DNA of 53,370 nt. It comes from Elusimicrobiota bacterium (GTDB taxonomy: Bacteria > Elusimicrobiota > Elusimicrobia > 2-02-FULL-39-32). The stretch is from assembly GCA_016180425.1 (NCBI GenBank), contig JACPBF010000013.1:1-53370 (forward strand), given 5' to 3'. Within the stretch, counting starts at the first letter, position 1; the number at the start of each line of letters is the position of its first letter. The notes beneath the pieces were generated by a model, which made no database searches, was not told the origin of the DNA, and saw nothing but the letters and a program-made list of their open reading frames with translations. A program made the translations under genes and the position numbers. Positions 1 to 53,370 of the stretch are shown here, piece by piece.

Positions 1-157
1 TATTCGGCTGTTTTGTGGTTCTTCAACCTGGGAAAATCCGCATTACAAAAATCCCAGGACACTTGTAAAAAATATCCTAAACTCAATTCAATCTTCTCAT
101 ATCTTTTTACATGTAACCCAAACTCCATACATCTGTGCTGCAGCGCTATCTCATAAA

Positions 158-3100
158 TTACTGTGCAGTGTCTGTAGCATATTTCGCTTTCATATCTAAC
201 TCAACCAAATCGCCTCCATTCATTAACTCCATTGGATTTAATACCTCGGCGATTAGCTCTATCCAACTCTGGGTATTTAATACCCACAAAGAATAGCCAT
301 CTTCTATTAGTTCTGGATGATCCGCAAATAATACTTTTAAACTAAACTTACCATCTACTGTCATTGGCTGGTCAATGATCTTCACTCTCTTGATATCTAT
401 CCCATGATTCCTTAACTCGATCTTTACTTCAGTCTCCTCATCTTCTTTATATTCACGATTAATCGTAATCACAGGCTCGATTACCTTTTCTCCATTGTTT
501 TGATCTAACAATCTCTTTATATCTTTTACTTCTCTTTTTAAATCTGCTCTATTAATAAACAGCCTCACAGGATTCTCTTCTACTATCCCTTTTAGCGCTT
601 GACCTACTGTAAGATAGGGCAGTAAAGAAACTATCGCCTTGCTTGTTTCGTTTAACGCATTGATGGCAGTTCCGTCATACGCCAATGCTTGTCCAGCGGA
701 AAGTGTAACAAAAAATAATATCCAGCCATACCATGTCTCTAAATGTTCATCTCTCATCCGTTTCATCCAATGCACGCTACTATTATATTTCTTCTCTTCT
801 TCCATCCTGCGGTATGTGTCTGGATGCAGCCACCTTAAATGTTCTTCTAACCTAATACGCTTCTCAAATAAATACCAGCCGAATACTGGTATCTTGCTAC
901 AGAACCCAACCATCTGGTGAAACTTCTTTTTAGCTCGTTTAGCTCCAAAAAATTTCATCATGAAACCTAATTCATTCCTGGGTTCCATTACATGGTTACT
1001 TGAAAGCGCTTCTCTATACATCCGCATAACCTTAAATAAATCTTCTGCAACTTCCATGAAATTCTCTGGAGTCACAAGTTTTTCTACTGTGCGGAACATT
1101 TGACTAAATATATCAAAGATTAGCTCCCCTGGTGTGGTCCACCTCTTATTCTCAACTTCCTTCTCTACTCTCTGCTCAAAGTCCAATAAAGCCTCAATAT
1201 TGTTTACGATCATCTCTGGACCAAACATCCTGGCAAATCTAGGATACCGCAACGCAAAGGATCGAATTACTCCTTCTTTCTCTTTCTCCTTTAGTCGCTG
1301 TATAAACTGTTTCTTAATCGCCTCTAGTTCGTCTCTAGTCGCGTCCCTGTTCCTACCTAACAACTCTTCTATTTGACTCCTATACTCCAAATAAAGCTCT
1401 TTATCTCTCCTAATAAGTAAGAATATATCTTTTAAAGTTTTTTCGTCTCTGGGAGCGTAGTCTCTACCAGCTTTTACAGTGAGGTATAGAGAAATCAGAT
1501 ACTCGCCAAACACTCCTATCTTGTTCTCTGGAATAGCGGATATTCTATCCCATGTGTCAATTAAGTCTCTTACAAGAATATAGTCCTCAAAATCTCCTAA
1601 CCGAATATCGTTCGCTGCTTTTCTAGCAAACTCCATTAACTCTTTTTGTTCTGGCTTATCTAAAACCGCATCGTGCGCCATGTCATAGGTCATGTACGGT
1701 CCCTTTCCACCTGCGGGTCGTGAATGTATCTTGGATCGAAGCTCGAGTTCTCGCACTGCATGCGCTCGTATCAGTTTCATTAAAGCTTCTTCTCCATGTT
1801 TCTTGCCGTACTCCATCAGAATATGCGCGTACCTGCGGTCTATATTGAAATGTCCTTCTCTCTCATAGTTTTCGTCTTTACGATATGGATTAGCGTGCCG
1901 TCTAGTGAAGTCAGTCAACTTTTCTACTCTGGTATAATAATAAGCCAGCTGAAAAACATCTTCACTCCAGATAAATCCAGGTCCATCATAAAGACCAACA
2001 AATACATGATCTAATGCAAGAATAGGATATTCACCTTTAGTATTATATTCATCTCCTTCTCCATAATAAAAACCTATCAACTCGTCATAAATTTTATTAA
2101 ATTTACCAATTAAATCATCTTCTTCTTCAGTACGAGGCGTCACATGATAATCTCCTGTGGTTCGATCTGCTTTTTGTATTATATCAACCCATTTTCCATC
2201 TACTTTCCTCTCAATTTTAAAATCTCTGCCTAATACCCTCCACTCCTCTACATAAACTTCCATGATCCTAGTTAAGAGTTTAGGAAAAAGGTATGGGTTC
2301 ATTGCTCCCGTCTCTGTAATATATTCCCATTTGTCATCTTTCCTTGCTGGGCTCACTCTATAACTTGTGGCTTTATTCCCTTGATCTCTGTTCCCATCTA
2401 ACGCAGCTCTAAATAAATAAGCAAATGGTTGTGGTACGTTAAGTATTGTTGGCGGTATGTGAAGTAAAGAATAGTTATCTTTAATTGTGCGTAAATGCAT
2501 CAAAATGGGCCCTGCATGCAAGGCTGTCATGCTCTCTATATAATCCCATATACGCCTTCCACCCAATGATGTCAGTCTCTCTATAGAACCACCTATCCGT
2601 CTCTCTATTGCCCGCCCTATACGCCCTGCATGCAATGATGTTATGCTCCCTATCGCGCTCCTAAGACTGCTAATCCTAAAGCGCGAGCCAGAAAGAGTAT
2701 CAGACTTAGCACTTACACTATTGATTCCATATCTGGCAAGCCTGGCGCGCGCCCTATTAATTCCATCCATGGAAAAATTCTTTTGTAGGAAGGGACTGTC
2801 CCTTTGGGACGCCTCCTCTAAATTACGATCATACTGCTTCATGGTTGACTCGCTTTGATCTGGTCTAAGACTTGTCTGCTCTTGGATCCTCTTACTAAAT
2901 ACTACAGAGCCATCTTTGAGTCGCTCTACAGGGATATGCTTTGCAGCTAACGCCAACACACTCGCCTTTGACGCTAATCTCCCTCCCTCTATCAGCTCAC
3001 TCGCTTTCCTCAGTTTGTATCTCTCTGGTCTTGAAGAGGATTCTGCTCTTTGCTTGGATTCTAAACATCCCATTTCACTCCGCACAGAATAGGCATGCGC

Positions 3101-3214
3101 AAATGGAGAAACAATCAGACTAAACAATAAAGAACCTACCACTGTAAGAGAGATAAACTTCTTCCAGTACATTGCAACAAATTGAGTAAAAAGAATCTTT
3201 ATAACTGTTTTCAT
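158..3214 (-). CDS. Large secreted protein of unknown function (1018 aa)
   Basis: I do not recognise the family. Residues 1-42 form a long signal peptide or signal anchor: a basic stretch (YWKKF), a hydrophobic core and an AHA-Y cleavage-like site. Residues about 170-235 hold three degenerate repeats of the type SITSLHAGRIG, also visible in the DNA near 2510-2660 as recurring tgcatgca blocks. The middle is highly charged and mostly helical. A second hydrophobic segment (GWILFFVTLSAGQALAY) lies near residue 815, followed by a beta-rich tail ending in LMNGGDLVELDMKAKYATDTAQ-like sequence. No catalytic motif is evident. The ATG has no Shine-Dalgarno sequence directly before it; an operator-like palindrome lies there instead. 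The gene stands alone, and the scrap at 4375-4445 shows that a related gene once existed nearby. Reading frame certain, function unknown. Confidence 0.8.
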   Translation of the reverse strand: MKTVIKILFTQFVAMYWKKFISLTVVGSLLFSLIVSPFAHAYSVRSEMGCLESKQRAESSSRPERYKLRKASELIEGGRLASKASVLALAAKHIPVERLKDGSVVFSKRIQEQTSLRPDQSESTMKQYDRNLEEASQRDSPFLQKNFSMDGINRARARLARYGINSVSAKSDTLSGSRFRISSLRSAIGSITSLHAGRIGRAIERRIGGSIERLTSLGGRRIWDYIESMTALHAGPILMHLRTIKDNYSLLHIPPTILNVPQPFAYLFRAALDGNRDQGNKATSYRVSPARKDDKWEYITETGAMNPYLFPKLLTRIMEVYVEEWRVLGRDFKIERKVDGKWVDIIQKADRTTGDYHVTPRTEEEDDLIGKFNKIYDELIGFYYGEGDEYNTKGEYPILALDHVFVGLYDGPGFIWSEDVFQLAYYYTRVEKLTDFTRRHANPYRKDENYEREGHFNIDRRYAHILMEYGKKHGEEALMKLIRAHAVRELELRSKIHSRPAGGKGPYMTYDMAHDAVLDKPEQKELMEFARKAANDIRLGDFEDYILVRDLIDTWDRISAIPENKIGVFGEYLISLYLTVKAGRDYAPRDEKTLKDIFLLIRRDKELYLEYRSQIEELLGRNRDATRDELEAIKKQFIQRLKEKEKEGVIRSFALRYPRFARMFGPEMIVNNIEALLDFEQRVEKEVENKRWTTPGELIFDIFSQMFRTVEKLVTPENFMEVAEDLFKVMRMYREALSSNHVMEPRNELGFMMKFFGAKRAKKKFHQMVGFCSKIPVFGWYLFEKRIRLEEHLRWLHPDTYRRMEEEKKYNSSVHWMKRMRDEHLETWYGWILFFVTLSAGQALAYDGTAINALNETSKAIVSLLPYLTVGQALKGIVEENPVRLFINRADLKREVKDIKRLLDQNNGEKVIEPVITINREYKEDEETEVKIELRNHGIDIKRVKIIDQPMTVDGKFSLKVLFADHPELIEDGYSLWVLNTQSWIELIAEVLNPMELMNGGDLVELDMKAKYATDTAQ
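186..228. repeat. Copy 1 of 43-bp direct repeat
   Basis: This stretch encodes the C-terminal motif LMNGGDLVELDMKA of the 1018-residue protein. It matches 4403-4445 in the same orientation with a single difference (t at 216 versus a at 4433). The copies are about 4.2 kb apart. Confidence 0.9.
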
Positions 3215-3217
3215 AAA

Positions 3218-3231
3218 TGTAAGCGTTTACA
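3218..3231. promoter_or_regulatory. LacI-family/cre-like operator
   Basis: TGTAAGCGTTTACA fits the catabolite-responsive-element pattern TGWAANCGNTNWCA at every position. It starts 4 bp upstream of the ATG of the 1018-residue gene and occupies the place where a ribosome binding site should be. A LacI/CcpA-type repressor bound here could block elongation. No such regulator is in the window, so the role is inferred. Confidence 0.45.
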
Positions 3232-3312
3232 TCTTAACTCCAATAAAGAGATTCTTTAAGACTTCTGGGGATTTAACCCTAAAAGTCCTTACAGAATCTT
3301 CCATAAAAAGTA

Positions 3313-3341
3313 TATCTAAATCAGGGCAGTTCTGTCTTCAA
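3313..3341 (-). promoter_or_regulatory. Candidate sigma-70 promoter for the 1018-aa gene
   Basis: On the minus strand, TTGAAG (3341-3336) and TAGATA (3318-3313) are separated by 17 bp. This would give a leader of about 90 nt that ends in the operator-like palindrome. Prediction from sequence only. Confidence 0.35.
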
Positions 3342-3456
3342 CTATTTGTAAAATTTTTGTGACAAAAATGAAAAGTTTCATAAAAAATTACCAATTTTTT
3401 TAAAGATATTTAGCCTTCAGATTAAACAGCGAGAACTAAAGATTGCAAATCAGGAG

Positions 3457-3844
3457 ATGAGCAGGATCGCTCCTTCCATATTAGAGGATATGGAATCTTT
3501 AAACAAAACCCCTATCCCGGATTTAAAAGACAAACTAACAGAATTGATGAAGAAGAGAATGAATCAAAGTCTAGAAAAAGAGAAATTTGAGAACTTAAAG
3601 ATTGCAGAAATTTGCAGCTCATCCTTGATTCTAACGAATATATTTTTGCCTTTAGAGTTACTATAAAGAAAGCTCAAGTGTTGACCTTCTTACTTATCTA
3701 TTAGAATACCCACACAAATACAAAATTTACGTTTGTCGAACAATCATTACAGAAGTTAATCGTAATCTTCCAAGGGAAAGTACTCAAGATTTTTATATTT
3801 TTATAACATTGCATGCCAGAGAGCTTCTAGCATTGCAGCAGTGA
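3457..3844 (+). pseudogene. Decayed PIN-domain toxin gene with short helical ORF at its 5' end
   Basis: A 69-codon ORF (3457-3666) encodes a charged helical peptide (KDKLTELMKKRMNQSLEKEK) and then runs out of sense. In the next frame from 3612 the DNA reads LQLILDSNEYIFAFRVT, the typical first strand and catalytic Asp region of a PIN nuclease. In a third frame from 3665 it reads KESSSVDLLTYLLEYP and then IIITEVNR-type sequence as far as a TGA at 3842-3844. The three frames join into one coherent PIN N-terminal half, so at least two frameshifts have broken the gene. The C-terminal catalytic half is missing. The helical part could be a remnant antitoxin. It lies just upstream of another toxin-antitoxin-like pair. 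Confidence 0.55.
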
Positions 3845-3869
3845 TTTTTAATATAATTAATTTGAAAAC

Positions 3870-4121
3870 ATGGCAATTCACCTTCATCCGCATGCAGTGG
3901 ACCGCTTAATAGAGCGTGGAGCAACAAAATCTGAAGTTATTGAAACAGTTAATGCTGGTGAAACCTTCCCTGCAAAATATGGAAGAGTTGGATTTAGAAG
4001 AAATTTTCAATTTGGAAAACCATGGAAAGATAAAATTTATGCCACTAAACAGATTGAGGCTTATGCTGTTAAAGAAGAAAACAACTGGTTAGTCATTACA
4101 TTTATTACACGATTCTTTTAG
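3870..4121 (+). CDS. DUF4258 domain protein, probable RelE-like toxin
   Basis: This 83-residue protein opens with HPHAVDRLIERGATKSEV and ends with an aromatic-rich strand (NNWLVITFITRFF), the layout of DUF4258 proteins. DUF4258 is known to pair with DUF2283 genes and is thought to be RelE-like. Its partner starts 13 bp downstream on the same strand. The ATG is preceded by an AT-rich stretch with no clear ribosome binding site. Toxin activity is inferred from family and pairing. Confidence 0.75.
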   Translation: MAIHLHPHAVDRLIERGATKSEVIETVNAGETFPAKYGRVGFRRNFQFGKPWKDKIYATKQIEAYAVKEENNWLVITFITRFF

Positions 4122-4134
4122 AAGAGGAGACTCC

Positions 4135-4371
4135 ATGAAATTAACTTATGATCCAAGATACAACATCGCTTATCTCAGGTTAAAAGAGAAAACTAGTCAG
4201 GTTGAGACACTACACATTAGTGAAGCGATGAATATAGATATTGCACCAGATGGAACCATTTATGGAATCGAGCTTTTAAACGCAAACAAACAGTTGAGAG
4301 ATCATGAATCTAAAAAGTTAGTTATCAAGAACTCTGCTACTGGTAAAAGCGCTGTGGTCAGCCTAAAATAA
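4135..4371 (+). CDS. DUF2283 domain protein, probable antitoxin partner
   Basis: The 78-residue protein has the DUF2283 signature: an opening MKLTYDPRYNIAYLRL, a central TLHISEAMNIDIAPDG and the turn GIELLNA. It follows the DUF4258 gene in the order commonly seen for this pair, and GAAGAGGAG provides a good ribosome binding site. The last 15 residues are lysine- and serine-rich. It ends 3 bp before the gene scrap on the opposite strand. The antitoxin role is inferred from pairing. Confidence 0.75.
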   Translation: MKLTYDPRYNIAYLRLKEKTSQVETLHISEAMNIDIAPDGTIYGIELLNANKQLRDHESKKLVIKNSATGKSAVVSLK

Positions 4372-4374
4372 TAT

Positions 4375-4445
4375 TTATTGCGCGAGTTCTACTACAGCTT
4401 CTGCTTTCATATCTAACTCAACCAAATCGCCACCATTCATTAACT
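4375..4445 (-). pseudogene. C-terminal scrap of a paralogue of the 1018-aa protein
   Basis: The minus strand reads LMNGGDLVELDMKA followed by EAVVELAQ and a TAA stop at 4377-4375. The first 14 residues are identical to residues near the end of the 1018-residue protein, and both end in AQ-stop. Only about 23 codons remain. The scrap begins inside the stop region of the DUF2905 gene (its TAA at 4442-4440 lies within the repeat), so the junction looks like a recombination scar or the edge of a deletion. Confidence 0.75.
4403..4445. repeat. Copy 2 of 43-bp direct repeat
   Basis: This copy matches 186-228 with one mismatch in 43 bases, same orientation. It ends at the 3' end of the DUF2905 gene, where the homology stops abruptly. 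Confidence 0.9.
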
Positions 4446-4664
4446 TTTTGAAATGAGCCAGTAAAGAAAGGATAAAACAAGACTGAGTAAAATAGAGGTG
4501 GTAAAAGGAAAGTAAAACTTAAAAGTCTCTTTATCAATTTTTATATCCCCTGGCAAGTTTCCCAACATCGGGATCTTTGGAAAAAATATTACTACTAAAC
4601 CGCTCAACAAGAACACAATACCAAGGTAAATGAAAGTTTTTCCTATCAGGAAGTTGTTTCCCAT
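4440..4664 (-). CDS. DUF2905 family small membrane protein
   Basis: This 74-residue protein has two hydrophobic helices (residues about 10-30 and 52-71) flanking the conserved loop PKIPMLGNLPGDIKI, the DUF2905 hallmark. Function is unknown; the family is widespread and often lies beside ruvB or housekeeping genes. Its start lies 19 bp inside the 3' end of the VapC-like gene, so the two are probably co-transcribed. Its stop codon falls at the border of the duplicated gene scrap. Confidence 0.85.
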   Translation of the reverse strand: MGNNFLIGKTFIYLGIVFLLSGLVVIFFPKIPMLGNLPGDIKIDKETFKFYFPFTTSILLSLVLSFLYWLISKS

Positions 4665-5077
4665 GGATTGAATAAATTAACGCCTGTCTGTGCAACGTCT
4701 TTGACGTTGCGTGTCACCAAAGTAAGATTGTGATGGATAGCCGTCGCTGCTAATAAACCATCAATGACTGGAACAACTATTTTTTTGGATTGAGCAAGCC
4801 CTATGATTATTCCCCAACGGTCAGCGATTTCTTGATCAATAAGAAGTATCCTGCCGGCAAAACGATAGCATAAATCTTTTTCTAGCCATGCTTCAATGGC
4901 AACACGCCGGCTCGCTGGAGAAAGAGTAGTAATCCCTTTGCGTATCTCACCCAAAGTTAATACGCTAATATAGAACAAATCTTCATCCGTCTTTTCTATC
5001 CAAGAGACAACCTTACTCTCTGGCTTAAGTTTAACCAATTCAGAAAGGACATTGGTACCTAATAAAAATCCGCTCAC
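4646..5077 (-). CDS. vapC: VapC/FitB-like PIN toxin lacking the first catalytic Asp
   Basis: The 143-residue protein has the PIN-domain layout of the FitB/VapC group: an N-terminal strand, SVLTLGEIRKGI with the conserved Glu near 43, VIDGLLAATA with the third acidic residue near 104, and LVTRNVKD near 120. The opening motif reads FLLGTNVLSEL, whereas the family has LLDTNVLSEL: the Asp codon (GAT) is GGT here, so the first metal ligand is Gly. An active PIN ribonuclease normally needs this residue, so the toxin is probably attenuated or dead. It starts with GTG, overlapping the antitoxin stop by 4 nt, the usual coupled arrangement. Confidence 0.88.
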   Translation of the reverse strand: MSGFLLGTNVLSELVKLKPESKVVSWIEKTDEDLFYISVLTLGEIRKGITTLSPASRRVAIEAWLEKDLCYRFAGRILLIDQEIADRWGIIIGLAQSKKIVVPVIDGLLAATAIHHNLTLVTRNVKDVAQTGVNLFNPWETTS

Positions 5078-5370
5078 AGATTTATGGTTCGACCGGTATC
5101 TCTCTGGCGTTTAAATTCTAGATGAATTCCTGCAAGTGGGGATTTTGCAAAAAACTCAACCAAATTCTGAGGTCCTAATTGCCTTTTAACAAGCTGGTCA
5201 AATTGTTCAGAAGGGAGTAGAACCACCGCTTCTTTTCCTTGTCGAGTAACCCATTGAACTCCATCAGATCGAACGATTCTAAAAAGTTCACTAAAACGCG
5301 CTTTAGCCTCCTGAAGTTGCCAAGCTGTTTTAAATTTGTGACCAAAACCATGTTTTCTAGATGCCTTCAT
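5074..5370 (-). CDS. Phd/YefM-family antitoxin
   Basis: The 98-residue protein contains the Phd/YefM N-terminal domain: WQLQEAKARFSELFRIVRSDG, then a strand-turn-strand QWVTRQGKEAVVLLPSEQFDQL. The C-terminal tail (LVEFFAKSPLAGI) is the usual toxin-neutralising segment. It has an extra basic leader of about 15 residues. AGGAGG lies 9 nt upstream of the ATG. It precedes the PIN gene with a 4-nt overlap. Autoregulation through the inverted repeat at 5401-5415 is likely. Confidence 0.88.
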   Translation of the reverse strand: MKASRKHGFGHKFKTAWQLQEAKARFSELFRIVRSDGVQWVTRQGKEAVVLLPSEQFDQLVKRQLGPQNLVEFFAKSPLAGIHLEFKRQRDTGRTINL

Positions 5371-5400
5371 GAAAAAACACCTCCTTATATCTAACCAGTC

Positions 5401-5415
5401 AGACTAGTTTAGTCT
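5401..5415. promoter_or_regulatory. Inverted repeat, candidate Phd operator
   Basis: AGACTA-gtt-TAGTCT is a perfect 6-bp inverted repeat centred about 38 bp upstream of the antitoxin ATG. Phd/YefM antitoxins bind palindromes at their own promoters. Prediction only. Confidence 0.4.
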
Positions 5416-5528
5416 TAACAGAAAAGATAACCATTTTCAAGTGAGTTACATCAAATCGAATAAAATGTTCCTGAACAGTGAGTGCCTGCCGTCAAACAAA
5501 GGCCGCTCCCAAAAAAGCGCCTTAGGAC

Positions 5529-6869
5529 TTACACCTTCCATTCCCGCACACAGTTTCTTCCAGACTCTTTTGCCTGATAAAGAGCATGATCTGCTCTCTG
5601 GATCAGTTCTTCTGCTAAAGGAGCCTCTGGCAAATAGTGCGCTGCCCCAATACTGACTGTAATTTTTATGGTCACGCCTTCAGAAATTTCAATCGCGCTA
5701 TTTTCAATAGCAGATCTCAAATGTTCCGCAGTTGCAAGCACCACCTCTTGCGGGGCAAGGCCAATTAAAAGAGCAAACTCTTCTCCTCCATAACGGCACA
5801 CATTCACTCCGTGGTGAACATTCGCTTTAAGGATTTCCGCTATTTTTTTTAAGACCGCGTCTCCGGCAACATGACCGTACCGGTCATTGACTAATTTAAA
5901 ATGATCTAAATCCAGCATCAGTAAAGAAAAAGAGGTGCCGTATCTTTTAGTAAGACTAATCTCTTCGCTTAAACGTTCCAGAAAAACCCTTCTTAAATAA
6001 AGGTTCGTTAAGCCATCCCTTCTACTCCGTTCCAGAATTTTTCTATAAAGATGAATTTTGTGAAAGCCTAGTCCTAACAATTGCACGGCAAAAGAAACTT
6101 TATCTAAAAAATCATCACTGACCGATCCCTCTAAAAGAAAGAATAGTAAACCATGGACTCTGCCTTGCCATCGCACTGGGAAACCTACCAGATAAAGGTC
6201 TTCTGTTTTTTTGCCGTCTAGATCTACCTGTGTTTTCAGGATGCGGTCTAAAGGAGTAAAAATACGATCTTCTGAACGATTCAAATTTAAAGGAAGAAGC
6301 TGTAAAATCTTGTTCCAACCCTCCTGATCCAAAAAACCTTTGGCAAAAAACGATTTCCAAATTTTTTCATCTTTAGATACGTCTAACTCTGGCTCAAGAT
6401 CTGGGTTTGTCGCAAAACCATAACTCAATAAATTTTTTTCAAAGGCAAAAATAGAGTTTAAATCCTCTAAAATAGGAACTTCTTCCATATAACTCACAAG
6501 GCTCTTTGCAAAAAGGTAACGTTTAGAAATTTGTTCAGCTTCTTCCTGCAGTTTTTTTCTCTGAGATTCTAATTTTTCACATTCCAACTGCTTCTTGGAT
6601 AGTTCAGCCTGTAAATACAACTGCCTTTGCAAAGAATTGCTCACTGCCTCCTGAACTTCTCTTTTTAAAGGATACTGAAAAAGTCCTGCGGCTATAAAAA
6701 GAACCGCATTTAAAAATCCAGCAACCATAAAATTATTTCTAAAGCCCAAAAAAATAGAAAATGCTGAAAGAAAAATTGCCAAAAGCATGCCTCTCTTCCC
6801 CTTGCCTTTAAAAGGGAGGATTAAAGGCAAAATAGAAAGAAGCGGAAAAAGAGCAAAACTGTTCATCAT
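5529..6869 (-). CDS. Membrane-anchored diguanylate cyclase (GGDEF), no I-site
   Basis: The 446-residue protein begins with two or three hydrophobic helices (residues about 3-65). A long coiled coil follows (about 75-125), then a GAF-like sensory region (about 130-275) and a C-terminal GGDEF domain (about 285-446). The active loop is RYGGEEF, and RDGLTNLYLRRVF opens the domain. The four residues where the RxxD inhibitory site should lie are HHGV, so product inhibition is probably absent. It should make cyclic di-GMP from two GTP. It overlaps the upstream cyclase gene by 4 nt, so both are probably in one transcript. Confidence 0.88.
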   Translation of the reverse strand: MMNSFALFPLLSILPLILPFKGKGKRGMLLAIFLSAFSIFLGFRNNFMVAGFLNAVLFIAAGLFQYPLKREVQEAVSNSLQRQLYLQAELSKKQLECEKLESQRKKLQEEAEQISKRYLFAKSLVSYMEEVPILEDLNSIFAFEKNLLSYGFATNPDLEPELDVSKDEKIWKSFFAKGFLDQEGWNKILQLLPLNLNRSEDRIFTPLDRILKTQVDLDGKKTEDLYLVGFPVRWQGRVHGLLFFLLEGSVSDDFLDKVSFAVQLLGLGFHKIHLYRKILERSRRDGLTNLYLRRVFLERLSEEISLTKRYGTSFSLLMLDLDHFKLVNDRYGHVAGDAVLKKIAEILKANVHHGVNVCRYGGEEFALLIGLAPQEVVLATAEHLRSAIENSAIEISEGVTIKITVSIGAAHYLPEAPLAEELIQRADHALYQAKESGRNCVREWKV

Positions 6870-8215
6870 TGAAGGTTCACCTTATTTCTTCCTAAATCTT
6901 TAGCTTTATAAAGCGCTCGATCCGCGGTTTCTATAAGAATATTTGAATGATCCATGTCCGAGGTTCTAGAGGATACGCCTCCGGAGATGGTGACATAAAT
7001 TTTTTCTTTTCCCATTGGAGTGGCCATTACTTTTAAACGAATGCGATCGGCAATTAGATAAGCGTTTTCTTTACTAGTAAAAGGCATTAAAACAGCAATT
7101 TCTTCTCCTCCATAACGGCTGCAAAAATCCGTGGTTCGAGTTTGTGTTACGATAATTTCCGCCACATTATGCAGAATTTTATCCCCTACCAAATGTCCCC
7201 AAGAGTCATTGACCCTTTTAAAATGATCAATATCAAAAATAATTAAAGAAAGCTCGGATTTATTGATTTTAGATCTAAAAAATTCTTCTTCTAAACGTTC
7301 ATCAAAACGGTAACGAACAAAAAGGCCGGTTAAAGAGTCCCGCACAGCTAAAGATTCTATCTTCTCATAAAAAAGAGCGTTGGTGGTCACCAGAGAAACA
7401 ATGTTGGAAATATCTGAAAAAAATCTTAAATCTTCCTCTCTCCATCTCTTTAGCTTAGGAGACTCTAAATTTAAAGTCCCCATAATTAAATTTTCTCGTT
7501 CTAAAGGAGCTGCAATAAAAGAACCTTTTTTCCCTGAATGAGAAGAGGTCAGCCGAGGGTCTTGACTCATATCTCCCACTAAAAAAGGAATGCGATGTTT
7601 TACAATCCACTCCCCTATCTCATCCCCTTTCGCAGGTGAACTTGGCAAAGGAAAAAGATTTAAAGAAATCTCTAAACCTGTTTCTCGGCTAAAAAACCTA
7701 CGAATAGAATCTTTTGTTTGTCTTTTTATTTCTTCTATCTGCAAATAAGAAGATAGATCATCTGTGAATGAACGCAACTGAGTATAACGGTAAATCTTTT
7801 CTTTTAACCCATGCAAAAGTTCTTCCAGCTCCTTTCTTTTTTGTTCTAGGTCTTGAACCCCTATTTCCAAATTTTCAATTTTTTCTTGTACCTTTTGAAC
7901 TTCTAAATCCTTAGCTTCAATCATTTTCTGGGCTTTCCAAAAAATATACCAGAGCCAGCCCATTTGCAAAAGAAAAATAAACGGGCCCCCTGTGGCAAGA
8001 TTCCCAATAGAAAATATTAAACCAACGGTCCCCACTAAGATTGCAAATATAAACATGCCGGCGGCTGTCATGGGAATAGAAAAATAGGAAAGGAAAAGAA
8101 TAGGAACTCCGAAAAAAGGGAAATAAAATTGAGGCGTCATTCCACCGGTTAACATGAGGTAAGGAATGACTAGAGCAATGACATAAGGAACAGATTGGAT
8201 AAATACGCTTAACAT
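6866..8215 (-). CDS. Membrane-anchored GAF-GGDEF diguanylate cyclase with I-site
   Basis: The 449-residue protein has N-terminal membrane helices (about 5-90), a coiled coil (about 92-145), a GAF domain (about 150-290, including the typical FIAAPLERENLIMGTLNLES) and a GGDEF domain. The loop reads SRYGGEEIAVL, with Ile in place of the usual Phe. RTTD lies five residues before it, a proper RxxD inhibitory site. It therefore differs from its downstream partner, with which it shares the same domain plan; the pair looks like an old tandem duplication. The ATG follows a short AT-rich leader, with a divergent Lon-domain gene upstream. Confidence 0.9.
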   Translation of the reverse strand: MLSVFIQSVPYVIALVIPYLMLTGGMTPQFYFPFFGVPILFLSYFSIPMTAAGMFIFAILVGTVGLIFSIGNLATGGPFIFLLQMGWLWYIFWKAQKMIEAKDLEVQKVQEKIENLEIGVQDLEQKRKELEELLHGLKEKIYRYTQLRSFTDDLSSYLQIEEIKRQTKDSIRRFFSRETGLEISLNLFPLPSSPAKGDEIGEWIVKHRIPFLVGDMSQDPRLTSSHSGKKGSFIAAPLERENLIMGTLNLESPKLKRWREEDLRFFSDISNIVSLVTTNALFYEKIESLAVRDSLTGLFVRYRFDERLEEEFFRSKINKSELSLIIFDIDHFKRVNDSWGHLVGDKILHNVAEIIVTQTRTTDFCSRYGGEEIAVLMPFTSKENAYLIADRIRLKVMATPMGKEKIYVTISGGVSSRTSDMDHSNILIETADRALYKAKDLGRNKVNLQ

Positions 8216-8364
8216 GGGTTTAAAAGTTTAACCTCATAATCCGCTAAAGATCAAAAATAATGCAAGTCAATGTCAAGCCAAAATACTCTTTTAAAAAGAT
8301 CTTTATAAAGAAATTCCATGTAAAGGTGTTAAAACTTTATTATATAATATAAATCAAAAATAAA

Positions 8365-9072
8365 ATGACAAATTTATTATCGCTTTTTCAGGATGAAATT
8401 CTAAATTCTTCCATGAAAAATATTCCAATTTTTCCGCTTCCAGGTCATGTGCTTTTGCCCGGAGAACCTCTGCCTCTTCATATTTTTGAAGAGCGTTACA
8501 AACTGCTTGTGGAATTTGCCTTAGCTCAAAAGCGTTTAATGGTGCTGGCAAATTTAAAACCTGGCTTAAGGAAAGATGGGGAAGAAAAAAATAAAATCTA
8601 TGATATTGCCGGATTAGGCCGCATTGTTTTAGATGAACGGATGGCTGACGGACGATTTAATCTTGTTCTTTTAGGACTAAAACGCATCCGAATAAGAGAA
8701 ATTGTGCAAGAAACCCCTTTTCAACAAGCAGAAATTGAAATACTCCCAGAAACCTTCCCCTCAATATTCTTTCCTCAAGCTCAAAGTCTTGAAAATGAAA
8801 TCTATGGGCTTATCTCACAGATGGGAAAACTAAATAATGACCATTTGGAAGAAGACTTAAGCAAGATGATTAAAAATTTTTCTTATCAGGATATAACTCT
8901 AGGCGCGCTAACGGATTTGGTCAGCGCCTATCTGCCTCTAGCCTCTAAAGAAAAACAAATGATCATGGAAGAGACTGATATGGTTAAGAGAGCTGAAAAA
9001 TTAATCTTTGAACTTAAATTTAAGATCTATTCTCTTAAAAGAGGCGGAAGCTCCTCTACACTCCTAAACTAA
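8365..9072 (+). CDS. Lon N-terminal (PUA-like) substrate-binding domain protein
   Basis: The 235-residue protein matches the stand-alone Lon N-domain family: IPIFPLPGHVLLPGEPLPLHIFEERYK near the start, GLGRIVLDERMADGRFNLVLLGLKRIRI in the middle, and a helical second half. There is no ATPase or protease domain, so it is not Lon itself. Such proteins are thought to bind unfolded polypeptides; the substrate is unknown. The first ATG (8365) has no good ribosome binding site, and the internal ATG at 8413, directly before IPIFPLP, could be the true start. It is divergent from the cyclase pair. Confidence 0.85.
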   Translation: MTNLLSLFQDEILNSSMKNIPIFPLPGHVLLPGEPLPLHIFEERYKLLVEFALAQKRLMVLANLKPGLRKDGEEKNKIYDIAGLGRIVLDERMADGRFNLVLLGLKRIRIREIVQETPFQQAEIEILPETFPSIFFPQAQSLENEIYGLISQMGKLNNDHLEEDLSKMIKNFSYQDITLGALTDLVSAYLPLASKEKQMIMEETDMVKRAEKLIFELKFKIYSLKRGGSSSTLLN

Positions 9073-9153
9073 AACTCCTGACCTAGTTCCCAACTTAAAA
9101 TCATTTTTCAGCTGAAACAATTTAAAAAAGATAAAAAAAATTCCTTGAATCCC

Positions 9154-9182
9154 TTGACAAACCAAGAATTAGCCCCTAGAAT
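9154..9182 (+). promoter_or_regulatory. Strong sigma-70 promoter of the MazF module
   Basis: TTGACA (9154-9159) and TAGAAT (9177-9182) are separated by exactly 17 bp. GGAGGT (9190-9195) then lies 7 nt before the ATG at 9203, so the leader is very short. This is the clearest consensus promoter in the window. Confidence 0.75.
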
Positions 9183-9202
9183 ATATACTGGAGGTAATAC
9201 CC

Positions 9203-9439
9203 ATGTCTAAACTACTTTCTCTAAAATTAAATGAGGAAATTTTTAAATCAACTGAAAAAATCACAAAGGAGACGCATATTCCGCGCAATGCCTATATTAA
9301 TAAGGCAGTAGACTTTTTTAATAAGCTCCATCGGAGAAAAGCGCTGGAGAAAACTCTACGAACAGAATCAGCTAAAGTTTCTAAAGATAGTTTATCTGTG
9401 CTACGCGCTTTTGAAACATTTAAAGATGTAATGCCTTAA
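9203..9439 (+). CDS. Putative MazE-like (ribbon-helix-helix) antitoxin
   Basis: The 78-residue protein begins with a short strand (SKLLSLKLNEEIFKSTEKI) and a helix-turn-helix-like ETHIPRNAYINKAVDFF, resembling ribbon-helix-helix antitoxins. The tail is charged and probably disordered. Its TAA is followed at once by the ATG of a MazF gene. A strong promoter and a perfect ribosome binding site precede it. The antitoxin role rests on this arrangement. Confidence 0.75.
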   Translation: MSKLLSLKLNEEIFKSTEKITKETHIPRNAYINKAVDFFNKLHRRKALEKTLRTESAKVSKDSLSVLRAFETFKDVMP

Positions 9440-9793
9440 ATGGTAGAAATAAAAAGAGGTTCCGTATATTTAGCAAATTTGAGCCCTGGAAGTGGTACGG
9501 AACCTGGCAAAGTGCGACCCGTATTGGTGATCCAAACAGATTTGCTTAATAAATTTCATCCCTCAACGATTATATGCCCACTCACAACCAATGTGATAGC
9601 AGAATCTAAAATTTTAAGAGTTCATATAAAAAAAGGACAGGCCGGACTGGATCGCAATTCTGATCTGCTCATTGACCAAATCAGAGCAATTGATAATAAA
9701 AGATTTCTAAAATTCTTAGGCCATCTTCCTTATCCCATATTTCAAAAAGTTATCGTCAATCTTATTCAAATTCTTGATATCGCCTTTCCCTAA
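9440..9793 (+). CDS. mazF: MazF/PemK-family mRNA interferase toxin
   Basis: The 117-residue protein carries the MazF signatures: IKRGSVYLANLSPGSGTEPGKVRPVLVIQ at the start, STIICPLTTN in the middle and LLIDQIRAIDNKRF near residue 85. These supply the conserved Arg and Thr of the endoribonuclease site. Length and motifs are complete, so the toxin is probably functional. It directly abuts the antitoxin stop codon. With its partner it is one of the few plus-strand units left of the origin, which suggests separate acquisition. Confidence 0.92.
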   Translation: MVEIKRGSVYLANLSPGSGTEPGKVRPVLVIQTDLLNKFHPSTIICPLTTNVIAESKILRVHIKKGQAGLDRNSDLLIDQIRAIDNKRFLKFLGHLPYPIFQKVIVNLIQILDIAFP

Positions 9794-9855
9794 ACGAAAC
9801 CAAATCTTTCACTTACGATAGTGGGATTGGACAAAAAAGATAGGGAGGGTCTGTT

Positions 9856-10608
9856 TTAGCTATTCTTGTAAAAAAGCAGTTTTCCATAACCAAAAATTGT
9901 CTTTATCAGATTCATTTTACTTTTGCCTTTTTTAAGGTCATAACGCAAAATCAAAGGAACTTCTTCTACTTTAGCTCCGCATTTTACTAACTCAATCAGG
10001 AGTTCTGCTGTGGCTACAAAACCTGTATCCTTAAAAAAATCTCCTTTAGTTTTTTCTGCCAGCTCTTTTAAAAACTTTGCTCTGATCAATCGAAATCCAG
10101 AACTATAATCTCTAACATTTTTTAAAGGAACAAAAATTCTTAATATAAAACTACATAAGAAACTTAAAAGTCTGCGTAAAAAATTTAAACCAATTTCTTT
10201 GCCTTGAGGACTATAGCGGGAAGCAATAATAAGATCATGCCCTTCTTCTATTTTCTTTAACATCCTTAAGGTCAATTCTGGAGAATGACTATTATCCGCA
10301 TCCATGGTAAGAATAAAGTCCTGTTCCTCTTTTTCAACCAAAGAAAGAGCTTTTTTAAAACCGGTTCTTAATGCCTGGCCTAAACCTAAATTACGCGGGT
10401 GCTGCTCAATAATGAGTTGGATTTCTTTAGAAAAATCTTTGGCTCTTTGAACTGTTTGGTCTTTAGAACCATCATCCACTAAAATAATGTAAAGTTGAAT
10501 GCCTTTACTTTCTAAATAAGGATTTTCTTTTAACTTTACAAACTGTTCCAGAAGAGATGGAATATTTTCAGCTTCATTATAGGCAGGAAGAACTACAAAA
10601 ATCTTCAC
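9856..10608 (-). CDS. Family 2 glycosyltransferase, polyprenyl-phosphate sugar synthase-like
   Basis: The 250-residue GT-A enzyme begins with IFVVLPAYNEAENIPSLLEQF, has LVDDGSKDQT near residue 45 and the metal-binding MDADNSHSPE near residue 99. It resembles dolichyl-phosphate mannosyltransferase and the bacterial polyprenyl-phosphate glycosyltransferases, ending soon after LRYDLKKGKSKMN. There are no obvious C-terminal membrane helices, so it is the short soluble form. The donor and acceptor cannot be told from sequence. It lies downstream of asd on the same strand. Confidence 0.85.
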   Translation of the reverse strand: MKIFVVLPAYNEAENIPSLLEQFVKLKENPYLESKGIQLYIILVDDGSKDQTVQRAKDFSKEIQLIIEQHPRNLGLGQALRTGFKKALSLVEKEEQDFILTMDADNSHSPELTLRMLKKIEEGHDLIIASRYSPQGKEIGLNFLRRLLSFLCSFILRIFVPLKNVRDYSSGFRLIRAKFLKELAEKTKGDFFKDTGFVATAELLIELVKCGAKVEEVPLILRYDLKKGKSKMNLIKTIFGYGKLLFYKNS

Positions 10609-10682
10609 AAGGTTTTATAATAGCACCTGATCCACAGCGCCATATTTTTAAACCTAATTAAATAAAGAATGGTTTCCCTCAC

Positions 10683-11735
10683 CTAACTTATGAACTGTTC
10701 TGCAATCTGTACCGCGTTCAAAGCCGCGCCCTTACGCAAATTGTCTCCACAAGCCCAAAGCAAAAGAGCTTTAGAATTTTTAAGGTCTTTCCGAATCCTG
10801 CCCACTAAAACCTCATCCCTACCGCTCGCCTCTTGAGGCATGGGACAGTTTTTTCCATTGAGAGGGGACTGTTCATCTACAACTAAAACACCCGGAAATT
10901 TTTCTAATGCTTTGCGCGCTTCTTTTAAAAAAACTTTTTTCTTGGTTTCAATATAAATGGATTCAGCATGGGCATTAAAAACAGGAACCCGTACTGTTGT
11001 GGGAATAACTTGTATTTTATTATCCCCTAAAATTTTCTTGGTCTCATGAATCACTTTGAGTTCTTCGTTGGAATAACCATCTGACTCAATTTTCCAGTTA
11101 TTCGCCAGCACATTAAAAGAGATCGGAGCAGGAAAAATGCCGCAATCCTTTACCCTGCCTTGAGCCAAAAATTCTTGAGATTGGGCTCGCAAATCTTCCA
11201 CTCCTTTTGCCCCAGCTCCAGATACTGCCTGATAAGTAGAAACAATGATTCTTTTTACCCCAAACTTTTTATGTAGAGGAGCCACAGCCATTAGCAAAAC
11301 CGCAGTGGTGCAGTTAGGATTAGCGATGATTCCTTGATGCCAAATAAGTTCTTTAGCATTAATTTCAGGAATGACTAAAGGCACGTTTGGATCCATTCTA
11401 AAATCAGAACCATTATCAATCACAACCGTGCCTTTTGCCGCGGCTTCTTTGCCAAAAGTAACAGCAGCTCCTTTTTCACCTTCGGTCCCTGCAAAAAGAG
11501 CGATATCTACACCCTGAAAAGATTCTGGTTTTGTCTCATCAACCTGATAACTTTTTCCTTCGATTTCCAAAACTCTTTGTGAGCGAGCCAATATCTTGAG
11601 CTCTTTATAAGGGAATTTCCTCTCTTCTAAAATACGGATCATCTCTTTGCCCACCGCTCCAGCGCCTACCACAGCCACTGTTACCGGAGGATTAAATTTT
11701 TTAAACTGTTTATTTTTTACTGAATTTTTTTTCAC
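10683..11735 (-). CDS. asd: Aspartate-semialdehyde dehydrogenase
   Basis: The 350-residue protein catalyses NADPH-dependent reduction of aspartyl phosphate to the semialdehyde, the branch point to lysine/diaminopimelate, methionine and threonine. It shows the NADP-binding VAVVGAGAVGKEMIRILEER after a short basic leader, the catalytic Cys in ANPNCTTAVLL near residue 142, and the substrate-site YQAVSGAGAKG. Length agrees with the family. It lies 18 bp downstream of a small ORF belonging to a nucleotidyltransferase module. Confidence 0.95.
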   Translation of the reverse strand: MKKNSVKNKQFKKFNPPVTVAVVGAGAVGKEMIRILEERKFPYKELKILARSQRVLEIEGKSYQVDETKPESFQGVDIALFAGTEGEKGAAVTFGKEAAAKGTVVIDNGSDFRMDPNVPLVIPEINAKELIWHQGIIANPNCTTAVLLMAVAPLHKKFGVKRIIVSTYQAVSGAGAKGVEDLRAQSQEFLAQGRVKDCGIFPAPISFNVLANNWKIESDGYSNEELKVIHETKKILGDNKIQVIPTTVRVPVFNAHAESIYIETKKKVFLKEARKALEKFPGVLVVDEQSPLNGKNCPMPQEASGRDEVLVGRIRKDLKNSKALLLWACGDNLRKGAALNAVQIAEQFIS

Positions 11736-11753
11736 TGGATGTTCCTCTAAAAA

Positions 11754-11951
11754 TTAAATTTTTATATCTTTGTAATTTACAAACTTTCTCTTTGGTTCGT
11801 AAGGTCTTAAATAACTTAATTGATGGATCATAGAAATATGATCTTCAAAAGAAATTGAAACTCGAAAATTCTTTACTCTGCGGAAGTCTTCTCTGCGAGC
11901 GCAATCCTGCGCATCTTCCAGCATTTCTTTCTTTTCAATCTCTGTTAACAT
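11754..11951 (-). CDS. Small protein downstream of nucleotidyltransferase gene
   Basis: The 65-residue charged protein (EIEKKEMLEDAQDCARREDF) is of no family I recognise. Its ATG overlaps the 3' end of the nucleotidyltransferase gene by 7 nt, and it ends just before asd. Tight coupling makes it a likely partner of that gene. Function unknown. Confidence 0.6.
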   Translation of the reverse strand: MLTEIEKKEMLEDAQDCARREDFRRVKNFRVSISFEDHISMIHQLSYLRPYEPKRKFVNYKDIKI

Positions 11952-12484
11952 TGGATTTTTTTCAAAAGAGAGAAAAATTCTTCCTGTCTATTAAAAAGTT
12001 TAAAATATTCCTGCACCAGTTTCAAATTTAAACTATTTTTATTTATAATGATTAATTCCTCTATGTCAGCCATATCTTTAAGATATCTTAAAGGGTCATT
12101 AGCGCAAGACTGAACCTTAAGGCCAATAATATCTTCAGATTTTAACACCTTTGCTTTAAAAGAAAAAATATTTACAGGCTCAGCTCTCTTTAACATTTCT
12201 AAACCATATTTTCTGTGAGCAAACAAAAAATCAACCTGTCCTAGTCCTTTATTCTCAGAATAATAATTAGCCACATTTTGAGTTTTGTGAAGCAAATCAA
12301 AACCAGTACGCTTCATAATCTCATCTATCTCGTTAGCTTGAGCCAATAAAACCATCATATCAATGTCATAAGTGTTTCGTATAACTCCTGAAAAATGTAG
12401 CGCTAAACCGCCCACAAGAGCAAAATCAATCTTAGCCTTTTCAAACTCAGGGATCAGCAGTTTCAATACTTTTTCAAAATCCAT
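11945..12484 (-). CDS. AbiEii-like nucleotidyltransferase fold protein
   Basis: The 179-residue protein has the minimal nucleotidyltransferase core: FALVGGLALHFSGVIRNTYDIDMMV, giving the GG and DxD metal-binding pair near residues 25-42, and a third acidic strand in QVDFLFAHRKYG. The second half is helical. Such proteins occur as toxin-like or antitoxin-like halves of MNT/AbiE systems. It lies between hemB (5 bp away) and a small partner gene, interrupting the heme-asd run. Activity is inferred. Confidence 0.75.
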   Translation of the reverse strand: MDFEKVLKLLIPEFEKAKIDFALVGGLALHFSGVIRNTYDIDMMVLLAQANEIDEIMKRTGFDLLHKTQNVANYYSENKGLGQVDFLFAHRKYGLEMLKRAEPVNIFSFKAKVLKSEDIIGLKVQSCANDPLRYLKDMADIEELIIINKNSLNLKLVQEYFKLFNRQEEFFSLLKKIQC

Positions 12485-12489
12485 TTGGT

Positions 12490-13470
12490 TTAAAGCGAGT
12501 TGGCAATTTCTTTTGCGTGATAGGTGATAATTAAATCTGCTCCTGCTCTTTTCATGGAGGTCAATATCTCTAAAATAATTTGTTTCTCATCCAGCCAATT
12601 ATTTTTAGAAGCAGCTTTCACCATGGCATATTCTCCAGAAACATTGTACGCGGCCACCGGCGCATTAAACTTCTCTTTTATTTTATGCACCACGTCCAAA
12701 TAACATAAAGCTGGTTTTACCATCACCATGTCCGCTCCTTCCTCTAAATCTTGCGCCACTTCCCGTAAAGCTTCATTCCAGTTGGAAAAATCCATCTGAT
12801 AACTTTTTCTATCGCCAAACCGCGGTTTTCCTTCTGCCGCATCCCGAAAAGGGCCGTAAAAATTAGACGCATACTTAGCAGAATAAGAAAGAATGAGCCG
12901 GTCGCTAAAACCATTTTGATCTAAAGCAGAGCGAATGGTTTTTACCATGCCGTCTATCATGCCGGAAGGAGCGATGAGATCAGCTCCTGCGCGAGCTTGT
13001 GAAACCGCTATTTTCGCCAATAATTTTAAAGTCGCATCATTATCTACAACAAAAGAATCTTTCTTTTTATGAATGACCCCGCAATGGCCATGAGAGGTAT
13101 ATTCACAAAGACAGCAATCAGCAATCACGCTTAAGTCTGGAAATTTATCTTTAATGGCGTGAATTGAATTTTGAATAATTCCATGAGAAGCGTAAGCTTC
13201 TTTGCCAAATTCATCTTTTTTAAAAGGTATGCCAAAAACAAGGATCGCTTTAATTCCTAATTGATGCGCCTCTTTAATTTCAAGCAGCAGCTGATCCAAA
13301 GAAAACTGAAACTGTCCTGGCATGGAAGAGATTGGGTTACGAATATTTTTTCCAGGCCTCACAAATAAAGGAAGCACAAGATTGTTCAGAGAAACCTTTG
13401 TCTCCCGGATCAATGTTCTTAAAGTTGGGGATTTGCGCCATCGTCTTAATCTAACAGCAGGATATGCCAA
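12490..13470 (-). CDS. hemB: Porphobilinogen synthase (delta-aminolevulinate dehydratase)
   Basis: The 326-residue enzyme condenses two 5-aminolevulinate molecules to porphobilinogen. The zinc-type cysteine cluster is present (ADCCLCEYTSHGHCG, near residue 120). Both Schiff-base lysines are seen: SAKYASNFYGPFRDA near 197 and MVKPALCYLDV near 247. The N-terminal RLRRWRKSPTLRTLIRET is typical. AGGAGG lies 9 nt before the ATG. It is third in the order hemA-hemC-SDR-hemB. Confidence 0.96.
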   Translation of the reverse strand: MAYPAVRLRRWRKSPTLRTLIRETKVSLNNLVLPLFVRPGKNIRNPISSMPGQFQFSLDQLLLEIKEAHQLGIKAILVFGIPFKKDEFGKEAYASHGIIQNSIHAIKDKFPDLSVIADCCLCEYTSHGHCGVIHKKKDSFVVDNDATLKLLAKIAVSQARAGADLIAPSGMIDGMVKTIRSALDQNGFSDRLILSYSAKYASNFYGPFRDAAEGKPRFGDRKSYQMDFSNWNEALREVAQDLEEGADMVMVKPALCYLDVVHKIKEKFNAPVAAYNVSGEYAMVKAASKNNWLDEKQIILEILTSMKRAGADLIITYHAKEIANSL

Positions 13471-13483
13471 AATATTTTCCTCC

Positions 13484-14278
13484 TTATACTGGAAACCTTT
13501 TTAATAAGAGTGTGTCCACAAGTTTTGGAGCCCAATAATTCAAATGGTAGCCAATTTTTCCAGGGCCCCCAATCATGGCTGTTCTGGCTCTTTTTTCTGA
13601 TGCTTTTAGAATAAATTGACCCAGCTCTTCTGCTGGACGCATGGGGATGGGAGGCAATTTTCTATTTAACCTGCCATAACTTTCTATGCGTTCATGGAAC
13701 TTTGTTTCTACCCTGCCTGGAAAAATAAGAATCACATCAATTCCAAAACCTTTTACTTCCAGTCTTAAACTCTCAGTCAAGCCGTTCAAAGCAAATTTAG
13801 TTGCGCTGTAACTAGCCACCCCGGGAAGAGCCCTTAAACCAACGCCTGAAGAAACATTGATAACTTGTCCGGATCTTTTTTCTTTCATCTCTGGCAGCGC
13901 TGCTTGAATTAAAGCAATGGGAGCAAAAAAATTTATTTCAAAATTTTTTCTAAACTGTTCTAAAGGACAATCCTCTACTAAACCTGTAACCGCATAACCC
14001 GCATTGTTAATTAATATATCCACCCCGCCTAACTCTTGCTTTACTTTTTTTATTGTTTCTGGAATTTCATTTAACTTATAAAGATCCAATGGATACACTA
14101 AACAGACTCCTCCGCTGCTTTCTATCTCTTTAGCCACAGCTTTTAATGCAAGAATGTCTCGAGCGCTTAAAGCGATTTTAGCTCCTTTTTTGGCAAAGGC
14201 TAAGGCAGTTGCTTTGCCAATACCAGAAGAAGCTCCTGTAATAAAAACTACTTTATCCCTGACTTCGAATCTCTTCAA
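13484..14278 (-). CDS. Short-chain dehydrogenase/reductase
   Basis: A classical SDR: FITGASSGIGKATALAF is the cofactor loop, NNAGYAV lies near residue 90, and SYSATKFAL is the catalytic Tyr-x3-Lys. The Rossmann loop followed by ALSARD suggests NADP(H). I prefer the TTG at 14278 because GGAGG lies 11 nt before it. An ATG at 14299 is possible but has no ribosome binding site and deepens the overlap with hemC. The substrate is unknown. Its position between hemC and hemB may reflect co-transcription rather than a heme role. Confidence 0.85.
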   Translation of the reverse strand: MKRFEVRDKVVFITGASSGIGKATALAFAKKGAKIALSARDILALKAVAKEIESSGGVCLVYPLDLYKLNEIPETIKKVKQELGGVDILINNAGYAVTGLVEDCPLEQFRKNFEINFFAPIALIQAALPEMKEKRSGQVINVSSGVGLRALPGVASYSATKFALNGLTESLRLEVKGFGIDVILIFPGRVETKFHERIESYGRLNRKLPPIPMRPAEELGQFILKASEKRARTAMIGGPGKIGYHLNYWAPKLVDTLLLKRFPV

Positions 14279-15200
14279 GAATTTTCTTCCCTCCAGCATG
14301 AAGAAGTTTTTCTGCTAACTCTTTTCCTAAGTTCTCTGCTAAACTTACCGAACCTTCAATCCGATCTCTGAATAAAACAGTCCCATCTAAAGAAGCGATC
14401 ATCCCTTCAAGGCTTAAAGATTCTCCTTTAACTCTAGCAATCGCTCCAATAGGAACCTGGCATCCGCCCTCTAAAATTCTTAAAAAAGATCTTTCGCAAA
14501 GAACTGCAATCCTAGTTTCAAGATCATTTAAAAATCCTACCACTTCTTTTGCATTTAAGTCATCCTCTCTTATTTCAATGGCTAAAGCGCCTTGACCCGC
14601 TGCGGGCAAAATCTGTGTAAAAGGAATGTCAAATAAATGAAGCTCTGAATCCATTTGATCTCCCATCAATCTTTTCACCCCTGCCTTAGCCACAACAATT
14701 CCATCAAAATCTAGAATTTTTAATTTGTGAATCCGGGTATCTAAATTGCCCCGCAAATTTTCTACCTTAAAGTCTGGACGCAGATGAAGCAGTTGAGATT
14801 TTCTTCTTAAAGAGCTGGTGCCAAGTTTCGCGGCTTTAGGCAAAGAATCTAAAGTAGTTTTCTTTAAAGTAATCAAACAATCCTCAGCGCTCTCTCTTTT
14901 AAGAATCGCTCCTAAACTTAAGTTCTGGGGGAGATCCGTGGTTAAATCTTTTAAAGAATGAACCGCGCAATCAATTTTACCCTGAACTAAAGCCTCTTCA
15001 AGTTCCTTAATAAAGAGTCCTTTAGCTCCAATTTGTGAAAGCGCGGATTCTTGAATTCTATCTCCTAAAGTCTTAATAACTTCTATTTCAAAAATAAATT
15101 TAGGAAACTTTTTCTCTAAAGCTTTTACCACCAGCCCTGTTTGGGTCAGAGCGAGTTTAGACCCCCGAGTGCCAACTTTTATATGCGCTCTTGGTTGCAT
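14253..15200 (-). CDS. hemC: Porphobilinogen deaminase (hydroxymethylbilane synthase)
   Basis: The enzyme polymerises four porphobilinogens to hydroxymethylbilane. It starts at MQPRAHIKVGTRGSKLALTQ, has the substrate-binding ALVQGKIDCAVHSLKDL, LGTSSLRRKSQLLHLRP, and the dipyrromethane-cofactor Cys in LRILEGGCQVPIGA near residue 235. The ATG at 15200 makes the protein begin as in the family; the frame stays open upstream but that part is the hemA 3' end. It overlaps hemA by 22 nt and the SDR gene by 26 nt. Confidence 0.94.
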   Translation of the reverse strand: MQPRAHIKVGTRGSKLALTQTGLVVKALEKKFPKFIFEIEVIKTLGDRIQESALSQIGAKGLFIKELEEALVQGKIDCAVHSLKDLTTDLPQNLSLGAILKRESAEDCLITLKKTTLDSLPKAAKLGTSSLRRKSQLLHLRPDFKVENLRGNLDTRIHKLKILDFDGIVVAKAGVKRLMGDQMDSELHLFDIPFTQILPAAGQGALAIEIREDDLNAKEVVGFLNDLETRIAVLCERSFLRILEGGCQVPIGAIARVKGESLSLEGMIASLDGTVLFRDRIEGSVSLAENLGKELAEKLLHAGGKKILEEIRSQG

Positions 15201-16255
15201 CCTGGGATGCTCGAAGAATTGTGTTTTAAACTTTTTTCCGCGCCCTCTTTTACAGAAACATGCCACTGAAAAAATTCTTTTGCTTTTTCTTTAACAATGA
15301 TTGAAGCGTTTTCAATTTCTCTGGAACGTTTTTCTATATTCTCTTGAACAATGGTCTTTAAATCATCAATATTGTAAAGATAGACATTGTCCAAATCATG
15401 CACTGATGGATCCACATTCCTAGGCACTCCAATATCTATAATAAAAAAAGAGCGGTTTTCTCTTTTTTTCATAAGATCCTGCACCTCTTTTTTGGAGAGC
15501 AATGGTTCAGCCAGAGATAAAGAGGTAATCAAAATATCCGCGCTTTCCGCTCTTTTTAAACCTTCTTCTAAAGAAAGAGGCTGGGCATGCAATTCATGAG
15601 CAAGGGTTTGGGCAGTTTCTAGTGTTCTATTGGCCACAAATAATTTTTTTACTTTTTTACTTGCCAAGTAGCGCGCAGAGATACCAGCCATTTTACCCGC
15701 ACCCAAAATGAGGACAGAACTCTCTCTTAAATCTCCAAAAATTTTCTCAGCCAAAGATACAGCTACGCTGCCGCTGGAAAGGAGCCCTTGACTAATCCCA
15801 GTATGTGTTCTGACTAGTTTCCCCACATAAAGCGCTCTTTGAAAAAGCACATTAAAAAATTTTCCTGTCCAGCCGCTTTTTTGAAAAAGATGATAAGAAT
15901 CTTTTACCTGTTTTAAAATCTCATTTTCTCCCAACACTAAAGAATCTAAACCGCTGGCCACATTAAAAAGATGAATGACCATCTCTTCTTCCTGTTTCAG
16001 GTAAAAAAATTTGTCAATCTGCTGATTTTGAGAATGATCTATTAAAAATTGTTTGGCCCATGAATCACATTTTTCTTCGGCAAAGGTATAAATTTCTGTT
16101 CTATTGCAGGTGGATAAAATCATAAGCTCTTTAACAGGAATTTTTTCTTTTTGGCTCTCAATAAATTTTCCCAGCTCCAAAATCCCAAAAGAAAGCTTCT
16201 CCCTTAATTCAAGAGGAGCTGTGTGATGAGAAAGACCTACAACAGCTAACCGCAT
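15179..16255 (-). CDS. hemA: Glutamyl-tRNA reductase
   Basis: This 358-residue enzyme reduces Glu-tRNA to glutamate-1-semialdehyde, the first committed step of the C5 tetrapyrrole pathway. It shows VGLSHHTAPLELREKL at the start, the catalytic Cys in LSTCNRTEIY near residue 49, GLDSLVLGENEILKQVK, and the NADPH loop VLILGAGKMAGISARYLA. The C-terminal dimerisation domain is shorter than usual, as 358 residues is below the common 420. Its ATG overlaps the ccsA stop (TAATG), showing tight coupling. Confidence 0.95.
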   Translation of the reverse strand: MRLAVVGLSHHTAPLELREKLSFGILELGKFIESQKEKIPVKELMILSTCNRTEIYTFAEEKCDSWAKQFLIDHSQNQQIDKFFYLKQEEEMVIHLFNVASGLDSLVLGENEILKQVKDSYHLFQKSGWTGKFFNVLFQRALYVGKLVRTHTGISQGLLSSGSVAVSLAEKIFGDLRESSVLILGAGKMAGISARYLASKKVKKLFVANRTLETAQTLAHELHAQPLSLEEGLKRAESADILITSLSLAEPLLSKKEVQDLMKKRENRSFFIIDIGVPRNVDPSVHDLDNVYLYNIDDLKTIVQENIEKRSREIENASIIVKEKAKEFFQWHVSVKEGAEKSLKHNSSSIPGCNQERI

Positions 16256-17175
16256 TACATGCCTCTTCCAGAAAGGAATCCATGCAGTTCAGAAAGATAG
16301 TTCACCCCAATATAAGTAAATAAAACAACTACAAACCCGATCATGGAGAGAATCACTGTTTTTCTTCCTCTCCAATGAGCCACAAACCGCATGTGCAGAT
16401 AAATCGCATAGGTAAACCATGTGATGAGAGCCCATGTTTCCTTTGCGTCCCAACCCCAATACCTGCCCCAGGCATCATAAGCCCAGCGAGCCCCAAGAAT
16501 AATTCCTAAAGTAAGAATAGGAAATCCCCAGCCAATTAAACGGTAAATCATTGTGTCTAAAGGCTCTAGCGCGGGCAAGGATTGCGCAACACCGGAAAGT
16601 TTTTTTAACTTAAGCTCTTTTTCCTGAATAAGATAAATGATTCCAATGGCAAAAGCCACAGCAAAACCAGAGTAAGCGATAAACATCATGGGCACATGAA
16701 TCGCCATCCAAACCGATTGTAGCGCAGGCATAAGATGAGGAATGGCTCTAGCTTCCATTACGCTCAACCAAACCGCTTTTAACCCATTTAACTCTTTCCA
16801 CTGGCTAAAAAGAGGATAAGTCATGGAAAAACTAATCACGATCCAAAGCAAAGTGGTTACAAAGGTTCCTAAAATATGCAATCTGTAAATTAATTGTACA
16901 GCAATAAAAGTAAGGCCTATAATTAATGAAAAAAGAGAAAAACTTTCAAACCAATTAGACCAGGGAACATACCATTTTAACTGGTGGACTGCTAAACCAA
17001 TATAGGCCCGGAGAGCTAGATCGAAAACATGAAAAAAAGATGCGGCTAAAATAAAAGAAAACGCCATCTTCCCCAAAAAATCTCTTTTTTTAAAAGCATA
17101 AATTAAATAAAGAAGCATGCTAATCGTATAACAGAAATAAACCAAATTAAACAGATAATGCTCTATTGTTTCCAT
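16255..17175 (-). CDS. ccsA: Cytochrome c biogenesis protein CcsA/ResC (heme handling)
   Basis: The 306-residue membrane protein has about eight hydrophobic helices. It has the tryptophan-rich heme-handling motif WGRYWGWDAKETWALITW near residue 235 and conserved His residues in helices on either side. It works with ResB to move heme outward and attach it to apocytochrome c in System II. GGGAGG lies 6 nt before the ATG. It directly precedes hemA, a common pairing, and the resB partner lies 850 bp upstream across the sirohaem gene. Confidence 0.93.
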   Translation of the reverse strand: METIEHYLFNLVYFCYTISMLLYLIYAFKKRDFLGKMAFSFILAASFFHVFDLALRAYIGLAVHQLKWYVPWSNWFESFSLFSLIIGLTFIAVQLIYRLHILGTFVTTLLWIVISFSMTYPLFSQWKELNGLKAVWLSVMEARAIPHLMPALQSVWMAIHVPMMFIAYSGFAVAFAIGIIYLIQEKELKLKKLSGVAQSLPALEPLDTMIYRLIGWGFPILTLGIILGARWAYDAWGRYWGWDAKETWALITWFTYAIYLHMRFVAHWRGRKTVILSMIGFVVVLFTYIGVNYLSELHGFLSGRGM

Positions 17176-17320
17176 TTTTTCCTCCCTTCTCTAATGACAT
17201 CTCCCTAAAGACTTCTTGTTTTCATCTTCCTTCATCTATTTTTTAAAAGGTTCCTTCTTTTCTAAAGACTTATTCTTTAAAAGCTCCTTTAAATATTGAG
17301 CTAACCAACTGACAATTTCC

Positions 17321-17935
17321 TTAAAACTTTTCAAGAAGTTCCTTATTCAAACCAGAAACATTTCCTTTTTTTAATTCATTCAACATCTTCTCATTCAATA
17401 TTTTATTTAAAAATGAGCTTCTTTTCTTAAGAGACACTCTTAATAAATCCTTACGAACTTTTTTTAAACCTCTGGACAAAACTATTAATTCCCTGCCAAA
17501 AAGTTTCTGCAACTGCCTGCGCAAAAACTTAGCAAGCGCTGGGCTTGCGCCTCCTGTGGAAACAGCAAAAACCACATCTCCTCTTTTTAATATCGCAGGA
17601 ACAATAAAACTGCAAAGAGACGGACGATCCACCACATTCACCCAAATGGATCTTTCCCTGCACGCCAGGCTTATTCCCTGATTCAACCTTAGGTCATTTG
17701 TAGCGCAAAAAACCAAATCTTTATTTTTAAGATCCTGCCAAAGGAATTTTCTTTTAAAAAGTAAAATTTTCTTAATTTTAGCCAGCTCTTCTATTCTTTC
17801 ATGCACTTTAGGAGCGCTTACATTTACTTTTGCTTTAAATTTAATCAGATTTAAAATTTTTCTTAAAGCGACTTTCCCTCCGCCAATCACAAGCACATTT
17901 TTACCCTTTAAATTAAGAAACGCCGGATAATACAA
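17321..17935 (-). CDS. Precorrin-2 dehydrogenase / sirohydrochlorin ferrochelatase (CysG N-terminal, Met8-like)
   Basis: The 204-residue protein matches the N-terminal half of CysG. It begins YYPAFLNLKGKNVLVIGGGKVALRK (an NAD-binding loop), then VFCATNDLRLNQGISLACRE, then SLCSFIVPAILKRGDVVFAVSTGGASPALAKFLR, which holds the catalytic Asp region. It oxidises precorrin-2 to sirohydrochlorin and may insert iron. The methyltransferase half of CysG is absent. No other sirohaem gene is in the window. The start codon is TTG with AAGG upstream. Such a gene between ccsA and resB is frequent in anaerobes. Confidence 0.9.
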   Translation of the reverse strand: MYYPAFLNLKGKNVLVIGGGKVALRKILNLIKFKAKVNVSAPKVHERIEELAKIKKILLFKRKFLWQDLKNKDLVFCATNDLRLNQGISLACRERSIWVNVVDRPSLCSFIVPAILKRGDVVFAVSTGGASPALAKFLRRQLQKLFGRELIVLSRGLKKVRKDLLRVSLKKRSSFLNKILNEKMLNELKKGNVSGLNKELLEKF

Positions 17936-18026
17936 AAGAAACCTTTTAGCCTCCTTAAAACCAAATATTATATTAGCCCGAATAATACTATCTTCATAAC
18001 CAAATTTAACTTTCTAATATTTAAAT

Positions 18027-19391
18027 TTAAACTTTTTCCAGCTCCTCAACCAATCCTAAAAATTCATTTTCAAAAGATCTTCCTCTGGAGGAGGCTGCCC
18101 CCAGATGGATTTGCGTCCTTAAATTTAAGGAATCCTTGGATAAAAAAATCCAAATTTTCCTTTGATGAAAATAAAAAAGGACCATTAATCCTAAAACTAA
18201 AATGGCGCAAGCGATCCAAAAAAAATCCGCTCCCGGATCATAAGCGATCTGTAATCCTGTATAGTAGGCTGGCACATATTCTGCCAAAACCAAAATAAAT
18301 TCATCCTCTTTCTGCGCCGGCGGCATTTGTAGGGTTGGAAAATTCTCAAAAATCCAAGGAGCTTTAAATGGTTTGCCATTTCTTGAAACTAAAATTTGCA
18401 AAGCTGGGTTATTGGCCTGAACAGAACGGCTGGAGACTTGCCTATTTTCATCCATGGAGAAATCTGGAATAAATTGTAAAATCCTCAAACTATAGGGAGT
18501 CCCAGGAACTGGGCTCTCTTCATCCAAGCGCAGAGTGACTGTGGGAGACTTTTTTGGATCTTTTCTTAAAAAAAATCCAATCCTTGCTTCTTTTAAGTAA
18601 GGCCCATAACTTGCCTGATAAAATCTTACCTTTTTATATTCCAGAGGTTCATTCACAACGATCTCTTTATTTTCCACAAGCTGACCTTTCTCAAAAACCC
18701 GCAGACTAGAAGCGAATGTTTTTGGGGTAGAAGTTTGCGGATACCAATCCACTCTAAACTTGTCGCAAGCCACTGTCCATGGACGATTTTGCATTCTGGA
18801 AGCAGTGCCTTCTGGCAAATTAAGCGTTTCTCGAAAACCATACAAAGCTCCGGTTAAATTCGCCGCTAAAACAATTAAGATAGAAATATGACTAACCCAA
18901 CTGCCAAACCTTTGGAATCCATATTTACTTGCAAAAATCTTCCATGTTTCAGATCCTTGCTCTTGAATAACTTTCAGTTTATATCTTTTTGAATGAAGAA
19001 GCTGTTTTGCTCGTTCTAAAAACTCTGCTTGCGTCAAATTTGTCATCCAGGATTTTTGAAAGCTGAGCTTCTCTAAAACAGACGGCTCAAGTTCTTCCTT
19101 TTTAAAGGTTTTTAAGCCTGGGAATTTATCAAAAATCAGCTTGCAAACAATAAGGTTAAAGGCCATTAAGGCTAATAGACCGATATACCACCAAGAATAA
19201 TAAATATTAAAAAACTCTATTTTTTCAAAAAAAGCGCCCCATTTTGGCGAATTCTGAATAAATTCTTTTACCCGATCTGGATTTTCTGGTATTTGCGGAA
19301 TAAGAGTTCCCACTAAAGAGGCAAGAGCCAAAACAGCAAAAAGATAAATATTAAATTTTATATTTCTAAAAGGAGCAAGCGCATTTTTCAT
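18027..19391 (-). CDS. resB: ResB/Ccs1-like cytochrome c biogenesis protein
   Basis: The 454-residue protein has the ResB plan: two N-terminal helices (FNIYLFAVLALASLVGTLIPQ and WWYIGLLALMAFNLIVC), a third near residue 167 (SHISILIVLAANLTGALYGF), a large extracytoplasmic domain, and a last helix near residue 395. VRFYQASYGP is the typical late motif in the outer domain. Together with CcsA it forms the System II heme-export and ligation machine. The start is ATG, 14 bp after the folE stop. Confidence 0.9.
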   Translation of the reverse strand: MKNALAPFRNIKFNIYLFAVLALASLVGTLIPQIPENPDRVKEFIQNSPKWGAFFEKIEFFNIYYSWWYIGLLALMAFNLIVCKLIFDKFPGLKTFKKEELEPSVLEKLSFQKSWMTNLTQAEFLERAKQLLHSKRYKLKVIQEQGSETWKIFASKYGFQRFGSWVSHISILIVLAANLTGALYGFRETLNLPEGTASRMQNRPWTVACDKFRVDWYPQTSTPKTFASSLRVFEKGQLVENKEIVVNEPLEYKKVRFYQASYGPYLKEARIGFFLRKDPKKSPTVTLRLDEESPVPGTPYSLRILQFIPDFSMDENRQVSSRSVQANNPALQILVSRNGKPFKAPWIFENFPTLQMPPAQKEDEFILVLAEYVPAYYTGLQIAYDPGADFFWIACAILVLGLMVLFYFHQRKIWIFLSKDSLNLRTQIHLGAASSRGRSFENEFLGLVEELEKV

Positions 19392-19405
19392 AGGGATTAA
19401 TTGAA

Positions 19406-20008
19406 CTATTTGGAAACGTCGCGACGGATAAAACTTAAAAATTCAAGACGAGTTCTTTCGTGTGATTCAAAAATACCAAGCATTTCGCTGGTAGTGGCAT
19501 AAGCATTTTGTTTTTCTACCCCTCTCATCGCCATACAAAGGTGAAACGCTTCAATCACCACGCCTACGCCTCTGGGTTTTATAATTGTCTCAATAGCGCT
19601 GGCTATTTCTTGGGTCAATCGTTCTTGAACCTGCAAACGCCTAGCAAAAGCATTGACTACGCGCGGAAGCTTAGAAAGACCTACAACTTTGCCGTTTGGA
19701 ACATACGCCACATGACATTTTCCGTAAAAAGGAAGGAGATGATGCTCGCAAAGAGAATAAAAATCAATGTCTTTTACTAAAACCATTTGATTATATTTCT
19801 CGCTAAAAGAGGCTTTTAGTAAAATTTGAGAAGGATCTTCACTATAACCTCTAGTCAAAAATTTTAAAGATTCCGCAACTCGTTTTGGGGTCTTTACTAA
19901 ACCTTCACGCTCTGAATCCATGCCCAACTCCTGCAGAATTCTTTTAACAGATTGCTCCAAAATAAAATTAGATTTAGATTTTTCTTGCATTTGCAGCTTT
20001 CTTTTCAC
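19406..20008 (-). CDS. folE: GTP cyclohydrolase I
   Basis: The 200-residue enzyme opens the GTP ring to give dihydroneopterin triphosphate for folate. It has the zinc ligands in [20 protein letters not shown] and the signature [23 protein letters not shown]. The third zinc Cys is in [12 protein letters not shown]. Its length is complete. It lies upstream of resB on the same strand and is the last conserved gene before the palindrome array. Confidence 0.96.
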
Positions 20009-20090
20009 TTATAATCCTTTAAAAATAGAATTAGGACATCCCACATCATTTTTCTATTGGAGAGTATAAAAAATAATTATAACATATTTA

Positions 20091-20468
20091 TTATTTCAGT
20101 TCAGTAAGGTTTATTTTATACTGATTAACCATTTTTAAGAAACGGGCATAGTGGTAGGGATCCAAATATTTAAATGTAGTTCTATTTAATAAAGGAACAA
20201 GAACTTTTCGTAAAGGCTCTCCCCGAACAATCCATTGATAATAGTTCCTATCAGAATGATGATAAGGTCCATAAAGTTTAGAGCCAGGTACAACTTTTAC
20301 CAGCCATTGAAAAATCTGTTCATGCCGCACATGCATTCTTAAAGTGATTTGAGGCTGCTTCCCATCACCACCAAAATGACCTTCCCCAATTAAAATTCCA
20401 AGAAGGAATCCCAATGAGAATTGATCAATTTCAAACTGATTTATCAAATCATTTTTAAATTTACTCAT
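20091..20468 (-). CDS. Free-standing LAGLIDADG-type endonuclease-like protein
   Basis: This protein of about 125 residues carries one LAGLIDADG helix (FLLGILIGEGHFGGDG), followed by a beta-hairpin region (QPQITLRMHVRHEQIFQWL) and YYQWIVRGEPLRKVLVPLL, as in single-motif homing endonucleases that work as dimers. It is not in a recognisable intron or intein. I prefer the ATG at 20468; a GTG at 20486 would add six residues. It borders the palindrome array, and the first parS-like site lies 24 bp beyond its start. It may be a mobile gene or a co-opted DNA-binding protein. Confidence 0.7.
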   Translation of the reverse strand: MSKFKNDLINQFEIDQFSLGFLLGILIGEGHFGGDGKQPQITLRMHVRHEQIFQWLVKVVPGSKLYGPYHHSDRNYYQWIVRGEPLRKVLVPLLNRTTFKYLDPYHYARFLKMVNQYKINLTELK

Positions 20469-20491
20469 TATTTTATATTGTTTCACCGTAT

Positions 20492-21056
20492 TGCTTCATG
20501 TGAAACATTTTAAAATTATTAATTACTTCTATTAATTCAGACACTATTTGTTTTTATCACATATTTTTAATCGTTCCACGTGGAACGATTAAAAATATGC
20601 GGTTATCCCTTCATCTGCGATATTGAAAATCTATTTTTTATCTTTAACATCCTATTTTGTTTCACGTGAAACGTTTAAAAACATATAATTCTTGGTTCAT
20701 CTTAAATATTTAGAATCAATTCTATTTTGTTTCATATGGAACATTATGTAATTATTAATATTTTAAATAATTCGAATATCATAGTTTTGACTTAAAATGT
20801 TTCATATGAAACATAAAATTATCAATTATTTCAATTATTCAGATATAATATGTTTTAATTATATTTTTTATTATAAATGTTCCACGTGAAACGTTTAAAA
20901 CCATATGGTTATCATTTTATTTGCGATATTAAAAATCTATTTTTTATCTTTAACCCGTATTTTGTTTCACGTGGAACATTAAAAAATTATTAGTTGTTCA
21001 AATACTCTGGATATGGTTTCCTTTCATTATCCTTCATAATTGTTTCATGTGGAACA
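20492..21056. repeat. Array of eight parS-like palindromes in degenerate tandem repeats
   Basis: Eight 16-bp sites resemble the ParB-binding consensus TGTTNCACGTGAAACA: 20492-20507, 20572-20587, 20658-20673, 20728-20743, 20798-20813, 20878-20893, 20963-20978 and 21041-21056. Start-to-start spacing is 80, 86, 70, 70, 80, 85 and 78 bp. Sites at 20658 and 20878 match 15 of 16 positions; others have a CATATG or CATGTG core. The spacers are also related: 20600-20657 and 20905-20962 share a long near-identical block (gcgatatt, then aatctattttttatcttta), and a second AT-rich spacer type (aattattaat) recurs. No reading frame spans the region. A partition or centromere role is inferred. Confidence 0.8.
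20560..20599. repeat. 40-bp perfect palindrome centred on the second parS-like site
   Basis: The sequence is its own reverse complement over 40 bp, with CCACGTGG at the centre and TTTTTAATCG / CGATTAAAAA arms. Only this member of the array has such extended symmetry. It could extrude as a cruciform or act as a two-way terminator. Confidence 0.85.
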
Positions 21057-21058
21057 AT

Positions 21059-21733
21059 TCAAAAATTTCTACTTAATTTTCTAAATATAACATATGCAAA
21101 GCCAAACAAAAAACCTCCTGCATGAGCAAACCAAGCAACTCCACCAATATCTCTACCAACAGCATGCATTGCCTGCAAAGATGCTGTTCCACTAAAGGTT
21201 TGCATTAAAAACCAAAATCCTAAAAAGAAGATAGCTGGTATCTCAACAATTCGAGTAAAATAACCAAATGGAATTAAAGTTAACACCCTTGCTCTTGGGA
21301 AAAGCACAAAATAAGCGCCCAACACACCCGCTATAGCCCCGCTTGCTCCAATCATTGGCATTAAGCTATTTTGATTAAAATATATCTGAGATATAGAAGC
21401 TGCAACCCCACTCAAAAGATAGAAGATAAAATACCTTATATGCCCAATCTTATCTTCCACATTATCCCCAAATATGTATAAATAAAGCATATTCCCTATT
21501 AAATGCATCCAACCTCCATGTAAGAATTGAGATGTTACAAAATTTGATAAATTGCCAAATGGATCAATAATTGTTTCATGTGGAACAATTCCATAGACAC
21601 GAATAAGACTATCTAGCTGACCTAATGAATTTAAGTTTAATTGATAGTAAAATGCAAGAATATTCGCAAATATAAGCAAATAGTTTACAAATGGAATTGT
21701 CCTTGAATTAATATTATCTCTTAAAGGAATCAT
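21059..21733 (-). CDS. Rhomboid-family intramembrane serine protease
   Basis: The 224-residue membrane protein has about six helices. The catalytic Ser lies in GASGAIAGVLGAYF near residue 128, and the catalytic His is in WFAHAGGFLFGFA near residue 205. HLIGNMLYLYIFGDNVED is the conserved second-helix motif. It cleaves transmembrane segments; substrates are unknown. It starts with MIPLRDNINSRTIPFVNY, typical of this subgroup. A parS-like site (21572-21587) is embedded in the coding sequence. Its 3' end abuts the palindrome array. Confidence 0.93.
   Translation of the reverse strand: MIPLRDNINSRTIPFVNYLLIFANILAFYYQLNLNSLGQLDSLIRVYGIVPHETIIDPFGNLSNFVTSQFLHGGWMHLIGNMLYLYIFGDNVEDKIGHIRYFIFYLLSGVAASISQIYFNQNSLMPMIGASGAIAGVLGAYFVLFPRARVLTLIPFGYFTRIVEIPAIFFLGFWFLMQTFSGTASLQAMHAVGRDIGGVAWFAHAGGFLFGFAYVIFRKLSRNF
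21572..21587. promoter_or_regulatory. Ninth parS-like site, inside rhomboid gene
   Basis: TGTTTCATGTGGAACA is identical to the last site of the array (21041-21056) and is flanked by the same aat/att bases. It lies within coding sequence, as many chromosomal parS sites do. It is 516 bp from the array. Confidence 0.65.
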
Positions 21734-21843
21734 AAAAGCTCATGTAACGCCTAAATCTCGTTAGGGTCATCTTCATCAAATTTATGAGGTGACTCAAGGG
21801 GGAAAAAGTTTCTTACGTGAGGATTTTGTAAAATCATATTGAT

Positions 21844-22632
21844 CTATTTAACTTTCTTAACCACAACAATCTTTCTTGATTTAGAATCATTAGGTAAATA
21901 ATATTCTTGTTCTTTAAGAAAGATTCCACCTGAAAATCCTTTATTTTTCTCAATAATATCTCTAATATCAGATTCACTGATTTCTGATCCTAACCAAAAA
22001 AAAGCAAAGCCGCCAATTTTTAAAAAAGGCAGGGACAATTTCAAGGCAGCTGGAAATTTAGCCATACCTCTTGTTAAAACTATTTCAAAACTATCCTTAT
22101 AGTTCCTATTTCCTACCAAATTCTCAGCTCTATTACAGATAGCCTCTACATTTTTCAACTTCAATATGGGAATAAGAACATTTTCCAAAAAAAAATGCTT
22201 TTTTTTGTTAGATTCTACAAGATTAAATTTATGATGATTAAGAAGGATAGATAATGGAATTCCTGGAAGTCCTGCTCCGGTTCCTAAATCAATAATATCT
22301 ATTTTACTCTTCTTATTTATTGTTTCACTGTAATTAATATGATTTAGAGAATCTTTCAAATTAATCTTATTTGAAAAAGAATTTTCCAAAAAACTATTAA
22401 TCCTAAACTGTTCTGGAAATAATAATAAAGGAATCAGTGAGTCTTGGAAGTGTCTAGTCCATATTTTTTCAATATCATTATGAGAAATCATATTGAATTT
22501 TAAATTATACTTATAAACAATCTGTTGATAAGTAGTAAACTTATTGTGGATATCATTTATATCCATAAAATCAATAGACTTTAAAGAATTAAGAAAGTCT
22601 AAAAACTTTCTTTCAGATAATAAAACATCCAT
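21844..22632 (-). CDS. rsmG: 16S rRNA (guanine-527 N7) methyltransferase
   Basis: This GidB/RsmG enzyme uses S-adenosylmethionine to methylate G527 of 16S rRNA. It shows the SAM loop IIDLGTGAGLPGIPLSILL, LVESNKKKHFFLENV and ILTRGMAKFPAALKL. The N-terminal half carries an extra asparagine-rich insert (near residues 85-105) that makes it longer than usual. I chose the ATG at 22632 because AAGGAG precedes it; a more upstream ATG (22653) lacks one. The parA/parB genes that often neighbour gidB are not present. Confidence 0.92.
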   Translation of the reverse strand: MDVLLSERKFLDFLNSLKSIDFMDINDIHNKFTTYQQIVYKYNLKFNMISHNDIEKIWTRHFQDSLIPLLLFPEQFRINSFLENSFSNKINLKDSLNHINYSETINKKSKIDIIDLGTGAGLPGIPLSILLNHHKFNLVESNKKKHFFLENVLIPILKLKNVEAICNRAENLVGNRNYKDSFEIVLTRGMAKFPAALKLSLPFLKIGGFAFFWLGSEISESDIRDIIEKNKGFSGGIFLKEQEYYLPNDSKSRKIVVVKKVK

Positions 22633-22716
22633 TCTAGTAACACTCCTTCTCATAATGCATAAAAAGGGTATGGTTATGAGAAAATTTAGGAGAAGTTGTA
22701 GTTATTAAAATAAAAT

Positions 22717-23271
22717 TTACTTTTTTTCTAGGATATGGCGAAAAAAGAGGAGACGACACTGATTTTCCATCATAGAGATACGCGCTGTAGCTTGACGGAT
22801 ATCTTTGCCCACACTAAATGCCCCATGTCCACGAATCATGGCTACAACCTGTTTTGAGAAAAGTTTAGGGAAATGGTCTGCAATGCAAAGAGATCCTTCT
22901 CCGTATGGACATTCTGTCAACACAGGAATCTCTGGAATATAAAGAGAGTCTGAATCTATGGGCTTAATCAGCGTAGTATCCCAGGAAAGAGCTGTTGTAT
23001 AGGGCGGGTGCGCATGGACTATAGCCTGCACTTCAGGGTTTGACAGATAAATGGCTCTATGCACCGGAGTTTCAGAAGAAGCGCCCTTATCTCTAATCGT
23101 ATTCTCTAAATTCACAGTAACAATGTCAGAAGCAGAAAGAGCGCCTAAAAGAGAGCCTGTGCGGGTAACATAAATGACTGAGCCTTTTTTAAGGGAAATA
23201 TTGCCGGAGGTAAGATGGATTAAACCAGCCTCCCAAAGCATTCTCCCATACTTTACAAATTCACTATACAT
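22717..23271 (-). CDS. Class II aldolase/adducin family protein
   Basis: The 184-residue protein has the zinc-binding HAHPPYTTALSW near residue 99, a later zinc His in MIRGHGAFSVG near residue 153, and the phosphate-binding LIHLTSGNISLKKG and TRTGSLLG segments. It resembles L-fuculose-phosphate and ribulose-5-phosphate epimerase/aldolase relatives and is slightly shorter than the usual 210. The substrate cannot be assigned from sequence. It stands between rsmG and the slipin gene on the same strand. Confidence 0.88.
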   Translation of the reverse strand: MYSEFVKYGRMLWEAGLIHLTSGNISLKKGSVIYVTRTGSLLGALSASDIVTVNLENTIRDKGASSETPVHRAIYLSNPEVQAIVHAHPPYTTALSWDTTLIKPIDSDSLYIPEIPVLTECPYGEGSLCIADHFPKLFSKQVVAMIRGHGAFSVGKDIRQATARISMMENQCRLLFFRHILEKK

Positions 23272-23350
23272 TTAATCCTATTATACCACTCTCAAAAAAC
23301 TTTTCAACAACTTTCTACGCACCCAAATAATTCATTTACAGAACAATACC

Positions 23351-24109
23351 TTATTTTTTTACAAAGGAACTCAACAGGTCAACCGGGACAGGAAAAATAA
23401 TAGTTGAATTTTTTTCTGACGCAATTTCTGTCAAGGTTTGCAAAAATCTAAGCTGCAAAGTTGCGGGTTCTGTTCCTATGATTTTTGCCGCATCCGCTAG
23501 CTTTTGTGAAGCTTGATACTCGCCGTCCGCATGAATAATTTTCGCGCGCCTTTCCCGCTCTGCTTCTGCTTGACGCGCCATGGCCCGAAGCATTTCAGGA
23601 GGGAAATCAACATTTTTCACCTCCACCGCTGTTACTTTTACACCCCAGGGTTCTGTGTGCTGATCAATAATTTTTTGAAGCGCCAGGTTGATCTCATCCC
23701 GGCTGGAAAGAAGAGAATCAATCTCTTTTTGACCTAATATGGAACGAAGAGAGGTTTGCGCAATTTGAGAAGTTGCAAACAGAAAATTTTGCACATCTAA
23801 CGTCGCCTTTCTTGGATCCACCACTCTAAAATAAACAACCGCATTCACTTTAACTGAAACGTTATCTTTGGTAATCACATCTTGAGGCTCTACATCCATT
23901 GTGACCACTCGAGTGTCCACCACTCTCATTCTTTGAATCAGTGGAACTACCCAAACAAGGCCAGGTCCCTTCACTTTCCAAAATCTGCCCAGCATTAAAA
24001 CAACTCCTCTCTCATACTCCTGCAAAATCCTAAGCCCAGAGCCCCATAGCACAACAGCTCCTACAATTACAAAAGTAACAAGTGACATTAAACTTGCCAT
24101 AATATTCAT
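23351..24109 (-). CDS. SPFH/Band 7 membrane protein (slipin)
   Basis: The 252-residue protein has one N-terminal membrane helix (residues about 5-24). A Band 7 domain follows: [19 protein letters not shown], then [18 protein letters not shown] and [25 protein letters not shown]. It ends with a helical coiled region ([14 protein letters not shown]). It matches the stomatin-like proteins that pair with NfeD proteases in membrane microdomains, and an nfeD gene is directly upstream here. AGGAGG lies 8 nt before the ATG. Confidence 0.94.
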
Positions 24110-24186
24110 AAATGTTCCTCCTTAAGGCAGCTACTGACCGCTTATTCACGAGCGATAGCTGGATTTAAATTTTTTCAACAAAACTA

Positions 24187-25470
24187 TTACTTCTTACGCC
24201 TGACAATTAACTTTAACTTAACGACTTGCATAATTTCAACTTCCTCACCTTCAGAAATCGTTTCCAGCGATTCCGCATTCCAAATTTCACCTCCAACAAT
24301 CACCTGCCCTAAAGGAGAAAGATTAGTTTTCGCAGTTGCAGTTTGGCCAATCATTCCTTCAACCCCGCTTACTACTTTTGTTTTTCTGATCCTTAAAAGC
24401 AAAGTAATTAAAACAAATAATAATAGGGCTGTGAGAATCACAATTGAAAAAACAAGGGGTCTGGATATCTGCCAGTAAGGAAACTCGACTCGAACTAACA
24501 TCAATGAACCAAGAGCTAACGCAATCACTCCTCCCAACCCAGCCAAACCGCTTGGGATTTGGCTTTCAATAACAAACAAAACAACTGCTAAAGCAATTAA
24601 AGCTGCGCCAGCATAGTTAATTGGCAATGTCTGTAAGGAATAAAGAGCTAATAAGAGAGATATGGCGCCTGCTACGCCGGGCAAAACTGCTCCGGGATTC
24701 ATGAGTTCGTATAAAATTCCATAAATCCCAATCATCATAAAAAGATAAGCGATATTGGGATCGGTAAGGGTTTTTAAAATTTTAACGCGAAGGCTCATGG
24801 GGAAAATCTCTTTGTTTGCGCCTTTAGTTATCAAACTTTTTTTCCCGCTAGAAGTCTCAACTTCTTTCCCATGAATGCGTTCAATCAATTCATCTAAATC
24901 CTTGGCGATCAGATCAATCACGCCTAACTGAAGAGCTTCAGTTTCAGTTGCAGAACTGCTTTTTCTAACAGCATCTTCTGCCCATTTACTATTTCTTTTT
25001 CTAGATTCTGCTATGGTTTTAATAAAAGCTACTGTGTCATTTTCAATTTTAGCTCGCATGTCTCCTTCAGTTGTTTTACCTAATTCCACAGGATGCGCTG
25101 CGCCAATACGAGTTTGAGGCGCCATGCTGGCAATGTGAGCTGCCAGTGTAATAAAAGCGCCTGCAGAAGCTGCCCGCGCCCCTTGCGGGGAAACATAAAC
25201 CACTACCGGGATAGAGGAAGCGCTAATCTCTTTTACTAAGATTCTTGTGGATTCAAGCAAACCTCCTGGAGTATCTAATTCAATAATTAAACAACTAATA
25301 TTTTTTTCATGCGCAGCTCTGAGAGCAGAACCCAGCCATTCTGCTGTTGCAGGAGTAATTGCGCCATCATAAGAAGCCACTAACACCACTGGTTGAGTGC
25401 TGGCATGCAGCTTTAAAGGCAAACAAAGCAAACAGAGTGAGAAAAAAAATTGTAATTTATAAAATTTCAT
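24187..25470 (-). CDS. nfeD: NfeD family membrane serine protease (ClpP-like + NfeD domain)
   Basis: The 427-residue protein has a signal peptide (about 1-24) and a ClpP/SppA-like protease domain. LIIELDTPGGLLESTRILVKEI gives the oxyanion loop, ARAASAGAFITLAAH carries the nucleophile Ser, and the catalytic Lys is expected in AEDAVRKSSSATETEAL. Four or five membrane helices follow (about 235-360), then a C-terminal OB-fold NfeD domain (GMIGQTATAKTNLSPLGQVIVGGEIW). It cleaves hydrophobic segments, including the C-terminus of the neighbouring slipin type. It is 77 bp upstream of the slipin gene. Confidence 0.93.
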   Translation of the reverse strand: MKFYKLQFFFSLCLLCLPLKLHASTQPVVLVASYDGAITPATAEWLGSALRAAHEKNISCLIIELDTPGGLLESTRILVKEISASSIPVVVYVSPQGARAASAGAFITLAAHIASMAPQTRIGAAHPVELGKTTEGDMRAKIENDTVAFIKTIAESRKRNSKWAEDAVRKSSSATETEALQLGVIDLIAKDLDELIERIHGKEVETSSGKKSLITKGANKEIFPMSLRVKILKTLTDPNIAYLFMMIGIYGILYELMNPGAVLPGVAGAISLLLALYSLQTLPINYAGAALIALAVVLFVIESQIPSGLAGLGGVIALALGSLMLVRVEFPYWQISRPLVFSIVILTALLLFVLITLLLRIRKTKVVSGVEGMIGQTATAKTNLSPLGQVIVGGEIWNAESLETISEGEEVEIMQVVKLKLIVRRKK

Positions 25471-25610
25471 TAATTCCTAATTGAACGATACATCGTTTAT
25501 TTAGTTTCTGCACTGAAAGTCATTTCTACTGCGATTTTGGCTTTTGGCCTTTTTCTTTATAAAATCTAAGCTGCGCTAAAGTAAAAATGCTTAATCTCGG
25601 TTAAAATAAA

Positions 25611-26291
25611 CTACCAAACTTTAGACCGTTCTAGGATATAAACATCTACCTTTTTATGTTCCCAATTTCTAGATACAGCTTTATTTTCCACAAAAAGATC
25701 AATACGTTTCCCTTTAATCGCTGAACCTGTGTCTGAGGAATAGGCATACCCGTAGCCGGGAATATAAAGACGCATTCCTAAAGGAATAACGCTGGGATCT
25801 ACAGCTACTAATCCTCTTCTCACACGATGGCCGCTATAAGTAATGGTCCCTGGAACTTGCGGGTCACCCACCCAATAGGCAGTAGCGACCAGTCGTATTT
25901 TCTTCAGCTTAGAAAGATCATAAATTTTTATAGGGTAGTCTCTTTGATTTAAAAAAACCAATCTTTTTACAGGTTTTTTTTCAATTTTTTTAACTTTCTT
26001 TTTAGTTTCTACCTCTTTCCCATCATGAAAAATATGCTGGATGGTATAAACCGTGTTTTGCCGAACCCCTTCCTGAATCTCTACCTTGCGTAAATTTTTG
26101 GAAGTTCTTCTTTTCCACTCTAACACAAAATCCACAAGGCTATTTTCTTCTTCCACAGTCTCTTTAACGCGCACCACTTGCACTTTTTCTCCCCAACGAA
26201 TTTTTTCATTTAAAGAAGGCCGGACAATATCTTTTGAACTTAGTTCTACCTCAAATTGCTGTAAAAGTTCTGCCACAGTCCCTTTTTGCAA
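25611..26291 (-). CDS. YabE-like DUF348-G5-3D cell-wall protein; true start probably upstream
   Basis: The product contains a DUF348 segment, a G5-like region (VQVVRVKETVEEE... then QNTVYTIQHIFHDGKEVE) and a C-terminal 3D domain: LVATAYWVGDP, VRRGLVAVDPSVIPLGMRLYIPGYG and SDTGSAIKGKRIDLF, with the three conserved Asp residues of MltA-like lytic transglycosylases. The TTG at 26291 is the first ordinary start. The frame is open upstream to 26432 and encodes a basic stretch (NKKR), a membrane helix (VSFFVGLAILVSFATYGT) and the start of DUF348 (LEVDSKTHTRYSLQKG). The real protein therefore begins near 26423, where only an ATC codon is available. It probably acts on peptidoglycan. Confidence 0.88.
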   Translation of the reverse strand: MQKGTVAELLQQFEVELSSKDIVRPSLNEKIRWGEKVQVVRVKETVEEENSLVDFVLEWKRRTSKNLRKVEIQEGVRQNTVYTIQHIFHDGKEVETKKKVKKIEKKPVKRLVFLNQRDYPIKIYDLSKLKKIRLVATAYWVGDPQVPGTITYSGHRVRRGLVAVDPSVIPLGMRLYIPGYGYAYSSDTGSAIKGKRIDLFVENKAVSRNWEHKKVDVYILERSKVW

Positions 26292-26495
26292 AGAATAGCG
26301 CGTATGTGTTTTACTATCTACTTCTAAGGTGGTTCGCGCAAAAAATAAAAGTGTGCCATAAGTGGCAAAACTTACCAGAATTGCTAATCCAACAAAGAAA
26401 GAAACTCTTTTTTTATTTAAGATGAAATCTACTCGGCTACTTTAATTTGCAAAGAGCAAGCCCAGTAAGTTGAATGCTCCAAATGATAATTATAT

Positions 26496-27158
26496 CTACT
26501 TTGACTCGTATTCGTCTAAAAAAGGACGAAAACGCGCTTTTGCGCCTAACTTTAACACGAAATTTTCAAACTTTTCCTTATCTTGAACGCCCATCTCCAC
26601 AGCTGTAACAAAAGTCTCTGGTATTTTTTTAGCGCAAGCTCGAATAAACTCTAGGACGCTTTCAAAACCCTTTTCTTTAAATTCAGGCAAAGGACGATGA
26701 ACTTTTTTCCACTCCTCAGGATCTAAAGTATTTAAAGAGATCGAGACCACATCTAAAAATCCGGCTAGCTCTTGACTTATATCTCTACCGTTAATTAAAT
26801 TCCCTAATCCTATGGTATTTAAACGAATTTTTTTCGCGCCATGCTGTTTTAAATACAAAGAAATTCTTTCCATTTCAAGCAGACGATAGGACGATTCCCC
26901 ATACCCGCAAAAAACAATTTCTGAATAGCGCTCTGGATTTTGGATGGTTGCAAGCACCTCTTCCACAGAGGGTTCTTTTGGCAAAAGAAGATTGTAATTC
27001 CTATACATGTATTCCCATGAAAACTTAATGCAAAAAGAACAGGCCGTAGGGCACCGTGGAGTAATGTTTAAATACAAGGCATCCTTATACTGATAAGATA
27101 ATGCCGGCAGCTTTCTTTGCTCTATTTTCATATCTTTAATTTTATATGTTAGATTCAT
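26496..27158 (-). CDS. TatD-associated radical SAM protein
   Basis: The 220-residue protein has LYLNITPRCPTACSFCIKFSWEY, with cysteines in CX3CX2C spacing for the 4Fe-4S cluster, and later FCGYGES and IRLNTIGLGNL, typical radical SAM strands. It matches the short radical SAM family that is linked to TatD genes; tatD is 73 bp upstream on the same strand. The substrate is unknown, and a tRNA or nucleic-acid quality role is often guessed. MKIEQRKL at residue 10 is an alternative start. Confidence 0.88.
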   Translation of the reverse strand: MNLTYKIKDMKIEQRKLPALSYQYKDALYLNITPRCPTACSFCIKFSWEYMYRNYNLLLPKEPSVEEVLATIQNPERYSEIVFCGYGESSYRLLEMERISLYLKQHGAKKIRLNTIGLGNLINGRDISQELAGFLDVVSISLNTLDPEEWKKVHRPLPEFKEKGFESVLEFIRACAKKIPETFVTAVEMGVQDKEKFENFVLKLGAKARFRPFLDEYESK

Positions 27159-27231
27159 TTAACCCGTATTTTGCAATCTTGCGTGTCGGAGGAGACGAAC
27201 GAGGACGCGACTTTTTCATCTTGGGTTCGCA

Positions 27232-28113
27232 CTATCTAATAATATTCGGGGTCAATCTAAATAATTTAAAAGCGTTTTGGGTTGTGATTCGGGCAATTTC
27301 ATCTAAACTTTTTCCATAAAGTGTTGCCAAAGCTTCAGCAATTAAAATAAGATAAGAAGACTCATTCCTTTTGCCTCGATACCCTTGCGGGGGAAGATAG
27401 GGCGCATCGGTTTCCAAAACAATTTTGTTTTTCGGCACTTTAGAAAGTACCTCTCTTAAATTTTTAGCGCTCGGGTAGGTTAGAGGTCCATCCACTCCTA
27501 AATAAAAACCCAAATCCATGCAGCCTTCAGCAAATCCCAAATCTCCGGAAAAACAATGGATGACCCCTGGACAAAGATCTTTACGGCCCATGCCTCCAAA
27601 AAAACTTTTTAAAATCCTCAAAGTGTCTGCTTGAGCTTCTCTACAGTGAATAACAACTGGTTTGTTTAGCTCTGCAGCAACTTCTAAACATTTTCTAAAA
27701 AGAGAAATTTGATCTTCTCTGGAAGCAGCGCTTTTTACAAAATCTAGACCAATTTCGCCAATAGCTACGCACAGGGGGGAAAAAGCGAATTGATTCATTA
27801 TACCAAAATCAAACTGATCCATTCTCTGGGCATAATGGGGATGAAAACCGCAAGTCCAAAAAGCTAAAGGCTTTTGCAATTGAGTCTCTAAGGCCTGTGA
27901 ACCCAAATCAATATGAAAACTGGTTTTCGAGTCAGAATGAGAATCTTCTGCAAACTGCTTTGCTTTTTCCCAACTCTCAGGAGATTCGCCAATTTCTACA
28001 ATCCAGTGAATGCCTTTGGATTGAGCCCTTTCCAAAACTGCTAAACGATCCTGATCAAATTGAGGGTCACAAAGGTGCGCATGCGTGTCTATCAATTGAA
28101 TCCTAGAGATCAT
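27232..28113 (-). CDS. tatD: TatD family metal-dependent deoxyribonuclease
   Basis: The 293-residue TIM-barrel hydrolase shows LIDTHAHLCDPQFDQDR, AIGEIGLDF, PVVIHCREA, GVIHCFSG and IVLETDAPYLPPQGYRGKRN, which give all the metal-binding His, Glu and Asp residues. It is somewhat longer than the usual 260, due to an insert near residues 65-90. It likely removes nucleotides from DNA 3' ends. It overlaps metG by 4 nt, and a radical SAM gene follows. Confidence 0.93.
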   Translation of the reverse strand: MISRIQLIDTHAHLCDPQFDQDRLAVLERAQSKGIHWIVEIGESPESWEKAKQFAEDSHSDSKTSFHIDLGSQALETQLQKPLAFWTCGFHPHYAQRMDQFDFGIMNQFAFSPLCVAIGEIGLDFVKSAASREDQISLFRKCLEVAAELNKPVVIHCREAQADTLRILKSFFGGMGRKDLCPGVIHCFSGDLGFAEGCMDLGFYLGVDGPLTYPSAKNLREVLSKVPKNKIVLETDAPYLPPQGYRGKRNESSYLILIAEALATLYGKSLDEIARITTQNAFKLFRLTPNIIR

Positions 28114-29681
28114 AATTTTCTGGGAAATAAAATCTCCTGTTTCTGAATTCTTGTGCCCGGGGAATAAGTTGCAATAGGCTCTCTAAATACTTTCATGGCC
28201 ACTTCTTGTAGTTTAGATGACTCTCCTAGTTGCTGCCACATTCTTTGAGAAAGTTCAGGCATAAATGGATGATAAAGAGCGCTGAGCCAGCGCAATACAA
28301 TCAAAGTCTCAGCCAGAACGCTTTCGCAAAGCTCTGGATCAGTTTTTACTAATTTCCAAGGAGCATTGACTTCTAAATAACGGTTCGCTTCTCTAGCAAC
28401 TGCCAATCCCTCTTCTAACACTTCCTGAAAAGCGCTCTTTTCAAAAGACTCAATTATTTTCTTAGTTTTTTCTAGGATCAAAGGCATAAAAAAACCTTTT
28501 GGCAATTTTCTAATAACCCCTGCAAAATTTTTTTCAATCAAGGTGAGAGTTCTAGAAAAAAGATTGCCTAAATCATTGGCTAGTTCAAAATTATATCGCT
28601 TAAGCAAAGCTATTTTAGAAAAATCCCCATCTGCGCCAAAAGGCATTTCTCGTAAAAGAAAGTAGCGGAAAGGGTCTGCGCCAAACTCCTGACAAATTTC
28701 AATAGGATTAACTATATTCCCTTTGGATTTAGACATTTTATCGCCTTCCACAGTCCACCAGCCATGAGCAAAAACCTTTTTTGGTAAAGGCAGTCCCAAT
28801 GCCATAAGCATAGCAGGCCAAATCACTGTATGAAACCTAAATATCTCTTTACCCACAAAATGAATGTCGCACGGCCATGCCTCCTCAAATTTAAAATTGG
28901 ATGAAGATGAATGGGAACCCGCCTGATCATCTATTCCCACTAAGGACTTAAGTTCATAGTGGGTCGCGCTCAGGTAATTGATTAAAGCATCAAACCAAAC
29001 ATAAGCGGTATGGCCAAGAGCAAAGGGAACTGGAATTCCCCACTTTTCTTTAAGCCGTGACACTGATAGATCTTTCAGACCTTTCCGCACAAACTGAATC
29101 ATCTCTTGGGCGCGATGGTAAGGAGAAAGAAAATCAGGATTCTCTTTATAGTGTTGAAGTAACCGATCTGCGTACTTAGACAATTTAAAAAAATAGCTTT
29201 CTTCCTTTAGTTTTTCAACCATCTTTCCACATTCAGGGCACTGCCATCCGCTTGAAGCAACTCCTTTTAACTGATTTTCAAGCCAAAAACTTTCGCAAGC
29301 CACACAATACCAATCTTCATAAAAACCCTTATAAATTTCACCTTGATCATAGAGCCTTGTAAGAATGGCTTGAACTGTTTTTACATGGCGAGTTTCTGTG
29401 GTGCGAATAAAATCATCATTTGAGATGTTTAACAGTTTCCATAAGGATTGAAACTCTGCTGACATGCGGGTGGCATATGCTTCAGGAGTAATGCCAGTTT
29501 GAAGGGAGGCTTGAGCAATTTTAGAACCATGTTCATCTGTGCCGGTAAGAAAAAAAACTTTCTCTCCCTGCATCCTTTTCCATCTGGCTAAAACATCGGC
29601 TGCAATTGTGGTGTAGGCATGGCCAATGTGCGGACGGTCATTGACATAATAAATGGGGGTGGTTATGTAAAAACTTTTCAC
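28110..29681 (-). CDS. metG: Methionyl-tRNA synthetase
   Basis: The 523-residue class I enzyme charges tRNA-Met. TPIYYVNDRPHIGHAYTT holds the HIGH motif, KMSKSKGN near residue 314 is the KMSKS loop, and WYCVACESFWLENQL with CPECGKM forms the zinc knuckle. It stops after the anticodon-binding helical domain, without the C-terminal tRNA-binding EMAP-like domain found in many homologues. It follows holB with 1 bp between them. Confidence 0.96.
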   Translation of the reverse strand: MKSFYITTPIYYVNDRPHIGHAYTTIAADVLARWKRMQGEKVFFLTGTDEHGSKIAQASLQTGITPEAYATRMSAEFQSLWKLLNISNDDFIRTTETRHVKTVQAILTRLYDQGEIYKGFYEDWYCVACESFWLENQLKGVASSGWQCPECGKMVEKLKEESYFFKLSKYADRLLQHYKENPDFLSPYHRAQEMIQFVRKGLKDLSVSRLKEKWGIPVPFALGHTAYVWFDALINYLSATHYELKSLVGIDDQAGSHSSSSNFKFEEAWPCDIHFVGKEIFRFHTVIWPAMLMALGLPLPKKVFAHGWWTVEGDKMSKSKGNIVNPIEICQEFGADPFRYFLLREMPFGADGDFSKIALLKRYNFELANDLGNLFSRTLTLIEKNFAGVIRKLPKGFFMPLILEKTKKIIESFEKSAFQEVLEEGLAVAREANRYLEVNAPWKLVKTDPELCESVLAETLIVLRWLSALYHPFMPELSQRMWQQLGESSKLQEVAMKVFREPIATYSPGTRIQKQEILFPRKL

Positions 29682-29682
29682 T

Positions 29683-30537
29683 TCAAAAGCAGAAAGAAAA
29701 AAGAAGCGGCTCTAAGATAAAAGGGGGATAGACATTTTTCTTTAGCTCTTCTTGAGACTGTAAAATTAATTCCAAACGATTTAAATTTTTTTCCTGTGGA
29801 TCAGCTCTTAAATTCTGGACACATTTTAAGGTTAAAATTTTTAAAAAAAACTCTGCCTGTTTTTTCTGGGTTGTTTTTTTAGATTCAAAAATTTTACTTA
29901 AAAGAATTTGGGGTTCCTTATATTTTCCTGAAAGCGCTTCCTCTGCCAGTTTTTCAAAATTTGAGACTTCTTTCTCTAAAATCATCCCTAGCTGCGGAGG
30001 AGCAAAACAGATTTTCCTGCACCTGGAGCGAATGGTAGAGATGATGCGTTCAGAACTCTGGGTAAGCAAAATCCAATGAGAATTTTTAGAGGATTCTTCT
30101 AAAACTTTTAGTAATGCATTGGAAGACTCTAAATTCAGGGATTCGGCTTGGTCAATGATAAAGACTCTTTTTCTGCCTTCTAAAGGACTGAGATACGACT
30201 GTTGAATTAAAATACGAATCGCTTCAATTCTTAATTCTTTTTGTTTAAATCTCTCTTCCTCGTTTAATCCTAACAGAGTCCCTTGGGATTCAAAATCTAA
30301 AATAAAAAGATCCACATAATTTTGACTGTTAATTTTTTTGCAGGAACCGCAAGAATCGCAAGACTCTATCCCACATTTTTCACAATTAAGAGCTTTGACA
30401 AATTCAAGCGCGGTTTTTCTTTTCCCACCCCCTTCGGGTCCCACAAAAAGATAACTCTCTGCAACGCGTTTTGAAAAAAGATCTGCCTTAAGTAAAGAAA
30501 CAGCTTTCGATTGTCCAACAATATTTTTAAAACTCAT
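29683..30537 (-). CDS. holB: DNA polymerase III delta' subunit
   Basis: The 284-residue clamp-loader protein has FKNIVGQSKAVSLLKADL at the start, the P-loop-like YLFVGPEGGGKRKTALEF, the zinc cluster CEKCGIESCDSCGSCKK, EAESLNLESSNALLKVLEES-type sequence and the SRC motif in TIRSRCRKI. It lies directly downstream of tmk with a 4-nt overlap, a classical arrangement. The P-loop departs from GxxGxGKT (GGGKRKT), as expected for a delta' that does not hydrolyse ATP. Confidence 0.92.
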   Translation of the reverse strand: MSFKNIVGQSKAVSLLKADLFSKRVAESYLFVGPEGGGKRKTALEFVKALNCEKCGIESCDSCGSCKKINSQNYVDLFILDFESQGTLLGLNEEERFKQKELRIEAIRILIQQSYLSPLEGRKRVFIIDQAESLNLESSNALLKVLEESSKNSHWILLTQSSERIISTIRSRCRKICFAPPQLGMILEKEVSNFEKLAEEALSGKYKEPQILLSKIFESKKTTQKKQAEFFLKILTLKCVQNLRADPQEKNLNRLELILQSQEELKKNVYPPFILEPLLFSFCF

Positions 30538-31178
30538 TTTATTTTACTTTCTATCTCTTTTAAAATTTTCTGGTGCAGTTCTTTTACGATTCCTTTTGCA
30601 GAAAGGATCTTGACCCTTTTAGGATTTTTTTTTGCAATGGCAAAATAACCTTTGCGCACCCTCTGGTGGAAATAAAGGCTCTCCAGCTCTAAGCGGTCCC
30701 CTCCATTTTTTCCTTTCATTTTCTTAATCCGCCGAAGCCCTTCTTCTGCCGGGATATCCAGCACAATAGTCAAATCTGGAATCAAATTCTCTGTAGCGAT
30801 AGAATTGAGCTGCTCAATCAAACTTAAGGCGATTCCACGCCCATATCCTTGATAGGCAATGGTCGCGTCCCCATAGCGCTCACAAATAATGCACTCCCCT
30901 TTTTCTAAACCAGGCCGAATCACTTCCTCTGTATGTTGAGCTCGGCTCGCTTCGTAAAGCAAAAGCTCAGCTAAAGGGGAAATTTTGTAATCCGGATTAA
31001 GAATGATTCTTCTTACGTCTTCGGCAAAAAATGTGCCGCCTGGTTCGCGAGTGTGAAGAACCTTAAATCCTTTTTCCATCAAAGCTTCTTTCAATAATTT
31101 TGACTGGGTCGTTTTGCCGCAGCCGTCCGGCCCTTCCAAAGTAATAAAAAATCCTTTATATTTTCTTTTCATGCGCAA
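30534..31178 (-). CDS. tmk: Thymidylate kinase
   Basis: The 214-residue kinase phosphorylates dTMP to dTDP. It has FITLEGPDGCGKTTQSKLL (P-loop), VLHTREPGGTFFAEDVRRI, CERYGDATIAYQGYGRG and the lid motif near GGDRLELESLYF. The length is typical. It starts a tmk-holB-metG-tatD run with overlaps of 4 nt or gaps of 1 bp, so these are probably one operon. A nucleotidyltransferase module lies upstream. Confidence 0.96.
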   Translation of the reverse strand: MRMKRKYKGFFITLEGPDGCGKTTQSKLLKEALMEKGFKVLHTREPGGTFFAEDVRRIILNPDYKISPLAELLLYEASRAQHTEEVIRPGLEKGECIICERYGDATIAYQGYGRGIALSLIEQLNSIATENLIPDLTIVLDIPAEEGLRRIKKMKGKNGGDRLELESLYFHQRVRKGYFAIAKKNPKRVKILSAKGIVKELHQKILKEIESKIK

Positions 31179-31187
31179 AAGCTAATC

Positions 31188-31718
31188 TTATTTAAACAAT
31201 GTTTTATATTTGGCCAAAAATTGAATATCTTTTTCCCGGCCCGCGATTCTTTTCGATTCAATCAGATCGTCCAAACATGCCACAGGAAAAGAAAAATTCA
31301 AATTCTTATCCTTCATATAAACCGCTCTTTTAACCATATCCTCAAACGCAAACCCCGAAACATCAAATAAAATCTCAACAATAGTTTTATAAGGACCTTC
31401 GGCAACAATGATAGATCCTTCCCTAAAAATTCTTGAAGCCAAACCTTTTGATATCATTTTTATTGGACGCAATGAGCCGGATTTTAATTTATAGCAACAT
31501 GAAAAATCAGAATTTTCTAAAGATTTTAAACAGCGCATGACGTTTTCTACCGTTAAACGAATAAAAACATCATAATCCATTGTTGAAATAATATGAAGAG
31601 AGCTTGGAGCATGATAATTAATCGCTGAAACCCCAATGACTAAATACTCAACTTTTAAAATATTAAATTGTTTTAAGACTTGATGATATGGATTGACTAG
31701 TTCAAATTTTCTGGACAT
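31188..31718 (-). CDS. Nucleotidyltransferase-like protein of a two-gene XRE module
   Basis: The protein (about 176 residues) has a nucleotidyltransferase-like core: VEYLVIGVSAINYHAPSSLHIISTMDYDVFI, giving a G-S-like strand and a DYDV acidic pair. The canonical GG is altered to GVSA, so activity is uncertain. It ends with ESKRIAGREKDIQFLAKYK, as found in nucleotidyltransferase antitoxin or toxin families. I chose the ATG at 31718. It overlaps the XRE regulator gene by 17 nt, which marks a coupled module. Confidence 0.65.
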   Translation of the reverse strand: MSRKFELVNPYHQVLKQFNILKVEYLVIGVSAINYHAPSSLHIISTMDYDVFIRLTVENVMRCLKSLENSDFSCCYKLKSGSLRPIKMISKGLASRIFREGSIIVAEGPYKTIVEILFDVSGFAFEDMVKRAVYMKDKNLNFSFPVACLDDLIESKRIAGREKDIQFLAKYKTLFK

Positions 31719-32028
31719 GGTCTTTTTGCCTTTGATGAATAAGCATGAGATTGGCAACCCAGGATTTATCCTCTTTAAGATTTAAATTTCTATGCACATA
31801 ATTAAAAATATTTCTCCATTCTTTACTTTTTAAATCTTCACCGTCATCTACGAGATCTGTGATTTTGCACCCAAGAGAAGATTGAATCCGAAAAAGCTGC
31901 CCTAAAGTCATACTCTGAACTCCATTGGCGTATCTGGATAAGCTAACTCTTGGAACCCCAGTAATCATGGACAAACGACTTAAGGTAATTGAATGTTCCT
32001 TACAGTACTCTTTAAGTCTTAAATACAT
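31702..32028 (-). CDS. XRE-family helix-turn-helix regulator
   Basis: The 108-residue protein has an N-terminal Cro/CI-type domain (residues about 3-62): LKEYCKEHSITLSRLSMITGVPRVSLSRYANGVQSMTLGQLFRIQ. The remainder (KEWRNIFNYVHRNLN) is helical and of unknown role. It precedes the nucleotidyltransferase-like gene and is itself preceded by a perfect 18-bp palindrome, a probable autoregulatory site. This looks like a toxin-antitoxin-like unit. Confidence 0.85.
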   Translation of the reverse strand: MYLRLKEYCKEHSITLSRLSMITGVPRVSLSRYANGVQSMTLGQLFRIQSSLGCKITDLVDDGEDLKSKEWRNIFNYVHRNLNLKEDKSWVANLMLIHQRQKDHVQKI

Positions 32029-32036
32029 AGATCGAT

Positions 32037-32054
32037 TGTAACTAATTAGTTACA
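32037..32054. promoter_or_regulatory. Perfect 18-bp palindrome, candidate XRE operator
   Basis: TGTAACTAATTAGTTACA is its own reverse complement and lies 8 bp upstream of the XRE gene's ATG. XRE regulators typically bind such sites at their own promoters. Confidence 0.6.
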
Positions 32055-32115
32055 GTTTTTCAACCCCCCTCCATAAAGGTTTGACGCTAGAGACAACTCT
32101 TGCATGCTCACAAAT

Positions 32116-32997
32116 TTAAGAAAGGTCTCTATCTAATGCTCTAAAGATCATGGCTGCGCCAATTAATTTTTGAGCTTGGTCTTTTATGGAAAAAAAGTGA
32201 CAAGAAAGTTTTAAAAAAGTTTGACCTTGCCGCTCTAAATTCAGCTCTTTAGTTCGCATTCCATCCTTGGATTGCAGGGTTTGAGTTAGCTCCTCTAAAA
32301 GAGAAGGATAGGAGTTGAATGCCTCATTCATTTTTTTCCCAATTAAATCCTTTCCAGAAAGTAAAAGAAATTTTTCAGCTATAGGATTAAATTCTGTAAT
32401 AATAGAGGAACTATTAATCACAATGACCCCTGTAGGAAAAGTGGAAGTAAATTTTTCATTCACGCTCTTTAAAGATACAAGCTCTAAATAAAGTCTGCCA
32501 TTTTCTAAAGCAATGGCTGCTTGTTTGCCAATTAAAGCAAGTAGATCCAAATCATTTTTGTTAAAAGCAGAACTTTTTTTATTTAAAATCTCAATCACTC
32601 CTAAAACATCCTCTGTGCTAGAGATTGGAGCGCAAATCATGCTTTTAGTTTTGTATCCGGTAAGAGTATCGAACTGGGGATTAAATCTAGAATCTTTCTG
32701 AACATCTTCTACCAAGACAGGCTGGTTAAATTGAGCTGCCCAGCCGCAGATCCCTTTTCCATAAGCAAAAGGCACCTCTTCTGAAATCATCTCCACCATG
32801 CTTTTCTTTGGACCTAAACAGCCCTTTAAAACCAAGGTCTTTTTTTGTATGTCGCAGACAAAAAGAGAAGCAGCATCCGCATCAATCGCTTTTAGAAGAT
32901 TTTCCAGTAAATAAACGTAAATTCTATCGGACTGATACAGAAAATGAATATTCTTCAAAATATCGTAAAGCACATTGAGATGATAGGTTCCTAGCAT
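32116..32997 (-). CDS. GAF-PAS sensory protein without output domain
   Basis: The 293-residue soluble protein contains a GAF domain (about 25-165), seen in ADAASLFVCDIQKKTLVL, GKGICGWAAQFNQPVLVEDV and MICAPISSTEDVLGVIEILN. A PAS domain follows (about 180-290), with GVIVINSSSIITEFNPIAEKFL. No kinase, GGDEF or other effector follows. The order resembles the sensory half of a histidine kinase that has lost its catalytic part, or a protein partner. GGAGA lies before the ATG. Confidence 0.85.
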   Translation of the reverse strand: MLGTYHLNVLYDILKNIHFLYQSDRIYVYLLENLLKAIDADAASLFVCDIQKKTLVLKGCLGPKKSMVEMISEEVPFAYGKGICGWAAQFNQPVLVEDVQKDSRFNPQFDTLTGYKTKSMICAPISSTEDVLGVIEILNKKSSAFNKNDLDLLALIGKQAAIALENGRLYLELVSLKSVNEKFTSTFPTGVIVINSSSIITEFNPIAEKFLLLSGKDLIGKKMNEAFNSYPSLLEELTQTLQSKDGMRTKELNLERQGQTFLKLSCHFFSIKDQAQKLIGAAMIFRALDRDLS

Positions 32998-33146
32998 GGA
33001 TTCTCCTTATATATAAAATCTATCTTCTTACGGCAACTTATGCAATTCTACAAAAAAGCTCTTTTCACAAACAAATGAATCTTTATCCTTAAGAAGCCGC
33101 CCTTGGGGTTCTGGGCGATTCTGGGGGTTAGGATCATTTTCTGATT

Positions 33147-34505
33147 TTACCAACTTGTGTTAATTTCGCGCCAATAACGTCTTGTAGGTTTTTGATTCAA
33201 GGTTAAAATGCCTGTAGAAATATCCGCATCATAATAGACTGATATAGACTGGGGATTTGTGGCTTGAGCCATATCTAAAACTCCTATAATATTTAAATTT
33301 GTTCCAGAATTACTGATATTCTCAAAATAACAATATGCATGAAATAAAACATCCGAGACAATAAAATTGTTTCCAGCCCCAGAAGCAGAAAATGCAGTTG
33401 CATTCGTATCTTGAGCGCTGCTCCATCCCAAAGTACTATTGCCATGAGTTCCATTGTAAAGATACTCTTTTTGAGCATCGGATGGTATCTTCGCGGTACG
33501 ATTGGGTAGAGTAGTGGCGCCATTGACAGATAAAGTTGTAAAGGGAGCGATAAAAGCTCTGCAAAAAATTTGGGAAGAGGCATCACGGCTATCTAAACTA
33601 TAATCTGCTTCTAAAAAAATTACAGAGGTAGAGTTGCTAAAAGTGTAGGTTCCTGCTCCAGGCCAAGCTTTAATAGCAATCTCTTCTGTTGCTGGAAAAT
33701 AGCCAGAACCAGTGGGGGTGGAAGCAGCTAATCTTCCTGAACTACTAGCGCTGCCTGTTCCATTCGATTTGTAGAATGAAGGAACAGAAGAATTTTTTGC
33801 TAAGGTTCTATAAGAGTCTAGATCAATGGTTGGAGGTTGATCTAGATTCGAGGAATGGCAATAATAATCATAAGTTCCATCCCAAGTTTCAGAACTATCT
33901 CCGTGAGGTCCGCTGGCGCTGGTGGGAGTCCGTTCATCAAGATACCCCTTCACCATCTTGCGTGGAAAGGCTGAATTATTGTCTGGGGAATTCGGAAGAT
34001 CTACATCCCCATAGCATACGATAGGACCCCAATGTACGCGCGTGCCTGACTTATAATCCAAATTAGAACGAATCTGCATACCTGCTTCTATCCCGCTTTT
34101 ATAGTATTCAGCTTCCAATGCCCTTACTTCATCTGTTGACTTATCTCTGCCAATGGATCGAACAATCACTCGTCCTGAAACAGAGCCTGTAGTAAGCTTT
34201 ACCTTATATTCTCCTTGTTTGCCGCCATCCAAACCTGTAGAAGCATAAACTATATCAAAATTGTAACCTGAAATTGCTGCGCCTGTAGAAGCAGCAGTAT
34301 AAACCGCGTCTGACTCCTGCATTTTCCATACCCCGCGATCTAAACCCTGCTCTGCCATGTGAAAAGCTATAGAAGTTTTTTTCTGTTTTACAGACCATTT
34401 AGTTTCATTTTGAAAAAGATAAACAAATGCAGGCAAAAATATGGCGAGCACAAGCAATGTAAGAATCGCCCCGATTAAAATAATGCCTTTAGAATCCTTT
34501 TTCAT
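33147..34505 (-). CDS. PilX-like minor pilin / pilus assembly protein
   Basis: The 452-residue protein starts with a basic residue group and a single hydrophobic helix (GIILIGAILTLLVLAIFLPAF), then AFHMAEQGLDRGVWKMQ, the PilX-type motif. The rest is rich in Ser, Thr, Gly and Asn and looks like an extracellular beta structure. The classical GFTLxE cleavage motif is reduced here to KGIILIG without the Glu at +5. The ATG overlaps the PilW-like stop by 1 nt. It is the third gene of the pilin cluster. Confidence 0.75.
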   Translation of the reverse strand: MKKDSKGIILIGAILTLLVLAIFLPAFVYLFQNETKWSVKQKKTSIAFHMAEQGLDRGVWKMQESDAVYTAASTGAAISGYNFDIVYASTGLDGGKQGEYKVKLTTGSVSGRVIVRSIGRDKSTDEVRALEAEYYKSGIEAGMQIRSNLDYKSGTRVHWGPIVCYGDVDLPNSPDNNSAFPRKMVKGYLDERTPTSASGPHGDSSETWDGTYDYYCHSSNLDQPPTIDLDSYRTLAKNSSVPSFYKSNGTGSASSSGRLAASTPTGSGYFPATEEIAIKAWPGAGTYTFSNSTSVIFLEADYSLDSRDASSQIFCRAFIAPFTTLSVNGATTLPNRTAKIPSDAQKEYLYNGTHGNSTLGWSSAQDTNATAFSASGAGNNFIVSDVLFHAYCYFENISNSGTNLNIIGVLDMAQATNPQSISVYYDADISTGILTLNQKPTRRYWREINTSW

Positions 34506-35044
34506 TAGTTCATCACCCGCACTTTTTCTATTGAAAGCTGTAAGGCTTTCACATACCCAGAATAAGTAGCTTCTTCAAAAGTTAAAGAAACAGATATGAT
34601 CCCAGAATCGTCTGTTCTGGGATAACTAAATGCAAGATACCGTAAGTTCTCCGCAATAGTAGTAGTGCTTCCATCTTTCATATATCTTAAATTTTTTCCT
34701 TCTTGATAAAAACCATAATCCCCTAAAGCTGCGCCTGTGCCTTTATCTATAGAAAAAGTAATCCAAGAATAAGGAGGCTGACTAGTTCTTTGAGATACAA
34801 TAACGGTAGAAGCTGAGGCTTGCCTTAAAGTACGGTTTACCAAATCTAATGCAGACCTGGAATTCTGCTGCACATTGGCACGCGCCAACTGAACCCTCCA
34901 GTACCGAACCAAATTCAATAAAATCGTTGCCCCCACCACAATCATAATACCAACTATAGCCACTGTAATCATTAATTCTGGAACAGTGAACCCTTTTGAC
35001 TCTAAAATTTTTAAATTTAACAATCTAAATCTTGGTTTTACCAT
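34505..35044 (-). CDS. Prepilin-type N-methylated protein (PilW/GspJ-like)
   Basis: The 179-residue protein has a long leader followed by KGFTVPELMITVAIVGIMIV, the prepilin peptidase site (G-F, with Glu at +5) and helix. A C-terminal domain carries the typical LDLVNRTLRQASAS and ENLRYLAFSYP. It is probably a minor pilin or pseudopilin of a type IV pilus or type II secretion system. It overlaps both neighbours by 7 and 1 nt. Confidence 0.88.
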   Translation of the reverse strand: MVKPRFRLLNLKILESKGFTVPELMITVAIVGIMIVVGATILLNLVRYWRVQLARANVQQNSRSALDLVNRTLRQASASTVIVSQRTSQPPYSWITFSIDKGTGAALGDYGFYQEGKNLRYMKDGSTTTIAENLRYLAFSYPRTDDSGIISVSLTFEEATYSGYVKALQLSIEKVRVMN

Positions 35045-37800
35045 GATATATTCCTTGTAATGGTTTCTCCTGCACCAACAGAATGTTGAGCTGAAGGGCT
35101 TGTGACCTGCCGTTTAGGAGCGCTAGAAGCATCTACTCCTAAACTGGATGTGTACCATCCATAAAGATAATAAGAAGCTCCTCCGCGCAAAGAAAGAGAA
35201 TAATTTCCAAGGGAATCACTAGAAACAGCATAATATACAACTCCTCCTGATCGTAAAGTAGCATCTACATCTGGTGGGTTTTGAGAAGTAATGGCGCTGG
35301 TTGAAGCTACAACCAAAACGCCTACACTGACTGGATATCCAGATTTAGTTACAGATCCATTAATTTCTCCAAATGCATTGCTCACTGTAAAAGTAGAAGA
35401 CCATGTTCCTGTAGAAGCATTGGTAACTGTTACTCGAGACAAACTAGGACTAGCGCTTTCTCCTGTTTCTAATTGAGGCACAATATTATAGGTTCCAGTT
35501 TGAATGCTTGGAATTGTAAAAGCGCCATCAGTACCTGTTATAGCTGAACCATATACAGTGCTAGAACTTAAATCATACGCCACAACAGGAATTCCTGGCA
35601 ATGCGCCGCTAACAGAGCCATTTGTAGTTACAAAACCTTTTACGCTGCCAGCGCTCACTAATACAAAATTAACTGTGGAAACATTAACCCCTAAACTTAC
35701 GCTAATATCTGTCACAATTTCTGTAGAGTAGCCGCTTTTACTTGCTAATACAGAAATTGCAGAGCCAGAAGGAATAATACTTAAACGATATGTCCCTTGT
35801 GAATTTGTAGTGACTGAATCAGCTCCAGAAGCAGAAATAGTTACTCCACTTAACCCTTGATTAAGAATATCTTTAACTGTACCGCTCGCATAACCATAGA
35901 TCGTAATAGTTGTAAGCGCAATAGCACCCCAAGAAGGGCTTAAAGAAGAAAACTGCCAAGCAGGATCCGTGCTTGCATTAGGAATTCCAGTGCTAATGCT
36001 AGGAGTTATATTCACAAAAGAAACATCTCTAATATGATTTCCGCTTGCAATTGTAATGGTCCAAGAACCTGTAGCCATATTCACCACTGTAAAAGAACCA
36101 TAGCTCTGCGCAAAACTCATGGCAGAGAGACCGTCATTACTAGTAACAGAAGCTCCTACTGCTGGAGTGCCGCTATATGGAACTGCAGAAAAATCAGCAT
36201 TGACAACTCCGGAAGAAGCGCTAAATAAACTGGTGGCTGCGGTTCTAATCCAATCGCTTCCTGAATCATAGCTTGTTCCATTACTATTTCTATCAAAAGA
36301 ATTCCCTGCAAAAGGAGTTGTGTTACGACGATCTGCGGTTAAGACAGTGGCATCATAACTATCATTACTTTTAAAAGCTGCTCTAAAAAGAACAGCTCCT
36401 GCGGTTAAACCTACAAAAGAACTTAAATCATAGCCAGACCCTTCTCTAGCTAAATCAGGGGAATTATCCCCGGAAGTAGATTTCCATGCTACTCCGTCAT
36501 GCCAATCACTTCTTCCATTATAAGATTTCCCCATAGCTCCTGTTACTCGAATCCCTCCAGCCCCGGTATTATCAATTCGGTTGCCGCTATAGTAAGCATC
36601 CGCAATCTTTTGCGCATTGCCTGAAGGAGTGGCAAAAGTAATGGTACTTTGGTTAGCGATCAAAAAGTAATGATTGGAAGGAACACTGATCGTAGAACTA
36701 TTTGCTGTCCAATGAATAGAAGTGCTGCGAAAAGCAGTAAACACGCTTCCTGTAATTCCCGGCATCCCTACAAGATATTTTGCGTTGTTGCCTGAAGCAG
36801 GTTCAGCATTATTATTATCAATCCATGTGACCGTAACAAAGAAAACACTAAAATCACTTGCTGCTGAAACTCGGCTTGCAATTAAAATATTGTAAGTGGT
36901 GGGGTTATAAAGTTCTACCCATTCTTGTTCTCCAGAACCAGCCACATCTGTGCTCGACATCACCTGAGTAACCACCAGATGATCAAAAATATATGCATAT
37001 CCTGTAGCTTCTCCCACAGCTTTAAGACTCAGCCCAAAATTTTGACTAGATGAACCAGTTTGTCCTGAGGAAACAATATAATTTGTGCTAATAGCAGTAA
37101 AATACCCGGGAGCGCTGGCTCTAAGGGTATAAGTGCCTGGTTGCACTTTAAAAGAATAGTTGCCAGACGCATCTGTTCTAGAAAAATAAGAAGGATTTTG
37201 TTGAGTTTCTACTAACGCATTATAAAGCGCATTGCCTGTTGTCCCGGATGTGACCTTACCAGTAAAAGTGTATTCTAGCTCTGCCCGACTAGGATTATTT
37301 CTTAAATTTCTTAATTCCACACTTTTCCAATCCTCACCCTCTTTCCAAACCACATAAACAGTTATCTTTTTTATTCCTGTATCATTAGCTGTCCATGGTT
37401 GCGCCACCAACTCGTTTCCATCCTGCTTTACAAATTCTATATAGGTCCGTCTCCAAAACTGCGTGCCGCCAACATTTAGGTTCTCTTCCGGATAATACCC
37501 CACATCATACATCATGCCAGAAAAGTTACTGTCTGTTGTAGAACCTGTAGTGACTAACAAACGATAATAAGTATAATTTTTTAAGGATTCTATTTTTTCT
37601 TGGGCTAAATTGGTTGCTAGGGTTTTGGTTTTATTAACTAAAAAACTTTTAGAAATAGAGGTGAAAATAGTTCCTAAAGACAAAAAAGCAATGGTGATGA
37701 TGAGCAGCCCCATCATAATTTCTACCAGCGTAAAACCTTTACTTTTTTCCTGTTGGAACGCTTTTATAAAAAGATATATTCTACTTAAGAGAAAAGCCAT
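35038..37800 (-). CDS. Giant prepilin-type protein with carboxypeptidase-regulatory repeats and lamin-tail-like domain
   Basis: The 920-residue protein starts as a PilV-like pilin: KGFTLVEIMMGLLIITIAF near residue 22 and EKIESLKNYTYYRL. From about residue 175 it continues into YTFTGKVTSGTTGNALYNAL, a carboxypeptidase-regulatory (Ig-like) domain. Near residue 270 a lamin-tail-type domain begins (FDHLVVTQVM, then EWVELYNPT). After about residue 640 three more regulatory-like repeats occur (GTVKDILNQGLSGVTISA, VKGFVTTNGSVSG, INGSVTKSGYPVS), and the protein ends with NISW. This suggests an adhesive pilus tip. The start is ATG. Confidence 0.85.
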   Translation of the reverse strand: MAFLLSRIYLFIKAFQQEKSKGFTLVEIMMGLLIITIAFLSLGTIFTSISKSFLVNKTKTLATNLAQEKIESLKNYTYYRLLVTTGSTTDSNFSGMMYDVGYYPEENLNVGGTQFWRRTYIEFVKQDGNELVAQPWTANDTGIKKITVYVVWKEGEDWKSVELRNLRNNPSRAELEYTFTGKVTSGTTGNALYNALVETQQNPSYFSRTDASGNYSFKVQPGTYTLRASAPGYFTAISTNYIVSSGQTGSSSQNFGLSLKAVGEATGYAYIFDHLVVTQVMSSTDVAGSGEQEWVELYNPTTYNILIASRVSAASDFSVFFVTVTWIDNNNAEPASGNNAKYLVGMPGITGSVFTAFRSTSIHWTANSSTISVPSNHYFLIANQSTITFATPSGNAQKIADAYYSGNRIDNTGAGGIRVTGAMGKSYNGRSDWHDGVAWKSTSGDNSPDLAREGSGYDLSSFVGLTAGAVLFRAAFKSNDSYDATVLTADRRNTTPFAGNSFDRNSNGTSYDSGSDWIRTAATSLFSASSGVVNADFSAVPYSGTPAVGASVTSNDGLSAMSFAQSYGSFTVVNMATGSWTITIASGNHIRDVSFVNITPSISTGIPNASTDPAWQFSSLSPSWGAIALTTITIYGYASGTVKDILNQGLSGVTISASGADSVTTNSQGTYRLSIIPSGSAISVLASKSGYSTEIVTDISVSLGVNVSTVNFVLVSAGSVKGFVTTNGSVSGALPGIPVVAYDLSSSTVYGSAITGTDGAFTIPSIQTGTYNIVPQLETGESASPSLSRVTVTNASTGTWSSTFTVSNAFGEINGSVTKSGYPVSVGVLVVASTSAITSQNPPDVDATLRSGGVVYYAVSSDSLGNYSLSLRGGASYYLYGWYTSSLGVDASSAPKRQVTSPSAQHSVGAGETITRNISW

Positions 37801-37849
37801 ACTCTTAATTATAATCCTATTTAGAAAATCTTCAAGAGCAAACTTTTTC

Positions 37850-38386
37850 TTATCTTTTATTCACCAATTCAATGGCATGAGGAAGAATTAAAAGCACTGC
37901 TTTTACGGATTCCTCTACTCCCTGAGGGGATCCGGGAAGGTTCAGGATTAAACTTTTCTTACGAATCCCGCAAATGCCTCGAGAACAATAGGCAAATGGG
38001 GATTGGCTTTTTAACCTGATTAATTCTGAAAGGCCTGGAGCCTCTTTTTCTAAACCTAAGCGCGTTGCTTCAGGAGTACAGTCTGTTTGAGAAAATCCTG
38101 TTCCTCCCGTGGTAAAAATCAGGTCGCATTTTTCTTGATCGGCCCATGTTTTTAAAACAGAGCTGATTTTTTCTTTTTGGTCTGGAACAAGGCTATAACA
38201 AGAAATCTTAAAAACTTTTTTTCCTTTTAAACAATAACTCTTTAAAATTTCTTGAAGAACTTTACTAGAGATATCCTCTTTTTGACCATTCTTCTTTTTT
38301 GCTCTAGAGGTGGAACAACTCAATATGCCTACCCGAATTGGAGAAAAAGTTTCAGACTTGAAATGCGAATACTGTTTAGCTCTCAA
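37850..38386 (-). CDS. Molybdopterin adenylyltransferase (MogA/MoaB family)
   Basis: The 178-residue protein has IRVGILSCSTSRAKKKNGQKED at the start, IFTTGGTGFSQTDCTPEAT near residue 92 and LNLPGSPQGVEESVKAVL, all conserved in the MoaB/Mog family. It adenylylates molybdopterin before metal insertion. It overlaps moaC by 4 nt. No moaA, moaD or moaE is in the window. MogA and MoaB cannot be separated safely from the sequence. Confidence 0.92.
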   Translation of the reverse strand: MRAKQYSHFKSETFSPIRVGILSCSTSRAKKKNGQKEDISSKVLQEILKSYCLKGKKVFKISCYSLVPDQKEKISSVLKTWADQEKCDLIFTTGGTGFSQTDCTPEATRLGLEKEAPGLSELIRLKSQSPFAYCSRGICGIRKKSLILNLPGSPQGVEESVKAVLLILPHAIELVNKR

Positions 38387-38880
38387 TTTCTTTTATAATA
38401 GCCGCTTTTGCCGCCGCTTTTTTCTTCTAACTGAATTCTTTCAATCACAGCAGCTCTATCCACTGCTTTAACCATATCATAAATAGTAAGCGCAGCGATG
38501 GATACCGCGGTTAAGGCTTCCATTTCTACGCCTGTTTCGGATTTTGTTTTTACAGTAGAAAAAATTTTAATCCCAGAATCTTTTCCGCTTAAAATCTGAA
38601 AAGAAATATCGCAATGAGTGATCCCTATTGGATGAGCTAATGGAATAAGTTCAGAAACTTTCTTTGCCGCCAGGATCCCCGCAATCTTAGCTGTAGAAAA
38701 AATATCTCCTTTAGAAATAGAAGCGGATTTTATTGCTCTCATAGTGGAGGGTAAAAGTCTAATCCAGGCAGAGGCTTTTGCTCGCCGTTCAGTCTGCCCT
38801 TTGTAAGAAACATCCACCATCTGAACTTTCCCGTGCGTATCTAGATGAGAAAAAGATGAAAGTCGTTTTGATTGAATCAT
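38383..38880 (-). CDS. moaC: Cyclic pyranopterin monophosphate synthase
   Basis: The 165-residue enzyme forms cPMP, the first stable molybdenum cofactor intermediate, after MoaA. It begins LSSFSHLDTHGKVQMVDVSYKGQTERRAKA, with KVSELIPLAHPIGITHCDI (active site) and TGVEMEALTAVSIAALTIYDMVKAVD, the family signature. The length agrees. It starts 26 bp after the nucleotidyltransferase gene and ends overlapping the mog-like gene. Confidence 0.96.
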   Translation of the reverse strand: MIQSKRLSSFSHLDTHGKVQMVDVSYKGQTERRAKASAWIRLLPSTMRAIKSASISKGDIFSTAKIAGILAAKKVSELIPLAHPIGITHCDISFQILSGKDSGIKIFSTVKTKSETGVEMEALTAVSIAALTIYDMVKAVDRAAVIERIQLEEKSGGKSGYYKRN

Positions 38881-38906
38881 GGATCAATCTCTTTTAATAG
38901 TTTTAT

Positions 38907-39473
38907 TCATGACTTTCTTCTTTGTTTTAAGCAACTGTTAAACCTTTCCAAAAGCCCTTTTTTCATGTTATCTGACCGATCAAATAAAGCGAGCCATTCC
39001 CTAATATATTTAAAATCAATTTTAGGGTTCTTTGCAATCGTGGATTGAGTATCAGTTATATCTTGCGGCCTTCCTGCAAAAATTTTATGAATAATTAAAT
39101 CTTCTGGAGATGCGAAAGATACTTTCTCTCTTAAAATTTCTATGCTTTTAGCTCTTTTGATGGCTTGCTCCTCATAAGGAGTAAATGAAAAAATAAAATC
39201 CACTCTTATTCCACACTTCATATCTTCTGTTGGTAGGACCATGGTTGTTTGAACAAAGGAATGGATATTTTTAGGTAAAGGACGGAGAGAAAGTTCTTTT
39301 ACAACAAGAAGCAGCTGATCCAGTTGAGCGCTGCTGATTCCTAAAGTTATATCAATGTCTCTAGTCAGCCTAGGCTCACCATAAATTAAGACCGCTTGTC
39401 CCCCAATAACCATATAAGGGATATGATGATTCTTAAGGACCTTTGCTATTTTCGCAAGTTTCTCTTGAAACAT
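38907..39473 (-). CDS. AbiEii-like nucleotidyltransferase fold protein
   Basis: The 188-residue protein has MVIGGQAVLIYGEPRLTRDIDITLG, giving the GG and DxD catalytic pair, and a third Asp in GIRVDFIFSFTPYE. EDLIIHKIFAGRPQDITD is typical of the helper segment of AbiEii-like proteins. It overlaps the upstream 70-residue gene by 28 nt, so both are coupled. With the other two such modules it forms a recurring theme in this window. Confidence 0.82.
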   Translation of the reverse strand: MFQEKLAKIAKVLKNHHIPYMVIGGQAVLIYGEPRLTRDIDITLGISSAQLDQLLLVVKELSLRPLPKNIHSFVQTTMVLPTEDMKCGIRVDFIFSFTPYEEQAIKRAKSIEILREKVSFASPEDLIIHKIFAGRPQDITDTQSTIAKNPKIDFKYIREWLALFDRSDNMKKGLLERFNSCLKQRRKS

Positions 39474-39658
39474 TGGTTAATCGTTCTTTTCATTGCAATC
39501 ACTGTCTCGATTCCTTTTAAGGGGTCTCCTAAAACCCCTAAGGTTTTAGCTTCTTCCCATAAAGAATCCACAAGCTGAAAAATCTTTTTGCGAGAAAGTT
39601 TTCTTCTCTTTAAATATGCCAGCTCAAATTTCCTTAAAACTTCTGGATTCTTAACCAT
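39446..39658 (-). CDS. Small basic partner protein of the nucleotidyltransferase
   Basis: The 70-residue helical protein (FELAYLKRRKLSRKKIFQLVDSLWEEAKTLGVL) belongs to a small family seen next to nucleotidyltransferase genes, often annotated only as hypothetical. Its ribosome binding site lies in a hairpin that includes the pfkA stop codon. Probably an antitoxin or partner; function not shown. Confidence 0.7.
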   Translation of the reverse strand: MVKNPEVLRKFELAYLKRRKLSRKKIFQLVDSLWEEAKTLGVLGDPLKGIETVIAMKRTINQCFKRNLRK

Positions 39659-39660
39659 TC

Positions 39661-39680
39661 TTTAACCCTTGGGGGTTAAA
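39661..39680. promoter_or_regulatory. Hairpin linking pfkA stop to next gene's ribosome binding site
   Basis: TTTAACCC and GGGTTAAA form a perfect 8-bp stem around a 4-nt loop. On the minus strand the hairpin contains the pfkA TAA and the AAGGG that serves the 70-residue gene starting at 39658. Ribosomes ending pfkA would open it, so translational coupling is likely. There is no U-tract, so a terminator is less likely. Confidence 0.5.
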
Positions 39681-40767
39681 CCTCATCCCCAAAAGATATG
39701 CTTAAAGCTCTAGCAGCGCGAATCACATCAGAGTCTGTTGGAACTTTTTTCATTTTAGAGATCGCTTTTTGAATTGGGACTGAAACAATCCGAGGCGGGT
39801 CTAAAGCCACCATCTCTCCAAACTTCTCTTTTTCTATAAGTTCTACTGCGCCTACTCCCAAACGAGTGGCTAAGAGCCTGTCAAAAGTGGTGGGTTCTCC
39901 TCCTCTTTGCAGATGACCTAAAACCAGACTTCTTGCCTCATGTCCAGTTCTTTTTTGGATTTCTTTAGAAACAAAGTCAGCGATACCTCCTAAATGAGGA
40001 TGTTCTCTGCCTGCTTCTTTTTCTCCTTTAGTCATTAGTTCCCCTTCTTTAAGAACAGCTCCTTCCGCGCAAACCACAATGGCAAATTTTGGACCTTTGG
40101 AATATCTCTCTTCTATTTTTTTGCAAACAGCCTCTAAGTTAAATGGAATTTCAGGAATTAATATTACATCCGCTCCTCCTGCAATTCCAGAGTGCAATGC
40201 GATCCAGCCCGCATAACGCCCCATCACTTCCACGCACATCACTCTTTGATGGCTGTGTGCCGTAGAATGAAGCTTATCTAAAGCATCTGTGGCAGTAGAA
40301 ACTGCTGTGTCAAAACCAAAGGTAACCACAGTTTCAGAAAGATCATTGTCAATAGTTTTAGGAACTCCAACCAGCGGGATTCCTTTTTCAAAAAGTTTTT
40401 GGGCAATGGTTAAAGAACCGTCTCCGCCAATCACAATAAGCGCGTCTAACTTTAGTTTTTTAAAACTCGCAACAGCCAATTCTGAAAGATCAATAACTTT
40501 TTCTTCTTTTGAATCTTTTTTTACATATTCAAAAGGATTGCCGCGATTGGTTGTGCCTAAAATGGTTCCTCCTAAACGTAAGATTCCAGTCACATCGCAC
40601 TGCGTCAACTCTTCCACAAGATCAGGTTTTAAGAGACCTTCAAAACCCTCCCTAATCCCAAGCACTTCCCAGCCCCGCGCCAGAGCTGCTTTTACGCTAG
40701 CGCGAATCACCGCGTTTAGACCCGGAGCATCGCCCCCTCCTGTTAATATTCCAATTTTTTTAATCAT
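39676..40767 (-). CDS. pfkA: 6-phosphofructokinase, group III type, probably ATP-dependent
   Basis: The 363-residue protein phosphorylates fructose 6-phosphate. It has IGILTGGGDAPGLNAVIR, LIVIGGDGSLTIAQKL, VPKTIDNDLSETVVTFGFDTA and EVMGRYAGWIALHS. The residue after GGD is Gly, as in ATP enzymes; pyrophosphate enzymes usually have Asp there. The PKTIDND Lys is shared with pyrophosphate-type and group III enzymes. ATP use is therefore the better guess. It is downstream of the Nudix genes. Confidence 0.94.
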   Translation of the reverse strand: MIKKIGILTGGGDAPGLNAVIRASVKAALARGWEVLGIREGFEGLLKPDLVEELTQCDVTGILRLGGTILGTTNRGNPFEYVKKDSKEEKVIDLSELAVASFKKLKLDALIVIGGDGSLTIAQKLFEKGIPLVGVPKTIDNDLSETVVTFGFDTAVSTATDALDKLHSTAHSHQRVMCVEVMGRYAGWIALHSGIAGGADVILIPEIPFNLEAVCKKIEERYSKGPKFAIVVCAEGAVLKEGELMTKGEKEAGREHPHLGGIADFVSKEIQKRTGHEARSLVLGHLQRGGEPTTFDRLLATRLGVGAVELIEKEKFGEMVALDPPRIVSVPIQKAISKMKKVPTDSDVIRAARALSISFGDEV

Positions 40768-40782
40768 TGCAGTTCCTTTTTT

Positions 40783-41262
40783 TTAGTTGTCCTTAGGATA
40801 AAAAATAACCTGATGGCTTTTATATTCACCTTTTTTATAAATAAACTTAGCAGTGAAAAATCTTTTTTGTTTTAACCATTTTAAAAATATTTTATCTCCT
40901 TCCCAAAGGCGCAAGGAGGTTAGGTCATGATCTGGAATCCAATAAAGATGCCCTTCTTTACAATCTGTTAGCTCTCCGCTAAATTGGCTGACTGTATAAA
41001 GAAATACCATCCAATCGTTTTCATCGTCAAACCCTGGAAAATTTATAATTCCTTTTAAAATTGGATTTTTTATTTTTAGACCAGACTCTTCTTTTACTTC
41101 CCGCGCCACGCATTCTTCCGGGGTTTCCCCATCCTCAATTTTGCCGCCCAGTCCATTCCAACGTCCTTCATGGATATCATTCTTTTTTTTAACGCGGTGC
41201 AACATTAAAGTTTCCCCATCTTTTTTTAGATAACAAAGAGTCGCCTGAATCCTTTTGCTCAT
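40783..41262 (-). CDS. Nudix hydrolase, MutT/8-oxo-dGTPase-like
   Basis: The 159-residue protein has a complete Nudix box: GKIEDGETPEECVAREVKEESGL near residue 40. ATLCYLKKDGETLMLHRVKKKNDIHEGRWNGLGG matches the MTH1/YjhB-like subgroup that acts on 8-oxo-dGTP or related nucleotides. The substrate is inferred. It overlaps the second Nudix gene by 4 nt and ends 15 bp before pfkA. Confidence 0.9.
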   Translation of the reverse strand: MSKRIQATLCYLKKDGETLMLHRVKKKNDIHEGRWNGLGGKIEDGETPEECVAREVKEESGLKIKNPILKGIINFPGFDDENDWMVFLYTVSQFSGELTDCKEGHLYWIPDHDLTSLRLWEGDKIFLKWLKQKRFFTAKFIYKKGEYKSHQVIFYPKDN

Positions 41263-41804
41263 TCTATCTCTTTTTCAAGTTTCAACCAATCATTCAAAGC
41301 ATCGTGAGTGCTGCGAAAAGCGAGCTGGTCCCATGGAATTTCACTTATACTAAACTGTTTAACTTCACTGGTTTCAAGACAAGTATGAAGTTCTCCTCCA
41401 ATCACTTCCGCTCGATAAACCACCACAACAACTCCTGCATCAGAATAAGAATAAACACCTATGGCTTGCCCAACTCTTACATCTAATCCTATTTCCTCCT
41501 TAGTTTCACGCGCCGCGCCTTCAACCACTGATTCTCCTAACTCCACAAAACCAGCAGGATAGGTCCATGCCCCTTTTTGAGGTTCAATGCCTCGTCTAAG
41601 CAAGAAAATCTTTTCATCTTTTTTTGCAATCACACCCGCAACTATTTTTGGATTTAAATAAGAAATGGTCTTGCAGTTGAAACAAAACAGACGTTCGCAG
41701 GACTCTGCTTCAATAAATTTTTTTTCAAGAGGGTGGCCGCATTGAGAACAAAATTTAGGAATAAAATGAATCGGGGTGATTTTTTGATTTTCTAATTTTA
41801 TCAT
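41259..41804 (-). CDS. Nudix hydrolase with N-terminal zinc ribbon
   Basis: The 181-residue protein has a zinc ribbon (FCSQCGHPLEKK, then CERLFCFNCKTISYLNPK), then a Nudix box GFVELGESVVEGAARETKEEIGL near residue 85. This plan is shared with NADH pyrophosphatase-like and ADP-ribose pyrophosphatase-like enzymes. The substrate is probably a dinucleotide or nucleoside diphosphate sugar; this is inference. It is coupled to a second Nudix gene and lies downstream of hemQ. Confidence 0.9.
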   Translation of the reverse strand: MIKLENQKITPIHFIPKFCSQCGHPLEKKFIEAESCERLFCFNCKTISYLNPKIVAGVIAKKDEKIFLLRRGIEPQKGAWTYPAGFVELGESVVEGAARETKEEIGLDVRVGQAIGVYSYSDAGVVVVVYRAEVIGGELHTCLETSEVKQFSISEIPWDQLAFRSTHDALNDWLKLEKEIE

Positions 41805-41818
41805 TAAAAAAAATAAAA

Positions 41819-42514
41819 TTAATAGTTTTCCAATATATCTTTAAACGGTTTTGCAATACAGGTGAAAGTAGGGGTGTCGCGCAAAGTATATTTGGAAGCT
41901 TTTGACTCACGCAATTCCATGACTAAATCCAGAAAATCTTTAGGATGATCGCTTTCAAATGCAACTACAAATTCCTGATCATCCAAGCCAAAACAATAGG
42001 TGGTATTCAATTTTACAGAAGGATATTTGTTGCCCACCCGAATATGTTCATCCATCATGGCTTGCCGTTCAGGTAAGGGGAATTGGTACCAATCTCTACT
42101 TTTTACAAAAGGATAAACAAAAATATATTTATATTTTCCTGGAACAACTCTGGTTCTTGACTCTCCATGTTCAGGAGATATTTTATCAATGTAACTGGAG
42201 CGCTTGGTCATGCAAAGGTAGGAATAAGTTGGGACCACATATTTTCCAAAACCTGTTTTAAAAAACTGAGAAGACATATCTATAAAATCTTCCAAACGTT
42301 CTGAAATGCGCCAAAACATAAATTCACAATCCGCGCGAACACCTAAAGTAGAATAAGATCGAAGAATCACTTTAGAAGAAAACTCTTGATAAGCATTCAA
42401 AGACTCTTCTTTTGCTCGCTCTTTGAGCTTATCCTCCAAAAATCTCCATTCTGGAAGAACCTTAAAAAATCGAAAGTTCACAAACTGCCGCTTTACTTCA
42501 TTTGTTTCTGCCAT
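41819..42514 (-). CDS. hemQ: HemQ/chlorite dismutase-family coproheme decarboxylase
   Basis: The 231-residue protein matches the Cld/HemQ fold: FVNFRFFKVLPEW at the start, PGKYKYIFVYPFVKSRDWYQFPLPERQAMMDEHIRVG near residues 130-165 and YCFGLDDQEFVVAFESDHPKDFLDLVMELR. The proximal heme His is the one in MDEHIRVG. The Tyr of KSRDWY fits the Tyr used by coproheme decarboxylases. It suggests the coproporphyrin route of heme synthesis. It ends 14 bp before the Nudix gene and starts 2 bp after gyrB. Confidence 0.85.
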   Translation of the reverse strand: MAETNEVKRQFVNFRFFKVLPEWRFLEDKLKERAKEESLNAYQEFSSKVILRSYSTLGVRADCEFMFWRISERLEDFIDMSSQFFKTGFGKYVVPTYSYLCMTKRSSYIDKISPEHGESRTRVVPGKYKYIFVYPFVKSRDWYQFPLPERQAMMDEHIRVGNKYPSVKLNTTYCFGLDDQEFVVAFESDHPKDFLDLVMELRESKASKYTLRDTPTFTCIAKPFKDILENY

Positions 42515-42516
42515 TC

Positions 42517-47249
<4,733 letters not shown>

Positions 47250-47269
47250 GAAATCTTTAAAGCTTTTTC

Positions 47270-48418
47270 CTACTGCAGCCTCATGGGCATGATCACGCAA
47301 AGATAAGAGCCGCCTGGCTCCGGACGGATTAGCCCAGGATTTAGAGAGGATGTAAATTCAAAATGTATTTCAGGACTATCGCTATTTTTAAGAACATCCA
47401 GCAAAAAAGCTGGATTAAAAGCAATATCAAAATCGCTTCCATTATAAACAATGTCTAGCTCCTCTTCTTCCTCTCCCACATTTTGAGCGTTAGCGGAAAT
47501 TCTTAAAACTCCTTTCTTTAGAGAAAGCCTGACTGACCCGGAACGGTCCTGGGCAAAAAGCGCCGCTCTTTTAATTGCGGAAAAAATTTCAGATGTCTTT
47601 ACTTTTAGTTCAATCTCTTTATTTTTAGGAATCACTTGATCATAATTGGGAAAGGTTCCATCAATCACGCGGCTGACTAAAACAATTTCTTCCCCATCTT
47701 TAACCCATTTAAAAGAGACTTGGTTTTCATAAGGGGCGATATGAATGGTGTCCTCTTCTTTATCAGAAGATTGGTGGCTTAAAAGCCTCAATAGCTCATT
47801 CGTGGCTTTAGAAGGTATGATTACACTGGCGCTTAAAGTTTGTTCCACGCTATTTTTAGATATAAAGGCTAACCTTCTTCCATCTGTGGCTACCATTTTT
47901 AGCTCTCCGGATTGAACTATAAAAAAAATACCATTTAATACGTATCGTGTTTCATCGGTTGAAACCGCGAAATATGTTTTTTTAATCATCTCTTGAAAAA
48001 CAGATTTTTTAATTTGAAAAGATTGTTTTTCTGGAAACTGAGGGATCAGAGGAAAATCTTCCGGAGGCAAGGAAACAAGCGTGGCTTTTACCTTACCGCA
48101 TTTTAATTCAATTCTTTTGCCATCGTTTGTGGCAAGCTCAATTTCTTTTCCTTCTGGCATTTCCCGAACCAGCTCCCCAAATTTCTTCGCAGGAACTGTA
48201 ATCCTTCCTTCTTTTAAAATTTCCGCTTTTACAGTGGTGCGTATGCCCATTTCTAAATCTGTGGCTTCTAATCTAAGCACTGTGCCTGCTTTTTGGGAAG
48301 AACTTCCTGTTTGTAAAAGAAAATTAGAAAGGATAGGTAATGTTGTTTTATTTGAAATTGAAGATTGAACAATTTGGATCGCTTCTAATAAATCCGCTTT
48401 ATGAAATGAAAGTTGCAT
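47270..48418 (-). CDS. dnaN: DNA polymerase III beta sliding clamp
   Basis: The 382-residue clamp encircles DNA and tethers the polymerase. It shows the three-domain pattern with LLEAIQIVQSSISNKTTLPILSNFLLQT at the start, FFIVQSGELKMVATDGRRLAFI in the middle, and the C-terminal YLCVIMPMRLQ, which fits the clamp ending. AAGGAGG lies 8 nt before the ATG. The gap upstream, to dnaA, contains the candidate origin. Confidence 0.96.
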   Translation of the reverse strand: MQLSFHKADLLEAIQIVQSSISNKTTLPILSNFLLQTGSSSQKAGTVLRLEATDLEMGIRTTVKAEILKEGRITVPAKKFGELVREMPEGKEIELATNDGKRIELKCGKVKATLVSLPPEDFPLIPQFPEKQSFQIKKSVFQEMIKKTYFAVSTDETRYVLNGIFFIVQSGELKMVATDGRRLAFISKNSVEQTLSASVIIPSKATNELLRLLSHQSSDKEEDTIHIAPYENQVSFKWVKDGEEIVLVSRVIDGTFPNYDQVIPKNKEIELKVKTSEIFSAIKRAALFAQDRSGSVRLSLKKGVLRISANAQNVGEEEEELDIVYNGSDFDIAFNPAFLLDVLKNSDSPEIHFEFTSSLNPGLIRPEPGGSYLCVIMPMRLQ

Positions 48419-48439
48419 GCTTATTTTTCCTCCTTAAAT

Positions 48440-48692
48440 ATTACACACAAAATTTTTAATTTTTATACTATTAATATTATTTATATAAATTAGTAGTAGT
48501 ACTCGTAGGTCTTGTGAATATTATTAAAAAAATTTTTTAAAATATTAAAAGGTTTAAAATTAAGACTTTTAACAAACAATTTAATGTGAATATAATGTGA
48601 ATAACCTTTTATTTTTATTCACACAATCCCGATCATTTTTAATTGTCCACATTTTCAAGATCATTTTAACAAAAACTAGGGATTTTTCCACA
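48440..48692. other. Candidate oriC (dnaA-dnaN intergenic)
   Basis: The gap contains TTATTCACA boxes at 48596-48604 (minus) and 48615-48623 (plus). One-mismatch boxes lie at 48513-48521, 48585-48593, 48643-48651 and 48684-48692. Next to the box at 48513-48521 lies a DnaA-trio-like block (48491-48508), then an almost pure A/T tract (48450-48490), fitting an unwinding element. The order of box, short spacer, trios and AT-rich DNA follows the known basal unwinding system of bacterial origins. Gene orientation diverges around this area. Experimental proof is lacking. Confidence 0.8.
48491..48508 (-). promoter_or_regulatory. DnaA-trio-like element
   Basis: On the minus strand six trinucleotides read CTA CGA GTA CTA CTA CTA, so their complement is mostly 3'-GAT-5', the DnaA-trio unit. 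It starts 4 nt after a DnaA box and runs into the AT-rich tract. DnaA-trios guide DnaA filament growth on the opened strand. Confidence 0.65.
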
Positions 48693-48702
48693 AACCAAAA
48701 AT

Positions 48703-50163
48703 TTATCGATCCTCCATATTTTCGTTTTTAATTTCTTGAGTGATCTTATTGACCAAAGAAGACACAAATGGACTTTCAGCTAATTTTGCTTTTACCTTTT
48801 CACAGGCATGCAGCACGGTGGTATGGTCTTTGCCGCCAAAAAAATTTCCAATCTCTGTGGTGGAAAGATCTGTAAGCACTCGGGCTAAATACATGGTAAT
48901 TTGTCTGGGCCAGGCAATGGCATCCGTTCTTTTTTTAGATTTTAACTCTTTTATCTCTAAATTAAAGTGTTTTGCAACCACTTCTTGAATAATTTCCATG
49001 GAGATAGGACGATCCACATCCTCTTTTTTTAGGATATCTTTTAAGGTAGAGCGCACCGCATCCACAGTTAAAGGAGCGCTCATTAAAGATGCGAAAGCCG
49101 CGATTCTAATCAGAGCGCCTTCCAACTCTCTAATGTTTGATTTTACTTGGCTGGCAATAAATAAAATAACATCTTCCGGCACAAATATTTTTTCCGACTC
49201 AGCTTTTTTTCTTAATATGGCGATGCGCGTTTCCAAATCTGGAGGTTGCACATCCGCAACCACCCCCCATTCAAATCTAGAAATAAGTCTTTCCTGCAAA
49301 GCTCCCATTTCTTTAGGCGGCCTGTCTGAAGAGATCACGATCTGTTTTCTTGAGTCAAAAAGCGTATTAAAGGTAAAGAAAAATTCTTCTTCTGAACGGC
49401 CTTTACCCATTAAAAATTGAATGTCATCAATTAAAAGACAATCTAAATTTCTATATTTGTTGCGAAAATCCGCTGGCCTTTCAAATCTCAAAGAATTAAT
49501 GAATTCATTAATAAATTTTTCTGAACTAATGTAAAGCACCCGGGATTTTGGATGGTGTTGGAAAATTGCCTGCCCCAGAGCGTGCATGAGGTGAGTTTTA
49601 CCCAACCCCACATCTCCATAAATAAAAAGAGGATTGAATCGGGTTCCAGGCTCTTTGGAAACGCCTTCCGCAGCAGCTTTTGCAAAACGGTTGGTTTCTC
49701 CTTCAACAAAAGTTTCAAAAGTGTATTTAGGATTAAATTGTTCAACGCTAAATGAAGGATCATACGGCTCTTTAGGTTTTTGAATTGCAGGCAATTCTCT
49801 AAAGTTTGTTTGGGGCAGAGGTTCCAGCTCATCATTGGCAAGAACGATTTCTATTTCCAACTCTTTGGAAAACATTTCTTTTAAATAAGATTCAATATTG
49901 CTTTTTTCGTGATCTTTAATCCAGTCTGAAAAAATTTTGTTGGGAGCTTCTAAAATAAGACTATCTTTTTTGCCGGGAACATCGGAAGAAAAGGAGAGAG
50001 CCTTTACTGGTTTAAACCAGAGATCATAGCTTTCTATTCCCATTTCATTTTTTAAACGATTACAAATTTTTTCCCACAATTCTTGGAGGAAAAGAGCCTC
50101 AGATGTGGAACTAAATTGAGCAGCTTCTTTGGGCAGTACAGGATGATCAATATTTACACTCAT
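48703..50163 (-). CDS. dnaA: Chromosomal replication initiator DnaA
   Basis: The 486-residue AAA+ protein binds DnaA boxes and opens the origin. Domain I is near residues 25-120 (LWEKICNRLKNEMG, YDLWFKPVKALSF). The AAA+ domain has FNPLFIYGDVGLGKTHLMHALGQ (Walker A, near residue 181) and LLIDDIQFLMGKGRSEEEFF (Walker B). The C-terminal DNA-binding signature is FFGGKDHTTVLHACEKV. GAGGTG lies before the ATG. Three DnaA boxes overlap its promoter, so autoregulation is likely. Confidence 0.97.
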   Translation of the reverse strand: MSVNIDHPVLPKEAAQFSSTSEALFLQELWEKICNRLKNEMGIESYDLWFKPVKALSFSSDVPGKKDSLILEAPNKIFSDWIKDHEKSNIESYLKEMFSKELEIEIVLANDELEPLPQTNFRELPAIQKPKEPYDPSFSVEQFNPKYTFETFVEGETNRFAKAAAEGVSKEPGTRFNPLFIYGDVGLGKTHLMHALGQAIFQHHPKSRVLYISSEKFINEFINSLRFERPADFRNKYRNLDCLLIDDIQFLMGKGRSEEEFFFTFNTLFDSRKQIVISSDRPPKEMGALQERLISRFEWGVVADVQPPDLETRIAILRKKAESEKIFVPEDVILFIASQVKSNIRELEGALIRIAAFASLMSAPLTVDAVRSTLKDILKKEDVDRPISMEIIQEVVAKHFNLEIKELKSKKRTDAIAWPRQITMYLARVLTDLSTTEIGNFFGGKDHTTVLHACEKVKAKLAESPFVSSLVNKITQEIKNENMEDR

Positions 50164-50180
50164 AAATCACCTCGAATAAG

Positions 50181-50233
50181 TTATACACAGATTATACAGA
50201 CTTGTGGATAATTTTTGTTAATAATGTGAATAA
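50181..50233 (-). promoter_or_regulatory. dnaA promoter with three DnaA boxes in 22-bp phase
   Basis: TTATACACA lies at 50181-50189 (plus). TTATCCACA lies at 50203-50211 and TTATTCACA at 50225-50233, both on the minus strand. Their starts are exactly 22 bp apart, two helical turns. A TATAAT -10 on the minus strand (50196-50191) lies between the first two boxes, so DnaA binding would cover the promoter. The rest of the gap to rpmH (50234-50440) holds only AT-rich sequence. Confidence 0.75.
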
Positions 50234-50446
50234 TGTTATATTTTGTTATTTTCTGCCATCTACTACCATTCACTACATAAAAAGATCGTCACAACCAGTT
50301 CCAAAAATGACAAAATTCACTTAAATTTGATTTATCTTAACACTTTAAAAAATCTTTGTCAAACAATTAATTCTAACAAAAATTCTTTTTCTATGGTTAA
50401 AGGGAACACTGTTTTTAAGCCATGTGGAGATTATTGAAGACAGATA

Positions 50447-50476
50447 TTGACAAAGGAGATCAAATTATGATACAAA
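50447..50476 (+). promoter_or_regulatory. Candidate rpmH promoter
   Basis: TTGACA (50447-50452) and TACAAA (50471-50476), spacer 18 bp, lie 23 bp before the rpmH ATG. The -35 is a perfect match, the -10 is weak. Confidence 0.4.
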
Positions 50477-50498
50477 ACATCCAAAAAAGGATGGATTT

Positions 50499-50636
50499 AT
50501 GCCTAAACGAACATTTCAGCCGCATGTAAGACGCAGGAAAAAAGTGCATGGTTTTAGAGCCAGAATGAAAACTTATGGAGGCAGGCGCGTTCTTTCTTCC
50601 AGACGCAAGAAGGGCAGACATAAGTTAATCCCTTAA
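50499..50636 (+). CDS. rpmH: Ribosomal protein L34 (bL34)
   Basis: The 45-residue very basic protein begins [19 protein letters not shown] and has [19 protein letters not shown], the L34 signature. It is a component of the large ribosomal subunit near the exit tunnel. It has the usual length and the usual place beside rnpA at the origin. The ATG at 50499 follows AAGGATGG. No other start in frame is reasonable. Confidence 0.97.
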
Positions 50637-50689
50637 TTTTTTTTAAGTCCCACGCCAAGCGTATCCTTTTAAAAAGAGATATTCCTTTT

Positions 50690-50765
50690 AACCCAAATAT
50701 TCACTTATGAAAATGAGAAACAAGATGAAAAAATTAGCCATTTTCATAAGTGAAATATTCGGGTT
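50690..50765. repeat. Long hairpin between rpmH and rnpA
   Basis: The arms at about 50690-50715 and 50739-50765 are complementary over roughly 26 bp, including a perfect 14-bp core (CACTTATGAAAATG). There is one mismatch and one bulged base, with a 23-nt loop. It ends 9 bp before the rnpA ATG. There is no U-tract; it may be an RNA processing or attenuation element, or a small palindromic repeat. Confidence 0.75.
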
Positions 50766-50774
50766 TAATGCAGA

Positions 50775-51164
50775 ATGAATCTTCCAAAGAAAGAAAGGCG
50801 CTATCAATTTTTGCGGGAAGAGAAAATTAAGCGGGATAAAGAATTTGAAAGAATTTTTCTTATTGGCAGTCGAAAGATAGGGGACTATTTTGATTTAATC
50901 TTTCTAGCGCAAGAGCAAAAAGAAAAATTGCCTTTAAGAAGAATAGGAATAAAAATTTCACGCAAAGTGGCAGGCGCAGTGTTGAGGAACCGGTTCAAAA
51001 GAATTCTACGGGAAATTTTTCGTCATGAGAAATGGAACCTTCAACCAAACACAGATATTCTTTTAAGATTAAAAAGCCTGCCTAAGGAGAGGGCAGCACA
51101 ATTTAAAATTTTGAGAGATGAATTTATTTCTCTTTGCCGTCAGGCTGGGATTTGGCAAGAATGA
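50775..51164 (+). CDS. rnpA: Ribonuclease P protein component
   Basis: The 129-residue basic protein assists the RNase P RNA in tRNA 5' processing. It has RIGIKISRKVAGAVLRNRFKRILREIFR, including the conserved RNR motif near residue 74. The early RDKEFERIFLIGSRKIGDYF matches the family. The ATG at 50775 follows a long hairpin, and no strong ribosome binding site is present. Its stop overlaps the yidD start (ATGA). Confidence 0.94.
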   Translation: MNLPKKERRYQFLREEKIKRDKEFERIFLIGSRKIGDYFDLIFLAQEQKEKLPLRRIGIKISRKVAGAVLRNRFKRILREIFRHEKWNLQPNTDILLRLKSLPKERAAQFKILRDEFISLCRQAGIWQE

Positions 51165-51385
51165 AAAAAACAGTTGTAATTTTTATTAAAGTTTATAGAG
51201 TTCTTTGGCCTTTACTCCAATCTGGAATGGGATTAAAAAGCAATTGCATTTTTGTTCCTTCTTGCTCTAGATATATGGAGGAAGCGATTTCCCAGATGGG
51301 AGTTGTAAAGGGTTCTTGGATTGGTTTAAAAAGGTTAGCAAGATGCCATCCATTTACTTCATCCGGGTCTCAAGGTAGAATGTAA
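51161..51385 (+). CDS. yidD: Membrane protein insertion efficiency factor YidD
   Basis: The 74-residue protein has FVPSCSRYMEEAISQMGVVKGSWIGLKRLARCHPF, the YidD core with three cysteines. The usual FYPTCSEYA segment is FVPSCSRYM here. It assists YidC-dependent insertion. The ATG at 51161 overlaps the rnpA stop by 4 nt and begins MKKTVVIFIKVYRVLW. The genes rnpA-yidD-yidC form one unit. Confidence 0.93.
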   Translation: MKKTVVIFIKVYRVLWPLLQSGMGLKSNCIFVPSCSRYMEEAISQMGVVKGSWIGLKRLARCHPFTSSGSQGRM

Positions 51386-51404
51386 TATGAGAGGTTATTA
51401 GTTT

Positions 51405-53003
51405 ATGGAAAAAAATGTTCTTTGGGCAACGATCTTATCAGCGGTTTTTTTAATGGGTTGGTACTATTTTTTTATGCCGGCGACTCAAGCTCCTGGAAGT
51501 GCGCCAGTTATAGGCACGCGAACCAATGTTTCAGAAGAACATGGGAAAAGTCTTGAGCCAGCCTTCAGTAAAACAGCACAACTTTTAGATGCAAAGCAAA
51601 TAACCCCTATTCAACCCACAGAACGAATTTTAGAAAATTCTAAACTTAAAATAGCGCTTGATTCTCGCGGGGCAAGTGTAAAGCATTGGTGGATAAAAGA
51701 AGATGAAAGGATTACTTCAAAAGGACAAGATCTTGTGGATTTGGTTAATTCAGGGCTTTCAAGCTCTGGAGCTGATTCATTCCCTTTAACAACATTCCCA
51801 GAACTTCAATTTAAAGAGGTTCGTTATGCAAAATTGGGCAGCGGGCAGATTAGTTCTGTTTGGAAAGCGCAGCTTGCTTCTGGACTTGAAATTGAAAAAA
51901 GTTACTACTTAGGCAATGAGAATGGGTTAGAGGAAGAGTCTTATTTTTCAAGAATGGTAGTTATTTTTAGGAATTTATCTAAAAATCCAATTGTTTTGGA
52001 AAATTTTAAACTGGGATGGCAAGGCGGGCTAGGAACCACTAAAAGTGAACTTAAAGAAAATCAGAGCGTGACCAGACTACTTGCCTACCCATCTCCTACA
52101 AAGGAAGTTATTAAATTTAAATCTGGGAAAGAAAAAGCGGATTTTACCTGGGCAGGGATAGATAACCGTTACTATTTGTTTGCTTTTCTGCCAAAACAGG
52201 GTCAATTAGACCACATAGTAACAGAAAAATCAAAAACAAATCTAGGTGAAGTCTTTTTGGCCACAGATCGTTTAGAAGTTGCACCCGGGGAATCTAAAAC
52301 TTATGCGTTAAAATTATATGGAGGACCTAAAGGATATACACACTTAAGAGAATTAGGACTTGGTTTAGAACATGCGGTGGATTTTGGTTATTTTGGATTT
52401 TTAGGAAAGTGGGCATTAAAAGTTTTGAATGGTCTTAAAAAAACAACAGGAAATTATGGCTGGGCAATTATCTTATTAACTTGCGCTTTACAACTGCTTT
52501 TATTTCCTTTAAGCATGAAAAGTTATCGCTCTACAGCAGCCATGAAAAAATTACAGCCTAAGATTCAGGAATTGCAAAAACGGTATAAAGAGGATGCAAA
52601 AAGGCTGAATCAGGAGATGTTGAGCCTTTATAAAGAATCTAAAACCAATCCCTTTGGAGGCTGCTTACCCATGATTTTACAAATCCCTGTTTTCTGGGCT
52701 TTTTTTACCATGCTGCGCAACTCCTATGAGCTAAGAGGAACCCCTTGGATTTTTTGGATTAAAGATCTCTCACAGCATGATCCTTATTACATTTTGCCGG
52801 TAGTCATGGGTGGCGGCATGTTCTTACAACAAAGACTTTCTGGTTCCGTAGGGGACCCTACTCAAGCTAAAGTCATGATGTTTATGCCGATTATTTTTAC
52901 AGCCATGTTCTTAAATTTTCCTAGCGGGTTGGTCCTTTATTGGCTGACCAACAGCATCCTTTCCATTTCTATCCAATATTGGTGCACAAAAAAGTACGCG
53001 TAA
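51405..53003 (+). CDS. yidC: Membrane protein insertase YidC
   Basis: The 532-residue protein is the full Gram-negative type. It has an N-terminal helix (NVLWATILSAVFLMGWYYFF), a periplasmic beta-sandwich (about 55-340) and the conserved five-helix core beginning with YFGFLGKWALKVLNGLKKTTGNYGWAII. The cytoplasmic coiled region LQPKIQELQKRYKEDAKRLNQEML lies near residue 385. WLTNSILSISIQYW ends the core. The C-tail is short. It inserts inner-membrane proteins with or without Sec. It starts 19 bp after yidD. Confidence 0.96.
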   Translation: MEKNVLWATILSAVFLMGWYYFFMPATQAPGSAPVIGTRTNVSEEHGKSLEPAFSKTAQLLDAKQITPIQPTERILENSKLKIALDSRGASVKHWWIKEDERITSKGQDLVDLVNSGLSSSGADSFPLTTFPELQFKEVRYAKLGSGQISSVWKAQLASGLEIEKSYYLGNENGLEEESYFSRMVVIFRNLSKNPIVLENFKLGWQGGLGTTKSELKENQSVTRLLAYPSPTKEVIKFKSGKEKADFTWAGIDNRYYLFAFLPKQGQLDHIVTEKSKTNLGEVFLATDRLEVAPGESKTYALKLYGGPKGYTHLRELGLGLEHAVDFGYFGFLGKWALKVLNGLKKTTGNYGWAIILLTCALQLLLFPLSMKSYRSTAAMKKLQPKIQELQKRYKEDAKRLNQEMLSLYKESKTNPFGGCLPMILQIPVFWAFFTMLRNSYELRGTPWIFWIKDLSQHDPYYILPVVMGGGMFLQQRLSGSVGDPTQAKVMMFMPIIFTAMFLNFPSGLVLYWLTNSILSISIQYWCTKKYA

Positions 53004-53019
53004 GAATTTTTAAGATGCG

Positions 53020-53049
53020 AAAGAGAGGTTAATTCTAACCATCTCTTTT
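53020..53049. terminator. Candidate intrinsic terminator after yidC
   Basis: AAAGAGAGGTTA and TAACCATCTCTTT pair with one bulged base around a 4-nt loop, followed by TTTTC. It lies 17 bp after the yidC stop and faces the decayed gene on the opposite strand, so it may serve both strands. Confidence 0.5.
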
Positions 53050-53072
53050 CCATAAAATTTGGGAATAATAAA

Positions 53073-53370
53073 TCAGGCTTGAATTTCGAAGGTTTCAGAA
53101 GTTTTAAAGTTTTCTAAATCTTTCGGTTTTAAGTTCTTCTTTTCAATGGTCAGTTCACTCTTCAAGGGAAACTAGGACTTGACCATGAATCTGCTCCAGA
53201 GATTGAAATCTTCTTAAGGTTAAGAATAATATCTTTATCTTTTAATTCTTTTTCCACTCTACGTTCACCATTTAAACTGCGTGCTTCAGAGTTAGAACAG
53301 GAACATCCATGTGTCTTTGAATACTTTTTTTAGACGCTTTTACCGCTGAAAGAATACGTTCTGTGACCTT
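53073..53370 (-). pseudogene. Decayed gene, continues past the right edge
   Basis: On the minus strand three frames each give sensible, similar-looking protein, joined by shifts: KVTERILSAVKASKKSI at the edge, then SEARSLNGERRVEKEL with KDKDIILNLKKISISGADSW, then ELTIEKKNLKPKDLENF ending in EIQA and a TGA at 53075-53073. No single frame spans it. I do not recognise the parent family. The lysine-rich style recalls the tail of a large secreted protein, but that is a guess. Confidence 0.5.

Follow-up and report, generated by a model that had tools for sequence, protein, structure and literature searches.

In the gap between dnaA and dnaN of an Elusimicrobiota chromosome, we found a block of six DnaA-trio triplets behind a DnaA box, which is very probably the opening site, or basal unwinding element (BUS), of the oriC of this chromosome. 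The block itself is an ordinary and convincing BUS of the known type. Its informative part turned out to be one deviant unit, CGA, which puts C at the middle of a trio on the strand that DnaA would bind.

Layout of the putative opening site

The window, namely the whole stretch of 53,370 bases analysed here, is an entire contig (G000:C24) of a 2.6-Mb genome in 43 contigs, and its nearest named relative is an Elusimicrobia MAG (locus L002) with a DnaA identity of 97%. In the window, rpmH (identified by reading the sequence), rnpA and yidC are divergent from dnaA–dnaN–dciA–gyrB. The genes dnaA (486 aa, 48703..50163, minus strand) and dnaN (382 aa, 47270..48418, minus strand), the latter being the downstream limit of the origin gap, are separated by 284 bases of 20% GC immediately upstream of dnaN.

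The trio block CTA CGA GTA CTA CTA CTA (48491..48508, minus strand) is preceded by the spacer AGAC (48509..48512, minus strand) and by a proximal DnaA box ATATTCACA (48513..48521, minus strand), which has two mismatches to TTATCCACA and the same orientation as the trios. On the other side, 22 bases of A/T only (48469..48490, minus strand) form the likely route along which melting spreads. The sequence confirms what an earlier sequence-only reading had described, a minus-strand block of six triplets, four of them exactly CTA, 4 nt past a DnaA box and ahead of an A/T-only stretch; the CGA unit went unmentioned there. The DnaA-bound strand would be the plus strand, on which the block reads 3'-to-5' as GAT GCT CAT GAT GAT GAT.

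Pelliciari 2021 (PMC8287927; see also PMC6669920) searched 2070 bacterial origins and predicted a BUS in 85% of them, by a rule of a box with at most 2 mismatches, a spacer of 0–16 and at least 3 trios with a middle A. The window block follows this rule: the box has 2 mismatches, the trios lie 3' of it on the same strand with 4 bp to the first CTA, and the bound strand carries five consecutive 3'-NAN-5' trios. Since the second unit violates the middle-A rule, the unbroken NTN run covers only five of the seven triplets from the first CTA to the ATT that comes after the block; it consists of GTA CTA CTA CTA ATT, following the non-conforming CGA, at a distance of 10 bp from the proximal box.

Such a block is rare. 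Six in-register triplets that begin with CTA and include at least four CTA occur once on the two strands of the window, and whole-window shuffles gave a mean of 0.05 trio-type blocks (20 shuffles). The string CTAN6CTACTACTA has two occurrences in the 2.6-Mb genome, the other one at C2:40651. Given a gap of 20% GC directly upstream of dnaN, and tracts that in some families enter the dnaN ribosome site, the triplets might be repeats due to chance or low complexity, or might belong to the promoter or leader of dnaN, with no role in opening. We regard this as very improbable, because none of 2000 dinucleotide shuffles of the dnaA–dnaN gap produced the block, and relatives with a gap GC of up to 49% keep the periodicity behind the box while the bases have changed.

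The base-reading residues of DnaA are also in place. In B. subtilis DnaA (8BTG; PMC10721633), the middle base of a trio is held at its amino group by Asn187, and the first-base guanine is held by Arg202 at O6 and by Glu228 at N2. Aligned with the B. subtilis chain of 8BTG, the base-reading region of the window's DnaA is gapless and all three residues are conserved, as N219 (codon 49507..49509), R234 (codon 49462..49464) and E260 (codon 49384..49386), all on the minus strand, so that this DnaA carries the base-reading pocket. B. subtilis numbering is used for other DnaAs below. To our knowledge, atomic detail of DnaA opening at a BUS comes from B. subtilis only, and the DnaA of Bacteroidota seems to be without N187, R202 and E228.

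Compared with the incC BUS of B. subtilis, the window shares the location in the dnaA–dnaN gap, the order of box, short spacer, trios and A/T-rich stretch, the orientation, the extra boxes upstream and the three DnaA residues. In contrast, the second unit of the window is 3'-GCT-5' and the third 3'-CAT-5', and a single weak proximal box stands in place of the consensus box plus box 7 of B. subtilis (DnaA-box 6/7).

Based on these features, we infer a putative opening mechanism. DnaA would bind the box cluster of the dnaA–dnaN gap and be loaded from the proximal box onto the plus strand of the trio block. Adjacent DnaA molecules would capture two bases of each triplet, the first G via R234 and E260 and the middle A or C via N219. 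The strand would thereby be stretched and the duplex opened, and melting would reach the A/T-only stretch as the site of helicase loading, probably with the DciA homologue encoded directly after dnaN. The CGA unit would be accepted as a proper trio, 3'-GCT-5', because C has an amino group as A does.

Conservation of the trios in relatives

We located dnaA and dnaN in the loci of relatives and read the gaps between them. The sequence-only reading had named relatives lacking the trinucleotides as one finding that would count against it; in the window's family the trios are kept, for of 8 gaps read 7 have a clear box and trios and the GC-rich L069 a weak version. Together with the published layout described above, this conservation leaves its assignment of the block as a basal unwinding element well supported.

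Beyond this family, no tract clear of the dnaN ribosome site was seen in the gaps of f2, f3, f8, f13, f14 and f15, in which the reader residues are intact, and no clear trio tract was seen in those of f10 (S/T187, mostly R202, E228). In these seven families the element that opens the duplex may lie elsewhere, be shorter or have taken another form. An unsupervised period-3 model was trained across the phylum with a single gap from each genus. The 47 genera with N187, R202 and E228 showed a first C of 0.45, a middle T of 0.51 and G of 0.44, and a third A of 0.74, figures that are blurred since this set includes families (f2, f3, f8, f13–f15 and others) with ribosome-site or unconvincing tracts. 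For 6 genera of f17/f19, the tract C was at most 0.03 at every position.

In L129 and L131 (f24), L083/L096 (f9) and L086 (f8), the trio register appears to be continuous with the ribosome-binding site of dnaN (e.g. CTA CTA CTA AGG AGG CTA), as if the opening element and the translation start of dnaN were fused. The GGA/AGG units at the ribosome site have the 'allowed' middle G.

Two DnaA-box clusters around dnaA

Upstream of the proximal box, the dnaA–dnaN gap holds five further boxes, ATATTCACA with two mismatches (48585..48593, minus strand) and, with one mismatch each, TTATTCACA (48596..48604, minus strand, and again 48615..48623, plus strand), TTGTCCACA (48643..48651, plus strand) and TTTTCCACA (48684..48692, plus strand). 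A second cluster of mixed strands lies in the rpmH–dnaA gap (50181..50233) and consists of TTATACACA (+50181), TTATACAGA (+50192), TTATCCACA (-50203), TTATTAACA (-50216) and TTATTCACA (-50225). If a cluster is taken as 3 or more boxes, each with no more than one mismatch, within a 300-bp bin, the window has just two, in the bins at 48,600 and 50,100 on either side of dnaA.

The chromosome might accordingly open in the rpmH–dnaA gap, leaving the dnaA–dnaN block as an accessory site for DnaA loading or regulation. This gap indeed has the sole perfect box of both gaps (TTATCCACA) and the point at which the cumulative GC skew of the contig is lowest (50,391), as well as a 15-base motif conserved phylum-wide upstream of dnaA. 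However, its sole CTA/trio-like string, CTACTACC (plus strand, near 50,261), is not oriented as in a BUS behind a same-strand box and belongs to a conserved ATGGTAAAAG-type repeat, and it is in the dnaA–dnaN gap that relatives repeat the box and trios. We thus rejected this candidate as the opening site and consider opening there unlikely.

The GC skew changes sign near dnaA in the window, with a flank of just 3 kb on one side, and relatives are mixed: the minimum is near dnaA in G022, G003 and G075, 13 kb off in G006 and at a contig end in G001. The local skew supports the dnaA region without discriminating between its two gaps, and with minima so mixed across the window and relatives we abandoned skew as a pin for the opening site. 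The proposal that oriC lies at the dnaN-proximal end of the gap therefore holds in part. As the place of opening, this end is favoured only by analogy with known BUSs; as the place of the whole origin it is challenged by the second box cluster, the skew minimum and the mixed skew of relatives. A bipartite origin that opens at 48.49 kb is the probable arrangement.

The 15-base motif, with the consensus TAAAATATGGTAAAA, lies at about 50255–50275 (minus strand) in the window, and Elusimicrobiota of different families also carry it upstream of dnaA. Its model (33 genera supplied) reached a log-likelihood of 151, against 45–51 in three shuffles. Within the window's family the motif is doubled into the ATGGTAAAAG repeats, and further near matches were found beyond dnaA in 8 genomes searched. 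It is possibly a regulator site or a second origin element.

Middle base of natural trios

The 2021 search demanded a middle A, and the authors already suspected deviant trios (PMC8287927); the possibility of other recognised sequences was likewise raised by the B. subtilis BUS authors. In B. subtilis, engineered trios with a central C were nearly A-like in vitro and gave better growth in vivo than those with G or T (Pelliciari 2023, PMC10721633).

A register set by box spacing alone failed, with other box pairs often picked, the window included; we therefore used scans blind to the tested base. The middle-base scan looks for C..A each three bases with the middle ignored, and the first-base scan is blind to the first base. 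A box was required in 243 gaps, from Elusimicrobiota (113), Bacillota (79) and Synergistota (51). Gaps longer than 700 bases, loci with no dnaN close by, and L216 and L217 from other phyla were dropped before the counts, and the Elusimicrobiota loci L074, L127, L132 and L173 were kept despite no dnaN being found, using at most 300 bases after dnaA (at most 400 in the 115-gap scan below). Identical tract strings were counted once in the 243-gap middle-base and first-base scans, and one origin per genus was taken where stated. Trios within an origin and those of related origins are non-independent, and thus the counts overstate significance.

Of the 115 Elusimicrobiota gaps scanned, 13 reached 9/10 or more, with a middle T in 36 triplets, G in 12, A in 6 and C in 1, and all of the middle A except one came from family f16. 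Over the three phyla, 35 origins reached this score. In 30 of them, those with N187 and E228, the displayed-strand middle base was T 90, G 22, A 5 and C 5, part of the A and C counts being from tracts that overlap a box (e.g. L260, L372); on the bound strand this corresponds to A 90, C 22, T 5 and G 5. A middle G is present in 16 of these origins, A in 5 and C in 3. Lowering the threshold to 8 admits 76 origins, compared with 2.85 for each shuffle replicate. Of these origins, the 67 with N187 gave T 176, G 35, A 14 and C 11; the shuffles gave T 54, A 57, C 32 and G 33.

On the bound strand, the middle base of natural trios is thus most often A and next most often C, the latter being the case of the CGA unit. 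This agrees with the prediction of the amino-group rule drawn from the B. subtilis mutants. Whereas central C was engineered in those mutants, it is natural and widespread in the origins collected here. CGA units are found in Bacillota and Synergistota too, and we dropped the idea of a trio code unique to Elusimicrobiota. The results suggest that origin-finding programs should admit 3'-NCN-5' trios.

In family f16 (mostly S/T187 and mostly K202), T takes the place of C at the bound-strand middle: 6 genera gave a displayed middle T 17, A 9, C 1 and G 0, and 5 genera of its sister families gave T 18 and G 5. However, L327 (Synergistota; S187, K202) has a perfect CTA run (GAT on the bound strand), and we therefore gave up the view that N187 loss always alters the middle base. 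At most, N187 loss goes with a relaxation of the middle base.

First base and the guanine readers

In 9 of 9 genomes examined of the f17/f19 order, DnaA has R202H and E228V. The tracts behind their common double box contain T 88, A 47, G 26 and C 1 (162 bases), so that the bound strand is nearly without guanine whatever the register. The single f25 genome (R202Q, E228S) has TTA TTA TGA TTA TAA TTA, whereas CTA units are present in f24 and f29, the sister families of f25, whose readers are intact. In the DnaA tree, f25 groups with f24/f29 (100/98) and f17/f19 form a separate clade (100/100). TTA also occurs five times in L330 (R202I, E228Y), a divergent origin from Synergistota.

In the first-base scan, 6 of 7 double-loss origins, from 3 lineages, have C in at most 1 of 6 triplets; among origins with R/K202 and E228, 14 of 98 do. 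Within Elusimicrobiota, the mean first-base C is 0.56 in 8 intact genera (gap GC at most 0.36) and 0.11 in 6 double-loss genera. L326, which has lost R202 alone (W202, E228), keeps C. L212, with N187, R202 and E228, has TTA only, and thus intact readers do not require guanine. Since guanine-poor trios also occur with intact readers, the near absence of trio guanine in the three lineages without R202 and E228 is to be read from these sequences as a correlation over three events, all AT-rich.

Taken together, these patterns might mean that DnaA and its trios form an evolving recognition code readable from sequence, in which N187 permits a middle A or C, R202 with E228 favours a first G, double loss leaves trios nearly guanine-free (3'-A[A/C]T-5' in f17/f19), and S/T187 of f16 goes with a middle A or T. 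We rate such joint change of readers and trios at close to an even chance. It is also quite conceivable, though with a chance somewhat short of even, that the BUS is real and that drift in base composition and common descent account for the CGA units and missing guanines, with no co-evolution between trios and DnaA pocket. The double loss arose independently only three times, always in AT-rich origins, TTA-only trios accompany the intact readers of L212, S187 stands beside perfect trios in L327, and the N187 test depends on one family, f16. Against drift, a T-to-C change, being a transition, is at high GC as easy as T-to-G, yet G leads C by 22 to 5 at the middle base; the f17/f19 tracts, with 26 G and 1 C, are not simply GC-poor; and at a gap GC of at most 0.33 first-base C is similarly scarce in only 9 of 52 intact origins. 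Drift or ancestry would bear on the co-evolution reading alone and is compatible with the block being the opening site of oriC.

We found no published report of reader/trio co-variation in a literature search that covered the main texts of openly available journal papers. As far as this search reaches, the middle A/C bias, the guanine-poor trios of double-loss origins and the middle T of f16 are new. Compared with Pelliciari 2023, the present collection also holds origins without first-base guanine where both reader residues are lost. The collected origins are natural cases of a central C and of guanine-free trios beside a DnaA without guanine readers, and these deviant trios make the idea of a recognition code directly testable.

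Other features of the neighbourhood

Many Elusimicrobiota relatives have a second frame matching the DnaA ATPase domain only, often of 350–700 codons and at most 50% identical, for example G013:C23:40828-41550 and G003:C4:42287-42997; none was found in the window's own genome at the threshold used. The gyrB of the window (42517–46824, minus strand) encodes a 1435-aa protein carrying an in-frame intein at aa 594–1118, with Intein_splicing and LAGLIDADG_3 matches. Inside this intein there is a helix-turn-helix match (aa 733–792), which looks unusual for an intein.
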